DNA from: Fimbriiglobus sp.
Lineage (GTDB): Bacteria > Planctomycetota > Planctomycetia > Gemmatales > Gemmataceae
NCBI GenBank assembly: GCA_025351325.1
Contig: JANXWE010000140.1
Span: 1 to 49,576 of the forward strand
DNA: 49,576 nucleotides
Reading direction: 5' to 3'
The translations under genes and the position numbers were made by a program. Within the stretch, counting starts at the first letter, position 1, and each line of letters starts with the position of its first letter. Shown piece after piece: positions 1 through 49,576 of this stretch. The notes under the pieces are model-generated. The model had not been told where the DNA came from. It did not search any database and saw only the letters and a program-made list of their open reading frames with translations.

Positions 1-41
1 GTAAATAGCTCATCGATTCTCCCGACCCGAGATTCCCCGCT

Positions 42-2762
42 ATGCGTGCCTCCGCCCTTTGGACTCTCCTCGCAGTCGCTTGCTTGGTGGTGGCCCCGTC
101 GGCGCCGGTGGCCGCCGACAAACCCGCTGCGAAAAAGTCCGGCGCATCCCCGCACAAAGCCGCGCTCGCCGAAGCCCGCAAACGCTTGCTCGCCGGCAAC
201 TACGACGAGGCCCGCACGGCGTACCAGTCGGCGGTGGGGAAGGATCCGGCGCTGGCACCGTTCGCGGCGATCGGCATCGCGGAATCGCACCGGCTCGTCG
301 GTGACGCCGAATTGTCTCTGAAAGCGCTGGATGGCGCGAGGAAAGAGTCCCCCGCGAACACCGACGTCCTCGCGGCACGGGCCGATTTGCTGTACGAACT
401 CGGGAATTGGGACGAGGCCGAGAAGGACGCCGACGCCGCGTTGAAACTCGATAAAAACCAATTGCGAGCGACGTGGTCAAAGGCCCGGATTCTCCGGGAT
501 CGCGGGTCGGTGGACGAAGCCGACAAAATGTTCCGCAGCGCCGTGAAGTACTACACGCAACGCAGCAACGCGGACGACGACATCACCGATCCCGAAGAGT
601 TGCTATACGTGGCCTTGAGCGGTTCCGAAAACGCCAGGTGGCACAACCTTAAGGAGCAGTTCAAATTCATCTTGAACGACGTGCTCAAGGACGCCCTCGC
701 GGCCGACAAGACCTACTGGCCCGCCGAGCAACTCGCGGGGGAGTTGCTACTCGAAAAGTACAACCGCCCCGACGCCATCGACGCCTTCGACAAAGCGTTG
801 CAACTGAACCCGAAGGCGGCCGATCCACTGGCGGGCAAGGCCCAAGCGGCACTCGTGAAGTTCGACTTGAAGGACGCCGACAAGTTCGCGGGCGATGCCC
901 TGAAACAGAACCCCAAGCACGCCGGGGCGCTGCGCATCCAGGCGGAAATCCAAGTCATCGCGGGCGACTTCCCCGCCGCCGAAAAGCTGTTGCAGTCGGC
1001 CAAGTTGGCCCGGCCACGGGACAGCCAAACGCTCGGTCGACTCGCCGGCGTCCTTCTGTTGCAGAACAAGAAAACTGAATTCGACGCCGCCGTGAAAGAA
1101 GTACTCACCTTCGATTCTAAGCCCGGACTCTTTTACCACGAATTGGCCGGCTGCCTCGACGAGCGCAAACGGTACCCCCAAGCGGAGGAGTTCTACAAGA
1201 AGGCAGCGGAACTGCGGCCGTTTCTGTCTGGGCCGCGTACGAGTTTGGGGATGCTCTACTTGCGGCTCGGGAACGAAGCCGAGGCGAAGACGCTGCTCGA
1301 TGCCGCGTTCAAGGCCGACCCGTTCAATGTCCGGGTGGCCAATTCGCGGAAAGTGCTCGAGCACTTGGCGAAGTACCGGACGATCCAGACCGCGCACTAC
1401 CAGCTGCGTTACGACCCGGCCACCGATCAAATTCTCGCGGAGTTCCTCGCGGAATTCCTCGAGGAGACGCACGCCGAGTTGAAGAAGCAGTTCGCCTACG
1501 AACCGGAGGGGAAGACTCTCGTCGAGGTGTTCAACAACCACGAGATGTTCAGCGGCCGCACGGTCGGGCTGCCCGACTTGCACACCATCGGGGCCTGCAC
1601 CGGCCGCGTGGTCACCATGGCGTCGCCCCAGGCCAAGGGGTTGAGTAAGCCGTTCAACTGGGGCCGGGTGATGCGGCACGAACTCACGCACGTGTTCAAC
1701 TTGGCCCAGACCGACAACCAATGTCCGCACTGGGTGACGGAAGGTCTGGCCGTCCGGAACGAGAACATGAGCCGGCCGCCGACGTGGACGGCCATCCTGC
1801 GCGAACGGTTCACCTCGAACACGCTGCTGAACCTCGACACGATCTTGCTCGGGTTCGTGCGGCCCAAGAGCCAAGACGAATGGACACTCGCCTACTGCCA
1901 GAGTCAGATTTACATGGACTACCTCACGAAGACGCACGGCGAGGAGACCGTTGCCAAGGTGCTCAACGAGTACAAAGCCGGGAAAGAGACCGGCGCGGTG
2001 ATCCAAGCGGCGTGCGGGGTGAGCAAAGCCGACTTCGAAAAAGGATACCGGGAGTTCGTGGCAGGAATCGTCAAAGGGAGTTCGCCGGTGGCGGGCGGCG
2101 CGGTCGAGAAACTACTGACCTTCGAGGAGCTGGAAAAAGCGGTAAAAGAAAGCCCGAAGGACAATGATTTGAAGGCCCGCCTCGCGGAGCAGTTGCTGCG
2201 ACGGAACAAGCCGACCGACGCCAAGAAACTCGCCGACGAGGTGTTGCAATCCAAGCCGGGTCACGGGCTGGCCGGCATCGTGCGGGCCAAGCTGCTCGAC
2301 CGTGCCGGCGATGCCGACGCGGCCCAAGATGCACTCGACGACGCGTTGAAAGTCAACCCGAACGAGACGAAGCTGCTCGCCGCGATTGGCCGGCTGCATT
2401 TGGCCAAGAAAGAGTTTGCCGAAGCCGCAGCAATGTTCGAGAAAGCCAAAAAGTTGGCCCCGCTCGAAGCGGATTGGAACGAGCAACTGGTGCGGATTTA
2501 CAAGATGACCAACGACACCGAAAAACTGTTGCCGCTGTTGGCGGAGGTGGTGGCCCACGACCCGGACGATCTGGAAGCCCGCTTGAAATTGGCGAAGGCG
2601 AGTGTGGAGGCCAGCCGGTTCGCCGAAGCCGAAGTGTACGCCCGCGATGCCCTCTGCATCGACGTGACCAACGCCGAAGCCCGGACGAGCTTACTGGAGG
2701 CCCTGAAAGGCCAGAACAAGACCGCCGAGAGCGAGAAGATCCGTAAACGCTTCGAGAAGTGA
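42..2762 (+). CDS. Secreted TPR protein with gluzincin (peptidase MA-like) domain
   Basis: This 906-residue protein starts with a cleavable signal peptide (hydrophobic stretch ending near APVAA, residues 1-25), so it is predicted to work outside the cytoplasm. Residues about 35-450 and 690-905 are repeated helical hairpins with TPR-type spacing. Between them lies a zinc-peptidase core: HELTHVFN puts zinc ligands at H546 and H550 with the general base E547, and WVTEGLAV supplies a plausible third ligand at E567. This arrangement is known from planctomycete peptidase MA-like proteins, where the TPRs probably bind partner proteins. The substrate is unknown. The start at 42 is chosen because the signal peptide begins there; the window opens only 41 bases upstream, so promoter and operon context are not visible. 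Confidence 0.88.
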   Translation: MRASALWTLLAVACLVVAPSAPVAADKPAAKKSGASPHKAALAEARKRLLAGNYDEARTAYQSAVGKDPALAPFAAIGIAESHRLVGDAELSLKALDGARKESPANTDVLAARADLLYELGNWDEAEKDADAALKLDKNQLRATWSKARILRDRGSVDEADKMFRSAVKYYTQRSNADDDITDPEELLYVALSGSENARWHNLKEQFKFILNDVLKDALAADKTYWPAEQLAGELLLEKYNRPDAIDAFDKALQLNPKAADPLAGKAQAALVKFDLKDADKFAGDALKQNPKHAGALRIQAEIQVIAGDFPAAEKLLQSAKLARPRDSQTLGRLAGVLLLQNKKTEFDAAVKEVLTFDSKPGLFYHELAGCLDERKRYPQAEEFYKKAAELRPFLSGPRTSLGMLYLRLGNEAEAKTLLDAAFKADPFNVRVANSRKVLEHLAKYRTIQTAHYQLRYDPATDQILAEFLAEFLEETHAELKKQFAYEPEGKTLVEVFNNHEMFSGRTVGLPDLHTIGACTGRVVTMASPQAKGLSKPFNWGRVMRHELTHVFNLAQTDNQCPHWVTEGLAVRNENMSRPPTWTAILRERFTSNTLLNLDTILLGFVRPKSQDEWTLAYCQSQIYMDYLTKTHGEETVAKVLNEYKAGKETGAVIQAACGVSKADFEKGYREFVAGIVKGSSPVAGGAVEKLLTFEELEKAVKESPKDNDLKARLAEQLLRRNKPTDAKKLADEVLQSKPGHGLAGIVRAKLLDRAGDADAAQDALDDALKVNPNETKLLAAIGRLHLAKKEFAEAAAMFEKAKKLAPLEADWNEQLVRIYKMTNDTEKLLPLLAEVVAHDPDDLEARLKLAKASVEASRFAEAEVYARDALCIDVTNAEARTSLLEALKGQNKTAESEKIRKRFEK

Positions 2763-2771
2763 AATCCAGAC

Positions 2772-3104
2772 TCACTTCAGATCGATCCCCAACCGTTCCG
2801 GCGGGGGGACGATGGCCTGCTCGGGCAAGCGGATTCCAAGTTCATCAGGGCCAGGGATCATCACTCTTTGGGAACTCACCTGCGGAGCAGGGCGTGGCAC
2901 CGGACGCCGCGGTTGGCTCGGCGGCGATGGAGGAAGATCGAAGATCGACGGGAAGTTCGGATTCGGCGAACCGCCGAATACAGGCGGGCAACCCGCCGGT
3001 GTTCACCCCGCATCGGAGCGCCCGGGAACGAAGGTCAACCAAGCGGACAGACCCAGCCCGAAACTGAAAAGAACCCCGACTATTGCCTGTTGCTTCTGAA
3101 TCAT
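2772..3104 (-). pseudogene. Small membrane-anchored proline-rich protein interrupted by an in-frame TGA
   Basis: Read on the minus strand, an ATG at 3104 follows an AGGAG six bases away. It opens a frame with a short basic start (MIQKQQ) and one hydrophobic segment (about residues 7-25). The frame meets a TGA at 3003-3005 after SDAG, then stays open in the same frame for 76 more codons to a TGA at 2772. The downstream part is rich in proline (PPVFGGSPNPNFPSIFD, then PPSPPSQPRRPVPRP) and ends LGIRLPEQ...PERLGIDLK. Together this looks like one 110-codon gene for a membrane-tethered or secreted protein broken by a single nonsense codon. Readthrough, a sequence error or two separate ORFs are alternatives. 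There is no sign of a selenocysteine element. No known family was recognised. Confidence 0.45.
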
Positions 3105-3716
3105 CTTCGGCTCCTGTTCCGCCATAAGGGGCGTTGTAACCCAGTTCGAAATCTCGCAACAGGCCAATCGACCCCACACAATTACATTACACGGTTGCGT
3201 GCTGATCATGAAATTGAGTTGAGGGCTGAATTCCGGGGCGGGTTTCGTTCCAACAATTGGGAACTTTGCCGCAACTGACCTGTCAAAACGGGGAACTGGA
3301 GAAAATAATCGTGTGGGAATGGGCAATTGGTTCGGGAATTCGGACGAGACCGGAAAGTCGTTTGATTCGGTCATAATGCGCTCTATAGGATTATCGTCAC
3401 CGCGAAACTCTGCCAAGGCCTGTGAACACGGTGAGCAGCCCAGGTGGCACGGAGCCGCACCCGAATCGACCTTTGTCGTGCCGGTTTTTCGGGCTTTGCC
3501 CGCGTTGCCGTTTGGTTTTCCAATAAACCTTGTGGTTGATCCGTGCGAAGTGCCGCATTCTCGTTTCAACGGTCGATACCAACATTCGGGGTTAACTGCC
3601 CAAACGGTTCTCGAACCGGGCAGTCGGTCAGCGACTCGATACCGGGTCGCCAGCGGTAGGATTTCACCCCCGCTGCGAAGAAGTCGGATTCTTCTTTCAA
3701 GACAGGATCACCCTCC
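3105..3716. other. Intergenic region upstream of the sigma-70 gene
   Basis: About 610 bases hold no gene I can support. Open frames here are short, in unrelated frames, and have no recognisable content. The stretch 3596-3623 can fold as CTGCC/GGCAG enclosing CGGTT-ctcg-AACCG, a possible structured leader about 95 bases before the sigma start. A loose promoter-like pair (TTGATT at 3362, TATAGG at 3384, 16-base spacer) is too weak to call. Confidence 0.4.
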
Positions 3717-4553
3717 ATGTCGCGTCTGCGTCGTTACAGTTCCGAGGCTGTGCAGTCTCCGCTCGAAACCTACCTGCGTGAAATCAACGAAACCGCGTTG
3801 CTCACGGCCGACGAGGAGAAAAGCCTCGCCCGGCTCATCGGCGACGGCGACACGGCGGCCCGCGATCGGATGGTGCGGGCCAATTTGCGGCTCGTGGTCA
3901 ACATCGCCCGGGGCTACAACGGCAAAGGGCTGGCCCTGCAAGATTTAATCGAAGAAGGCAACTTGGGGCTGCTGCGGGCCGTGGAGGGTTTCGACCCGAA
4001 CATGAACACGCGGTTCAGCACCTACGCCAGCTACTGGATCAAGCAGAGCATCAAGCGGGCGCTGGTGAACACCGCCAAGACGATCCGCATTCCGGCCTAC
4101 ATGGTCGAACTCCTCTCCAAGTGGCGCCGGGCCACCAACAAACTCAACGACGAACTCGGGCGTCCGCCGACGCCGGAAGAGATCGCCAAGCTGCTCGGGT
4201 TGCCGAAGAAGAAGCTGAGCATCATCAAGAAGGCGATCCGGGTTTACAACAGCACGCCGCAGACCGACCAGAGCGAAGCGGGCTGGAGCATCGACGAGAT
4301 GCTGATGGACAACCGGGCCAAAACGCCCGACGACGAAATGGTCGAGAGCGACGACTTGAAGCACGTGTTGGTATTGCTCGAGAAGATGGACAAACGCGAA
4401 GCCACGGTGCTGAAGATGCGGTTCGGCCTCGACGACGAGGAGCCGAAGACGCTCAAGGAGATCGGCGAGTCGCTGGGCCTCACCCGCGAACGCGTCCGTC
4501 AAATCGAAAGCGAAGCACTCGCCAAACTGAACGAAAGCTTGTGCGGAGATTGA
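3717..4553 (+). CDS. RNA polymerase sigma factor, sigma-70 family (RpoD/SigA-like)
   Basis: The 278-residue protein directs core RNA polymerase to promoters. Region 1.2 is at residues about 14-45 (SPLETYLREINETALLT). Region 2 follows, with the core-binding stretch (VRANLRLVVNIARGY, DLIEEGNLGLLRAVEGFDP) and the -10 recognition helix (RFSTYASYWIKQSIKRAL). Region 3 is at about 125-190. Region 4 ends the protein with the helix-turn-helix TLKEIGESLGLTRERVRQIE that reads the -35 element. It lacks the long region 1.1 and non-conserved insert of large RpoD proteins, so it may be the group's compact primary-like factor or a group 2 paralogue; I cannot tell which. An AGGA about nine bases upstream supports the ATG. 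It appears monocistronic, with a strong hairpin just downstream. Confidence 0.93.
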   Translation: MSRLRRYSSEAVQSPLETYLREINETALLTADEEKSLARLIGDGDTAARDRMVRANLRLVVNIARGYNGKGLALQDLIEEGNLGLLRAVEGFDPNMNTRFSTYASYWIKQSIKRALVNTAKTIRIPAYMVELLSKWRRATNKLNDELGRPPTPEEIAKLLGLPKKKLSIIKKAIRVYNSTPQTDQSEAGWSIDEMLMDNRAKTPDDEMVESDDLKHVLVLLEKMDKREATVLKMRFGLDDEEPKTLKEIGESLGLTRERVRQIESEALAKLNESLCGD

Positions 4554-4574
4554 CCCCGAGACGGAGTACGAACA

Positions 4575-4620
4575 AGAACGAGAATGGTCGGAACGATTGC
4601 GTTCCGGCCATTCTCGTTCT
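4575..4620 (+). terminator. Strong hairpin after the sigma gene
   Basis: A 20-bp stem (arms 4575-4594 and 4601-4620, fully paired with one G-U) encloses the six-base loop GATTGC. It begins 22 bases after the sigma stop codon. There is no U-run after it, so it may terminate through another mechanism or protect the mRNA 3' end. Confidence 0.65.
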
Positions 4621-4732
4621 CCCGCTCGATCCTGGGTATCCTTCGAACTGAAACCAGGGGCCTACTGAGATTGCAAATTCCGCACCAGCAGTGGAAACTG
4701 TTTTTCACGTCTAATCTCGTTAGAAAAACGAC

Positions 4733-4822
4733 ATGATGATTCGAACGCTGGTCTTGACGGGCGTTGTGCTTTCACCATTGTGGGCGGAAGAACCAAAGAA
4801 ACTGAAGGATGAGAAGAAGTGA
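4733..4822 (+). CDS. 29-residue secreted or membrane peptide, leader ORF of the VanZ operon
   Basis: This short frame begins with two tandem ATGs (4733 and 4736). It encodes a basic start (MMIR), a hydrophobic core (TLVLTGVVLSPLWA) and a highly charged tail (EEPKKLKDEKK). The pattern is a signal peptide with a small alanine cleavage site and a 10-11-residue mature peptide, or a membrane-tethered charged tail. Its stop codon overlaps the GTG start of the VanZ-like gene (GTGA at 4819-4822), a layout that suggests translational coupling. Its function is unknown. No strong ribosome-binding site precedes it, so the call rests on the signal-like sequence and the overlap. It could also act only as a leader ORF regulating the next gene. 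Confidence 0.5.
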   Translation: MMIRTLVLTGVVLSPLWAEEPKKLKDEKK

Positions 4823-5220
4823 CTCGTCCCTACTCTCGCTTGGGACATCTGCTCTTCTGGCCGACACTCGTCGTTTGGACGTGGAAACTCGTCGAGCCGA
4901 ACCCGGTGCCCGAAGTCATCGGCGATTGGCTCGACGCGCCGATGAAGTTCCTCATCGCCAAGAGCGCCCACTTTTCGGGGTATGCGTTTCTGGCGTTCGT
5001 CCTCGGACTGTGGGTACCACCGCGGCGGCCCGCGTTGGTGCTCGCCTTCTCGCTGATGCTGTTCCACGGCGTCGCCACGGAGGTGATTCAGACCATGGTG
5101 CCGAACCGGAGCGGCCGCGCCGTCGACGTCATGATCGATTGGGCCGGCATCACCACGGGGATGCTCGTCGGTTGGCGCTTCTGGCGGAAGTTGTGGCGGG
5201 GTGGCGCAGCCCATCCATAA
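4819..5220 (+). CDS. VanZ-like membrane protein
   Basis: The 133-residue protein has about four hydrophobic segments (residues 8-24, 46-66, 70-88, 105-125). It matches the VanZ-like pattern of helices joined by short loops, with HFSGYAFLAFVLGL and the conserved late motif GRAVDVMIDWAGITTGMLVG. Family members are small integral membrane proteins; VanZ itself gives low-level teicoplanin resistance, but most members have no known role. I chose the GTG start because it overlaps the preceding stop and is preceded by AAGGA at good spacing; the next in-frame ATG would remove the first helix. It sits second in a run of four closely packed genes (4733-6581). Confidence 0.8.
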   Translation: MTRPYSRLGHLLFWPTLVVWTWKLVEPNPVPEVIGDWLDAPMKFLIAKSAHFSGYAFLAFVLGLWVPPRRPALVLAFSLMLFHGVATEVIQTMVPNRSGRAVDVMIDWAGITTGMLVGWRFWRKLWRGGAAHP

Positions 5221-5229
5221 ACTAACGCC

Positions 5230-5562
5230 ATGTCCAAGATCGCATTCCGCTGGAATACGGAACTCTCGCCCGACGAACTCCGCAGCGCGTTTCGAGCCGG
5301 TGCGCGCTGTGTGCGTTACGAATACGCCGTGTCGTGTGTTGTGTTCACTATGCAATTCCAGTCGAAGGTTCACTTGGTTCGCAGCTCCGATGGGATGTAC
5401 GGCCGGGGAATCCTTTACATGTTCGCCAGCTTAATCCTGGGGCCGTGGGCGTTGCCTTGGGGGCCGCTGGTGACGATGCAAAGCATTTGGGAGAACTTCC
5501 GTGGTGGGCACGATGTCACCGAGGAAATCACCGCCTGGCTCGATGCGGAGGCTGCGGAATGA
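5230..5562 (+). CDS. Conserved hypothetical protein with one membrane segment
   Basis: This 110-residue protein is not assigned to a named family. The N-terminal half is soluble and mixed (MSKIAFRWNTELSPDELRSA). Residues about 68-88 form a hydrophobic segment (GILYMFASLILGPWALPWG), and the tail is acidic (DVTEEITAWLDAEAAE). It starts ten bases after the VanZ-like gene, and its TGA overlaps the ATG of the next gene (ATGA at 5559-5562), so it is almost certainly cotranscribed and coupled with both neighbours. The packing suggests a shared envelope role, but nothing in the sequence says which. Confidence 0.7.
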   Translation: MSKIAFRWNTELSPDELRSAFRAGARCVRYEYAVSCVVFTMQFQSKVHLVRSSDGMYGRGILYMFASLILGPWALPWGPLVTMQSIWENFRGGHDVTEEITAWLDAEAAE

Positions 5563-6581
5563 AACTCCTCGCAACCTTGGTGGTTCTCGCTTCCAGTTCA
5601 TCGGCATTCGCGGGAATTTTCAGCCCGAATGAGCCGTGCCCGTTTGAAATTTCGCCCGACGGCACCGCCAAACCACTCCCGCTCAACGTCTTCAAATTGT
5701 TCCTCAACGACCGCTTCGCGGCCCTGCAACCGACCAGCCCGGACATTCAACCCGGCACCGTGAACACGCCGACGTTCAAAGGAAGTGGTTTGCAGCGTCT
5801 GCGGGCCGCACCCGCAGCACCAAACCGAGGGGAGATGGTGGGTTTGAGCGCCGATCTCCTCCGAGTGGGTCGCGCCGGTGAAGTCATCGAGTTGTTGAAG
5901 CCGATCCTTCGGGATCGCACGCTCGATTACCGTCTGCTGGCGCATTTGTCGTTGGCCCACGCGGCCCTGGGCGACTGGGACTTGGCTCTATTGCGGCACG
6001 CCAACGCGGTGGGCGATTGCGAGGCCCCGACGGAACTGAGCGGAACCAAACCCGAGCAATTGAAGTGGATGCTCAAAGTCGACCGCACGTACACCCGGCC
6101 GTGGCTCAAGGCCGCCCAACGGGACGCAAACCCGGCGACCAAACCGACCGACCCGGATGTCCTGCCATTGTTCGACAAAGACGCGCTGCCACCCGATGCC
6201 GTGGCGATCGTGCAGCAGATGGTGCTCTGGTCGCCACGCGACAACAACCTGCTTTGGTTGCTCGGCGCGGTTCACTTGGCGAAGGGCCAAATCGAGCCGG
6301 CGTTCGATATTCTGGAGCAGTGCCGCGAGCGAAGACTGACCTGGCCGAAGTTCCGTGCGGATCATGCCAAGGCCGAGGCACTGTACCGGGCGTTGCCCAA
6401 GCCCCCGGCGGACGAAGCACTGGTGTCGACCGACGAAATCCCCGACGACCCGGCGCCGAAACGTGGCTTATTCGCGCTGGTCGATCCGACACAGTTCGCC
6501 TTAGCACTCGGTGGGTTTTCCGTGGTGGTACTCGGGTTGTTTGCATTGCAACTTCGAAAGTGGCGAAGAAGACCCATCTAG
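5559..6581 (+). CDS. Signal-peptide protein with TPR-like region and C-terminal membrane anchor
   Basis: The start is the ATG in the ATGA overlap with the upstream gene, because a good signal peptide begins exactly there (MKLLATLVVLASSSSAFA). Longer in-frame extensions run through the upstream gene and look non-coding. The 340-residue product has helical repeats at about 80-165 (LLRVGRAGEVIELLKPILRD; LLAHLSLAHAALGDWDLALL) and again near 215-260, with a TPR-like pattern. It ends in a single transmembrane helix (about 310-330) and a basic cytoplasmic tail (KWRRRP). It is therefore predicted to be anchored at the C-terminus with its repeats outside the cytoplasm. It closes the four-gene run 4733-6581. 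No function is inferred beyond scaffolding. Confidence 0.75.
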   Translation: MKLLATLVVLASSSSAFAGIFSPNEPCPFEISPDGTAKPLPLNVFKLFLNDRFAALQPTSPDIQPGTVNTPTFKGSGLQRLRAAPAAPNRGEMVGLSADLLRVGRAGEVIELLKPILRDRTLDYRLLAHLSLAHAALGDWDLALLRHANAVGDCEAPTELSGTKPEQLKWMLKVDRTYTRPWLKAAQRDANPATKPTDPDVLPLFDKDALPPDAVAIVQQMVLWSPRDNNLLWLLGAVHLAKGQIEPAFDILEQCRERRLTWPKFRADHAKAEALYRALPKPPADEALVSTDEIPDDPAPKRGLFALVDPTQFALALGGFSVVVLGLFALQLRKWRRRPI

Positions 6582-6692
6582 ATTTCCACAAAGCACGACC
6601 GACGTAAGAATCATTTCAAAAATAATTCCCCACTTCGGTCAGAAAAGAATTATCATTCGGCCATCAGACGCACTCGTCAATTCGAGGTCTCT

Positions 6693-7661
6693 ATGGTTCT
6701 CCGTAAACGCCCGGCCTTTACACTGATCGAACTGCTGGTGGTGATCGCCATCATCGCCATTTTGATCGGCTTGTTGCTACCTGCCGTGCAGAAAGTCCGC
6801 GACGCGGCGGCGCGGATGCAGTGCAGCAACAACCTGCACCAGATGTCGATCGCGGCCCACAGCTACCACGATGCGAACGAGGCGTTCCCGTCGGCTTGGT
6901 TGAACCCGACCCCGGCGAAGGTCTTCACGGGTGTGATTCAAGATCCCCCTCTCAACACCGCGCCGAGATTCACCAATCTGCTCGTGGAGTTGCTGCCGTA
7001 CATCGAGCAAGGCAACTTGCAAAAGAACTGGGACTTCAACGACATCAACAAGAACCGTGGGCCGGATGGAAGCCTGGCGTCGCAAGTGGTCAAGATCTTC
7101 ATTTGCCCGAGCAGTATTATCGCCGCGAACCCCAAGTCGACCGTTTCCGGTAATGTGTACGGACTCAACAGCTACGCCGGTATCGCGGGCCGCTACTCGT
7201 TCCGGGCCTTCAAGGGGAGTGCCTTCACCATCAGCAACGACGGAGTGTTTTACATCAACAGCCGCGTGAAAATGACGGGCATCACCGACGGCACGAGCAA
7301 CACCATCCTGTTCGGCGAGCGCCAGCATAAAGACCCAGCATTTGACGCCATGTATAAGAACTTCCCAATCATCGGTTGGAGCGGTTGGGCGTGGTGCGAC
7401 CAAGGAAATGCCATTGGCGACTTCCTCGTCGGCGCGGCCCAACCGATCAACTGGAACATTCCCGTGGGCAGCACCGGGGCGAACAGTTCGAGCAACCCAT
7501 GGGTGCAACAGCGCCTCAGCACCATGGGCAGCGGCCACACCGGCGGTGCTAACTGTGGCATGGCCGACGGCTCCGTTCGGTTCGTCCGCGATTCCACTCC
7601 GTTGGCCATCCTCCAAGCGCTATGCACCCGCGCCGGTGGCGAAGTGGCTTCGTTGGATTAA
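6693..7661 (+). CDS. DUF1559 domain-containing prepilin-like protein
   Basis: This 322-residue protein starts with a type II secretion or type IV pilin-like N-terminus: a short basic leader, then FTLIELLVVIAIIAILIG and LLPAVQKVRDAAARMQC. The leader would be cut before F by a prepilin peptidase and the rest used as a membrane anchor. The body carries the DUF1559 features, including SYHDANEAFPSAW, TDGTSNTILFGE and the terminal SGHTGGANCGMADGSVRF block. This family is greatly expanded in Planctomycetes, with dozens to hundreds of copies per genome, and its role is unresolved. A lipoprotein gene follows, as is usual for the family. The stop codon lies inside the first bases of an inverted-repeat element. 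Confidence 0.93.
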   Translation: MVLRKRPAFTLIELLVVIAIIAILIGLLLPAVQKVRDAAARMQCSNNLHQMSIAAHSYHDANEAFPSAWLNPTPAKVFTGVIQDPPLNTAPRFTNLLVELLPYIEQGNLQKNWDFNDINKNRGPDGSLASQVVKIFICPSSIIAANPKSTVSGNVYGLNSYAGIAGRYSFRAFKGSAFTISNDGVFYINSRVKMTGITDGTSNTILFGERQHKDPAFDAMYKNFPIIGWSGWAWCDQGNAIGDFLVGAAQPINWNIPVGSTGANSSSNPWVQQRLSTMGSGHTGGANCGMADGSVRFVRDSTPLAILQALCTRAGGEVASLD

Positions 7662-7832
7662 TACAGGAAGATTTTTGAACCGCGGAGACGCAGAGGCGCG
7701 GAGGAAGGCAAAAAATTCAACACGTAAGAGGGTGGGGCTTTTGCCTGGCCGTAAGCTCCACCCCATTCTTTTTCCTGATTGTTTCCTCCGCGTCTCTGCG
7801 TCTCCGCGGTTCAAAATCTTGTTTTGTATTAA
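7658..7832. repeat. Inverted-repeat element, empty copy
   Basis: The left arm (7658-7707) and right arm (7782-7832) are complementary over about 50 bases with a few mismatches. Each starts TTAATACA at the outer end, then GATTTTGAACC and the core CGCGGAGACGCAGAG. The 74-base centre shows no ORF. The left arm supplies the TAA stop of the DUF1559 gene, and the right arm ends ten bases before the lipoprotein start. As RNA it would fold into a very long hairpin. The same arms recur at 8963-9518. Confidence 0.75.
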
Positions 7833-7842
7833 AAGGTAACCC

Positions 7843-8274
7843 ATGAAAATCCGCACCATGAACATCGCCGCCATTCTGGCTCTGTTTGCCTGCGTCGGTT
7901 GTGGTGGGACCGTGGCGTCCGTCCCCGTAACGGGCACGATCACGATTCACAAGAAGTCCGAGGCAAATCTGCTCATCCAGTTCAGTTCGTTGACGGCCAC
8001 CGGCGGGAAAACGAGCACGGGCAGCGCCACCTCGACTGATGGAGGCCAGTTCGAAATCATGGGCAGCGATGGCACACCGGGATTGCCACCGGGGGATTAC
8101 ATGGTGATCGTGGTGGATCGGAATTTGGAAATGGAAGACGACGAACTCGGCAAAGGGAAGCGACTACCCCCGAGCCGAGTGAACCCGAAATACTTGGCCA
8201 CCGACGGGAAAGTGAACCCGCTGAAAGTGACGGTCGAGGCCGGAAAAGCGAGCTACGAATTGGCACTCGATTGA
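7843..8274 (+). CDS. Lipoprotein, DUF1559 partner type
   Basis: This 143-residue protein begins with a lipoprotein signal: a basic N-terminus, a hydrophobic core (NIAAILALFA) and the lipobox ACVGC with the modified cysteine at about residue 20. The rest is predicted to be a beta-sandwich, with PVTGTITIHKK, GGQFEIMG and LPPGDYMVIVVD resembling carboxypeptidase-regulatory-like domains. Small lipoproteins of this kind commonly follow DUF1559 genes in planctomycetes, which suggests a joint role at the cell envelope. That is inference from context. The inverted-repeat element lies between the two genes. Confidence 0.82.
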   Translation: MKIRTMNIAAILALFACVGCGGTVASVPVTGTITIHKKSEANLLIQFSSLTATGGKTSTGSATSTDGGQFEIMGSDGTPGLPPGDYMVIVVDRNLEMEDDELGKGKRLPPSRVNPKYLATDGKVNPLKVTVEAGKASYELALD

Positions 8275-8361
8275 ATCGGTTTGCCACGGTGCCTAACATG
8301 ACCTTCCGGTCGAATTCAGATCGGATTTCAACCCGCCACCCCACACCCGGAGTTTGCACCG

Positions 8362-8952
8362 ATGGCCGTCCACGTTCAAAAAGAGGCGCCCGCCTTCACC
8401 ACGCAAGCCGTTGTCCACGGCGAATTCAAAGCCGTGAGCTTGGCCGATTACAAAGGCAAGTGCGTCGTTCTGTTCTTCTACCCGCTCGACTTCACGTTCG
8501 TCTGCCCGACCGAAATCATCGCCTTCAGCGACCGGATCGACGAGTTCACCAAACGCGACACCGTCGTTTTGGGTTGCAGTACCGATAGCCGCTTTAGCCA
8601 TAAGGCCTGGATCGACACGCCACGCACCAAAGGGGGCCTTGGCGAACTGAAGTACCCGCTGCTCGAAGACTTGACCAAGTCGATTGCCACGAATTACGGC
8701 GTGCTCATCGAAGGGGTCGGCGTCGCCCTCCGCGGTCTGTTTGTCATCGACAAAACGGGCATCGTCCGGCACATCACCATCAACGATTTGCCGCTCGGCC
8801 GCAGCGTCGACGAGGTCCTGCGGTTGATCGATGCGTTGCAGCACTTCGAGAAGCACGGCGAAGTCTGCCCGGCCGACTGGAAGCCCGGCTCCTTGGCACT
8901 CAACCCGAAGAAGGCCAGCGAGTACTTTGAGAAGGCGAATGCGAAGGCTTAA
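8362..8952 (+). CDS. Typical 2-Cys peroxiredoxin (AhpC/Prx family)
   Basis: The 196-residue enzyme reduces hydrogen peroxide and organic peroxides in the cytoplasm using thiol electrons. The peroxidatic site is [14 protein letters not shown] with C48, and the resolving cysteine is in GEVCPADW (C169), as in typical dimeric 2-Cys peroxiredoxins. Length and the C-terminal helix (YFEKAN) match the family. No reductase partner (AhpF, thioredoxin reductase) is in the window, so the electron donor is unknown. It is flanked by inverted-repeat elements, suggesting it is transcribed alone. Confidence 0.94.
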
Positions 8953-8962
8953 GGGCGAATTA

Positions 8963-9518
8963 AGATTTTGAACCGCGGAGACGCAGAAGCGCGGAGGAAG
9001 GCAAAAATTGGTATTATGCCCGATCCCGATGTTACCTGTGTATTTGCGCAGTTCAAAAATCTTGACTTTCAGAATGAGTAGCAATGACTGTCATCCCGGA
9101 CGACTTGAACCGATTGGTCGAACGGGTGATTGGGGCCGCGATTGAGGTGCATCGAGCACTCGGCCCAGGGTATTTGGAAAAAACCTATGAAGAAGCCATG
9201 GCTCATGAATTTGGGCTATGCACAATCGTTTTCGCACGTCAGCACCCCGTCGCTGTTGTTTACAAAGGACATCCTTGCGGCGATGGGAAGCTCGACTTCC
9301 TCGTTGAAGACCGGCTGATCATCGAACTCAAGACCATTGATCGGTTCGGGGATATCCACACGGCCCAAGTCATGGCTTACCTCAAAGCCACGGGGCTCGA
9401 CTTGGGTTTGCTCCTGAATTTCAACGTTCCCGCAATGCGCGATGGCGTCAAACGGGTGATTCGTTCTTCCAAAAATCCCTGATCTGTTCTTACTCCGCGT
9501 CTCTGCGGTTCAAAATCT
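8963..9518. repeat. Inverted-repeat element carrying a GxxExxY gene
   Basis: The left arm (8963-9000) and the right arm (9493-9518) match the arms of the element at 7658-7832: AGATTTTGAACCGC then GAGACGC. They lie in inverted orientation around the GxxExxY gene at 9084-9482. A further partial right end (GCAGTTCAAAAATCTTG, 9047-9063) sits just before the gene, so the left part may itself be a small composite copy. The outer right end abuts the lysS stop codon. Confidence 0.65.
9084..9482 (+). CDS. GxxExxY protein
   Basis: This 132-residue protein contains the signature GYLEKTYEEAM (residues about 30-40) within the family's usual opening (RVIGAAIEVHRALGPGYLEK). It continues with VYKGHPCGDGKLDFLVEDRL, an IELK motif and the C-terminal LLNFNVPAMRDGVKRVIR. 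The central D-LVEDRLIIELK pattern resembles the PD-(D/E)xK nuclease core, and a nuclease-like fold has been suggested for the family, but activity is not established. These proteins occur in many scattered copies in Planctomycetes and cyanobacteria. Here the gene is enclosed by inverted repeats that also occur without it at 7658-7832, which hints that gene and repeat travel together. Confidence 0.88.
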   Translation: MTVIPDDLNRLVERVIGAAIEVHRALGPGYLEKTYEEAMAHEFGLCTIVFARQHPVAVVYKGHPCGDGKLDFLVEDRLIIELKTIDRFGDIHTAQVMAYLKATGLDLGLLLNFNVPAMRDGVKRVIRSSKNP

Positions 9519-9519
9519 C

Positions 9520-11052
9520 CTATTTCGTTTCTGGACGAAGCAGCGGGAACAAGATCACGTCGCGGATGGTTGTCGTGTTCGTCAGCAGCATCACCAGGCG
9601 GTCGATGCCGATGCCGAGTCCGCCGGCGGGGGGCATGCCGTGCCGAAGTGCCCTCACAAAATCGTCGTCCATTTTGGCCATGCTGTCGTCGGCGTTCATC
9701 CCCGTCAGTTGCTCGCGGAAGGTCGCTTCCTGCGTGATCGGGTCGTTCAATTCCGTGTAGGCATTCGCCAGTTCCATGCCCGCGATGTACAGTTCGAACC
9801 GTTCGGCGAGCTTGGGATTCTCACGCTTGCGTTTGGTCAGTGGGCAGAGCGCCGCCGGGTAGTCGTAGACGAACGTCGGCTGATGACTCTTCGCCAACTC
9901 CGGCTCGCACAGGTGCTCGAACAGTTCGTGGACGAGCACTTCATGCTGTTTCGGTGTACTCGTGCCGGCTTTGGTGTCGCGCAGTTCCAGGTGGATTTTG
10001 TTATCGGTCGCCGCCGTGCGAACTCCAACTTCGTCGAACAGATCGACGCCGACGGTTTGACGGAAGATGTCGGCGTAGAGCACCCGTGGCCACGGGCCGG
10101 TGAAGTCGATCTGGCATTCGCCGTAGGGCAGGATCTTCCCGAGTCCGAGCACGTCGACGCAGGCCCCGAACACGCCTTCGGTAAGCTCCATGATGCTGAA
10201 GAGATCCCCGTAGGCGCAGTACAGTTCGAGCATCGTGAATTCAGGGTTGTGGCGTGGGCTGATCCCCTCGTTGCGGAAGACGCGACCGATCTCGTAAACC
10301 TTTTCTAACCCGCCGACAAGCAACCTCTTGAGCGGAAGCTCGAGCGCGATCCGGACGAACAAATCGAGATCGAGGGCGTTGTGATGTGTGTCGAATGGTC
10401 GGGCCGCGGCGCCCCCGGCAATCGCGTGCAGCGTCGGCGTTTCGACTTCCACATACCCTTGGTCGTCGAGGTGGTTGCGGATGGTGCGGACGATCTTCAC
10501 GCGCTGTTGGATGCGTTTCAGCGTCTCCGGGGTGTAGATCATGTCGAGGTAGCGGTGCCGGAGGCGGTACTCCATGTCGCCGAGACCGAAGACATCTTTC
10601 GGGTGCGGTTCGAGCGACTTCGTGAGGAACGTCAACTGGTCGACTTGGATCGTCAGTTCGCCCACTTTGGTTTTGCCGAACTCGCCGCTCACGCCGACGA
10701 TGTCGCCGAGGTCGAGGAGGTTTAGTACCTTCCATTCGAGTTCGCTGACCTTGTTCACCCGAATCATCAGTTGGATGCGGCCGCTCTGATCCCAGAGTTC
10801 CAAGAAGTGCAATTTACCACCGGTGCGGTGCCGCACGATCCGGCCAGCCGCCGTGACGCGCTGCCCCTGCGGATTGGCGTCGTCGAACGGCAGCGGCTCG
10901 AGCAAGCGGATCTCGCCGATGGGCGTGCGGCCATCGAACCGCTGGCCCCACGGGTCGATGCCGAGCGCTTCGAGCTGACGGAGTTTGTCGAGGCGGACAC
11001 TGGCCTGATCGGTTTCGACGGCGGGCACTGGGTTCTTCGGAGCATCGGCCAC
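9520..11052 (-). CDS. lysS: Lysyl-tRNA synthetase, class II
   Basis: This 510-residue enzyme charges tRNA-Lys with lysine. The N-terminal OB-fold anticodon-binding domain covers about residues 55-170 (RVTAAGRIVRHRTGGKLHFL). The class II catalytic core follows: motif 1 near RYLDMIYTPETL, motif 2 in FRNEGISPRHNPEFTMLE and motif 3 in GLGIGIDRLVMLL close to the C-terminus. Length and order match bacterial LysS. It is transcribed leftwards, divergent from the P-II gene, and its stop touches the inverted-repeat element at 8963-9518. Confidence 0.96.
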   Translation of the reverse strand: MADAPKNPVPAVETDQASVRLDKLRQLEALGIDPWGQRFDGRTPIGEIRLLEPLPFDDANPQGQRVTAAGRIVRHRTGGKLHFLELWDQSGRIQLMIRVNKVSELEWKVLNLLDLGDIVGVSGEFGKTKVGELTIQVDQLTFLTKSLEPHPKDVFGLGDMEYRLRHRYLDMIYTPETLKRIQQRVKIVRTIRNHLDDQGYVEVETPTLHAIAGGAAARPFDTHHNALDLDLFVRIALELPLKRLLVGGLEKVYEIGRVFRNEGISPRHNPEFTMLELYCAYGDLFSIMELTEGVFGACVDVLGLGKILPYGECQIDFTGPWPRVLYADIFRQTVGVDLFDEVGVRTAATDNKIHLELRDTKAGTSTPKQHEVLVHELFEHLCEPELAKSHQPTFVYDYPAALCPLTKRKRENPKLAERFELYIAGMELANAYTELNDPITQEATFREQLTGMNADDSMAKMDDDFVRALRHGMPPAGGLGIGIDRLVMLLTNTTTIRDVILFPLLRPETK

Positions 11053-11163
11053 GGCAAGCCTCGGTCAATGGAGATTGGTCGTATGGACTCTGACATTTTA
11101 GGAAGCGGTGCCCCCGTCGGCGGGGATTGGCGATAGAGTGATGGCAACGAAGAGAGGTTCGCC

Positions 11164-11490
11164 ATGCCCGATGAATTCAAGCAGCTCGTAATCGTGGTCA
11201 AACCGTTCCGCGCGGCGGCGGTGCTCCAAGCGTGCGCCGAACTCGGCGTCGATGCCGGGATCGTCCGCGAAGCCAAGGGGTTCGGCCGGCAGAAGGGCTA
11301 CCTCGACCGTTACAAGGGAAGCGAGTACAGCACGGCCTATTTGCCGAAGGTCGAGATCACCACGTGGGTGGCGGCCGAGAAGTTCGACGAACTCGCGGAG
11401 AAGATCGCCAAGGCCGCACGCACCGGTCGCATCGGCGATGGGAAGATCTTCGTCGTGCCGAGTGCTTGGCCCCACGAAATCGAGTTTTGA
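11164..11490 (+). CDS. P-II family nitrogen regulatory protein (GlnB/GlnK-like)
   Basis: The 108-residue protein matches the trimeric P-II signal proteins that sense 2-oxoglutarate and ATP/ADP. The T-loop is present (GFGRQKGYLDRYKGSEY with the modifiable tyrosine in SEY, then LPKVEI), as is the B-loop (ARTGRIGDGKIFVVP). The length is close to the usual 112. No ammonium transporter or glutamine synthetase lies beside it, which is unusual for GlnK. Instead an amidohydrolase starts three bases after its stop, so the two are probably cotranscribed. An AGAGAGG-like purine run upstream supports the ATG. Confidence 0.88.
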   Translation: MPDEFKQLVIVVKPFRAAAVLQACAELGVDAGIVREAKGFGRQKGYLDRYKGSEYSTAYLPKVEITTWVAAEKFDELAEKIAKAARTGRIGDGKIFVVPSAWPHEIEF

Positions 11491-11493
11491 CCC

Positions 11494-12672
11494 GTGGACA
11501 CCCGTACTTTTACCGCCCGTTGGATTCTCCCCGTCGCCGGCCCGGCGCTGAAACACGGTACGATCACCGTACGCGGCGAACAGATCGAGTCGGTGCATCC
11601 CTTCGGTGAACGAAAAGCGGACGAGGACTTCGGCGACGCGATTATCATCCCCGGGCTGGTGAACGCCCACACGCATCTGGATTTGTCCGGGGCTGCGGGC
11701 CGTACCATTCCGGTGCCGGGCGAACCGTTCCCCGAGTGGTTGACTCGCGTGATCGCCTTCCGTCGCAGTCGCACACCAGAACAGACGACTGCGGATATTC
11801 AACGGGGCCTCGCGGAGAGTTTGCGGCACGGTGTCACCCTGCTGGGTGACATTTCCGCCGGTGGTACGAGTTGGCCCCAGTTGGTGCGAAGCCCACTTCG
11901 TGCGGTCGTCTTTTGGGAACTGATCGGGACGACGGTGGCCCGCTTCCAAACTTCTATGCACGCCGCCAGGCTCGGGACGGCGCCGCATCCTGACACGCCG
12001 TTTTGCCGTTGGGGAACCAGTCCGCATGCCCCGTACACCGTACACCGGCACGGGTACGAACTCGCGGGGCAACTGCCGGGAATCCAAGCAGTTCATTTGG
12101 CGGAATCTGCAGACGAAATGGAGCTATTGCAGTTTCGAACGGGGCCATTCGTGCCATTTCTACAAGGTCTTGGCATCTGGGAACCCGACGGGTTGATCCG
12201 CGATCCGGGTGAGTTCCTCCGAACGAACCCGGAGTCGCGGGGCCTGTTCGTCCACGGGAATTTTCTACCCGGTGACACCCCGCTGACAGCCAATCAGTCG
12301 TTGGTGATCTGCCCACGCACGCACGCCGCATTCGGACACCCACCGCACCCGTTTCGGGAGTTTCTGGCACGCGGGGTCAACGTCTGCGTCGGCACCGACA
12401 GCGCGGCGAGCAACCCGGATCTCGATGTGTTGGCGGAGTTGCAAGAATTGCACCGGCGCTACCCGGACGTGTCCGGTGAAACGTTGCTGAAGATGGGCAC
12501 GCTGAACGGAGCCAAGGCCCTCGGCTTCGACGCTGTCTGCGGCAGTTTGACCGCGGGGAAGATCGCTGACTTCGTCGTCCTGGAGTGCGTGACAACCGAC
12601 GACCCACATGAAACGTTGCTGAACGGTGCGGTGACAGCTCGCCGAACAATGTTCCGCGGTGCGTGGCGGTGA
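11494..12672 (+). CDS. Amidohydrolase family protein (cytosine deaminase/chlorohydrolase-like)
   Basis: This 392-residue metal-dependent hydrolase has the TIM-barrel amidohydrolase motifs. These are the first metal ligands in NAHTHLDLSG (H59, H61), SPHAPYTVH, a later histidine in VHLAES, and the terminal metal aspartate in VGTDSAASN. It also has the small beta-sandwich formed by both ends (LTAGKIADFVVLE). The layout suits deaminases acting on N-heterocycles, including aminodeoxyfutalosine deaminase of the alternative menaquinone route, but the substrate cannot be decided here. The start is a GTG three bases after the P-II stop. It converges on the tRNA-Gln gene, leaving only three bases between them. 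Confidence 0.8.
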   Translation: MDTRTFTARWILPVAGPALKHGTITVRGEQIESVHPFGERKADEDFGDAIIIPGLVNAHTHLDLSGAAGRTIPVPGEPFPEWLTRVIAFRRSRTPEQTTADIQRGLAESLRHGVTLLGDISAGGTSWPQLVRSPLRAVVFWELIGTTVARFQTSMHAARLGTAPHPDTPFCRWGTSPHAPYTVHRHGYELAGQLPGIQAVHLAESADEMELLQFRTGPFVPFLQGLGIWEPDGLIRDPGEFLRTNPESRGLFVHGNFLPGDTPLTANQSLVICPRTHAAFGHPPHPFREFLARGVNVCVGTDSAASNPDLDVLAELQELHRRYPDVSGETLLKMGTLNGAKALGFDAVCGSLTAGKIADFVVLECVTTDDPHETLLNGAVTARRTMFRGAWR

Positions 12673-12675
12673 CGA

Positions 12676-12747
12676 TACGGGGAGAAGGATTCGAACCTTC
12701 ACAGGACGGCTTCAAAGACCGTTGGCCTACCGTTAGCCAATCCCCGT
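12676..12747 (-). tRNA. tRNA-Gln (UUG anticodon)
   Basis: Read on the minus strand, the 72-base sequence folds as a complete cloverleaf. The acceptor stem is ACGGGGA/TCCCCGT with discriminator A. The D-stem is GGC/GCC. The anticodon stem is ACGGT/GCCGT around the loop CTTTGAA, giving anticodon TTG. The T-arm is GAAGG-TTCGAAT-CCTTC. The 3' CCA is not encoded. Confidence 0.93.
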
Positions 12748-12814
12748 GTGCCGAGAGTGACACGGATCGCGGATCGGGGTTCGCGCAACGGGTCACTCCG
12801 AATATCTTGTAAGG

Positions 12815-13186
12815 ATGAATAAGTTTCAGCCACTTACCAGCATCCGTACGGAGGCTGCGCGGCGGATGGCCCAGAAACGGATCGATGAACTTCTTCCCCA
12901 GACTCTCGATTCCGGGGGGCGGCGATACTTGGATGCACTGTCGGATCTGCTGATTTTCTATGAACGGGAATACCATCCGATTTCACCGCTCGCCCCGGAT
13001 CGATTGTCGGCGAACCTACTCGAGGATCGCGGCATGTCGCAGGCCGATCTGATCCGAGCGACCGGTCTGGCCAAAGCCACCGTCAGCGACCTCGTGAGTG
13101 GCAAACGCGCATTCACTGTCGCTCAGATGCACTTGGTCGCCAAAGTCTTCAGTATTCCGGCCCATCTGTTTTTTCCGAAGGAATGA
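12815..13186 (+). CDS. XRE-family antitoxin-like DNA-binding protein, no visible toxin partner
   Basis: The 123-residue protein has an N-terminal helical arm (residues 1-60) and a C-terminal helix-turn-helix: MSQADLIRATGLAKATVSDLVSG is the recognition unit, followed by VAKVFSIPAHLFF. The pattern YEREYHPISP before the HTH is typical of HigA-type antitoxins. In such modules a toxin gene normally lies immediately upstream, but only 67 bases separate this ATG from the opposite-strand tRNA-Gln. Its stop codon overlaps the start of the mannose-6-phosphate isomerase gene (ATGA). It may be an orphan antitoxin now acting as a regulator. Confidence 0.75.
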   Translation: MNKFQPLTSIRTEAARRMAQKRIDELLPQTLDSGGRRYLDALSDLLIFYEREYHPISPLAPDRLSANLLEDRGMSQADLIRATGLAKATVSDLVSGKRAFTVAQMHLVAKVFSIPAHLFFPKE

Positions 13187-14172
13187 GGCTCGTGTCCATG
13201 TCTGTGCTACATCCCCTGCGGCTCGAACCGATCTTCAAATCGATGCTTTGGGGTGGGACGCGCTTGCCCGGATTCGTTCGATATCCGGCGCCGACGACCG
13301 ATGCCATCGGCGAAGCGTGGATGCTCTCCGACGTGGACGATTCCATTTCGATCATCGCCAACGGAGCACTCGCCGGGCGGAGTCTGCGCGAGGTGATCGC
13401 CGCGCACCCGGCGGGGATCTTCGGCTCGAAGATCCCCGCCGATGGTCGGTTTCCGCTGCTGTTCAAGTTCCTGGATGCCCGCAAAGAACTATCGGTGCAG
13501 GTTCACCCGAATGACGCCCAAGCCTTAAAATTTAAGGGGCCGGGGCATCGGGGCAAAACCGAAGCCTGGGTGATCCTCGACGCCGACCCCCGAACGAGCC
13601 GGCTCTACGCCGGGTTCAAAACGGGAACCACCGCCGCCAGTTTCCGCGCGGCGATGGCGACCAATACGATCCCCGAGACGCTGCATGCGTTCACCCCGAA
13701 GCCGGGCGATTGTGTCTTCCTCGAAGCGGGCACCGTCCACGCGATCGGCGCTGATATCTTGCTCTTCGAGGTTCAACAGACCAGCGACATCACCTACCGA
13801 CTTTACGATTGGGATCGCGTCGATGCGAAGACGGGCCAACCGCGTCCACTCCACATCGACGACGGCTTATCCTGTTCCAATTTCGATGCTGGGCCGTGCC
13901 ATCCGGTGCAACCGAAGCTCGTGGGTGACCGCCACGACGTGGTGAGCTGCCCCTACTTTAGCATCCAACATTGGCACGGTGACAATCCGGTGTCCGTGGG
14001 CCAAGCTGGGGCCTGCCGCGTCGTGGTGGCCATTCAGGGGCAGGGAACATTGGCCGGCGAACCGTTTCAAATCGGCGACGTGGTGCTGTTGCCGGCGTGC
14101 CTGGGGCCGGTGCCGGTGGTGCCGAACGGTTCACTCCGGTTCCTCGAAATCGGCCTCGGCGGGGTCGCGTGA
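13183..14172 (+). CDS. manA: Mannose-6-phosphate isomerase, class I
   Basis: This 329-residue enzyme interconverts mannose 6-phosphate and fructose 6-phosphate. The zinc site is visible in QVHPNDAQA and in GKTEAWVIL, with a further histidine in GTVHAIGADILLFEVQQ; the active-site stretch ITYRLYDWDR follows. The length fits the short bacterial class I form. The longest frame starts at 13183, overlapping the upstream stop, but MSVLHPLRLEPIF at 13198 aligns better with family N-termini and has GAGG upstream, so the true start may be five codons later. Its stop overlaps the start of the next gene, so the two are coupled. Confidence 0.9.
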   Translation: MRLVSMSVLHPLRLEPIFKSMLWGGTRLPGFVRYPAPTTDAIGEAWMLSDVDDSISIIANGALAGRSLREVIAAHPAGIFGSKIPADGRFPLLFKFLDARKELSVQVHPNDAQALKFKGPGHRGKTEAWVILDADPRTSRLYAGFKTGTTAASFRAAMATNTIPETLHAFTPKPGDCVFLEAGTVHAIGADILLFEVQQTSDITYRLYDWDRVDAKTGQPRPLHIDDGLSCSNFDAGPCHPVQPKLVGDRHDVVSCPYFSIQHWHGDNPVSVGQAGACRVVVAIQGQGTLAGEPFQIGDVVLLPACLGPVPVVPNGSLRFLEIGLGGVA

Positions 14173-14846
14173 TGCTGATTGATATGAACGCCGATCTCGG
14201 GGAGGGTGCCGGGCACGATGCGGGGCTGATGCGCTGGATCACCTCGGCGAACATCTGTTGCGGGGCGCACGCCGGCAGCCCCGAGGAAATGCGAGTGACG
14301 GTGGAACTCGCCCAGCGACAGGGCGTGGTGATCGGTGCCCATCCGGGTTACGCGGATCGGGCCAACTTCGGCCGCGTCGTACTTGAACTGGCTCCGCATG
14401 CGGTGAAGAGCCTCTGTTTCCAGCAGATCGCCGCACTGGTGATGGCCGGCGCCGAAGTGAAATACGTGAAGCCGCACGGGGCGCTCTACCACCGGGCCAT
14501 GCAAGACGAGGGCACGGCGTGGGGCGTCGCCCAAGCGGCGGAGGGCTTTTCCCTGCCGTGTGTCGGGTTGCCGGGGTCGTGTTTGGCAGTCGCTTGCGAG
14601 ACGTTCGTTGCCGAAGGGTTTGCGGATCGCCGGTACCGACCTGATGGTACTCTGATGCCACGCGATCAACCCGATGCGATGATCGCGGATGTTCAGGAAG
14701 CATTGGAACAAGTCGAACGGCTGATCGGCACGCAGAGCGTCCGGACGATCTGCGTCCACGGGGACAACCCGGCGGCGCTCGAATTCGTGCGGACAATCCG
14801 GGAACGATTGTCGGCGCGGGGACATACCTTCCGCGCGTTCGCCTGA
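14172..14846 (+). CDS. pxpA: 5-oxoprolinase subunit A (LamB/YcsF family)
   Basis: The 224-residue protein opens with the family signature MLIDMNADLGEG and continues with NICCGAHAGSPEEM, GAHPGYADRANFGR, YVKPHGALYHRA and the terminal ICVHGDNPAALEFV. PxpA works with PxpB and PxpC in ATP-dependent conversion of 5-oxoproline to glutamate. No pxpB or pxpC is in the window, so the partners must lie elsewhere or the protein acts differently. The ATG overlaps the manA stop (TGATG), which fixes the start. Upstream in-frame codons run through manA. Confidence 0.9.
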   Translation: MLIDMNADLGEGAGHDAGLMRWITSANICCGAHAGSPEEMRVTVELAQRQGVVIGAHPGYADRANFGRVVLELAPHAVKSLCFQQIAALVMAGAEVKYVKPHGALYHRAMQDEGTAWGVAQAAEGFSLPCVGLPGSCLAVACETFVAEGFADRRYRPDGTLMPRDQPDAMIADVQEALEQVERLIGTQSVRTICVHGDNPAALEFVRTIRERLSARGHTFRAFA

Positions 14847-14850
14847 TCGG

Positions 14851-16899
14851 TTACTTCTTGGCCAAACCCTCGGGTGTCGGCACCAGCAAAATGGGTTTCT
14901 TGCTCGATTGGGCGTCCTTCGATTGGTTTGTCGCCGTGCTCCCAAACAACTTGGTGTGAACCGCGACGGCTTTCCCCTTGGAATCGGGCATCGCCATCAG
15001 CCACACGGAACCGATCACCGGATCGAAAAGCACTTGGCCCGGTTCGACGTTGACATAAGCCACCGTGGTTTTCTTGGGCAAATCAAAGAGCAGCGCCGAG
15101 CCGTTGACGCCGAAGCCGACGGCCAAGATGGTATCCCCGACCATCCAGCGGATATACGTCGGTGTCCCTGCGTCCGCCGGTAGTGCAATCCTCCAACTCG
15201 CCTTGGCCTGCGACGACTCGGGCTTGATAGCACGATCCAACACAAGCAATTCGTAGCCTTTGCTTCCTTCGGGCTGATGGACTAGGGCCGTGAGCGCCTT
15301 GCCCTCCGAATCGTTGGAACCCGCCACCACCGTTGGGATTCCGCCCTTTGGGGGCAGAGTCGTGGTGGCCGGCCCCGATTCTCCGGTCAGCCAATTCACC
15401 CGCCGAAGTGAGTCTTTGCCGGCGATGAGTCCGGTCTTGGCACTCAGGGTTCGAACTTCGACGGCGACCGGACTCGGGCGTGGATTCTCCTTGCCGGTGA
15501 CGGTGCGCGCTTTCGATTCCACGTTCCAAACATCGACGACCCCCAGGCGATCCACGACGGCGAGCGTGGTTCCTTTCATATCGCCGAAGGCGAGAGATGC
15601 GATCTCCTTGCGTTCAGGCAAACCAGCGTAGATGTCGACACCGTCCATGATTTTGGTTTTGGAATCGAAGTCGTACACGGTGAGCCGGCCGGCGGGGGCT
15701 TCGATGGCGATGCGGGAGCCGGTGTCGTTGAGGTCGAACACGCGAGCGCCGATGAAGCTATCGGCGGGAACCGTGAATTCCGTCGTTTTCTTCGATTTGA
15801 AGTCGAGGTACGCCACGGTGTCTTCGGCCCCGCGCCCGTTGAAACCGAGCTGCGTCCGAAACACCGCTAACACTCCAGGCATGGCAATGTTATCGAAGTA
15901 GCGAACCTGCCGGGCCGTATCCATGTTGAACCGGAGCGGGTAGCGATCGCCCGCTTCCAAGACTTCGGCGGGATTGGCCCCACCAGCCGGGAGAGTGATT
16001 TCAGCCGTCATCGGTGCCACTGGTTCTACTGGTATGGCTTGTTTCCCACTTGGTATCGATGCGGCCGCTGGTACAACCGGAACGGTTTCTTTCCCACTTG
16101 GTTTCACCATCCGAGCCGCACTGCTGGCGGGCTTCGGTTCCTCTTTCGGCGGCACGATGTTACCAGGCCCTACTGTCACCGTCGCTTTGGCGACGGCTTC
16201 GGTCGTCGACTTCGCGAAGAAGAACACCCCCGCCGCGACGCCGCCGCAACCGATCAACAGCCCGGTGGCAATCCCCCCGAAGATGTACAGCATCTTCCGA
16301 CTCTTCGCGGGCGCCTTCGTCCCTCGTGCGGGACTCCGTTCTTCTGCTCGGTAGCTCCGCTTCTTCACAGGCACCGACTTCGGTGCAACGACCTCTTCTT
16401 CCTCTTCCACCGGCGCTGCGAACGGTGTCGATTCCTCGAACGAGAACTGCGCGGCATGAAGCGGTACGGCGCCATGACCCGGCGCAGTATCTTCCGAAGC
16501 TCCCGGCATCGCAAACGTCGGTTCCCCACCGACCAACTGGTCGACTTCAGTTTTTTGAAGCGGTGGTAGCTTCTTGGCTTTGGCCTTCTCTTTCAGCTCC
16601 GATTTCGGTGGATCGCTCGTGAACCCGAATGGATCATTCGGGTTCGCTTCGCCTCGCATCGGGGGTAGTGGCGTGTGATCGTTCGCCACCGCGACAGCCA
16701 TTTTTAGCTCCGCAGTCTGCGGGAGTCGGATTTCTTGCACCGAGAGTTGGTCGGTTTCGCCGACGGGGTCAACCGCGACCCCCACGCTGGGCACTTTGAA
16801 CTTTTCTTGGCACTTCTTGCAGCGCACGTTCCGACCCGCCACTTCGTCTGGGGCGCGCAGTTTGGAATGACACTTCGGACACATCACGTCGACGGGCAT
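14851..16899 (-). CDS. Zinc-ribbon, single-pass membrane protein with beta-propeller-like domain
   Basis: The 682-residue protein starts with a zinc ribbon (CPKC at 7-10 and CKKC at 27-30). An acidic and proline-rich linker follows, with a glutamate run near 165-170, and then one transmembrane helix at about 203-229. The large C-terminal part (about 300-660) reads as repeated beta-strand units (RIAIEAPAGRLTVYDFDSKT; TTLAVVDRLGVVDVWNVESK) like WD40/PQQ propellers. The zinc ribbon would sit in the cytoplasm and the propeller outside. This architecture, a short zinc ribbon joined to a variable extracellular domain, is common in Gemmata-type genomes. Its function is unknown. It is convergent with pxpA, four bases apart. 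Confidence 0.75.
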   Translation of the reverse strand: MPVDVMCPKCHSKLRAPDEVAGRNVRCKKCQEKFKVPSVGVAVDPVGETDQLSVQEIRLPQTAELKMAVAVANDHTPLPPMRGEANPNDPFGFTSDPPKSELKEKAKAKKLPPLQKTEVDQLVGGEPTFAMPGASEDTAPGHGAVPLHAAQFSFEESTPFAAPVEEEEEVVAPKSVPVKKRSYRAEERSPARGTKAPAKSRKMLYIFGGIATGLLIGCGGVAAGVFFFAKSTTEAVAKATVTVGPGNIVPPKEEPKPASSAARMVKPSGKETVPVVPAAASIPSGKQAIPVEPVAPMTAEITLPAGGANPAEVLEAGDRYPLRFNMDTARQVRYFDNIAMPGVLAVFRTQLGFNGRGAEDTVAYLDFKSKKTTEFTVPADSFIGARVFDLNDTGSRIAIEAPAGRLTVYDFDSKTKIMDGVDIYAGLPERKEIASLAFGDMKGTTLAVVDRLGVVDVWNVESKARTVTGKENPRPSPVAVEVRTLSAKTGLIAGKDSLRRVNWLTGESGPATTTLPPKGGIPTVVAGSNDSEGKALTALVHQPEGSKGYELLVLDRAIKPESSQAKASWRIALPADAGTPTYIRWMVGDTILAVGFGVNGSALLFDLPKKTTVAYVNVEPGQVLFDPVIGSVWLMAMPDSKGKAVAVHTKLFGSTATNQSKDAQSSKKPILLVPTPEGLAKK

Positions 16900-17020
16900 G
16901 GGCGAACCCTAACGTTCTTGAACACGAGACTTGTCGCTCCAATCTACACCCGGTCGAATCGCCATGCAACGACTTCCGGCGGCTTCTTGACAATTTCCCG
17001 GCGGAACCGAAAATCTCACC

Positions 17021-17674
17021 ATGCTGCAAATTCATGCCATCGAGTCGATGCCCTTCGCCGAGAACTCGTACATCGTCTGGCGCACCGGCCAACGCGAGGC
17101 GTTCGTCATCGACCCCGGATTTGAACCGGAGTTGATCCTCGACTTCCTCAAAGCGAAGTCGCTGGTCGTCGTGGGGATCGTCAACACACACGGCCATGTC
17201 GATCACATTGCGGGAAACGCCGCGCTGAAAGAGGCCTTCCCCGAGGCGCCGATCCTCATTGGTGAGCACGAAGCCGAATTCTTAACGGACGCTCAAGTGA
17301 ATATGAGCGCGAAGTACGGCGTCGCGGTGGTTAGCCCGCCGGCGGATCGGCTCGTGAAGGATGGCGAAACGATCACCGTCGCCGGGATCGCGCTCGATGT
17401 GCGTGAGATCCCCGGCCACTCGCCTGGGCACGTGGTCTATGTGATTCACGAAATGAATCCCAAGTGGGTTCTCGGCGGCGATGTCTTGTTCGAAGGGAGC
17501 GTTGGCCGCACCGACTTTCCCGGCGGCAGCTTCACCACCCTCAAAGCGGGCATCGAAGCCAAACTCTGGCCCCTGCCGAACGACACGCGAATCTTCCCCG
17601 GCCACGGCTCGTCGACGACGATTGGAATTGAGAAGCAGACGAACCCCTATGTGGGTTTGGAATCGGAAGATTGA
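17021..17674 (+). CDS. MBL-fold metallo-hydrolase (glyoxalase II-like)
   Basis: The 217-residue protein has the full metallo-beta-lactamase metal site: NTHGHVDHIAGN (H57, H59, D61, H62), HSPGHVVYVIHE, GGDVLFEGSVGRTDF and FPGHGSSTTIGIE. The GRTDFPGG segment and the short length match small glyoxalase II-like thioesterases rather than beta-lactamases. Likely substrates are glutathione- or other thiol-esters, but this is not settled by sequence. It is divergent from the zinc-ribbon gene. A TTGACA at 16987 lies upstream but has no convincing -10. Confidence 0.88.
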   Translation: MLQIHAIESMPFAENSYIVWRTGQREAFVIDPGFEPELILDFLKAKSLVVVGIVNTHGHVDHIAGNAALKEAFPEAPILIGEHEAEFLTDAQVNMSAKYGVAVVSPPADRLVKDGETITVAGIALDVREIPGHSPGHVVYVIHEMNPKWVLGGDVLFEGSVGRTDFPGGSFTTLKAGIEAKLWPLPNDTRIFPGHGSSTTIGIEKQTNPYVGLESED

Positions 17675-17688
17675 AGCGGGGGGGTGTC

Positions 17689-18495
17689 TTATGCCTTTCC
17701 CAATATCAGATCGACCACCCAGCAACCGCGGACATGCTCGCCCGGTTGCCGGCAGTGCAGTAGCACATCCGCGTTCGTACATCCGACTTCGCCCAACGCA
17801 TCCGCGAGAGTTGGTAATCGGTCGAAAGTATGCTCTTGGTAGATAGATGAAGCGATGGATAGGACGGTGGGAGTGAGCCATGCGGGATCGGCGACAACGG
17901 GTCGGAAAGGGTTACCGATGATGCAATGGATAAATTTCACTAATGAACCGAGACCATCTCGCAACGATTGAGCCGATTCCATTTCCAAAGTTTCTGAATC
18001 CGACGCCGAATCATTTGCGCCTGTTCCAGTGCATGTGATGCTATTTCTCCCGAGCAATTCGGAATACTTGCGCGAATAGGCCACTAATAAGAGCCGGCCT
18101 TTCCTGTTGCTTGAGTGCTTCCCGAATAACTTTAACATTGGCCTCGTATCGGTCGCCCCTAGCCACTCCGCTTCTGTCATCGTCGGACTTCCGCCGAATG
18201 ATTGACGAGACTTCAAACCCGATGTGCCCCGTTTGTGGTGCCAGACGGACAAGATCCGGATGTGATCCGACTTGATGCAGTAGTTAATGGAAAATGGAAA
18301 CTGACCTACCGGTGCTTGGCGGATGGTGGCACTCGCCAATGCGTATTGCGAAGGATCGGCTTGAATTTCGGAGATCGCTTTTCCGATCTCGTCGAGGAAT
18401 TCCTTGCCCAGCTCGAATAGCCGAGTTTGGTATCGACGGAAGTCGTAATCCGCTTCCAACCAAAAGCATCTGTGATAGACAAGCAGCAGCGTCAT
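17689..18495 (-). CDS. ParE/RelE-family toxin fused to a planctomycete-specific C-terminal domain
   Basis: Residues 1-98 are a RelE/ParE-type toxin: LGKEFLDEIGKAISEIQADP, RQAPVGQFPFSINYCI, HIRILSVWHHKR. The upstream gene encodes the matching antitoxin and overlaps it by ATGA, as in many parDE modules. Without a stop the frame then continues into MTEAEWLGATDTRPMLKLF. The rest ends FRPVVADPAWLTPTV, TFDRLPTLADALGEVGC and RGCWVVDLILGK, matching a hypothetical family I recall as abundant in Gemmata-type genomes. The middle of that domain looks shorter than usual. The fusion may be a real 268-residue protein or the result of a lost stop codon and deletion. An internal ATG at MTEAEW (about codon 106) could still start the second part separately. 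Confidence 0.65.
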   Translation of the reverse strand: MTLLLVYHRCFWLEADYDFRRYQTRLFELGKEFLDEIGKAISEIQADPSQYALASATIRQAPVGQFPFSINYCIKSDHIRILSVWHHKRGTSGLKSRQSFGGSPTMTEAEWLGATDTRPMLKLFGKHSSNRKGRLLLVAYSRKYSELLGRNSITCTGTGANDSASDSETLEMESAQSLRDGLGSLVKFIHCIIGNPFRPVVADPAWLTPTVLSIASSIYQEHTFDRLPTLADALGEVGCTNADVLLHCRQPGEHVRGCWVVDLILGKA

Positions 18496-18695
18496 TCACC
18501 AGCCTCGATTCGCTCTCGGATCTTTTGCCAGGTCAAACTGAGATCCGGTACATCGACGAGTTCCTGATCGCGTCGGTCGAGTTCCACGGCATCTTCGGCC
18601 GCGAAAGTCGTCGGGACTACTTCTTGGAGTGCAGGATCGACGCGTGCGGCGACTGTCATGCGGTCGATCCCGTGTTCTTTTTTAGCAGTGCTCAT
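18492..18695 (-). CDS. Antitoxin of the ParE-type module
   Basis: This 67-residue protein ends with LSLTWQKIRERIEAGE, the amphipathic tail typical of addiction-module antitoxins. It precedes and overlaps the toxin gene by four bases (ATGA), the standard antitoxin-first order. The start is taken at MSTAKKEHGIDR (18695), which has GGGGA upstream; the longer frame adds 15 residues with no ribosome-binding site. The N-terminal part presumably carries dimer or DNA-binding function, but no clear ribbon-helix-helix was seen. It would neutralise the toxin and may repress the pair. Confidence 0.7.
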   Translation of the reverse strand: MSTAKKEHGIDRMTVAARVDPALQEVVPTTFAAEDAVELDRRDQELVDVPDLSLTWQKIRERIEAGE

Positions 18696-18813
18696 GTTGA
18701 TTCCCCTACAGAGTGTACACGAGTGGCCTGATCGAGACAAATGGAAGGCAACCCGTTGGCGCGCCCCTTCCGCAAGGTTGCGACAATTGTTTCTGGCAAT
18801 TGGCCCTGATTTG

Positions 18814-18960
18814 ATCCGGCGTCACGCCGGATTCTGGGTAGCTCCGGCGTCTTGCCGGTTAGCACTTCGTATCTGAGTGTGCATAATTTTTGTCAGGGTC
18901 TTTTTGAGGGGGAAACCGGCGGGACGCCGATCCTACCTAGGAATCGGCGAGGACGCCGAT
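18814..18960. repeat. Cluster of short GC-rich palindromes
   Basis: Four hairpin units lie within 150 bases: ATCCGGCG-tca-CGCCGGAT (18814-18832), CCGGC-gtctt-GCCGG (18844-18858), CGGCG-gga-CGCCG (18917-18929) and ATCGGCG-agga-CGCCGAT (18943-18960). The right arm of the third and left arm of the fourth can also pair (18925-18949), giving alternative folds. They resemble dispersed palindromic repeats. No ORF is supported here. Confidence 0.6.
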
Positions 18961-18988
18961 CAAAACGGTCAGAACACGTTGGCGTCAC

Positions 18989-19093
18989 GGGTGTACGACA
19001 CGGTTTGGAATAACACGGCGATTGTCGTCGTGTCACTTCGACTCCGGTCGCCCCCGACGCGCAAGGTCAACTCGCAAACCGTGTCGTACACCC
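18989..19093. repeat. 19-bp perfect inverted repeat around a 67-base spacer
   Basis: GGGTGTACGACACGGTTTG at 18989-19007 is repeated exactly as its reverse complement at 19075-19093. The 67-base spacer has no ORF. The pair lies 98 bases before the DUF1501 start, so it could be a transcript hairpin, a binding site pair or the ends of a tiny non-autonomous element. Confidence 0.7.
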
Positions 19094-19190
19094 ACATTCG
19101 TCCCGCGGCTAAATTTTCCATTGCGTCGACCGATGGGTGCGGGTAACCTAATCTTGACCTGCCTGCTCTCTCACGTTCGGAGCCTCACTC

Positions 19191-20675
19191 ATGTTGGCAA
19201 TTCCCGGTTTCACCGCCCACGATACTTGCGATGGCGTTACTCGCCGCGATCTGCTGCGAATCGGCGGTTCGAGCGTGCTCGGCATTTCGCTGGCCAACGT
19301 GCTCGCCCTGCAAGCCGAGGCGAACAATAACGCTCCGGCACCGAAGGGGACACCGGAGACCACCGGCGGCAAAGGCTTCGGGAAAGCGAAGTCGGTGATC
19401 CTGATCTATTTGCAAGGTGGGCCGAGCCAGCTCGACTTGTGGGATCCGAAAGAGAATGTCCCCGATGCGGTGCGGAGCGTCTTCAAGTCGATCCCTACGA
19501 AATTGCCGGGTACCCACGTCACCGAGTTGCTGCCGAAGATCGCCAACGTCCTCGATAAGACGACGCTGATCCGCACCATGAGCTATACGCCCAACGGACT
19601 GTTCAACCACACGGCCGCGATTTACCAAATGCACACCGGCTACACCACCGACAAAGTGTCGCCGTCGGGTCAATTGGAACCCCCGAGTCCGAAGGACTTC
19701 CCGACGCTCGGCTCGAACATCATCAAGTTGAAGCCGCCCGAAGTGGCGATGCTGCCATTCGTGATGATGCCACGGCCGCTGCAAGAGTCGAACGTCGTCG
19801 GCAAAGGTGGCTCCGCTGGATTCCTCGGCAAAGCGTACGACCCGTACTTGCTCTACCCGGCCGGCGATGACACCGACCTGTCGAAGATGGAGAAGATTAA
19901 AGTCGACGATTTGAAACTTCGGGAAGAGCTGTCGTCGGTGCGAATGGAACGCCGGGCGACCCTGCGCGAGACCGTCAGCAAGGGGATGCCGGAAATCGAA
20001 CAGGCCGTGAGCAAGTACGACCTCGATTCGAACTACAGCAAGGCGCTCGGGTTGGTGTTATCGGGCCGTGCCCGCGATTCGTTCGACCTCAAAAAGGAAG
20101 ACGACAAACTGCGCGAGAAGTACGGCAAGAACACCTTCGGCCAGTGCTGTTTACTGGCCCGGCGGTTGGTGGAAGCCGGCACCCGCTTCGTCGAAGTCAC
20201 CTGGCCGAAAGTGGCCAACTCGGACGCCCACTCGTGGGACGTTCACTCGGGGTTGTCGGATCGGATGAAGAAGCAAGCGGCCCCCCTGCTCGACGCCGGG
20301 GTGTCGGCCCTGATCGAAGACCTCGAAGATCGCGGATTGCTGAAAGAGACGCTCGTGGTGGTGGTCGGCGAATTCGGCCGCAGCCCGCGTCGTGGTGTCA
20401 GCACCTCCGGCAACGGCAACTCGGACGACGGCCGGGATCACTGGCCGTATTGCTACACCGCCATGATCGCCGGTGCCGGCATCAAACGGGGGTATGTCCA
20501 CGGCAAGTCGGACAAAACCGCCAGTGCCCCGACCGAGCACCCGGTTCACCCGACGGAGTTGCTCGCCACGATCTACCACAGCGTCGGCATCAAGCCGGAC
20601 ACGATCGTGTTCAACCACTTGAATCAGCCCCGGGAACTGGTGAAGGGCGAGGCGGTGACGGCGCTGCTTTCGTAG
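19191..20675 (+). CDS. DUF1501 domain-containing protein (Tat-exported, sulfatase-like fold)
   Basis: The 494-residue protein has a twin-arginine signal ([19 protein letters not shown], residues about 16-35), so it should be exported folded. The DUF1501 body follows: [52 protein letters not shown], and later [22 protein letters not shown] and [19 protein letters not shown]. The fold is related to alkaline phosphatase/sulfatase enzymes. Paralogues are very numerous in planctomycetes and are usually paired with a DUF1553/DUF1549 cytochrome-like gene; none is adjacent here. The substrate is unknown. Confidence 0.92.
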
Positions 20676-20698
20676 ACGGGGGTGGGAAGTTGAAATGA

Positions 20699-20720
20699 AC
20701 ACCGGCCGGGAGGCCGGTGT
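20699..20720 (+). terminator. 9-bp hairpin with GGGA loop after the DUF1501 gene
   Basis: ACACCGGCC and GGCCGGTGT form a perfect 9-bp stem around GGGA, a GNRA-type tetraloop, 23 bases after the DUF1501 stop. No U-run follows, so it may be a dispersed palindrome rather than a true terminator. Confidence 0.45.
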
Positions 20721-20762
20721 CTGCGGTTGGTAGCCCACTGGAATGGATATTATGGTGGAGGA

Positions 20763-21059
20763 ATGAGTCAGCCGATTCGATATGTCGACCCTGGCGAGCT
20801 TCGCCTTCCTCCAACACGATTGGCCGGTGCCGATCTCTGGGAACTGCACCAACAGATTCGCCGGTATGGTTCCTCCCAAGTTGGCATGCCACCGATACTC
20901 GTATACGAAGATCCGGATGGCGTCCTTGAAATTCTCGACGGTGTCACACGGGCAACGCGAATTGCGAAGTTGGGTTTGGGAGACAATGTGCCAATAGTAG
21001 TCATCGGGTATTTTCGTCGAAGCCGGGCCAATTCTCCATTTGTCAGAGATCATCTATGA
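20763..21059 (+). CDS. ParB-like hypothetical protein, first gene of a two-gene module
   Basis: The 98-residue protein starts MSQPIRYVDPGELRLPPTR and contains the pattern GMPPILVYEDPDGVLEILDG followed by VTRATRIAKLG. This resembles the ParB/Srx-like fold, where a GxxRxxA segment binds nucleotide (here DGVTRATRIA). A GGAGGA almost abuts the ATG; a TTG at 20727 would extend the protein by 12 residues but has no support. Its stop overlaps the start of the next gene (ATGA at 21056). I recall similar pairs in other Gemmata-type genomes, without an assigned function. The ParB comparison is tentative. Confidence 0.65.
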   Translation: MSQPIRYVDPGELRLPPTRLAGADLWELHQQIRRYGSSQVGMPPILVYEDPDGVLEILDGVTRATRIAKLGLGDNVPIVVIGYFRRSRANSPFVRDHL

Positions 21060-21292
21060 ACCCCCAAGAAACTCGAACTGAACTTTTCTCGGCGTTGCGA
21101 GCGCTGGCTGAAATCGTTCCAGAAATGCGAGCGGGCCAAATCATGGCCGCGCTCGGCGAGCTTTGCGCCGACATGCACGGGCGCGGTCTTTGGGACGCCG
21201 AAGATGCGCAAGTGCTGGAAGCGATCTGGAAGTTCCGTCGTGATGTAGAGGGAACGCCAAGCGGATCGAATCGACAATTGGCGGCTTTGTGA
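21056..21292 (+). CDS. Small helical hypothetical protein, second gene of the module
   Basis: This 78-residue protein is predicted to be all-helical, with LFSALRALAEIVPEMRAGQI, MAALGELCADMHGRGLWDAE and DAQVLEAIWKFRRDVEG. It has no signal peptide or membrane segment. The four-base overlap with the ParB-like gene implies translational coupling and a fixed ratio of the two products, as in toxin-antitoxin or regulator-partner pairs. No database family is recognised with confidence. A ParE-type toxin-antitoxin pair follows within 100 bases but appears to be a separate unit. Confidence 0.62.
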   Translation: MNPQETRTELFSALRALAEIVPEMRAGQIMAALGELCADMHGRGLWDAEDAQVLEAIWKFRRDVEGTPSGSNRQLAAL

Positions 21293-21384
21293 ATGGGAGT
21301 GCTTCGGCTGGTATCCCGTGGGAACAAGTTCGACAGATGCGGTAAGATATCCCGTGTGGCTTGACCAAGAATCGAGGAACCCTC

Positions 21385-21615
21385 ATGACACCGACGCTAG
21401 AATCTCTTGGCTTGGATCAGCTCTCTCGTGCTGACCGTGTCGCTGTAGCGAATGCCTTATTGGAAAGCGTCACGGCGGAGCTACCTCCTATGCCGATTTC
21501 CGAAGGACTGCGGCAAGAACTGTCGCGTCGGATTGATGATGACGATGCCAATCCGGACGATGTGATCCCGTGGGAAGAAGTGAAGGCCCAAGCCCGAGCC
21601 AGGCGGGGGAAATGA
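21385..21615 (+). CDS. Addiction-module antitoxin (PF09720-like)
   Basis: The 76-residue protein matches the putative addiction-module component family: LDQLSRADRVAVANALLESV near the N-terminus, ELSRRIDDDDANPDDVIPWE in the middle, and a basic end (EVKAQARARRGK). These proteins neutralise a ParE-type toxin encoded just downstream. The start at MTPTLESLG is chosen because GAGGA precedes it by seven bases; the longer frame adds eight residues. The stop overlaps the toxin start (ATGA). Confidence 0.85.
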   Translation: MTPTLESLGLDQLSRADRVAVANALLESVTAELPPMPISEGLRQELSRRIDDDDANPDDVIPWEEVKAQARARRGK

Positions 21616-21908
21616 TGCTCCCGGTCATATACCGCGGCATTGCCCGCATCGAGTTCGATGAATCGATTGACTGGTACGATGTCCAACGCGACGGTCTCGG
21701 GGAAGAGTTTGAATCGGAAATCCAACGTGCCATTGAAGGAATCGCTACCCACCCACGCCGTTTTCCGATTGTCGAACGTGATGTTCGACAATCTCCAGTC
21801 GATCGGTTCCCCTTTTGCATTTACTACCGCATCCGTTCTGGACGGATCGTCGTGATTTCCGTCTTCCACAACTCCCGTGATCCAGCCGAATGGCAGGGGC
21901 GATCCTGA
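21612..21908 (+). CDS. ParE-family toxin
   Basis: The 98-residue protein has the RelE/ParE fold pattern: IARIEFDESIDWYDVQRDGLG, GEEFESEIQRAIEGIATHP, RQSPVDRFPFCIYYRI and RIVVISVFHNSRDPAEW. ParE toxins poison DNA gyrase, while RelE relatives cut mRNA; sequence alone does not say which applies. The start is the ATG in the ATGA overlap with the antitoxin (a second ATG follows directly). It is a paralogue of the toxin part of the fused protein at 17689-18495, sharing LG-EF, R(Q)-P, FPF and the SVxH segments. Confidence 0.86.
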   Translation: MMLPVIYRGIARIEFDESIDWYDVQRDGLGEEFESEIQRAIEGIATHPRRFPIVERDVRQSPVDRFPFCIYYRIRSGRIVVISVFHNSRDPAEWQGRS

Positions 21909-22061
21909 TGCCGTTTCTCCGGTGCGGACACGTCGAAAACAATTTCTCGGTATGTTCGGCCAGTTTTGGATTTGCCAACTCCGTCCCCGGCGCGGTACAT
22001 TACTAGTTGCAGTTTTATTCCAAATCGTTCCCCTCGTGTTCGCGGCGGCTGGGAGACTCCT

Positions 22062-25000
22062 ATGGCCAACGTCAAATTCAAACTCGATTGCCCGAAGTGC
22101 GAGACGGAAATCGTCATCCGCAGCTCGGCCCAGATCGGCCACAAGACGGAATGCCCCAAGTGCAAATACCGTTTCACCGTACCCGACGTCGATGATGAAG
22201 ATGATGAAGACGGCGAGGAAACCCCTAAGGCCAAAGGGAAAAAAGGCCAAAAAGCCAAAAAGGGCGGCAGCAAAGTGCTGATCGGCGTCGTCCTCGGCGT
22301 GCTCGCCTTGGGCGGCCTCGGGCTGGGGGCGTATCTCGTCCTCGGCGGCGAAGAGAAGAAACCCGCCGTCGCGGCGAATCCGGCCGCAAATTCAAGTCAA
22401 CCGAAAACCCCAGCCGTCCCCGATGCGACTGCGGAAGTGCCAGCCGGCACCGGGACAGAACCGCCGATGACCCCCGAAGCCGGGAACGAAGGTGCTGCGG
22501 AAATCAAAAAACCGAAAAAACCTCGACCGAGCGGACTGAAAGAAATCACGAACCTGCTGCCGGGCGAAACGGTCAGCGTTTGGCACCTGCGGATGGACGA
22601 ACTGTCGAAGACGCCGCTGTACGATTCCATGTTCGATAGTTCGATGAAAGAGCTGTTTTTGAAGTCGCTGACATTCGAAGCATCGGACATCGACGAAATC
22701 TTGCATTGTTACGTCGGCACGGAGAAGGAAGCCTTCGCGATCATCCGAACCAAGGGGGTACTCGATACCGACGAATTGACCAAGCGGTTGAAACTCGAAG
22801 TCCCGAAGAACAACGACGTCAAAGGGCGCCAGTTCTACTTGCTGCAATCGAACGCCTTCCTCACCGCCATCGGCAAGTCGCTGTCACTCGGGTTGGTGTT
22901 GGGCGTTGAGAGTCCATCCGCGAAGGCCAAGCCGGTGAAACCCGGTGACGAGCGAAAACTCGCATTCACTATCTACGATTCCCAAACCATCGTGCTGGCC
23001 GACCAGTTCGTGATGGAACGGTTTTTGAGCGATCTCAAAGCGGATGGCCTACCTCCGTTCAAATCGGAGCTCACGCAGCCCAATCCGGCGGCGCCCGAAG
23101 GTGCGAATCCCATGCCGGGTGGTGGCGGTGGAGGCCCTGGCGGTGTTGGCGAAATGCGGGCACCACTCGTTGGTGGCTCTTCCGAAGATGCTCAACAACC
23201 GATGTCCCCTCCAGGGGGACCACCACGGCCGATGGGGCCTCCCGGCGGGTCGATGAGGCCCCCCGGCGCACCGATGGGGCCTCCCGGTAGTGCCGCCCCG
23301 GCGGCTCCGGCTCGTAAAAGTTTCACCTCGAACCCGTATTTCCGCACGATCGACCCGGAGCTGAAAAAGGCACTTAATACTCTCGAAGATGATGACAAAG
23401 ACACGCCGGCTGCGGTGTATGTGCAGAAAGTCGATCAACGCTCGCTGGGTGGTCTCGAAGTCAGCGCGCTCAAACTGCCGCAGGTCGCCGAGAGTGTGCT
23501 GGTGAGCTGGTTGCAACAAGTCAAGGTTTTGGGATTCTCGGTCACCGCGATGAACAAATCGAAGGGGGTCGCCACCGGGTATTTCGAATACCTGACGGAC
23601 GACGATGCTAAGAAGTCGGTGAACGAACACATTCTGCCGGTACTGAACGCTTTGAAACTGCTGTATACGCTCCAACTGCGTGAAAACGTAAATATCCGCG
23701 ATTTGACACAAGGCCAAGGCGGCACCAATCAGCCCGGTGCTCCCATGTTCCCCGGTGGCCCCGGATCGGGTGGTTTCCCTGGCGGCCCTGGTAGTGGCTA
23801 TCCCACAGGCCCTGGTGGCGGCTTCCCCGGTAGCGGTGGTGGGCCTCCCGGTCGGCCGAACGCCCCAAATGCGCCCGGTCGACCGAACGCCCCCGGTGCT
23901 CCAAGTGCTCCGGGTGGTGGAGGCGATAAAGATCCCGGGGCGAAATCATCCAACAACAAAGGCAACGACGACAAAGGTACCGACAGCGAAAATGCCCAGC
24001 AACCGTCGCGTCCACCTGGCTTCCCCGGCAGCGGTGGTGGCCCTCCAGGGGGCGGCTACCCCACCGGCCCTCCCGGTGGCCCTGGCGGCGGATTCCCCGG
24101 TAGCGGCGGCGGACCTCCGGGTGGCTTCCCGGGTAGCGGTGGAGGCCCTCCGGGCTTCCCCGGTGCCCCAGGCAATCCTCCCGGCACCGAAGCTCCGGCC
24201 GGCTCCCACATCGACGTGACGGTGTCCGACACGGTGGTGTCTGTCCAGTTCGAACTCGATTGGCAAGAGAACACGTACCGGACGATTGTGGTACCGGGTC
24301 TGGGTCGCATCACGGGGCAGATCAAGGGCCGCATGACGGTTCTGTCCGGCGACAACGACGCATTCAGCTTGGCCAACGCACTCAAGACGAATCTGAAAGA
24401 TAAAGGGACGTTTCCGGTTGGGGCACTCGAACGCGAAGTGCGGGTGGAGCGGTACAGTTTGCCGTACCCGCCCGAACAGCGGGTCAGCCTCTTTGCGGAA
24501 TTGCTGCCGTACCTCGGCAAAGCCGGACTCCGGACGAGCATCCAAGATAAGAAAGTCGCTTGGTACGCCCCGGAGAACCTCGCCGCTGCGGAAACTTGGG
24601 TTCCCGAATTCTTGGTTCCCTACTACGAACCGAGCGCTTGGCGTGCCACGCACGAACTCGCCGAAGGTAAGAGTTTGGGTGCCACCAACTTTGTCGGTAT
24701 CGCCGGCTTGGGTCTGGATGCGGCCCGGTACGATCCGAAGAATCCGGCCACGATGAAGAAGCTCGGCATGTTCGGCTACGATTGGACTTCCAAGCCCGCC
24801 GACGTGACCGATGGATTGTCGAACACCATCGCCATGATGCAAGTGCCACCCGGCTACCAGCGGCCTTGGATTGTCGGGGGTGGTGCCACCATCGCCGGGA
24901 TCGACGACCGGGCCGAGAAACCACTCCAAAACTATGTGACCAAGTTGCCGAGCGGCGTTCGTGGCACAACCGTGCTAATGGGCGACGGCTCGGTACGGAC

Positions 25001-25559
25001 CATCCGAGATAATATGGATCCGGCTCTGTTCAAAGCCATGGTGACTCGCGCCGGCGGAGAATCGCTCGACGATCTCGACAAAGTCGCGCCGAAGAGTGTT
25101 CCGACGAACAAACCGACCGAATTGAGCACCACTCCAGCGGCGAGCAGTGTGAAAGCCCCGGAGATTTCCAAAGAGATCGACCTAGCGGAGTTAAAGAAGT
25201 TGCAAGGGAAGTGGGTCGCCGTGGTCGCCATGCAGGGCGGGCTCGCGGCGCCACCGGACGAACTCAAAAAGTTGAAGATCACCTGCACCATCACGGGCAC
25301 GAAACTCTCGCTGACCGCTGCGGGACGCCAAGAAACGGGCGACATTCTCAAGATCGAAGCGACCGCCAGCCCCAAAATCATGGAATGGCAATTGACGAAA
25401 AGCCAAAAGCTCGTCCGCGAGGTCATGTCTTACGAATTCGAGGGTTCACGCCTGAAGATGCGAAGCACGAAGGAGGGCATCGTCCGCCCGACCTCGGTTG
25501 CGAAACCGACGGGCGACGAGAAGGATGCCGAGTATCTGGAACTCGAGAAAGCCGAGTGA
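22062..25559 (+). CDS. Multidomain membrane protein: zinc ribbon, Pro-Gly-rich repeats, DUF1559-like and TIGR03067-like C-terminus
   Basis: The 1165-residue protein starts MANVKFKLDCPKC with a zinc ribbon (CPKC at 10-13, CPKC at 31-34). An acidic and lysine-rich linker leads to one transmembrane helix at about 71-95, placing the rest outside. Residues about 345-420 and 555-710 are low-complexity proline/glycine repeats of the FPGSGGGPPG type. Residues about 800-990 match the end of DUF1559 proteins (DGLSNTIAMMQ; VLMGDGSVRTIRDN), but without the prepilin N-terminus. The last 120 residues (LKKLQGKWVAVVAMQGG) look like a TIGR03067 domain, a planctomycete module of unknown function. The ATG at 22062 is used because the zinc ribbon begins there; the upstream in-frame extension looks random. 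Its role is unknown. Confidence 0.82.
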   Translation: MANVKFKLDCPKCETEIVIRSSAQIGHKTECPKCKYRFTVPDVDDEDDEDGEETPKAKGKKGQKAKKGGSKVLIGVVLGVLALGGLGLGAYLVLGGEEKKPAVAANPAANSSQPKTPAVPDATAEVPAGTGTEPPMTPEAGNEGAAEIKKPKKPRPSGLKEITNLLPGETVSVWHLRMDELSKTPLYDSMFDSSMKELFLKSLTFEASDIDEILHCYVGTEKEAFAIIRTKGVLDTDELTKRLKLEVPKNNDVKGRQFYLLQSNAFLTAIGKSLSLGLVLGVESPSAKAKPVKPGDERKLAFTIYDSQTIVLADQFVMERFLSDLKADGLPPFKSELTQPNPAAPEGANPMPGGGGGGPGGVGEMRAPLVGGSSEDAQQPMSPPGGPPRPMGPPGGSMRPPGAPMGPPGSAAPAAPARKSFTSNPYFRTIDPELKKALNTLEDDDKDTPAAVYVQKVDQRSLGGLEVSALKLPQVAESVLVSWLQQVKVLGFSVTAMNKSKGVATGYFEYLTDDDAKKSVNEHILPVLNALKLLYTLQLRENVNIRDLTQGQGGTNQPGAPMFPGGPGSGGFPGGPGSGYPTGPGGGFPGSGGGPPGRPNAPNAPGRPNAPGAPSAPGGGGDKDPGAKSSNNKGNDDKGTDSENAQQPSRPPGFPGSGGGPPGGGYPTGPPGGPGGGFPGSGGGPPGGFPGSGGGPPGFPGAPGNPPGTEAPAGSHIDVTVSDTVVSVQFELDWQENTYRTIVVPGLGRITGQIKGRMTVLSGDNDAFSLANALKTNLKDKGTFPVGALEREVRVERYSLPYPPEQRVSLFAELLPYLGKAGLRTSIQDKKVAWYAPENLAAAETWVPEFLVPYYEPSAWRATHELAEGKSLGATNFVGIAGLGLDAARYDPKNPATMKKLGMFGYDWTSKPADVTDGLSNTIAMMQVPPGYQRPWIVGGGATIAGIDDRAEKPLQNYVTKLPSGVRGTTVLMGDGSVRTIRDNMDPALFKAMVTRAGGESLDDLDKVAPKSVPTNKPTELSTTPAASSVKAPEISKEIDLAELKKLQGKWVAVVAMQGGLAAPPDELKKLKITCTITGTKLSLTAAGRQETGDILKIEATASPKIMEWQLTKSQKLVREVMSYEFEGSRLKMRSTKEGIVRPTSVAKPTGDEKDAEYLELEKAE

Positions 25560-25643
25560 CCTTCGGGATCGGACGACACTCTCTCGATTGCGGCCGGGCC
25601 TTCCCGGTCGCTTTGTCGTTTCTGCGGTTTCTACACTATCACC

Positions 25644-26276
25644 ATGCCGCTCAAGAAAGCCCGAATCCCGCTCGTCCTCGCGGAATTGGCCGTCCTTTAT
25701 CCCACCGCCCCGATCGCACTGGACTTCCAGTCGCCGTTCCAACTCCTCGTGGCGACGATCCTGTCGGCGCAGTGCACCGACGTCCGCGTGAACCTGGTCA
25801 CGCCGGCACTCTTCGCGGCCTACCCGACACCGCAGGCGATGGTGAAGGCGACCCAGAAGCAGGTCGAAACTCTGATCCACTCGACCGGTTTCTTCCGGAA
25901 CAAAGCGAAGAATATCCTCGGGGCGTCGGCGGCGATTCTACACGATCACGGCGGCGAGGTGCCCCGCACGTTGGAGGAATTGGTCGCACTTCCCGGTATC
26001 GGTCGCAAGACGGCCAATGTGGTTTTGGGGGATGCGTTCGACATTCCGGGGATCACGGTCGATACCCACGTCGGTCGCCTCAGTAGACGATTGGGATTTA
26101 CCAAACAGACTGACCCAGTAAAGGTGGAATTCGCCCTCAACACGCTCATCCCGCAACCCGATTGGACGATCGTCAGCCATCGATTGATCTTGCACGGCCG
26201 CGCCGTCTGCTTCGCCCGCAAGCCGGCCTGCGAGCGTTGCACCCTGGCGGGAATCTGCCCGAAGGTCGGGGTTTAG
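25644..26276 (+). CDS. nth: Endonuclease III
   Basis: The 210-residue enzyme removes oxidised pyrimidines from DNA and nicks the abasic site. The helix-hairpin-helix is LPGIGRKTANVVLG with the catalytic lysine at K122, and the catalytic aspartate is D140 in VDTHVGRLSRRLGF. The C-terminal iron-sulfur loop has the exact Cys-x6-Cys-x2-Cys-x5-Cys spacing (CFARKPACERCTLAGIC). Length and order match bacterial Nth. It stands alone between two large secreted-protein genes. Confidence 0.96.
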   Translation: MPLKKARIPLVLAELAVLYPTAPIALDFQSPFQLLVATILSAQCTDVRVNLVTPALFAAYPTPQAMVKATQKQVETLIHSTGFFRNKAKNILGASAAILHDHGGEVPRTLEELVALPGIGRKTANVVLGDAFDIPGITVDTHVGRLSRRLGFTKQTDPVKVEFALNTLIPQPDWTIVSHRLILHGRAVCFARKPACERCTLAGICPKVGV

Positions 26277-26397
26277 AGCCGGCCCGCGTCACATGTCGGA
26301 TTTTTAGCTCTTGGCCGGCTCGACAACCAGTCGAATGTGGCCAACCGAGCGGCTATGATAACGTCCGAGAGATCTCAAAGTACCGTGAGAATACGAC

Positions 26398-29300
26398 ATG
26401 CTCCGCCACGCCCTGGTCGCCTTGTTTTGTTCCGTGGTTTTGGTGTCGAGCGCCGATGCCCTTCCGACATTCCAGCAGAGCTTGGCCCAAGAGCCGGTGG
26501 CCGAGTTGGCGAAGGCCGTTCGCACCAAGGGTGATGCGGCCCGCGGGGCGGTGCTCTTCTTCCAGCCGTTTCTCACGTGTGCCAAGTGCCACGATGCGGA
26601 AGGGGGCACACAACTCGGGCCGGACTTATCAAAAGTCGGCAAGGAAGGCACTGCGGAGTACTTGATCGAATCGGTACTGTCGCCCTCGAAGGTGATCAAG
26701 AAGGGCTACGAATCGGTTTCGATCGCCACAGCGGATGGGCGGACGATCACCGGTCTGGTGGTCGGCGAGAAGGGCGGGAACGTCACGCTGCTCGATCCGG
26801 CGGCGGCCGGCAAACGGGTCGTCGTGGCGAATGCCGATGTCGAATCCCGTTCGATCAGCCCGCTGTCGCTCATGCCCGATGGGTTGATGAACCTGCTCTC
26901 GGATCGTCAGCAATTCCTCGACTTGGCCAAGTACCTCATCGAAATCGCGGAGCAGGGGCCGACGCGGGCCAAGGAACTCCGACCGGCCGTCACGGCGTTG
27001 GTGATTCCCGAATACGAAAAGGAAATCGACCACGCCGGGATGATCCGCAAGCTCGACGACCAGGCGCTGATCCGGGGCGAAGCGATTTACACCCGCGTCT
27101 GCGCGAACTGCCACGGAACCAAAGATGTGCTCGGGTCGATGCCGACGTCAATGAAATTCGCTTCCGAGAAGTTCAAGAACGGCGGTGATGCGCACAGCCT
27201 GTATCAGACGCTGACCCGCGGCTACGGCATGATGGCCCCGCAAACCTGGATGGTGCCGCAGCAGAAATACGACGTGGTGCATTACATCCGCGAAACGTTT
27301 TTGAAACCGCACAACACGAGTCAATTCCGTGCGGCCGACAACGACTATCTGGCGACCCTTCCCGAAGGAAAATCGTTCGGCCCCAAAGCGGTGACGCTCG
27401 AACCATGGGTGACCATGGACTACGGCCCGAGTTTGATGAACACCTACGAAGTCGGCGGGCCGGGGCCGAACATCGCGTACAAGGGCATCGCCGTGCGGCT
27501 CGATGCCGGGGCCGGTGGCGTGTCGCGTGGCAAGCGTTGGGCGCTCTTCGACCACGATACGTTGCGCTACGCGGCGGGCTGGAGCGGCGACGGCTTCATC
27601 AATTGGAAGGGGATCCATTTCAACGGGCAGCATCAAGTTCACCCGAAACTGGCCGGGGATGTGCAGATTGCCAATCCGGTCGGGCCGGGTTGGGCCGACC
27701 CCGAGACGGGTTCGTTCGACGACCCTCGTTTGAAGGGCCGGGATGGTCGGTTGTACGGCCCGCTGCCGAGGAGTTGGGCGCAGTTCAAAGGCACCTATCA
27801 GTTCGGCGACCAGACCATCCTTTCTTACACGGTCGGCACGGCGAGCGTGCTCGAATCGCTCGGCGCGGAGACCAGTCCCACACTGCCGAACGCGACCATC
27901 TTCACACGGACGCTCGAACTTGATCCGTCAGCGAAGGAACTCCTTGTTAGGATCGCGGCCGTGGGCAGACCCGTCGCCATCGTGGGTGACAGCCAAGCGC
28001 AACTGGTGACGGTGGCCGGATTCACCCTGTTGAAGATCCCGGCCTCGAAAACGTTGACCCGTATCAAAGTGCTCATCTCGAACGGGAAGGCCGACGACCT
28101 CAAAGCGTTCGCCAAAACTAGCCCGGCACCGCATGCGTTGAAGCCACTCACCGAGGGTGGGCCGAAGCGTTGGCCTGAAATTCTCAAAACGACGGTCGCA
28201 CTCGGGAAGAACGACGGCGCGTTCGCCGTCGATACGTTCATGTTGCCCGAGAAGAACCCGTGGAATGCCCAACTGCGGTTGACCGGGTTCGACTTCTTCC
28301 CCGACGGCAAACGCATGGCGGTCTGCTCGTGGGACGGCGACGTTTGGCTCGTCTCGGGGTTGGACAATTTGTCGGCCGGGCTGAGTTGGCAGCGGATCGC
28401 CACCGGGTTGTACCAACCGCTCGGGTTGAAACTGCGGGACGGGGCGATCTTCGTCGGCTGCCGCGATCAGATTGTGAAACTCCACGACCTCAACGGCGAT
28501 GGCGAAATCGACCGCTACGAGTGCTTCAACAACGACCATCAAGCGACGGAGCACTTCCACGAATTCGCGATGGGGTTGCAGACCGATGTGGAAGGGAACT
28601 TCTACTACGCCAAGAGTGGCCGGCATGCACTCCCGGCGCTCGTTCCGCATCACGGCACGCTGTTGAAAGTGAGCCGCGACGGCACGAAGACGGAGATCCT
28701 TGCCACCGGGTTCCGCGCCGCCAACGGCGTCTGCCTCAACCCGGATGGCACGTTCTACGTCACCGATCAAGAAGGGTTCTGGACACCGAAGAACCGGATC
28801 AACTTGGTCGAGAAGGGCGGGTTCTACGGGAACATGTTTGGCTACACCGATCAAAAAAATACGTCCGACAGCGCGATGAAACAGCCACTTTGTTGGATCA
28901 CCAATGAGTTTGACCGGAGTCCGGCTGAACTCGTTTGGGTGACCTCCGACAAATGGGGGGCGTTGAAAGGCTCCCTGTTGAACCTCTCGTACGGGATGGG
29001 GAAAATCTATGTGGTGCCGCATGAGACAGTGAACGGGCAAACCCAAGGCGGCATGTGCGCCCTGCCATTACCGGCCTTCCCAACCGGGATCATGCGGGGT
29101 CGTTTCCACCCGACTGACGGGCAACTTTACACCTGTGGAATGTACGCTTGGGCCGGGAATCAAACGGTGCCCGGTGGCTTCTACCGAGTTCGTGCCACCG
29201 AGAAGCCGGTCGATTTGCCCGTGGGTCTCCACGCCAGATCGGGTAGCGTCGACGTGACCTTCACCGATGCCATCGAACCGACGAGCGCCGCCGAGGCGAA

Positions 29301-31152
29301 GAGCTACGAGGTCAAAGTTTGGGGCTTGAAACGAACCAAGGAGTACGGCTCGCAGCATATCGGCGAGCACTCGTTGGCAGTCACCAAAGCCTCGCTTTTG
29401 ACCGACGGGAAAACGGTGCGGCTCGCCATCCGCGATCTGGCCCCGACCTGGTGCATGGAGATCAAGTACCGCGTGAAGGGCGCCGATGGCCGGGCCATTT
29501 CGGGAGTCATTCACAACACGATTCACGAGATCGAGGGATCGATTCATGCCGCCCCCGAACCGAAGGCAAAGCCGAAACAGGTGAAGGTGTTTATCCTCGC
29601 GGGCCAGTCCAACATGGAAGGCCAAGCGGTCTCGGATCTCGGTGGTAAGGACTATAACGATGGCAAAGGGACGCTGAACGGTCTCCTCAAAGATCCTGCC
29701 AAGGCGAAGCTCGTTCAACACCTCAAAAACGACAAGGGCGAATGGGTCGTCCGCGACGATGTTTGGGTTCGGTACCAACGCGAGAAACAACCGCTGTTGG
29801 CTGGGCCGCTCGGACTCGGGTTCAGCGTCTACGGCGACCAGCACCATTTCGGGCCCGAGTTGCAATTCGGCCATGTGGTCGGTGATCACTTCGACGAGCA
29901 AGTGCTGCTGATCAAGACCGCGTGGGGCGGCAAGAGCTTGTTCAAAGACTTCCGTCCCCCGAGTTCCGGCGGCGACGTCGGGCCGTATTACACGGCGATG
30001 CTGGCCGAAATTCGCAAGTCACTCGAGAACCTCAAGACCGACTTCCCGGCCTACGCCGACCAGGGTTATGAACTCGCCGGGTTCGTCTGGTATCAAGGCT
30101 GGAACGACGGTGTCGATCCGAAGAAGGCGATCCCGGAGTACGAGCAGAACTTGGTGAATCTCATCCGCGATGTCCGCAAGGAGTTGAAGGCTCCGAAGCT
30201 CCCGGTGATCATCGGCGAACTGACGGGGCCGTGGGTGAAGGGGCCGAAAGAGTGGGAAGCGCTCCGCCGCGCTCAGGCCGCCGCCGCCGAGACACCGGAA
30301 TTCCAAGGCAATGTGCTGTTCGTGGAAACGCACGACTTCGTGCGGAAGCCCGAAGATTCCCCTCACCCCGGCCACGGACACCACGAGTTCGGCAACGCCG
30401 AGACATATTTCCTAGTGGGTGATGCCTTGGCCAAGGGGATGATCAAGCTGTTGCAACCGCAGCCGAAGCCGAAGGTCAAAGCCGAACTCAGCAAGCCGAC
30501 GTCGCGCACGGATCGCAAGCTCGAAGGTTGGACGATCCGCGTCGACGACCGCTTGCTCAGCGGGCCGGACGAAGCGTTGGGCACCAAGTCGCTGCGTTTC
30601 CTAGAAGCGAAGCTGGCCGACATCGTGACGGTGGTACCGGCGGACAAAGTGAAGCTACTGCAAAAGGTGGCGATCGTGCTCGACCTCTCCAACGGCACCC
30701 TCACCTCAATGCAGTACCATCCGAGCGCCGATTGGCTGAAGGCGAACGGTCACGCCATCGACCTCGAGAAGTGCGTGCACATTCCCCAGGCGGCCGACCT
30801 GCCCACCAAGCGGAGCACCAACGAGCAACCCTGGGTGATCCTGCACGAACTGTCGCACGCCTACCACGATCAAGTCCTCGGCTTCGACGAGCCGCGGATT
30901 GTGGCCGCGTACGAGAAGTACAAGAGGAGTGGTCGTGGCGACAAGACGCTGCTGTTCAACGGCCAGCGTGTGAAGCATTACGCGCTGACCACGCCGATGG
31001 AGTTCTTCGCGGAGATGACCGAGGCTTACTTCGGTGCCAACGACTTCTTCCCGTTCAACCGCGCCGAGCTGAAAGAAGCCGAACCGGAGATCGACGAGCT
31101 GCTGACACACTTTTGGACCACGCCCGCCCCGTCTGGCGCAGTCAAAAAATGA
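26398..31152 (+). CDS. Giant secreted fusion: two c-type haem sites, dehydrogenase-like propeller, sialate O-acetylesterase-like domain and HExxH peptidase domain
   Basis: The 1584-residue protein has a signal peptide (residues 1-20, HALVALFCSVVLVSSADA). A first haem site CAKCH (61-65) sits in a PVC-type domain (FFQPFLTCAKCHDA, SKVIKKGYESV), and a second, CANCH, is at 235-239. Residues about 610-960 read as an NHL/sorbosone-dehydrogenase-like propeller (GFDFFPDGKRMAVCSWDGDV; HDLNGDGEIDRYECFNNDHQ; GTFYVTDQEGFW). From about 1060 a SASA/SGNH esterase follows with FILAGQSNMEG (Ser near 1071) and HPGHGHHEFGNA near 1320. The end has HELSHAYHDQ (H1483, E1484, H1487) and TEAYFG as a possible third ligand. 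The parts occur separately in planctomycetes, often in polysaccharide use; their union suggests a periplasmic or surface glycan-degrading machine, which is inference. The frame is uninterrupted. Confidence 0.85.
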   Translation: MLRHALVALFCSVVLVSSADALPTFQQSLAQEPVAELAKAVRTKGDAARGAVLFFQPFLTCAKCHDAEGGTQLGPDLSKVGKEGTAEYLIESVLSPSKVIKKGYESVSIATADGRTITGLVVGEKGGNVTLLDPAAAGKRVVVANADVESRSISPLSLMPDGLMNLLSDRQQFLDLAKYLIEIAEQGPTRAKELRPAVTALVIPEYEKEIDHAGMIRKLDDQALIRGEAIYTRVCANCHGTKDVLGSMPTSMKFASEKFKNGGDAHSLYQTLTRGYGMMAPQTWMVPQQKYDVVHYIRETFLKPHNTSQFRAADNDYLATLPEGKSFGPKAVTLEPWVTMDYGPSLMNTYEVGGPGPNIAYKGIAVRLDAGAGGVSRGKRWALFDHDTLRYAAGWSGDGFINWKGIHFNGQHQVHPKLAGDVQIANPVGPGWADPETGSFDDPRLKGRDGRLYGPLPRSWAQFKGTYQFGDQTILSYTVGTASVLESLGAETSPTLPNATIFTRTLELDPSAKELLVRIAAVGRPVAIVGDSQAQLVTVAGFTLLKIPASKTLTRIKVLISNGKADDLKAFAKTSPAPHALKPLTEGGPKRWPEILKTTVALGKNDGAFAVDTFMLPEKNPWNAQLRLTGFDFFPDGKRMAVCSWDGDVWLVSGLDNLSAGLSWQRIATGLYQPLGLKLRDGAIFVGCRDQIVKLHDLNGDGEIDRYECFNNDHQATEHFHEFAMGLQTDVEGNFYYAKSGRHALPALVPHHGTLLKVSRDGTKTEILATGFRAANGVCLNPDGTFYVTDQEGFWTPKNRINLVEKGGFYGNMFGYTDQKNTSDSAMKQPLCWITNEFDRSPAELVWVTSDKWGALKGSLLNLSYGMGKIYVVPHETVNGQTQGGMCALPLPAFPTGIMRGRFHPTDGQLYTCGMYAWAGNQTVPGGFYRVRATEKPVDLPVGLHARSGSVDVTFTDAIEPTSAAEAKSYEVKVWGLKRTKEYGSQHIGEHSLAVTKASLLTDGKTVRLAIRDLAPTWCMEIKYRVKGADGRAISGVIHNTIHEIEGSIHAAPEPKAKPKQVKVFILAGQSNMEGQAVSDLGGKDYNDGKGTLNGLLKDPAKAKLVQHLKNDKGEWVVRDDVWVRYQREKQPLLAGPLGLGFSVYGDQHHFGPELQFGHVVGDHFDEQVLLIKTAWGGKSLFKDFRPPSSGGDVGPYYTAMLAEIRKSLENLKTDFPAYADQGYELAGFVWYQGWNDGVDPKKAIPEYEQNLVNLIRDVRKELKAPKLPVIIGELTGPWVKGPKEWEALRRAQAAAAETPEFQGNVLFVETHDFVRKPEDSPHPGHGHHEFGNAETYFLVGDALAKGMIKLLQPQPKPKVKAELSKPTSRTDRKLEGWTIRVDDRLLSGPDEALGTKSLRFLEAKLADIVTVVPADKVKLLQKVAIVLDLSNGTLTSMQYHPSADWLKANGHAIDLEKCVHIPQAADLPTKRSTNEQPWVILHELSHAYHDQVLGFDEPRIVAAYEKYKRSGRGDKTLLFNGQRVKHYALTTPMEFFAEMTEAYFGANDFFPFNRAELKEAEPEIDELLTHFWTTPAPSGAVKK

Positions 31153-31226
31153 ATCTTCGAAAGAAAGGTTTGTATCTTCAGCCTAACGATCGCTCCACGA
31201 CAGAAACGCCAACATTTATTGCTCGA

Positions 31227-31246
31227 CCATCAACGACCGTTGATGG
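31227..31246. other. Small perfect palindrome in the 31.2 kb intergenic space
   Basis: CCATCAAC-gacc-GTTGATGG forms an 8-bp stem 32 bases before the enolase-superfamily gene. It could be an operator for that gene or a weak 3' hairpin for the gene upstream. No U-run follows. Confidence 0.35.
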
Positions 31247-31277
31247 ATCAGCTTCGCATCCACGAGCTTAAACATCC

Positions 31278-32381
31278 ATGAAAATTGCCCGCATCTTGGC
31301 GTACCGCGTCGAACTGCCCCTGGTTGAAACCACGTACAAATGGTCGGGTGGCAAATCGATCACGGTGTTCGACAGCACCATCGTCCGCGTCGAAACGGAC
31401 ACCGGCCTCGTGGGGCACGGTGAAGTCTGCCCGCTCGGGCCGTTCTACCTGCCGGCCTACGCCGAAGGAGTCCGGGCCGGTCTGCGCGAACTCGGGCCGC
31501 ACCTGCTCGGGGCCAGTCCGCTCGAACTCAGCAAGCTCAACCGGCTCATGGATGCGGCGCTCAAAGGGCACCCGTACGTGAAGAGCGGCATCGACATCGC
31601 CTGTTGGGATATTCTCGGGCAGGCCACCGGGATGCCGGTCTGCGAGTTGCTCGGTGGCCGCTACGGCGACGACTTTCACCTGTACCGGGCCATCTCGCAA
31701 GAGTCGCCAGACGAGATGGCCAGCCGCGTGGCCGCCTACCGTGCCGAGGGCTACCGCCGCTTCCAATTGAAGGTCGGTGGCGACCCCGATGTGGATATCC
31801 AACGCATCCACGCCGTCGCTGCAAAGTTGCTGCCGGGGGATCGACTCGTCGCGGATGCCAACACCGGCTGGACACAACACGAAGCCATGCGGGTGGTTCG
31901 TGGTGTGCGCGATGTGGACGTGTACATCGAGCAGCCATGCCTGACCTACGAAGAGTGCCTGAGCGTCCGACGGCACACCGACCACCCGTTCATTCTCGAC
32001 GAAAACATTGATGGGTTGGACATGCTGTTGCGGGCCAAAGCCGACCTGGCGTTCGACGTGGTAAATCTGAAAATCAGCAAGCTCGGCGGCCTCACGAAGA
32101 TTCGTCAGGCCCGCGATTTGTGCGTGAGCATGGGCATCGCCATGACGCTGGAAGACAGTTGGGGCGGGGACATCACCACGGCGGCCATCGCGCACCTCGC
32201 GCACAGCACGCCGACGGAATTCCAGTTCACCAGCACCGACTTCAACAGCTACGTCACCGTTTCGACGGCCGACGGAGCACCGCAACGGAAAAATGGCCGG
32301 ATGGCGGCATCGAAGCAACCGGGCTTGGGCATCACCCCGAAAATGGACGTCCTCGGTTCCCCGGTCGTGGTGGTCGAATAA
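31278..32381 (+). CDS. Enolase-superfamily dehydratase/racemase (mandelate racemase/muconate lactonising group)
   Basis: The 367-residue enzyme has the superfamily's capping domain (residues 1-125) and barrel. Metal ligands appear in [16 protein letters not shown] and FILDENIDG, with the second catalytic lysine in NLKISKLGG. The first catalytic segment reads FQLKVGGD, so the usual K-x-K is Q-x-K here. The sequence most resembles cis-3-hydroxy-L-proline dehydratase and related amino-acid acting members; the substrate is not certain. Such enzymes abstract the proton alpha to a carboxylate. An EamA transporter gene lies 46 bases downstream and may move the substrate or product. Confidence 0.85.
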
Positions 32382-32427
32382 TCGTGTCCCTAACTCCCGC
32401 CTAAACTGTTCGAATGATCTGACACGT

Positions 32428-33324
32428 ATGAAGACGCACGGATTGCAACCTTACGGTTGGATGTTGATGAGTTGCGTTTGGTTCTCGGCCATGGGGCTGC
32501 TGACGCACGGGCTGAAAGAGACCTGCGACTGGCAGACGGTGACGCTGGTTCGCAGCGGACTGGCGACGCTCTTCGCGTTCCTCTTGGCCATGCTGGCGGG
32601 AACCCAACTCGTCTTTCTGAGACCGCGCGTCCTTTGGGTGCGCAGTCTCGCCGGCAGCAGCAGCATGATCGGCACGTTCTACGCCCTCACGCATCTACCG
32701 GTGTCCGATGTCCTCACGCTGACGAATACCTTCCCTGTTTGGGTGGCCCTGCTGTCGTGGCCACTCGTCGGAGAACGGCCAACCCTGCCCGTGTGGGGAG
32801 CGGTGGGGTGCGCTGTAGCCGGGGTCGCCGTGACCCAGAACGCCGACTTCTCGCACCTGCAGCCGGCGCACTTCGCGGCACTCTTCGCGTCGTTCTTCAC
32901 CGCGATTGCCATGCTCGGGTTGAATCGGTTGCACGGCGTCGCGTCCCTCGCCGTGGTCGTCCACTTCTCAGCGGTCAGTGTCGTCGTCGGCCTCGGGGCC
33001 TACTTCGCGTTCGACAGGCCAATTGGTACCAGCCAACAGACCGATCCGTCCGTGTTGCTTCATCTGCTCGCGGTCGGGGCCACGGCCACGGTCGGCCAAC
33101 TCTTCCTCACCAAGGCGTTCCGCAGCGGTTCCGCCACAAGAGTGTCCGTCGTCGGCCTGTCGCAAGTGGTACTCGTGATGCTCTACGAGGGGATGGTGCA
33201 GAACCGCCAATTTGGATGGTCGCAAGTGCTGGGCACGCTCTTGATCCTCGGCCCGACGGCGTACCTCATGGCCCGCGAACGGCGGAAATCGACCCCGCAA
33301 CCGGAGCCGGTGCAAGCGGGCTGA
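32428..33324 (+). CDS. EamA/DMT-family transporter
   Basis: The 298-residue protein has about ten hydrophobic segments in two repeated halves, as in drug/metabolite transporters. Typical stretches are LVRSGLATLFAFLLAMLAG, FYALTHLPVSDVLTLTNTFP near the end of the first repeat, and LTKAFRSGSATRVSVVGLSQ in the second. It ends in a basic cytoplasmic tail. The ATG at 32428 is used because the first helix begins right after it; in-frame upstream codons are in the previous gene. The substrate cannot be read from the sequence. It probably shares a transcript with the enolase-superfamily gene. Confidence 0.88.
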   Translation: MKTHGLQPYGWMLMSCVWFSAMGLLTHGLKETCDWQTVTLVRSGLATLFAFLLAMLAGTQLVFLRPRVLWVRSLAGSSSMIGTFYALTHLPVSDVLTLTNTFPVWVALLSWPLVGERPTLPVWGAVGCAVAGVAVTQNADFSHLQPAHFAALFASFFTAIAMLGLNRLHGVASLAVVVHFSAVSVVVGLGAYFAFDRPIGTSQQTDPSVLLHLLAVGATATVGQLFLTKAFRSGSATRVSVVGLSQVVLVMLYEGMVQNRQFGWSQVLGTLLILGPTAYLMARERRKSTPQPEPVQAG

Positions 33325-33347
33325 TGGGCATTTGGTAAACTGATTCC

Positions 33348-33659
33348 ATGGCAGAATCGAACTCCGGGCCTGAAAATCTTTCCGACGTCCTCGGCCGGCT
33401 CTTCGTGGCTCGGGGCTGGGGTCGTGTATCAGAACGCTCCCGACTCGAAACCGCTTGGGGCGAAGCCATCGGCACCGAGTTCGCCGGTCAGACGCGCGTC
33501 GGCGGCTTCAAGCGCGGCGTGCTCGAAATCGAAGTCCGCAGCGCCGTGCTGCAACAGGAACTGACCCAGTACCACAAGCGCCGGCTCCTCGCCGACCTGC
33601 GGGTGAAACTCCCGGGCCAGTCGATCACCGATCTGAAGTTCCGCTCCGGGGTGTGGTGA
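33348..33659 (+). CDS. DUF721/DciA-like protein
   Basis: This 103-residue protein matches the DUF721 (DciA) pattern: a helical N-terminus (LSDVLGRLFVARGWGR), WGEAIGTEFAGQTRVGGFKR, LEIEVRSAVLQQELTQYHK, and a basic lid RRLLADLRVKLPG followed by ITDLKFRSG. DciA proteins load the replicative helicase DnaB in bacteria without DnaC. The helicase and DnaA genes are not nearby, so the assignment rests on the sequence pattern alone. Confidence 0.82.
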   Translation: MAESNSGPENLSDVLGRLFVARGWGRVSERSRLETAWGEAIGTEFAGQTRVGGFKRGVLEIEVRSAVLQQELTQYHKRRLLADLRVKLPGQSITDLKFRSGVW

Positions 33660-33678
33660 AACACGGAGGTGCCCGACG

Positions 33679-34038
33679 ATGGCGTTCTTTGAAGATTTGA
33701 CCCCGTACTCTTACTTTCCGACTGGTGAAGTCGATGGTTTCGACACCGTGAACATCGGCTGGCTCGATTCCGCGCAACCGTTCCTGATCGGGGAGACAAG
33801 CGAAGAGTTCCAACTCCGATTGGCAACGCTCTGTTCTCGGAAAGTGAATCAGACGCGTGGCTTCCAGAGTTGCCCGTTCTGCCTTGGTCCAAATCGTCCC
33901 AACAGTTCAGCTGAAATGCGGGTGACCCGAGTCAGCCGCACTTACGCTGCCCCGTCATTGATCGATCATTACGTCGCCGTCCACGGTTACCGTCCCCCGG
34001 ATGAGTTCATCGCCGCCGTCTTGGCTGTCGATTGCTAG
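33679..34038 (+). CDS. Hypothetical protein, DUF7919-like
   Basis: The 119-residue protein opens FFEDLTPYSYFPTGE and continues with NIGWLDSAQPFLIGETSEEF, a pattern I associate with the small DUF7919 family. A CPFC pair (SCPFCLGPN) may bind metal. The C-terminal part has DHYVAVHGYRPPDEFIAAV. It has no signal peptide or membrane helix. It starts 20 bases after the DciA-like gene and could be cotranscribed. The function is unknown and the family match is from memory. Confidence 0.6.
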   Translation: MAFFEDLTPYSYFPTGEVDGFDTVNIGWLDSAQPFLIGETSEEFQLRLATLCSRKVNQTRGFQSCPFCLGPNRPNSSAEMRVTRVSRTYAAPSLIDHYVAVHGYRPPDEFIAAVLAVDC

Positions 34039-34104
34039 AGGCGGGAAGAACAGCAGGACAAATAGGCCTTCCCGATATCAGGTACCTGGGGCAACTCGAC
34101 CGCC

Positions 34105-34605
34105 TCAATCGCACTCCAGCGACCCATCGAAGCCGGTGATGTCGTTGTACCGCCGGCGGATGTTCTCGCTCACCCCGTCCGTCTGCTGGGTCCGGTCCTT
34201 GCCGCGCGGGACGAATCGCGACGACCCGATCGTTTCCACGATCTCGGCTCCGGCCCGGACGTGAACGGTCAGCCGGTGTGTGTCCCCGTCGTCCAACCGA
34301 TTGCTGTGGTTGTGGTGGACGGCCACGTGGGTGAAGCGACCGTCTGGGAAGATCGTCAGGGTTTGCTCCCGGCACTCGCACTCGCCCGCGTCGATACGGC
34401 CGGCGGTGAAGGTTTGGTGGTCGGCGTCCAGCTGGAGGTTGGCCTTGTGTTGCTCGGCGCTGCGGAACGCGGCCGGCTTGCACACTTCACACACATGCTT
34501 TGCCTTCCCACCCCCACTGCTCGTCCCGCCAGCCAGGGCAACCTCGATCCGTTCGAGGCGCATCATGATCTCCTGAATGCTTTTCCCCAGTTCAAATCCT
34601 TCCAT
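34105..34605 (-). CDS. Hypothetical cysteine-containing protein
   Basis: This 166-residue protein is not assigned to a family. It starts at MEGFELGKSIQEIMMRLERI, supported by GGAGG five bases upstream; the longer frame adds 28 residues without such a site. An N-terminal amphipathic helix is followed by CEVCKP and later by CECREQ, a possible four-cysteine zinc site. The second half looks beta-rich (TLTIFPDGRFTHVAVHHNH; HRLTVHVRAGAEIVE). It is divergent from the ECF sigma gene, with about 200 bases between them. Confidence 0.6.
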   Translation of the reverse strand: MEGFELGKSIQEIMMRLERIEVALAGGTSSGGGKAKHVCEVCKPAAFRSAEQHKANLQLDADHQTFTAGRIDAGECECREQTLTIFPDGRFTHVAVHHNHSNRLDDGDTHRLTVHVRAGAEIVETIGSSRFVPRGKDRTQQTDGVSENIRRRYNDITGFDGSLECD

Positions 34606-34639
34606 TGGAACCTCCACTGCTGAGCTTGGTCGATATGCG

Positions 34640-34659
34640 AAACCCCTCACGGGGTTTTT
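34640..34659 (+). other. Hairpin followed by a U-run between divergent genes
   Basis: AAACCCC-tcac-GGGGTTTTT on the plus strand is a compact intrinsic-terminator shape. No plus-strand gene ends close upstream, so it may act on readthrough or as an attenuator in the leader of the ECF sigma gene 143 bases away. Confidence 0.4.
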
Positions 34660-34801
34660 AACGCCGAATTCTGATTCAACAGAAACCATATCTGACTAAT
34701 CCGCATACCCCACCTAGCGGGAGCCAAACGGAAATCGGCTCATAGAATTCGAGAAACTTTTTCCCGGCGTCGATTTCCTCACCTGAACCCGAACTTTTCC
34801 T

Positions 34802-35416
34802 ATGTCCGATTCGGAACTGCCCACGCCGATTCGGGCCTGCTTTGAACGACTCACCGCCGGCGACCATTCGGCGCGGGCCGAGTTACTGCGGCTGACCACG
34901 GATCGCTTACTCGCGATGGTTCGCAAGATGCTGGCCCGCTACCCCGGTGTCCGGCGCTGGGAAGAGAGCGACGATGTCCTCCAGAACGTGATGGTGCGCC
35001 TCGACCGCTGCCTTTCACAAGAGCCGATCCAATCGCCGACGGACTACTTCCGGCTCGCGGCCGCGAACATGCGGCGGGAACTCATCGATCTCGCCCGCCA
35101 CTACTACGGCCCTCAGGGCCTCGGATCCAACCACGCCACGCCCAACGCGAACAATTTTCAGGAACCCGAACACACCGGAACTGTGCGAGATGACCCAGCC
35201 CGCACGGTAATCGCGCGGGAACTCCACGAAGTGATGGAGACATTGCCGTCGGAACTGCGCGACGTGGCCTCGTTCCACTGGTACCTCGGGATGACGAAGC
35301 CGGAAGTGGCGGCCGCACTCGGGATGTCGCTTTCAACGGTGAAACGGCGCTGCGTGGAGGCCAAGCTGATGATGGAGGAGCGTCTCGGGTTACGGGCCGA
35401 CTTCAGCTTCACTTGA
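34802..35416 (+). CDS. ECF-type RNA polymerase sigma factor (planctomycete subfamily)
   Basis: The 204-residue protein has sigma region 2 in RAELLRLTTDRLLAMVRKML and ESDDVLQNVMVRLDRCL with the -10 helix at DYFRLAAANMRRELIDLARH. Region 4 contains LPSELRDVASFHWYLGMTKP and the HTH PEVAAALGMSLSTVKRRCVEA. It belongs to the ECF groups that occur next to serine/threonine kinases in planctomycetes. A kinase gene begins 58 bases downstream, so the two probably form one signalling unit in which the kinase controls the sigma factor or its targets. No anti-sigma factor is nearby. Confidence 0.9.
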   Translation: MSDSELPTPIRACFERLTAGDHSARAELLRLTTDRLLAMVRKMLARYPGVRRWEESDDVLQNVMVRLDRCLSQEPIQSPTDYFRLAAANMRRELIDLARHYYGPQGLGSNHATPNANNFQEPEHTGTVRDDPARTVIARELHEVMETLPSELRDVASFHWYLGMTKPEVAAALGMSLSTVKRRCVEAKLMMEERLGLRADFSFT

Positions 35417-35474
35417 AATTTTGTTGGCCCGTTTGGCCTCCCGGTTCCGCTTATTGGAGAAGGAGGTCGATGCC

Positions 35475-36611
35475 TTGAGTGATCGCGTGAACCCGCTGAT
35501 GCTCAAACTCCTTGCGGAGTGGGAAGAGACGCGCGCGTGTTCACAGTCCCCAACACCCGAGGAGATCTGTGTGGCCCATCCCGAGATGCTGGCCGAATTT
35601 CGTGACCGAGCCGAGCGGTTGGCGTCCGTCGATACCCTCTTCGATTTGGCCGGTTTCGCTTCGCGGGAGACGAAACCCGACATCCCGGGTTTTGAACTGG
35701 AACACCTGATTGGCCAGGGCGGTATGGGGGCCGTGTACCGTGGCCGAGATCGGGTGCTGAACCGAGAGGTCGCGGTGAAATTGCCCGTCGGAGCGTATTG
35801 CAATGCCGAGGCCCGGCGCCGCTTCTTGCGGGAAGGCCAGACCTTGGCCCGGTTGCGCCACCCGAACATTGTGCCGATCCACTCGGCGGGAGTGGCGGGG
35901 TTCACCCCCTATTTGGTGATGGATTTCATCCCCGGCGGTCATCTCGGCCGGCACGTGAAACAACCGATGTCGGTCGAGGATGTGGCCGCGGTGATGGTGC
36001 AAATCTGTCGGGCCGTCGATCACGCCCATCGCGCGGGAATCGTGCATCGGGATCTCAAGCCGAGTAATATTTTGCTCGATGACGCGGGACGCCCATTGGT
36101 CTGTGACTTCGGAGTCGCCACATTGTTTGTGAGCGACGATGAGAAAACTACAAATAACCGGATCACGTCGATGCAGGGTTGCGGCACACCGGCCTATGCG
36201 GCACCGGAGCAGAGGCGGGTTGATCGGGAACGGTTTGCCCCATCCGCCGATGTCTGGTCGCTCGGCGTCGTCTTCTGCGAGTTACTCACCAGCCAGCGTC
36301 CGGTGCTCAAGGATTCGCAAAATCGCTTCGATCTGGTTCTGCCCGAGCTGAAACGTTCCCAGCGAAATGGCGGACTGGAGCAGATCGTTCGCCGCTGCCT
36401 CGCGGTGTCGCCGTCGGATCGGTACCCGACGGCAGGGGCGATGGCCGACGCGATAGAAGGTTGGCAAAAATCCCGAAAGAACCGCACTTGGAAGATCGCC
36501 GCAATCGCTCTGGCCGTGGCCATGATCGCTGTCGCCGTCAGCATCGCGTGGTTCAACCCGGAAGCCAAGCAAAAGCGAGCCGTGGCCGCCGCGATTTCGC
36601 AACTTGAATAA
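35475..36611 (+). CDS. Hanks-type serine/threonine protein kinase, truncated after its membrane helix
   Basis: The start is a TTG at 35475 preceded by GGAGG, because SDRVNPLMLKLLAEWEE is the usual opening of ECF-linked planctomycete kinases; upstream TTG codons are less likely. The 378-residue product has a helical N-terminal domain (1-70). The kinase follows with GQGGMGAVYRG from residue 80, the ATP-anchoring K102 in VAVKLP, HRDLKPSN (catalytic D193), DFGVA and YAAPEQ. A transmembrane helix is at about 337-358. The frame ends at TAA just 21 residues later, while the sequence downstream still reads as a decayed sensor domain. The kinase core looks intact, so catalysis may persist without the outer domain. 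Confidence 0.87.
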   Translation: MSDRVNPLMLKLLAEWEETRACSQSPTPEEICVAHPEMLAEFRDRAERLASVDTLFDLAGFASRETKPDIPGFELEHLIGQGGMGAVYRGRDRVLNREVAVKLPVGAYCNAEARRRFLREGQTLARLRHPNIVPIHSAGVAGFTPYLVMDFIPGGHLGRHVKQPMSVEDVAAVMVQICRAVDHAHRAGIVHRDLKPSNILLDDAGRPLVCDFGVATLFVSDDEKTTNNRITSMQGCGTPAYAAPEQRRVDRERFAPSADVWSLGVVFCELLTSQRPVLKDSQNRFDLVLPELKRSQRNGGLEQIVRRCLAVSPSDRYPTAGAMADAIEGWQKSRKNRTWKIAAIALAVAMIAVAVSIAWFNPEAKQKRAVAAAISQLE

Positions 36612-37326
36612 GTAGGGGAACTCGACTTGTTGACGGCCGGCCCCGACGGCAACGCTTTGACGGTGAAGCGCGGAGGGAGCGAAGCGACGGACTGCCGCCA
36701 AGATGACGACGGCTTCCTCATTGACACGACGCGGGACAGCAGCTTGGTGGAATTCCTGCCGTCAGTACCCGCCAAACCACTACACGCTCCGCGCAACGAT
36801 CCGGCCCAACTGGTTGCAGAATGGGAAACTGGTGTTCGGACTCGCTTGCAAGTCCAGTACGTTCTGGACTCGAGAGGGCTTCCAGAATTCTTTCCACGCA
36901 CTACTCATTTCGACGCCCGAAAACCAACCGGCCAGCGCCCTTCTCGAACAGAGATGGTTTGGACAAGGATCGGGCCCGAAGAATACTGTGGCCCGCTCCG
37001 TGCACTCGAATCGGAATCGGACGAAGAGTCTGGTGACGTTTGACCCGCTGATCGAGACAGCGGGAGTCGAATGGAATCTTACACTCAGCGTGACACCCCA
37101 AAATGTAAGCGGGACTTGCACTCGACCCGGGGAAACTGACCCGGGTCACTTGGAGCCGATTACATCGCTAGATCAAACAGATTTTCTCGGCCAAATGTCG
37201 CGGGTGTACCCGGACACGCAACCGTATCAACAGCAAGCCCTCACCGGCTCAGGGATCGGAATCTTCGTCGGATCCGGGTCTTGTACTCTCCTCCGATTCC
37301 GCATCGAGCTGGACGAAATTCGGTGA
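36612..37326 (+). pseudogene. Decayed C-terminal sensor domain of the kinase
   Basis: After the kinase TAA the same frame continues as GELDLLTAGPDGNALTVKRG and DGFLIDTTRDSSLVEFLPSV. Protein-like sequence then moves to the +1 frame at about 36776: HYTLRATIRP, then VEWNLTLSVTPQNVS and a typical terminal block GIGIFVGSGSCTLLRFRIEL ending at 37326. So one nonsense codon and one frameshift separate three parts of what reads as a single kinase tail with a jelly-roll-type extracellular domain. The remnant frames are long (138 and 207 codons from their first ATG), so short products are possible but not expected. Confidence 0.6.
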
Positions 37327-37366
37327 TCATCTTTCCAACGCACTTACACTCTTCGAGGTTCACGTG

Positions 37367-37714
37367 ATGGCTGCCAACTTCAACAAAACCGTGACGGTTA
37401 CGATCAACGCTCAAGGGGATATTAATGTTGTTGTGACCCATCAAGAGGGCTACATAGTGGCCGCAAAGATCACGATCACGAAGCGCGTCGATTCTACTCG
37501 CAGACAAGTATTATTCACGAATGAACCGGCACCGTTCACACCCGGTGTTTTCAGCTCCACCGCAGTCTTACAAAATGCAAATGCCGCTGGCCCTGGCACG
37601 TACGACGTGAAGGTCGTGTGCAGCGGGGACACGTTCTTGGAGACGATCACCGTGCCGGCCAACGGCACGGCAACTCAGCTTCTCAAACTGCAACCCAAAC
37701 CTGTTGCCGGGTGA
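37367..37714 (+). CDS. Hypothetical beta-rich protein
   Basis: This 115-residue protein has alternating hydrophobic beta strands (NKTVTVTINAQGDINVVVTH; YIVAAKITITKR; GTYDVKVVCSGDTFLETITV) and reads like a small Ig-like or carbohydrate-binding fold. There is no signal peptide. A GAGG about nine bases upstream supports the ATG at 37367 (a GTG directly before it is the alternative). It follows the decayed kinase tail by 40 bases and may once have been cotranscribed with the sigma/kinase pair. No family is recognised. Confidence 0.6.
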   Translation: MAANFNKTVTVTINAQGDINVVVTHQEGYIVAAKITITKRVDSTRRQVLFTNEPAPFTPGVFSSTAVLQNANAAGPGTYDVKVVCSGDTFLETITVPANGTATQLLKLQPKPVAG

Positions 37715-37734
37715 GACGAGTCCAAATCAGTCAA

Positions 37735-38319
37735 TCACCCCGGTAATTGCAAGACCGTCGGCAATCCGACGGCCGCATCCAGTATCGCCCGAGCTTCCGT
37801 GAACCAGAGCGGTTCGCCGTCCGGCCAAAGGGGTGCGCCGGGTGTGAGGGACGTATAGTCCGCCAGCAAAAGTGCATCGGGGACGCGGCCACTGGCCTGC
37901 ACGACCCGCACAGCCTGCATCGCGGCACTGGCGATCCGCGATGCGGAACTCAGGCGGGCCGCATCGGCGGCGAATGCGGCAGCCGCGAAGGCCAGTTCCG
38001 AATCGACCGCCGCCTGCGAGTGGCCGAGCAAACGAACGATTCCGGCGGCGGCGTTGGCCGTGCCGCGGGCGATTTCCGCAGCCAAATCGAGCGTGAACCG
38101 CGAAACGTTCTCGCCGCGGGCGAAGGCCTCGACGACATTCACCACGGCGTCGGTCGCGCAAGCCCATTCCACCGCTTCGGGGCCGTAGTCGCCACTCCCC
38201 TCCGCGATGACGGGCACGAGCCGAGCCGCCGCCCGCACCGCCAGCAACACCGCGGCCCCCTTGGGCCGGGTCGCCAACTCGGATTCGACCGTGGCCCAAG
38301 ATGGGAGTGTGTTGGGCAT
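37735..38319 (-). CDS. Hypothetical alanine-rich helical protein
   Basis: The 194-residue protein is almost all helical and rich in alanine (GAAVLLAVRAAARLVPVIAE; VNVVEAFARGENVSRFTLDL; AAAAFAADAARLSSASRIAS). It ends LWFTEARAILDAAVGLPTVL. It has no signal peptide and no convincing membrane segments. A separate piece of a homologue, covering only the last 37 residues, survives at 45475-45587, showing that the family was duplicated in this chromosome. The function is unknown. Confidence 0.65.
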   Translation of the reverse strand: MPNTLPSWATVESELATRPKGAAVLLAVRAAARLVPVIAEGSGDYGPEAVEWACATDAVVNVVEAFARGENVSRFTLDLAAEIARGTANAAAGIVRLLGHSQAAVDSELAFAAAAFAADAARLSSASRIASAAMQAVRVVQASGRVPDALLLADYTSLTPGAPLWPDGEPLWFTEARAILDAAVGLPTVLQLPG

Positions 38320-38335
38320 ATGGTGAGTTCCGAGG

Positions 38336-39259
38336 CTACTTCTTCTCTTTCACAACGAACTTCTTGATCTCGAACTTCGCCCCGTTCTTCTCGTACCAGG
38401 TTTTGATCGTCTCTTTCCACAAGCCGTTGTAGCTCTCGCCCGGCTTCACCACGAACTGCGGGATGCCGTTGTTGCCGGGATAGAGGCCGACCAAGCTGGC
38501 GATACCGGGGCCGGACGCCTGATAATCGAATCCGGCGACGGGCATATCGGCTGCGGCCCAGTCGGCTTCGAGGAGCGTCTTCATAATCAGTTTGGTCTCT
38601 TCGGCAGGAATCGCCACTTCCACCAATTGACCCGACCGCACGGGCTGGCGATACTTGCTGAGGATAGCCGCCGACGCAGTCAAACGGGCTTCGAGTTTCT
38701 CTTCCTTCAGGGCCTTCACCGGATCGGCAATCGCGTCGAGGATCGACTTCACTTTCGCCAGTTCGTCTTTGTAATTTTCGTCTTTGGCGGCGACGGGTGT
38801 GAAGCCCTGCTGCACGGAGTAGTACGAATCGGAGCCGGGGTGCTTCTGGAGGAAGAAGATCCCCTCTTGGCCGTCGGTCAATTGAATCGGCCCGAAACCA
38901 CGACCGGGAAACGGACGCCCGCCGAACTTGCCGCCTTGTGGCACTTCGTCGCCGCCGACGGCGCCCGGTTGGGCTTGGAAAGCCACTTTGAGGTGCGTGA
39001 CGTTCTTCGCCCCGGCGAGCATCGTTTCGATTTTGATCACCGCGACGGTGAACGCCACTTTGGTTTTGTCGCCGGGGAACTGCGGGAGTTCGACGGTCTC
39101 TTTTTCGACACTCGTGACTTTCCCCGTGACGACCACATCGGCCTGGGCGACCTTCTGGGAAGTCGAAAAGTTCTGGATGGCAATGCGGAGGGCTTTGGCC
39201 GGTTGTTGAGCGACCGCGAACGACGCGAAGGCCATACTGACAAATAGGATGCGACGCAT
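38336..39259 (-). CDS. Secreted hypothetical protein
   Basis: The 307-residue protein has a signal peptide (MRRILFVSMAFASFAVAQQ), and GGGAGAA upstream supports that start over the 39-residue longer frame. The N-terminal domain (about 35-110) looks like an OB-type beta barrel (ADVVVTGKVTSVEKETVELP; KVAFTVAVIKIETML) in which a compound is passed to or from a surface. A glycine/proline loop (GGKFGGRPFPGRGFGP) follows, and the C-terminal half is helical (AKVKSILDAIADPVKALKEE), ending in a lysine-rich tail. It is similar in layout to secreted planctomycete hypotheticals. No catalytic motif was seen. Confidence 0.72.
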   Translation of the reverse strand: MRRILFVSMAFASFAVAQQPAKALRIAIQNFSTSQKVAQADVVVTGKVTSVEKETVELPQFPGDKTKVAFTVAVIKIETMLAGAKNVTHLKVAFQAQPGAVGGDEVPQGGKFGGRPFPGRGFGPIQLTDGQEGIFFLQKHPGSDSYYSVQQGFTPVAAKDENYKDELAKVKSILDAIADPVKALKEEKLEARLTASAAILSKYRQPVRSGQLVEVAIPAEETKLIMKTLLEADWAAADMPVAGFDYQASGPGIASLVGLYPGNNGIPQFVVKPGESYNGLWKETIKTWYEKNGAKFEIKKFVVKEKK

Positions 39260-39564
39260 GACACATTCTCCCGAGGGAACCAAGCGAGGGCGGCGGTCGG
39301 AATTCACCCGAAGACACAAATTCCAGACGGAGCAATCGCTCAAATGGTTTGCGTCCATCGACGGATTGTGGAACAAATGGAACCGAGCCGCAACCGGAAA
39401 TGGTGCAAAGTGAACGTGTTTGTTGATGGGCGTAAGAATCCAAAAATCTTACGAATGCCCATAATCAGCACGTCAGGCTAGCGTGCCTGCCAAGTTCTTC
39501 GGACGACACTGACCCCGAATGAAGTTGGTACTCTATGAAATAGTGGCAAATCAGTCGATACTTG
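39260..39564. other. Intergenic stretch at the edge of a lower-GC block
   Basis: No gene or RNA is supported in these 305 bases. From about 39420 the base composition becomes noticeably more AT-rich than the preceding genes, and this continues to about 40240. Confidence 0.4.
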
Positions 39565-40050
39565 CTACATCCGCTCTCGAACACGTCGAGCTAATGCATG
39601 TTGCACTGTTGTGCGTTTGTCATACAAATCAGCAAGAGTTCGCAATGAAGAAAACAACGCTGGGTACTTATGTTGGTCAAAATCAAAAGCCATTTGGAAA
39701 TGGTCTTCAGCCAGTTGGTGATAGCTCAGTATCCGATCCGCAAAAGATGAAAAAAGACCACTCAACTCGAAGTGGATTATGTGCCACAGCTCCGGCCAGT
39801 TGTCCTTGGAAATCGTTAGCAATGCATTTCTATAATTCTCAAAGGCGTTCACTGAATTTACCGATGCCGATCCCTTGGCTATGCGACTATAGGCTCTGGC
39901 GATACCCTGATGACATTCTCCCGATTCAAGAGGATTCATCTGCGATTCATAAACTGTCAGTGCTTTCGAGAAGCAACGAATTGCCAGTTCCAGATTCGCA
40001 TCTTTAGAATTGATCTTGCGACTGAGATAACAGGCACCCAACTCGGCCAT
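39565..40050 (-). pseudogene. TPR-like gene fragment
   Basis: A 161-residue frame reads as tetratricopeptide-like repeats: MAELGACYLSRKINSKDANL, LAIRCFSKALTVYESQMNPL, GECHQGIARAYSRIAKGSAS and HFQMAFDFDQHK. In the same frame, protein-like sequence continues upstream of the only ATG (SLPKLWARI) until a TGA near 40154. This suggests the ORF is the internal part of a longer repeat protein, perhaps of the CHAT-TPR type, that lost its start. Codon use is much less GC-biased than neighbours. It could also be a short functional protein starting at 40050, but no ribosome-binding site was found. Confidence 0.45.
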
Positions 40051-40069
40051 AATTCGAGCCCAAAGCTTT

Positions 40070-40093
40070 GGTAGTGATGCATTATCGCGTTGA
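40070..40093. repeat. Left copy of a 24-bp inverted repeat
   Basis: GGTAGTGATGCATTATCGCG then TTGA. It matches the reverse complement of 42222-42245 at 23 of 24 positions, bracketing a 2.1 kb block of genes. Here it overlaps the upstream, start-less part of the TPR fragment frame. Confidence 0.6.
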
Positions 40094-40239
40094 TCGCTGG
40101 AAAACAGTGGTTTCCGCGATCCGTAGTCTAAACTATGTTGATTGTGGCCGAAAGATCAAACTCAACGCAAGTACAGATATGGTTGCGAGATTCTTGCATT
40201 GGCTTGGATCGAAGTTTGAATCCAAGCCAACCCCGAAGG

Positions 40240-40512
40240 CTACTGGGTTGGCGTCAGGAGAATTGTGGGAAGTGCCACAACGGTTCCGTCCTTAAGTGTT
40301 ATCATTTCGTAATCGGTCGCTTGTTGCACCGTATAGACTTGCCCTCGCGCGTGCATCTTGCTGCCGTTGATCGGAATGCCTGCGCATCGCACCACGAATG
40401 GCTCACCCACTCCTATCGAACCATCGGCGTTGTCCTTGCGGATGATGAACTTCACTGGCGTGAGCGAATCGCGTTGGTGAAGCTCGAATTCCTGCGGTTT
40501 CGGTTCGGCCAT
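40240..40512 (-). CDS. Small hypothetical protein
   Basis: The 90-residue protein reads FELHQRDSLTPVKFIIRKDN and later FVVRCAGIPINGSKMHARGQ, a compact beta-type sequence without signal peptide, membrane segment or known motif. AGGAG about ten bases upstream supports the ATG at 40512. It lies inside the segment bracketed by the 24-bp inverted repeat. No family is recognised. Confidence 0.55.
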   Translation of the reverse strand: MAEPKPQEFELHQRDSLTPVKFIIRKDNADGSIGVGEPFVVRCAGIPINGSKMHARGQVYTVQQATDYEMITLKDGTVVALPTILLTPTQ

Positions 40513-40549
40513 CGCCTGTTGCTCCTGTTTTTGTTGCTGGTCATGCTAC

Positions 40550-40682
40550 TCAGGACGGCGCCGCCGACAACTCTTGCGGCATGGTGTTCCGCACCAGTTC
40601 TTCCAGCGTCCACGGATGATCGGCAAGTCCCGCCGCCATCGCAGGCCGGATCGGGCAGGCGTTTATTCTTGGATTTGCTCAT
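40550..40682 (-). pseudogene. Possible transposase tail remnant
   Basis: One frame starts MSKSKNKRLPDP. The overlapping +1 frame reads RPAMAAGLADHPWTLEELVR and stops at 40550. From memory, AMAAGLxDHxWTxxELL is a common ending of DDE-type transposases. Joining the two frames needs one frameshift, so this may be the decayed 3' end of an insertion sequence, or simply a 29-residue ORF. The evidence is thin. Confidence 0.3.
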
Positions 40683-40722
40683 GGCCGGAGTCTAACGCAC
40701 GGTCACCGTTGGTCGCAAGGCG

Positions 40723-41325
40723 TCATACGCTCAGGAAGCACATCCCGCACGTTGCAATCGCCAGTCCGACAAGACCGGCAACTACCGCGACTCTGGCGCC
40801 GCGAGAACTGTTTCCGAAATAGGCCCATGAAACCACCCCCATAGCCGCGACCGCAAGGATGACGAGGTAGCCGGCCCCGATGCCCAGCGATGCCATAGTC
40901 ATCCGCAAGTCTGATGGATCGCTCGCATTCGCCGGAGCCTTTCCGGCGAGCCTCAGACTTTGATGATTCACACCCGCCCGACGCGCGATTGAGAACGCGA
41001 AGGCGCAGCCCCAAATGAGGGCGACCGCCGACATGATGATGACCACGACGCCCATCGAGGTGTAGATTTGCGAGCCGTGTGCCGGACCTGTCCAGTTCTC
41101 GCCCCATCCGGCGAAGGGGGTAGAGGGGCGCGAGCGGATGGGGATGCCGTCGTCGGCAGCACTCGCCTTCTGGGGCTTTGCCTTTTCCTTATTCGGTTTC
41201 GATGGCTCCGGCAGAGGCGACCCGAGGGCGAATCCGACTTTGCAGCTTGGGCAAAACGTGGTCTTGCTCTCGCCATTCGGCGCAGAGAATTTGAAGTCGC
41301 ACTTCGGGCAAATGGTCGCGGCCAT
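40723..41325 (-). CDS. Zinc-ribbon protein with three membrane segments
   Basis: The 200-residue protein begins with a zinc ribbon (CPKC at 7-10 and CPSC at about 25-28). A lysine-rich linker (PNKEKAKPQKAS) leads to hydrophobic segments at about 92-112 (MGVVVIIMSAVALIWGCAFA), 148-168 and 178-198. The pattern matches many planctomycete zinc-ribbon membrane proteins that may sense something with the cytoplasmic ribbon, but no function is known. It is divergent from the 41423 gene. Confidence 0.72.
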   Translation of the reverse strand: MAATICPKCDFKFSAPNGESKTTFCPSCKVGFALGSPLPEPSKPNKEKAKPQKASAADDGIPIRSRPSTPFAGWGENWTGPAHGSQIYTSMGVVVIIMSAVALIWGCAFAFSIARRAGVNHQSLRLAGKAPANASDPSDLRMTMASLGIGAGYLVILAVAAMGVVSWAYFGNSSRGARVAVVAGLVGLAIATCGMCFLSV

Positions 41326-41422
41326 GACTTGCTCTCCGGGGGCGGGCCGGAGTAGTCTACTGGCGGGCGCTGACGATGGCCAACGACTTCCCTAGATTGG
41401 TGAAAATTATCAAGGAACGGTC

Positions 41423-42199
41423 ATGCCGACAGCATCCGAGAGAATTGCAGCGATTCGATCAAAGATCGAACGGGCCGATAAGCATATCGGTGACTTGACA
41501 ACTGCCATCGCCGCCTTTTCCGAACGCAAGCCGCACGGAACGGCTTTCCAAATCGATCCGAATACCGGAGAGAAAATCATTTACATGAGGGTCTTTGAAC
41601 AGCTTCCCAAGGTCTTCGGGGTCATCGCTAGCGATGCTATTCACAACCTCCGAACCGCCCTCGATCATCTTGCTTGGCAGCTGGTCGAATCGAACGGGGG
41701 CATACCGGATTGGAGAACGTGCTTTCCTATTTCCAAGAGTCTTGCCAAACACGAAGAGGCCGTCGATAGTCCCAAGGTAGAGGGATTTAGTCCTGAGTCG
41801 ATACGTATTCTCAATTCCATCAAGCCATACTTCGGAGGCAATGGTGGCCTCTGGTCGCTCAGCGGAACGGACAACTTCGACAAGCATCGGCTGTTGCTTC
41901 TCACGACTCTCGCCGTCAGTGGTGTTAAAATCAGCAGGCCGAAGGGCGGTATTGGCTCAGCATTTGTCGTGGCCAACTATAACCCCGAGGCTTTTCTTGT
42001 AGACTGCGCAGAACTCGGTCGCTTTACCGTTCCTTTCGACGACAATGACAAGGTGGACTTCAATATCACCACTCGCGTATCGTTCGTCCAGCCGGAGATT
42101 GTTAAAGGTGATGCGGTTGTCCCACTTCTCAATCAGTTCCGCGCCCTTGTCAGTGATGTTGTCGATATGTTCGCTTCGCAATTGAAAGACTCCGTTTAG
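41423..42199 (+). CDS. Conserved hypothetical protein, possible HEPN-like helical fold
   Basis: This 258-residue protein has a long N-terminal helical region (RIAAIRSKIERADKHIGDLT). The segment SDAIHNLRTALDHLAWQLVE and a later DNFDKHRLLLLTTLAVSG recall a scattered family of conserved hypotheticals in bacteria. The helical pair is reminiscent of HEPN-type domains, but the catalytic RxxxxH is not seen, so this is only a suggestion. Codon use is less GC-rich than the surrounding core genes, which fits horizontal acquisition. It lies inside the 24-bp inverted repeat, and its stop is 22 bases from the right copy. Confidence 0.6.
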   Translation: MPTASERIAAIRSKIERADKHIGDLTTAIAAFSERKPHGTAFQIDPNTGEKIIYMRVFEQLPKVFGVIASDAIHNLRTALDHLAWQLVESNGGIPDWRTCFPISKSLAKHEEAVDSPKVEGFSPESIRILNSIKPYFGGNGGLWSLSGTDNFDKHRLLLLTTLAVSGVKISRPKGGIGSAFVVANYNPEAFLVDCAELGRFTVPFDDNDKVDFNITTRVSFVQPEIVKGDAVVPLLNQFRALVSDVVDMFASQLKDSV

Positions 42200-42221
42200 T
42201 AATACTTAGTTTTACGCTTCG

Positions 42222-42245
42222 TCAACGCGATAATGCATCAGTACC
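42222..42245. repeat. Right copy of the 24-bp inverted repeat
   Basis: TCAACGCGATAATGCATCAG then TACC. It is the reverse complement of 40070-40093 with one mismatch. Confidence 0.6.
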
Positions 42246-42267
42246 CGAATTCGGCGTCGAAATCATT

Positions 42268-42301
42268 GGACTTACGTCGATCGTGTAAGGACTTACGTCG
42301 A
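42268..42301. repeat. Two 13-bp direct repeats at 21-bp spacing
   Basis: GGACTTACGTCGA occurs at 42268-42280 and 42289-42301. The 21-base period places both on the same face of the helix, as in protein-binding tandem sites. The rest of 42200-42460 is AT-rich and holds no gene. Confidence 0.55.
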
Positions 42302-42461
42302 GAAAGTCGAATTGCGTATCAAAGCCCTGCGTGGTGGCATTCCTAACTTAGCATAGCCAAGTTGTCAATCACCTGTAAGCCTTCTTCCAAACCTGGCAAC
42401 GACCTAGAAATGTCAGCCCAGTAACTGCACCAAAATTGTACCAGCCCCGAATTTTGACACT

Positions 42462-42497
42462 AAAAAGGACTCGGGGAAATACTCCCGAGTCCTTTTT
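42462..42497. terminator. Bidirectional intrinsic terminator
   Basis: A perfect 14-bp stem (AAAAAGGACTCGGG at 42462-42475 with CCCGAGTCCTTTTT at 42484-42497) encloses an 8-base loop. It ends in five U residues on either strand. On the minus strand it starts 12 bases after the tRNA-Leu gene and is its probable terminator. Confidence 0.88.
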
Positions 42498-42508
42498 GAA
42501 TCTGTGAA

Positions 42509-42592
42509 TGCCGAGGACAGGACTTGAACCTGCACCCCCTTGCGAGGACCAGCACCTCAAGCTGGCGCGTCTGCCAATTCCGCCACCCCGGC
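42509..42592 (-). tRNA. tRNA-Leu (GAG anticodon)
   Basis: The 84-base minus-strand sequence folds as a class II tRNA. The acceptor is GCCGGGG/CCTCGGC (one G-U) with discriminator A. The D-arm includes GGCGGAATTGGCAGA. The anticodon stem CCAGC/GCTGG surrounds TTGAGGT, giving anticodon GAG. A long variable arm (TCCTCGCAAGGGGGT) and the T-loop TTCAAGT complete it. CCA is not encoded. Confidence 0.94.
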
Positions 42593-42682
42593 AATACCAG
42601 AAATTTAGGGGTTCGCGGGCATAGTTCAAGGCGAATCCGGGCGAAGCCCCACTTTTGTGGCCGCGCCCACTACATTTTCCCC

Positions 42683-43948
42683 ATGACGTACGACGAAGCC
42701 ATCGCGTTCTGGTTCGGCAGCATCAATTACGAAGTCCGCAGCGCCACGCCCGAAGACTTGAAACTCGAGCGGATGCGGGCCTTCCTACGCGGCCTGGGCG
42801 ACCCCCACCACCGCTTGCGACTCGTCCACATCACCGGTACCAAGGGCAAAGGGTCGACCGCGGCCATGCTCGGGGCGGTTCTGCAAGCCGCCGGGTACCG
42901 CGTGGGCCTGTTCACGTCGCCGCACTTGGTTCACGTGGAAGAACGGATGCAGGTGGACGGCGTGCCGATCCGCCGCGGAGAACTCGCGGCGCTGATGGAT
43001 CAGATCGCCCCGGTGGTGCGGGCGTTCGGTGGCGGCCCGGAATCGACCCCGACATTCTTCGAGATCAGTACCGCCCTCGGGTTCCTGCACTTCGTGCAGC
43101 GCCGTGTCGACATCGCCATCGTCGAAGTCGGCCTCGGTGGCCGGTTCGATTCCACCAACGTCTGCCAGCCACTCGTGAGCATCATCACCACGGTCGGCCT
43201 CGACCACATGGCCCAACTCGGGAACACGGTCGAAGAAATCGCGTACCAGAAGGCCGGGATCATCAAGCGGGGGGTACCGGTTGTCAGTGGGGTGTGGGAA
43301 CCGGCGCCGCGGCAAGTGATCGAAACCGTGGCCCGCGACGTGGGCACGGTGGTTCAGATGCCGGCTGGCGCATTCGATTACGAGTTGGGCCTGCTCGGAA
43401 CTCACCAGATCGAAAACGCGAAGCTGGCCGTGAAGACGGTGGAGCTGCTCAACTTGAAGGGCTTCACCATTTCCCCGGCAGCGGTGGCCCGAGGATTGAA
43501 GTCGGTGCAGTGGCCCTGCCGAATTGAGGTGGTGGCGCGGAATCCGCACGTGATTTTGGATTGCGCCCACAACCTTCCCTCGGCGCAAGCCCTCGCGGAC
43601 ACACTCACCGAGTCACTCCCTGTGACGGGACATAAGGCAGTGGTCTTCGCGGTCTCGTCGGACAAAGACTACCCGGCGATGTTGCGGATGTTGGCCCCGT
43701 GTTTCGACGAATTTTACTTTACCAAATACGGCATCAACCCGCGCTGCGTGCCGCCCGAGAAACTGGCCGAAGTCTTACAGCAGATTGCCCCCGAAAAATG
43801 TTTCCGCACGTACCCCGATGCCCCGTCGGCTTGGCAAGCGGCGTGGATCGCCACCGGCCCGGGCGACCTGGTCTGCGTCACCGGGTCGGTCTTCCTGGCG
43901 GGGGAATTGCATGAGGCGGTGCGACGGTGCGTGCGCGGTCACAACTGA
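42683..43948 (+). CDS. folC: Folylpolyglutamate/dihydrofolate synthase
   Basis: The 421-residue Mur-ligase-like enzyme adds glutamate to folates (and often to dihydropteroate) using ATP. The P-loop is ITGTKGKGSTAAML (GTKGKGS at 52-58). SPHLVHVEERMQVDG follows, with the FolC stretch VEVGLGGRFDSTNVCQPLVS, and the ATP-proximal aspartate block LDCAHNLPSAQALADTL. The start at MTYDEAIAFWFGSINYE is standard for FolC; the longer in-frame extension runs across the tRNA gene. Its 3' end overlaps the convergent M48 peptidase gene by ten bases. Confidence 0.95.
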   Translation: MTYDEAIAFWFGSINYEVRSATPEDLKLERMRAFLRGLGDPHHRLRLVHITGTKGKGSTAAMLGAVLQAAGYRVGLFTSPHLVHVEERMQVDGVPIRRGELAALMDQIAPVVRAFGGGPESTPTFFEISTALGFLHFVQRRVDIAIVEVGLGGRFDSTNVCQPLVSIITTVGLDHMAQLGNTVEEIAYQKAGIIKRGVPVVSGVWEPAPRQVIETVARDVGTVVQMPAGAFDYELGLLGTHQIENAKLAVKTVELLNLKGFTISPAAVARGLKSVQWPCRIEVVARNPHVILDCAHNLPSAQALADTLTESLPVTGHKAVVFAVSSDKDYPAMLRMLAPCFDEFYFTKYGINPRCVPPEKLAEVLQQIAPEKCFRTYPDAPSAWQAAWIATGPGDLVCVTGSVFLAGELHEAVRRCVRGHN

Positions 43949-45405
43949 GCGAAGAATTCTTCCCAACCGATGAGCGTGGCGGTTCCAATTAAGGTCGCCA
44001 ACAGGATCGCAATCAGCCCGGCGCGGACTCGGAAGGCGAAGCGGTCGTGCCGGGCGGCCCGGTGCGGCTGCTCGAGGAGCGACAAGAGAAAATCGATCCG
44101 GTGCGACGGCGGCCCGTGCTGCCACGACTTCCACCAGGCGAAGAGCCATTGCCGGACGGAACCCGCTTGCGGGCGGTCGAGTCCGCTCAGGTGCATTACC
44201 AATTCGAGCGCCCGCGCCATAGCCCGCACCCCCGTCGGGCAGATCGCGTGACCCCCTTCGATCAATTCCGTCTCCGGCGTGTGCCCCTCGCAATTCGGAT
44301 CCGCGCACGATCCCGCCTTGGCACCGACGATATCGGCTTGGCGTTCACAGACACGCGATAAGAATCCGAACACGACGAAAATATAAACACCCAATCCGAA
44401 CACGCCGACGAGCAGGCCGTAGTCGTCGAAGTCGTCCGGCAACAGGCGGAGCGACTCGAGGTAGTTGAGGAGTGCGCCGCCGACCACGGAACTGAGGATG
44501 AGGAAGCCGAAGTAGTACGGGATGTGACCGTGCCGGGCGTGACCGATTTCGTGGCCGAGGACGGCGTCGAGTTCCGGCGGATCGAACGCCTCGAGCAGAC
44601 GATCCGTGAAGATCACGAACCGAGCCTGCGGCAGCACGCCGATGATCATGGCGTTGGCGATGAGGCCCCGCGTCGGCCAGAGCAACCAATCGGAATAGCG
44701 GAAGCGCATCCGTGTCGCCGTCGCCGACAGTTGTTCGCGGATCGGCCCATTGGGCATGCGTTTCAACCCGAGGATCGGCTTCACAAACAACGGCAGCAAC
44801 AACAACAGCGCGAAGGCCCAACAGAACGAGGCCACTTGATACGGGGTCGAGTGAGCCAGCTCCGGGTCGTGCCGGGAGATCGTCTGCTGCGTGGCGATCA
44901 ACAGCACGGGCAAGAACAGCAGCAGCACGAATTGCCGGGCCTGATGCAGCACATACGCCGGCAGGCTCCAGAACGGTTGGGTCGATGTCCCGGCGGCTTG
45001 CAAGGCCCGCTCGGCAAAAAACCAGACGATCCAATTCGCCAGCAGCATCAGCAAGTACGGCCCCGGTACCAGCAACTCGGCGAACGGGGCCAGGACGCCT
45101 TCCGCGTCGGACGCGAGTTCCCGCACCGCCCAGCCCCAACCGGACAGCACGAGGGCCACCGTCCCCCACAGTTGAACCAGCGCGAACCGCTTCCGAAGCC
45201 GGAAGTACAAGCTCGCGGCAGCCCCCCGATCCTTCGGAATCTCGCGGAGGACGCGGAGGCAACCCCCGATCGAAAGCAGCACCGACCCGAGCACGAAGGC
45301 CCCGGCGATCGCCACGATGGTACTGGCGTCGAGGGACTCGAACGGTCGTGGCCACGGCACCGGTAAACAGGCCGCAGTCAGCAAGAGAATCATCAAGATC
45401 GGCAT
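43939..45405 (-). CDS. Integral membrane M48-family metallopeptidase
   Basis: The 488-residue protein has multiple transmembrane helices in its first 220 residues and around 300-350. The zinc-binding HEIGHARHGHIP lies near residue 284, and FLSRVCERQADIVGAKA gives the third ligand in the E-R-x-A-D pattern. This matches CAAX-protease-like/Ste24 and HtpX-type peptidases that cut membrane proteins at the cytoplasmic face. A cysteine-containing loop after the third ligand (GSCADPNCEGH) is unusual. The C-terminus has another hydrophobic segment (LIAILLATLIGTATLIGW). The physiological substrate is unknown. Confidence 0.88.
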   Translation of the reverse strand: MPILMILLLTAACLPVPWPRPFESLDASTIVAIAGAFVLGSVLLSIGGCLRVLREIPKDRGAAASLYFRLRKRFALVQLWGTVALVLSGWGWAVRELASDAEGVLAPFAELLVPGPYLLMLLANWIVWFFAERALQAAGTSTQPFWSLPAYVLHQARQFVLLLFLPVLLIATQQTISRHDPELAHSTPYQVASFCWAFALLLLLPLFVKPILGLKRMPNGPIREQLSATATRMRFRYSDWLLWPTRGLIANAMIIGVLPQARFVIFTDRLLEAFDPPELDAVLGHEIGHARHGHIPYYFGFLILSSVVGGALLNYLESLRLLPDDFDDYGLLVGVFGLGVYIFVVFGFLSRVCERQADIVGAKAGSCADPNCEGHTPETELIEGGHAICPTGVRAMARALELVMHLSGLDRPQAGSVRQWLFAWWKSWQHGPPSHRIDFLLSLLEQPHRAARHDRFAFRVRAGLIAILLATLIGTATLIGWEEFFAQL

Positions 45406-45474
45406 GGGGTTTTTGTAGAAGGTCGCTGCCGATTCGTGCGGTGATCATCCTGCGGGTGACCGGCGTTTTCGCAC

Positions 45475-45587
45475 TCACCCCGGCAATCGCAACACCACCG
45501 GCAAGCCGACGGTCGCGTCCAGCATCGCCCGGGCTTCGGTGAACCAGACCGGTTCACCCTCACGCCAAAGGGGTGCGTCAGGCAGGA
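45475..45587 (-). pseudogene. 3' fragment of a homologue of the 37735-38319 gene
   Basis: On the minus strand this encodes LPDAPLWREGEPVWFTEARA, then MLDATVGLPVVLRLPG and a stop. It aligns with the last residues of the intact protein at 37735-38319 (LTPGAPLWPDGEPLWFTEAR, ILDAAVGLPTVLQLPG). DNA identity by eye is roughly 80-85% over 110 bases. Nothing of the rest of the gene is present. Confidence 0.75.
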
Positions 45588-45592
45588 GAGGT

Positions 45593-45805
45593 TACCCAGA
45601 GTTGTTAGATGATTTCGGCAAGCAACTTCAATCGGCTATAGAGGATGAGCCAATCGACCAAGAATCTACTCCGGACTCCCACGCACTCCAGAGCAGGTAA
45701 TACCGCTTAGTGGCATGGAAAAATTGGTCGCTTTGTTCCAAGCTCGGAACAATAAGGCGATGACTGACGCTCAAATGGCGAATGCGATCGGTCTTCGCCC
45801 ACGGC
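45593..45805 (+). pseudogene. Decayed copy of the 45909-46412 gene
   Basis: From 45593 the plus strand reads YPELLDDFGKQLQSAIEDEP and stops at a TAA (45698). It resumes one frame later as SGMEKLVALFQARNNKAMTD, then AQMANAIGLR. These align with RFPELFDEFGKQLQSAIEDE and GIEKLEAMFRANNNEPMTVK, QMAKAIGLR in the intact gene just downstream. The copy lacks both ends and carries a frameshift. Confidence 0.72.
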
Positions 45806-45908
45806 TTTGTAACGGAAAGCAGCGGACTGTAACGTAATTCGGCCTAGTCGCACGCATTTCCCCACTTTTCACCTCTGCGCCCTTGACACTGCATACGACT
45901 AAAGTGGC

Positions 45909-46412
45909 ATGCACCTATCCAACCTAGATACGGGTGCAACTATGCCAGTCGTCGACCAAACTATACCGAATACGCATCCTACATCGAAGCCGCGCCCGCA
46001 GCCTACGGTGCAATCGAGAGCCGCAAAGCTTGAGGCGGAACTGGCTGCGCTTAGGCAACTGGAAGGGGTAATCTCTTCGATTCGGAGCTTGAAGCGCCGC
46101 TTCCCCGAGCTGTTTGACGAGTTCGGGAAGCAGCTTCAGTCTGCCATAGAAGACGAACCGACTGAGCAAGCGCTTGAAGCTGCGACCTCGGACGATGCCC
46201 CGACAGAGTCGGTAACCGGCATCGAAAAGCTTGAAGCCATGTTCCGAGCTAACAACAACGAACCTATGACGGTCAAGCAGATGGCCAAGGCTATCGGCCT
46301 GCGGGACATGACGATCAAGTCCATCTTGTACGAGCGTCATCGGGCAAAGTTCATGACTGTCGAACGACGGGGCAAGAAGAACGAAGCATACTTTTGCCTA
46401 GCGGAATTTTGA
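45909..46412 (+). CDS. Hypothetical protein with C-terminal winged-helix-like region
   Basis: The 167-residue protein has a flexible N-terminus rich in proline and threonine, then a helical coiled region (AAKLEAELAALRQLEGVISS, IRSLKRRFPELFDEFGKQLQ) and an acidic linker. The last 60 residues, MTVKQMAKAIGLRDMTIKSI then FMTVERRGKKNEAYFCLAEF, read as a winged helix-turn-helix. It may be a small regulator. The start could also be ATG 45942 (MPVVDQTIP). A decayed paralogue precedes it by about 100 bases. Confidence 0.6.
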   Translation: MHLSNLDTGATMPVVDQTIPNTHPTSKPRPQPTVQSRAAKLEAELAALRQLEGVISSIRSLKRRFPELFDEFGKQLQSAIEDEPTEQALEAATSDDAPTESVTGIEKLEAMFRANNNEPMTVKQMAKAIGLRDMTIKSILYERHRAKFMTVERRGKKNEAYFCLAEF

Positions 46413-46495
46413 AAGCCTTAGCTGATGCACCGGGATCAAGAATCAATGGCTGATAATTCCTCTTGAAAAGGCATGCCAGAAATGGCATAATAGCA

Positions 46496-46906
46496 ATGGC
46501 GAATGCAGATTTAAACAAACCTCCAACTTCAGAGAAACCTGCCGATTTTCTGTGCATCGACGATATGCGCAAACTTCCAAAACCGGTGCGGCTCACCTTC
46601 GGGCAAGCCATACTCGATGCCCAACGGGGTAAGAAGCATCCAAAAGCGAAGATTTTGAAAGGTTTTGGAGGAGCTGGTGTTCTCGAAGTGGTCGAAGACG
46701 CCAGTGGTGGAACTTATCGGGCGGTGTACACTGTCAAGTTCGCAGGAATGGTCTACGTCCTCCATGTGTTTCAGAAGAAATCGAAATCGGGTGTGAAAAC
46801 GCCCACACCGGATCTGAATATGATTCGGCAGCGACTCAAACAGGCCGAGAAACTGCATGCCGACTACCTCGCGCACAAAAAAGCCGGTGAAGAAACCCTC
46901 GACTGA
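46496..46906 (+). CDS. HigB/RelE-like toxin (phage Gp49-like family)
   Basis: The 136-residue protein contains the Gp49/RelE-type pattern: GQAILDAQRGKKHPKAKILK, GAGVLEVVEDASGGTYRAVY, and TVKFAGMVYVLHVFQKKSKS with a basic end. Such toxins cut translated mRNA. The next gene encodes an XRE antitoxin in the same direction, so this is a toxin-first higBA-type pair. The ATG at 46496 is preferred; a TTG at 46463 would add 11 residues. The two frames overlap. Confidence 0.82.
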   Translation: MANADLNKPPTSEKPADFLCIDDMRKLPKPVRLTFGQAILDAQRGKKHPKAKILKGFGGAGVLEVVEDASGGTYRAVYTVKFAGMVYVLHVFQKKSKSGVKTPTPDLNMIRQRLKQAEKLHADYLAHKKAGEETLD

Positions 46907-47222
46907 CGACGCTCCCCAAATCCTCATGGGTAGCGGCAACGTCTTCCGCGACCTCGGTCTGCCCAACCCCGACTTGTTGCTCGCCAAGGCAACTCTCGTT
47001 CAACACATCCGCGACCTCATCGAACAACGCAAACTCACCCAAGCGAAAGCCGCCGTACTCCTCGGCCTCGATCAACCCAAAATCTCGGCACTGTTTCGCG
47101 GCCGCACGGACGGGTACTCCATCGACCGGCTCTTCAAGTTCTTGAACCTCCTCGGCCATGATGTCGAAATCCGTGTGCGGCCGAGTGCCAATGGCACCGC
47201 TGAGATGCGGATCTCGGGATAA
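46857..47222 (+). CDS. HigA-like XRE antitoxin
   Basis: The 121-residue frame contains a clear helix-turn-helix (LTQAKAAVLLGLDQPKISAL) followed by SIDRLFKFLNLLGHDVEIRV, typical of HTH_37/HigA antitoxins paired with Gp49-type toxins. The ATG start at 46857 overlaps the toxin by 50 bases. A GTG at 46887 (reading KKPSTDDAPQI) gives a 20-base overlap and an N-terminus more like the family, so the true start is uncertain. It should neutralise the toxin and repress the pair. Confidence 0.83.
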   Translation: MPTTSRTKKPVKKPSTDDAPQILMGSGNVFRDLGLPNPDLLLAKATLVQHIRDLIEQRKLTQAKAAVLLGLDQPKISALFRGRTDGYSIDRLFKFLNLLGHDVEIRVRPSANGTAEMRISG

Positions 47223-47397
47223 CCAACTGGCGAGCCGGCCACGTGAGTGGTCGGAGCCCACAAAATTGAAGGCTCTTGCAAATTCGAGTCGTCACATCCC
47301 GCGATAGGTTTGCTCCGACTGCTGACGCGGCCGGGCTTAGTTCTCCGCTTGCCGCACCCACCGACGCAAGTTTCCCCCGGCGCTCCCATCCCTCGGA

Positions 47398-47403
47398 TAT
47401 AAT
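47398..47403 (+). promoter_or_regulatory. Consensus -10 box upstream of the DHH phosphoesterase gene
   Basis: TATAAT lies 35 bases before the ATG at 47439. No good -35 hexamer is found at 16-18 bases upstream, so this is a partial promoter call. Confidence 0.4.
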
Positions 47404-47438
47404 ACTTTTTGGTTCCCGCCTCTTCTTGCGAGCCTTCG

Positions 47439-48443
47439 ATGCCTTTGGATTGGTCTCCGCTGGTCGACTTGATTCGCAAGCACGACGATTTCCTGCTGAT
47501 GACCCACATCCGCCCGGACGCCGACGGCATCGGCTCGCAGATGGCCTTGGCCGACGCTCTGGGTCACATCGGCAAGAAAGCCCGCGTGGTCATCGCCAGC
47601 CCGCTACCACCGCGTTACGAGTTCCTCGATCCAGGCCGGAAGATCATCGTGAACTTCGAGCCACCCGGCGACGAGTTCCGCGATTGCCAAGCCATTTTCA
47701 TCATGGACACCGGAACCTGGAACCAACTGGGGGACTTCGGCGACTACATGAAGGCGTCAAAAGTGCCGAAGGTCGTCATCGACCACCACCGCACCCAAGA
47801 TGATCTGGGAGCGATCCGTTTCGTCGATACCTCCGCCGAGGCGACGGGGCGGATGTCGTACGAAATCATCCGGGCACTCGGTGCCCCGATCTCCCCGGCG
47901 GCCGCGAATCACCTGTTCATGGCGTTGGCACTCGACACCGGTTGGTTCCGCCATCCGAACACCACGGCGGAAAGTTTCAAACTCGCTGAAGAGCTTGTCC
48001 GACTCGGGGCCAACCCGCCACCGCTGTTCGAGCAACTCTTCGAGTGTGCCCCGGTGGAACGGCTCCGGCTCGTCGGGGTCGCCCTGGAACGCTTGCAGAC
48101 ACGGGCCAGCGGCCAGATCGCCTTCACGGAAGTTTTCTTGGGGGATTACGCCACCACCGGAGCAGTACCGGGCGATACCGAAGACCTGATCAATTACCCG
48201 CGCAGCATCGACGGCGTCGAGGTGGCCCTGATGTTCATCGAACAGCCCGAAGGCGGCACGAAGATCAGCTTCCGGGCGCGCTCCCGCATCGACGTCTCCA
48301 AGATCGCCGAGGGGTTCGGTGGCGGCGGTCACAAACTCGCCTCCGGTGCCCGTTCCGACCTCGATTTGCCCACGGTGAAGGAGCAAGTGCTCCGGGCCTG
48401 CGAAGCGGCGTTGTCGCTGTCCGATCCTTCGCGGTTGTGTTAG
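47439..48443 (+). CDS. DHH-family phosphoesterase (NrnA-like oligoribonuclease/pAp phosphatase)
   Basis: The 334-residue enzyme has the DHH motifs: HIRPDADGIGSQMALADAL, FIMDTGTW, VIDHHRT and the late ALALDTGWFRHPNTT. The DHHA1 domain ends in GFGGGGHKLASGARSDLDLP. This order matches NrnA, which degrades short RNAs and dephosphorylates 3'-phosphoadenosine 5'-phosphate. Length is as expected. The start at MPLDWSPLVDLI is used; the longer frame adds ten unlikely residues. It sits alone behind a consensus -10 box. Confidence 0.9.
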   Translation: MPLDWSPLVDLIRKHDDFLLMTHIRPDADGIGSQMALADALGHIGKKARVVIASPLPPRYEFLDPGRKIIVNFEPPGDEFRDCQAIFIMDTGTWNQLGDFGDYMKASKVPKVVIDHHRTQDDLGAIRFVDTSAEATGRMSYEIIRALGAPISPAAANHLFMALALDTGWFRHPNTTAESFKLAEELVRLGANPPPLFEQLFECAPVERLRLVGVALERLQTRASGQIAFTEVFLGDYATTGAVPGDTEDLINYPRSIDGVEVALMFIEQPEGGTKISFRARSRIDVSKIAEGFGGGGHKLASGARSDLDLPTVKEQVLRACEAALSLSDPSRLC

Positions 48444-48498
48444 TGTTGAATCTCTGCCGAGCGGTTCCCTTTTTCGTCCCAGTAGCGGAGCCATGCTG

Positions 48499-49576
48499 AT
48501 GGCCGACCACACCGAAGCCGTTGCACCACGCATCACCCTCCGCCAATTGCCCCTCGCGGCCCGCTTGGTGCTCAGCGTCTTCCTCATTGCCGTCGGGCTG
48601 GGCTATTTTTCGGCGATGGTGCAACTGCACATGAAGCACTCGAAGAAAGAAGGGGAGCCACTGCCAACTCCGGCCGACGTGGTCGAAGTCTTCGCGGGCT
48701 TGAAACCGTTCGACCCGAATGCCCCCGCGCCGATCAGCCGCGCGGAAACCCTGCTGACCGGCGATCCGACCGCCTCGGACATGGGCAAGGAAAACATGGC
48801 CCCGGCGTTCTTTGCGAAGTCCAAAGGGTGGACGAAGCAGCAAGAGGCGCGGCGGGCCGACCTCCCCCAGTTCAAGGCCGAACACGAGGGGGAATTGAAG
48901 TCGATGCTCGCCTGGGTTCGCAGCGATGCGGCCAAGAAGAAACTCGCCTACGACCAAGACAATTTCCCACGCCCCGACGAACTAAAAACTCAACCGATCA
49001 CGGCCGACTTCCTGACGGCCGACGGCGGGGTCAAAATGAAATCGCTCATCGAAGCCCGTTGCCAGAACTGCCACGCGGAGCGGTCGCCGTCGCTCGAAAC
49101 CTACGCCGAGTTGGAGCCGTGGATCTCGGCGCCGAGTCAAGAACTCATCGACGGCAAATGGGTGCGGAGTTCCCGGCAATCCACGGTCGAGCACCTCACG
49201 CAATCGACGCACGCCCACCTGCTATCTTTCGCCGTGCTCTTCACCATGACGGGCCTGACCTTTGCGTTCAGTACCTACTGGGCGGGAATCCGCATGATCG
49301 TGGCCCCGGTGGTCTTGCTCGCCCAAGTCGCCGATATCTCTTGCTGGTGGCTGGCCCGCGTGCCCCATTACGGTGTCTACTTCGCCTACGCGATTCTCGG
49401 CACCGGGGCCGTCGTCGGTATCGGGCTGACGATGCAGATCATCCTCAGCCTATTGAACATGTACGGCATCAAAGGCAAGATCATCGTCATGCTGCTGTTG
49501 TTCGGCGGAGCTTCCGGGTTGGGGATCATCGGTTTGAAGGTGATTCAGCCCGCACTCGACGCCCAGAAGTTGGAAG
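48499..49576 (+). CDS. Membrane protein with a single c-type haem site, cut by the window end
   Basis: The open frame runs from ATG 48499 (GGAG eight bases upstream; another ATG at 48493 is too close to it) to the last base, 359 codons without a stop. A first hydrophobic helix lies at about residues 20-42 (LVLSVFLIAVGLGYFSAMVQ). A periplasmic-looking region follows with RCQNCHAE, a CxxCH haem motif at 188-192. Four hydrophobic segments follow: about 240-258, 268-285, 293-320 and 330-350. It looks like a membrane-anchored cytochrome subunit. The 3' end is not visible. Confidence 0.72.
   Translation, partial: MADHTEAVAPRITLRQLPLAARLVLSVFLIAVGLGYFSAMVQLHMKHSKKEGEPLPTPADVVEVFAGLKPFDPNAPAPISRAETLLTGDPTASDMGKENMAPAFFAKSKGWTKQQEARRADLPQFKAEHEGELKSMLAWVRSDAAKKKLAYDQDNFPRPDELKTQPITADFLTADGGVKMKSLIEARCQNCHAERSPSLETYAELEPWISAPSQELIDGKWVRSSRQSTVEHLTQSTHAHLLSFAVLFTMTGLTFAFSTYWAGIRMIVAPVVLLAQVADISCWWLARVPHYGVYFAYAILGTGAVVGIGLTMQIILSLLNMYGIKGKIIVMLLLFGGASGLGIIGLKVIQPALDAQKLE

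Follow-up and report, generated by a model that had tools for sequence, protein, structure and literature searches.

Dispersed intergenic palindromes, many of them gene-free, are known from the RAYT/REP system, in which a single enzyme gene has related flanking inverted repeats (PMC3733652). Intervening sequences (IVSs) that encode S23 proteins are about 430 nt long, have terminal inverted repeats and one small open reading frame (ORF), and are suspected to be mobile (PMC4990558).

GxxExxY is a common protein annotation for which we know of no role. In the open full-text literature, two papers were found to name the family, and no description of an association between GxxExxY genes and repeats was found; searches of that literature by repeat sequence gave unrelated papers only. 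Here we describe a GxxExxY gene enclosed by inverted arms in Fimbriiglobus sp. The window, i.e., the whole stretch of DNA analyzed, comprises 49,576 nt of contig JANXWE010000140.1 (GCA_025351325.1), and its genome is labeled G000 in the genome comparisons.

GxxExxY units share with REP/BIME sequences and their RAYT genes (REPtrons), and with TIRtrons, the combination of scattered gene-free palindromes and one enzyme gene within arms. However, RAYT is an HUH tyrosine transposase, whereas GxxExxY belongs to the RecB-like PD-(D/E)XK type, and REPs are 20 to 40 bp long, whereas GxxExxY arms consist of tandem octamers. The REPtron GTAG/CGTC tag is absent from the window hairpin and from other G000 hairpins read, whose feet read TTTTGAACC or TTTAACC. 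The locus is therefore not a REPtron, as the enclosed gene encodes a PD-(D/E)XK protein and not an HUH tyrosine transposase; by analogy, the cassette design would be like that of RAYT/REP and the enzyme unrelated. S23 IVSs resemble the GxxExxY unit in size, terminal inverted repeats, and possession of one small ORF, but they lie within 23S rRNA genes and encode a four-helix-bundle protein that is not a nuclease, whereas the GxxExxY unit is intergenic. The location between peroxiredoxin (Prx) and lysS genes and the GxxExxY identity of the ORF place the unit outside the 23S rRNA IVSs, and the Fimbriiglobus window contains no rRNA match.

As with MITEs (short, multicopy, gene-free inverted-repeat elements whose ends are shared with a gene-bearing form), about a dozen G000 hairpins share their ends with the element at 8956 to 9527. 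Unlike MITEs and their parent insertion sequences (ISs), GxxExxY units have no known transposase. No target site duplication was found, with element ends that are not sharply defined. The window element is not itself an IS, as only the 132-amino-acid GxxExxY ORF lies between its arms. Finally, the nucleases of the RecB, Cas4, and lambda exonuclease group have in common with GxxExxY the fold and the residues E, D, E-x-K, and Q-x3-Y, but GxxExxY stands alone, as a 132-amino-acid protein within inverted repeats, and neither cas genes nor recombination partner genes were recognized beside the GxxExxY loci inspected.

Results

Two loci in the window carry the arms: the GxxExxY element itself (8956 to 9527) and a gene-free hairpin. 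Their features and neighbors are as follows.

7658-7706, + strand: left arm of the gene-free hairpin; overlaps the DUF1559 stop codon
7707-7782, unstranded: interior of the gene-free hairpin; its inner stem, GGGTGGGGCTT/AAGCTCCACCC, is conserved in further G000 hairpins and in the Prx-lysS hairpin of G002
7783-7832, - strand: right arm of the gene-free hairpin; pairs with 7658-7706
8362-8952, + strand: peroxiredoxin (Prx), left neighbor; served to locate the orthologous site
8956-8999, + strand: left arm of the GxxExxY element, CGAATTAAGATTTTGAACCGCGGAGACGCAGAAGCGCGGAGGAA; ACC, then tandem C-R-C-R-R-A-G octamers reading geneward
9035-9063, unstranded: degenerate right-arm copy inside the GxxExxY element; 79% complementary to 7668-7696
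9084-9482, + strand: GxxExxY gene; 132 amino acids, predicted RecB/Cas4-like PD-(D/E)XK protein
9493-9527, - strand: right arm of the GxxExxY element, repeating the left arm in reverse complement; overlaps the lysS stop codon
9520-11052, - strand: lysS, right neighbor; name taken from the preliminary description

The GxxExxY gene sits between the convergent Prx (+) and lysS (-) genes. The inverted arms of both copies are 32 to 49 bp long, and the two left arms are identical at 41 of 42 nt (98%; 7673 to 7714 versus 8966 to 9007). Inverted-repeat (IR) scores are 41 for the arms of the gene copy (paired over 8956 to 8987 and 9494 to 9527) and 67 for those of the gene-free hairpin. No inverted repeat found in the window scan was stronger than this hairpin, and only one other, the gene copy, had separated arms. 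As single-stranded DNA, the hairpin is predicted to fold strongly (z of -4.7 and -6.1 for two overlapping stretches). The outer ends of the two copies overlap stop codons, of DUF1559 at 7659 to 7661 and of lysS at 9520 to 9522, as the preliminary description had it. That description saw "74 bases of nothing" between the hairpin arms; the locus is indeed gene-free with matching arms, but the interior measures 76 nt and holds a second stem.

Exact and near-exact searches of G000 found about a dozen hairpins of paired arms, most of which enclose no gene; those compared are 77 to 90% alike, interior included in several. The hairpin at 7658 is thus not the single empty twin that it had been taken for. 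Derivation of the 7658 copy by deletion from the gene copy (at 8963 in the preliminary description) is not supported, as the inner stem is common to other hairpins and absent from the gene copy. The degenerate piece at 9035 to 9063 suggests that the gene copy may consist of a hairpin-sized unit (8962 to 9063) plus the gene and an extra right arm; further right arms also follow hairpins at C278 and C61 of the same genome. A lone arm-like tandem, CGCGGAGGACGCGGAG, with no partner close by, occurs at 45243 to 45258.

Besides the window gene, G000 has two further GxxExxY genes; one (L009) is enclosed by an inverted repeat of another type, ACACGGAT, and the other is a fragment at a contig end. The window arms (CGCGGAG) match the local hairpins; the nearest relatives of the window protein (59 to 61% identity) have CGCCAAG-type arms.

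The GxxExxY protein. The window ORF matches TIGR04256 with 130.9 bits (curated cutoff, 35) and PF13366 (PDDEXK_3) with 130.5 bits (cutoff, 22; E value, 5e-38). Across an alignment of 60 members, residues E32, D71, E81-x-K83, and Q95-x3-Y99 (window numbering) do not vary. The predicted structure (pLDDT, 95.9) has Cas4 SSO0001 as the closest solved fold (Z, 9.7; root mean square deviation, 3.4 over 102 residues), with lambda exonuclease, LHK-Exo, and MGME1 among the other matches; Hjc is also resembled (Z, 6.9). A search of the PDB by sequence gave no match, and searches with PADLOC and PHROGs gave no significant match. Where dS was measurable, dN/dS was 0.07 to 0.29, indicating purifying selection. 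Both the motifs (E, D, E-x-K, and Q-x3-Y) and the superfamily fold that define the RecB-type PD-(D/E)XK proteins are present, and GxxExxY is, on sequence and model, a predicted RecB/Cas4-like PD-(D/E)XK nuclease with its site intact.

Enclosure of GxxExxY genes across genomes and phyla. GxxExxY genes were present in 124 of 198 sampled genomes of the class and absent from 74. A gene was counted as enclosed where the flanking inverted repeat had an IR score of ≥30. A reversed-sequence regular expression was too loose a control for tandem repeats, and shifted positions and a second gene family were used instead. Flanks reached this score at 82 of 97 GxxExxY loci, compared to none of 27 peroxiredoxin flanks and 1 of 192 positions shifted within those loci. 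When a wider set was scored outward from the ORF ends, 83 of 111 loci were enclosed, and in Acidobacteriota the count was 24/26, versus 2/52 for shifted controls. The same arms occur on plasmid records of Bacteroides and Bernardetia; the records of Gemmatirosa, Persicobacter, Sphingomonas, and Treponema scored below the threshold. The Gemmatirosa kalamazoonensis plasmid record (L219) has a CGCGGAT-type hairpin just 3' of the GxxExxY gene, at about 2400 to 2480.

The arms share a grammar, ACC followed by tandem C-R-C-R-R-A-G/T, reading inward. In the ORF-end set, the strand polarity of C-R-C-R-R-A was inward at 64 loci, reversed at 7, and tied or absent at 12. A genome may contain up to 175 arm motifs, compared to about 20 of the reversed pattern in all 198 genomes together. 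The median motif count was 5 in the 124 genomes with GxxExxY and 0 in the 74 without (P = 1.8e-10), and the excess persisted in within-family tests (f1, P = 0.005; f3, P = 7e-5). Four genomes (G075, G106, G123, and G090) have 42 to 68 motif matches and no detected GxxExxY gene. Arms and gene thus form one unit that is conserved across phyla; its gene-free relatives, the arm-arm hairpins, greatly outnumber it.

Arm type and protein subfamily. Protein identity correlated with arm similarity between families (r = 0.30) and within genomes (r = 0.73), and none of 2,000 permutations gave values as high. Across phyla, r was 0.43, against a null of 0.05 (standard deviation [SD], 0.05; again 0/2,000 permutations), and for 74 of 98 proteins, the arm type agreed with that of the nearest homologue in another phylum (shuffled mean, 59; SD, 5). 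Within one genome, GxxExxY proteins that are <45% identical have dissimilar arms (mean sharing, 0.037), while sharing is higher (mean, 0.154) for proteins that are ≥55% identical and come from different families. The arm variant therefore follows the protein subfamily, not the host, across genera and phyla. Linkage alone could be the source of this coupling or of part of it, and some sampled loci (e.g., in genus g89) are orthologous and so not independent events.

Dispersal, presence, and absence. Genome G151 has three copies on two contigs that are 88 to 92% identical from arm to arm, over about 555 bp. Their flanks are largely unrelated, but two copies share a further upstream stretch; sharing extends up to about 90 bp past the arms, and the ends of the element are therefore not exactly defined. 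The hom-apgM junction is filled in G135, G179, G195, and G091, holds a decayed element in G154, and is empty in several genomes, including G210 of the same genus, with 12 bp between the genes. At the adjoining apgM-lysC junction, another subfamily with other arms is found in G135, G179, G195, and G100, and in G139 a remnant retains both arms but has lost the gene except for its C-terminal end. In genus g89 (L253 to L262), both junctions of hom-apgM-lysC hold GxxExxY elements, of two subfamilies with different arms. Many g89 loci are orthologous, and it is possible that loss as well as gain has occurred.

The window's own site was located in G002, of the same genus, by the Prx search, which yielded this one informative orthologous site; it holds a hairpin and no gene. 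The right arm of this hairpin (L043) is broken by another inverted-repeat element (TTAGGAGTTACGCAC...GCGTAACTCC).

In G313, three distinct deletions lie inside the GxxExxY gene, with both arms retained; they are a route to gene-free forms and not a movement of the element itself. An IS with the end CTAGGGTGTGTTCGTAATC carries the GxxExxY element beyond its transposase region in many copies in this genome (L348 and L350 to L363). The 28 matches in G313 were considered as recent GxxExxY transposition; those fetched proved to be mostly copies of this IS and were therefore not counted toward the element's own mobility. No target site duplication was seen at the filled and empty junctions or at the G151 copies, where the ends are not sharply defined.

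The unit is thus dispersed within a genome and is present, reduced to a remnant, or absent at orthologous junctions. The proposal of a unit that travels with GxxExxY and has the arms as its ends agrees with the enclosure counts and the dispersed copies, and the comparison of sites in relatives that had been suggested found orthologous junctions filled, internally deleted, or empty. The accompanying idea that the empty copy is a deletion derivative is not supported for the 7658 hairpin; internal deletion as a source of gene-free copies is supported by G139 and G313.

Other cargo within the arms. A search for convergent arm pairs irrespective of GxxExxY in G198 and G195 found pairs 320 to 980 bp apart that enclose unrelated ORFs (L365, L366, L368, L369, L370, and L371), namely, two for proteins of membrane type, one for an R2K ATP-grasp protein, and three whose products match no Pfam family; no clear ORF lay within one pair. 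The arms are therefore not exclusive to GxxExxY and behave as if they delimit cassettes with variable cargo. In a small tally (G000, G061, G100, G195, and G198), GxxExxY occupied 5 of 11 gene-bearing arm pairs, and the remaining six ORFs look unlike one another.

In the same class, four-helix-bundle (S23-like; TIGR02436) genes also lie in inverted tandem arms (L167 to L196; 23 of 28 with an IR score of ≥30). The grammar of these arms is a heptamer, [TC]AG-N4, unlike that of GxxExxY arms.

Discussion

The reading that we prefer, with a probability of roughly 0.6, is that the element at 8956 to 9527 is a compact mobile cassette whose GxxExxY protein acts on its own arms and that the hairpins are its gene-free relatives. 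The nuclease would recognize its own arm type, through either the tandem repeats or the hairpin that they can form, and cut there; repair or replication would then place copies of the arm-to-arm segment at new sites, mostly between genes. Gene-free hairpins left by internal deletions could still be mobilized in trans, and other ORFs could be carried between arms in the same way. We infer that GxxExxY, by cutting its own arms, drives the spread. Weighing against this reading are the unrelated ORFs within arms in G195 and G198, the hairpin-rich genomes with no detected GxxExxY, the chance that linkage alone underlies the coupling of arm and protein, the orthology of some loci, the imprecise ends of the G151 copies, the failure to find a target site duplication, and the window arms, which match the local hairpins and differ in type from those of the nearest protein relatives.

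GxxExxY might instead be a passenger, the commonest of several cargos, retained because it helps the cassette or host, while a trans-acting transposase or recombinase recognizes the arms. The other single ORFs in the arm pairs of G195 and G198, including the R2K ATP-grasp and membrane-type proteins, would fit such an arrangement, as would the existence of hairpin-rich genomes without GxxExxY and the element that rides inside an IS in G313, and the small cargo tally (5/11) keeps it alive. We nevertheless regard it as unlikely: one family recurs in the tally where the other six ORFs differ from each other, no second enzyme turned up repeatedly between arms, nearly all sampled GxxExxY genes have arms, and arm type tracks the GxxExxY subfamily across phyla. 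The linkage of gene and arms into one unit that has an arm type of its own weighs against a resolvase-like nuclease that processes hairpins or cruciforms and stabilizes or exploits palindromic arms, with the gene settling in palindromes like a homing gene and the hairpins spreading or persisting otherwise, e.g., through transcription termination. The strong single-strand fold, the intergenic position of hairpins, often just past stop codons, and the likeness of the model to Hjc speak for such a role; however, a Z of 6.9 is in the range of common arrangements, and the tandem-repeat grammar and inward polarity exceed what a generic hairpin needs, making this account improbable.

An RNA-level element is less probable still. 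Here the arms would pair in the transcript and RNase III would remove the insert, leaving neighboring genes undisturbed and the protein incidental. The anatomy fits that of the Coxiella IVS (428 nt, a single small ORF, and a terminal inverted repeat of about 28 bp; PMC4990558), and inverted tandem-repeat arms likewise flank S23-like genes of these genomes, but the arm grammars of the two protein families differ, GxxExxY has an intact site of the DNA nuclease type, and nothing seen connects the unit with rRNA. The pattern can hardly be explained by inverted repeats that arose by chance or by repeated counting of orthologous loci: orthology is real for some sampled loci, as in g89, but the shifted and gene-family controls (1/192 for same-size shifted positions), the cross-phylum coupling, and the dispersed copies all argue against it.

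Extending the cassette reading, we tentatively propose, at somewhat worse than even odds, that these mobile elements make up a new superfamily with representatives in at least three phyla and that the nuclease moving them, a stand-alone protein of the RecB/Cas4-like type, reads their inverted tandem-repeat arms. Gene-free hairpins and cassettes that carry genes would be nonautonomous members of the superfamily, and the S23 (four-helix-bundle) genes would form a parallel class with its own heptamer arm code. The recurrence of GxxExxY with its arms in several phyla suggests a small mobile element of a kind not described before.

An arm code that covaries with the protein gives the GxxExxY family a testable function and would explain a large class of the palindromes scattered through genomes of Planctomycetota and Acidobacteriota. 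It also provides a natural collection of small nucleases, each with its likely DNA target. Should the nuclease indeed move the arms, an enzyme class would be added to those that move DNA.
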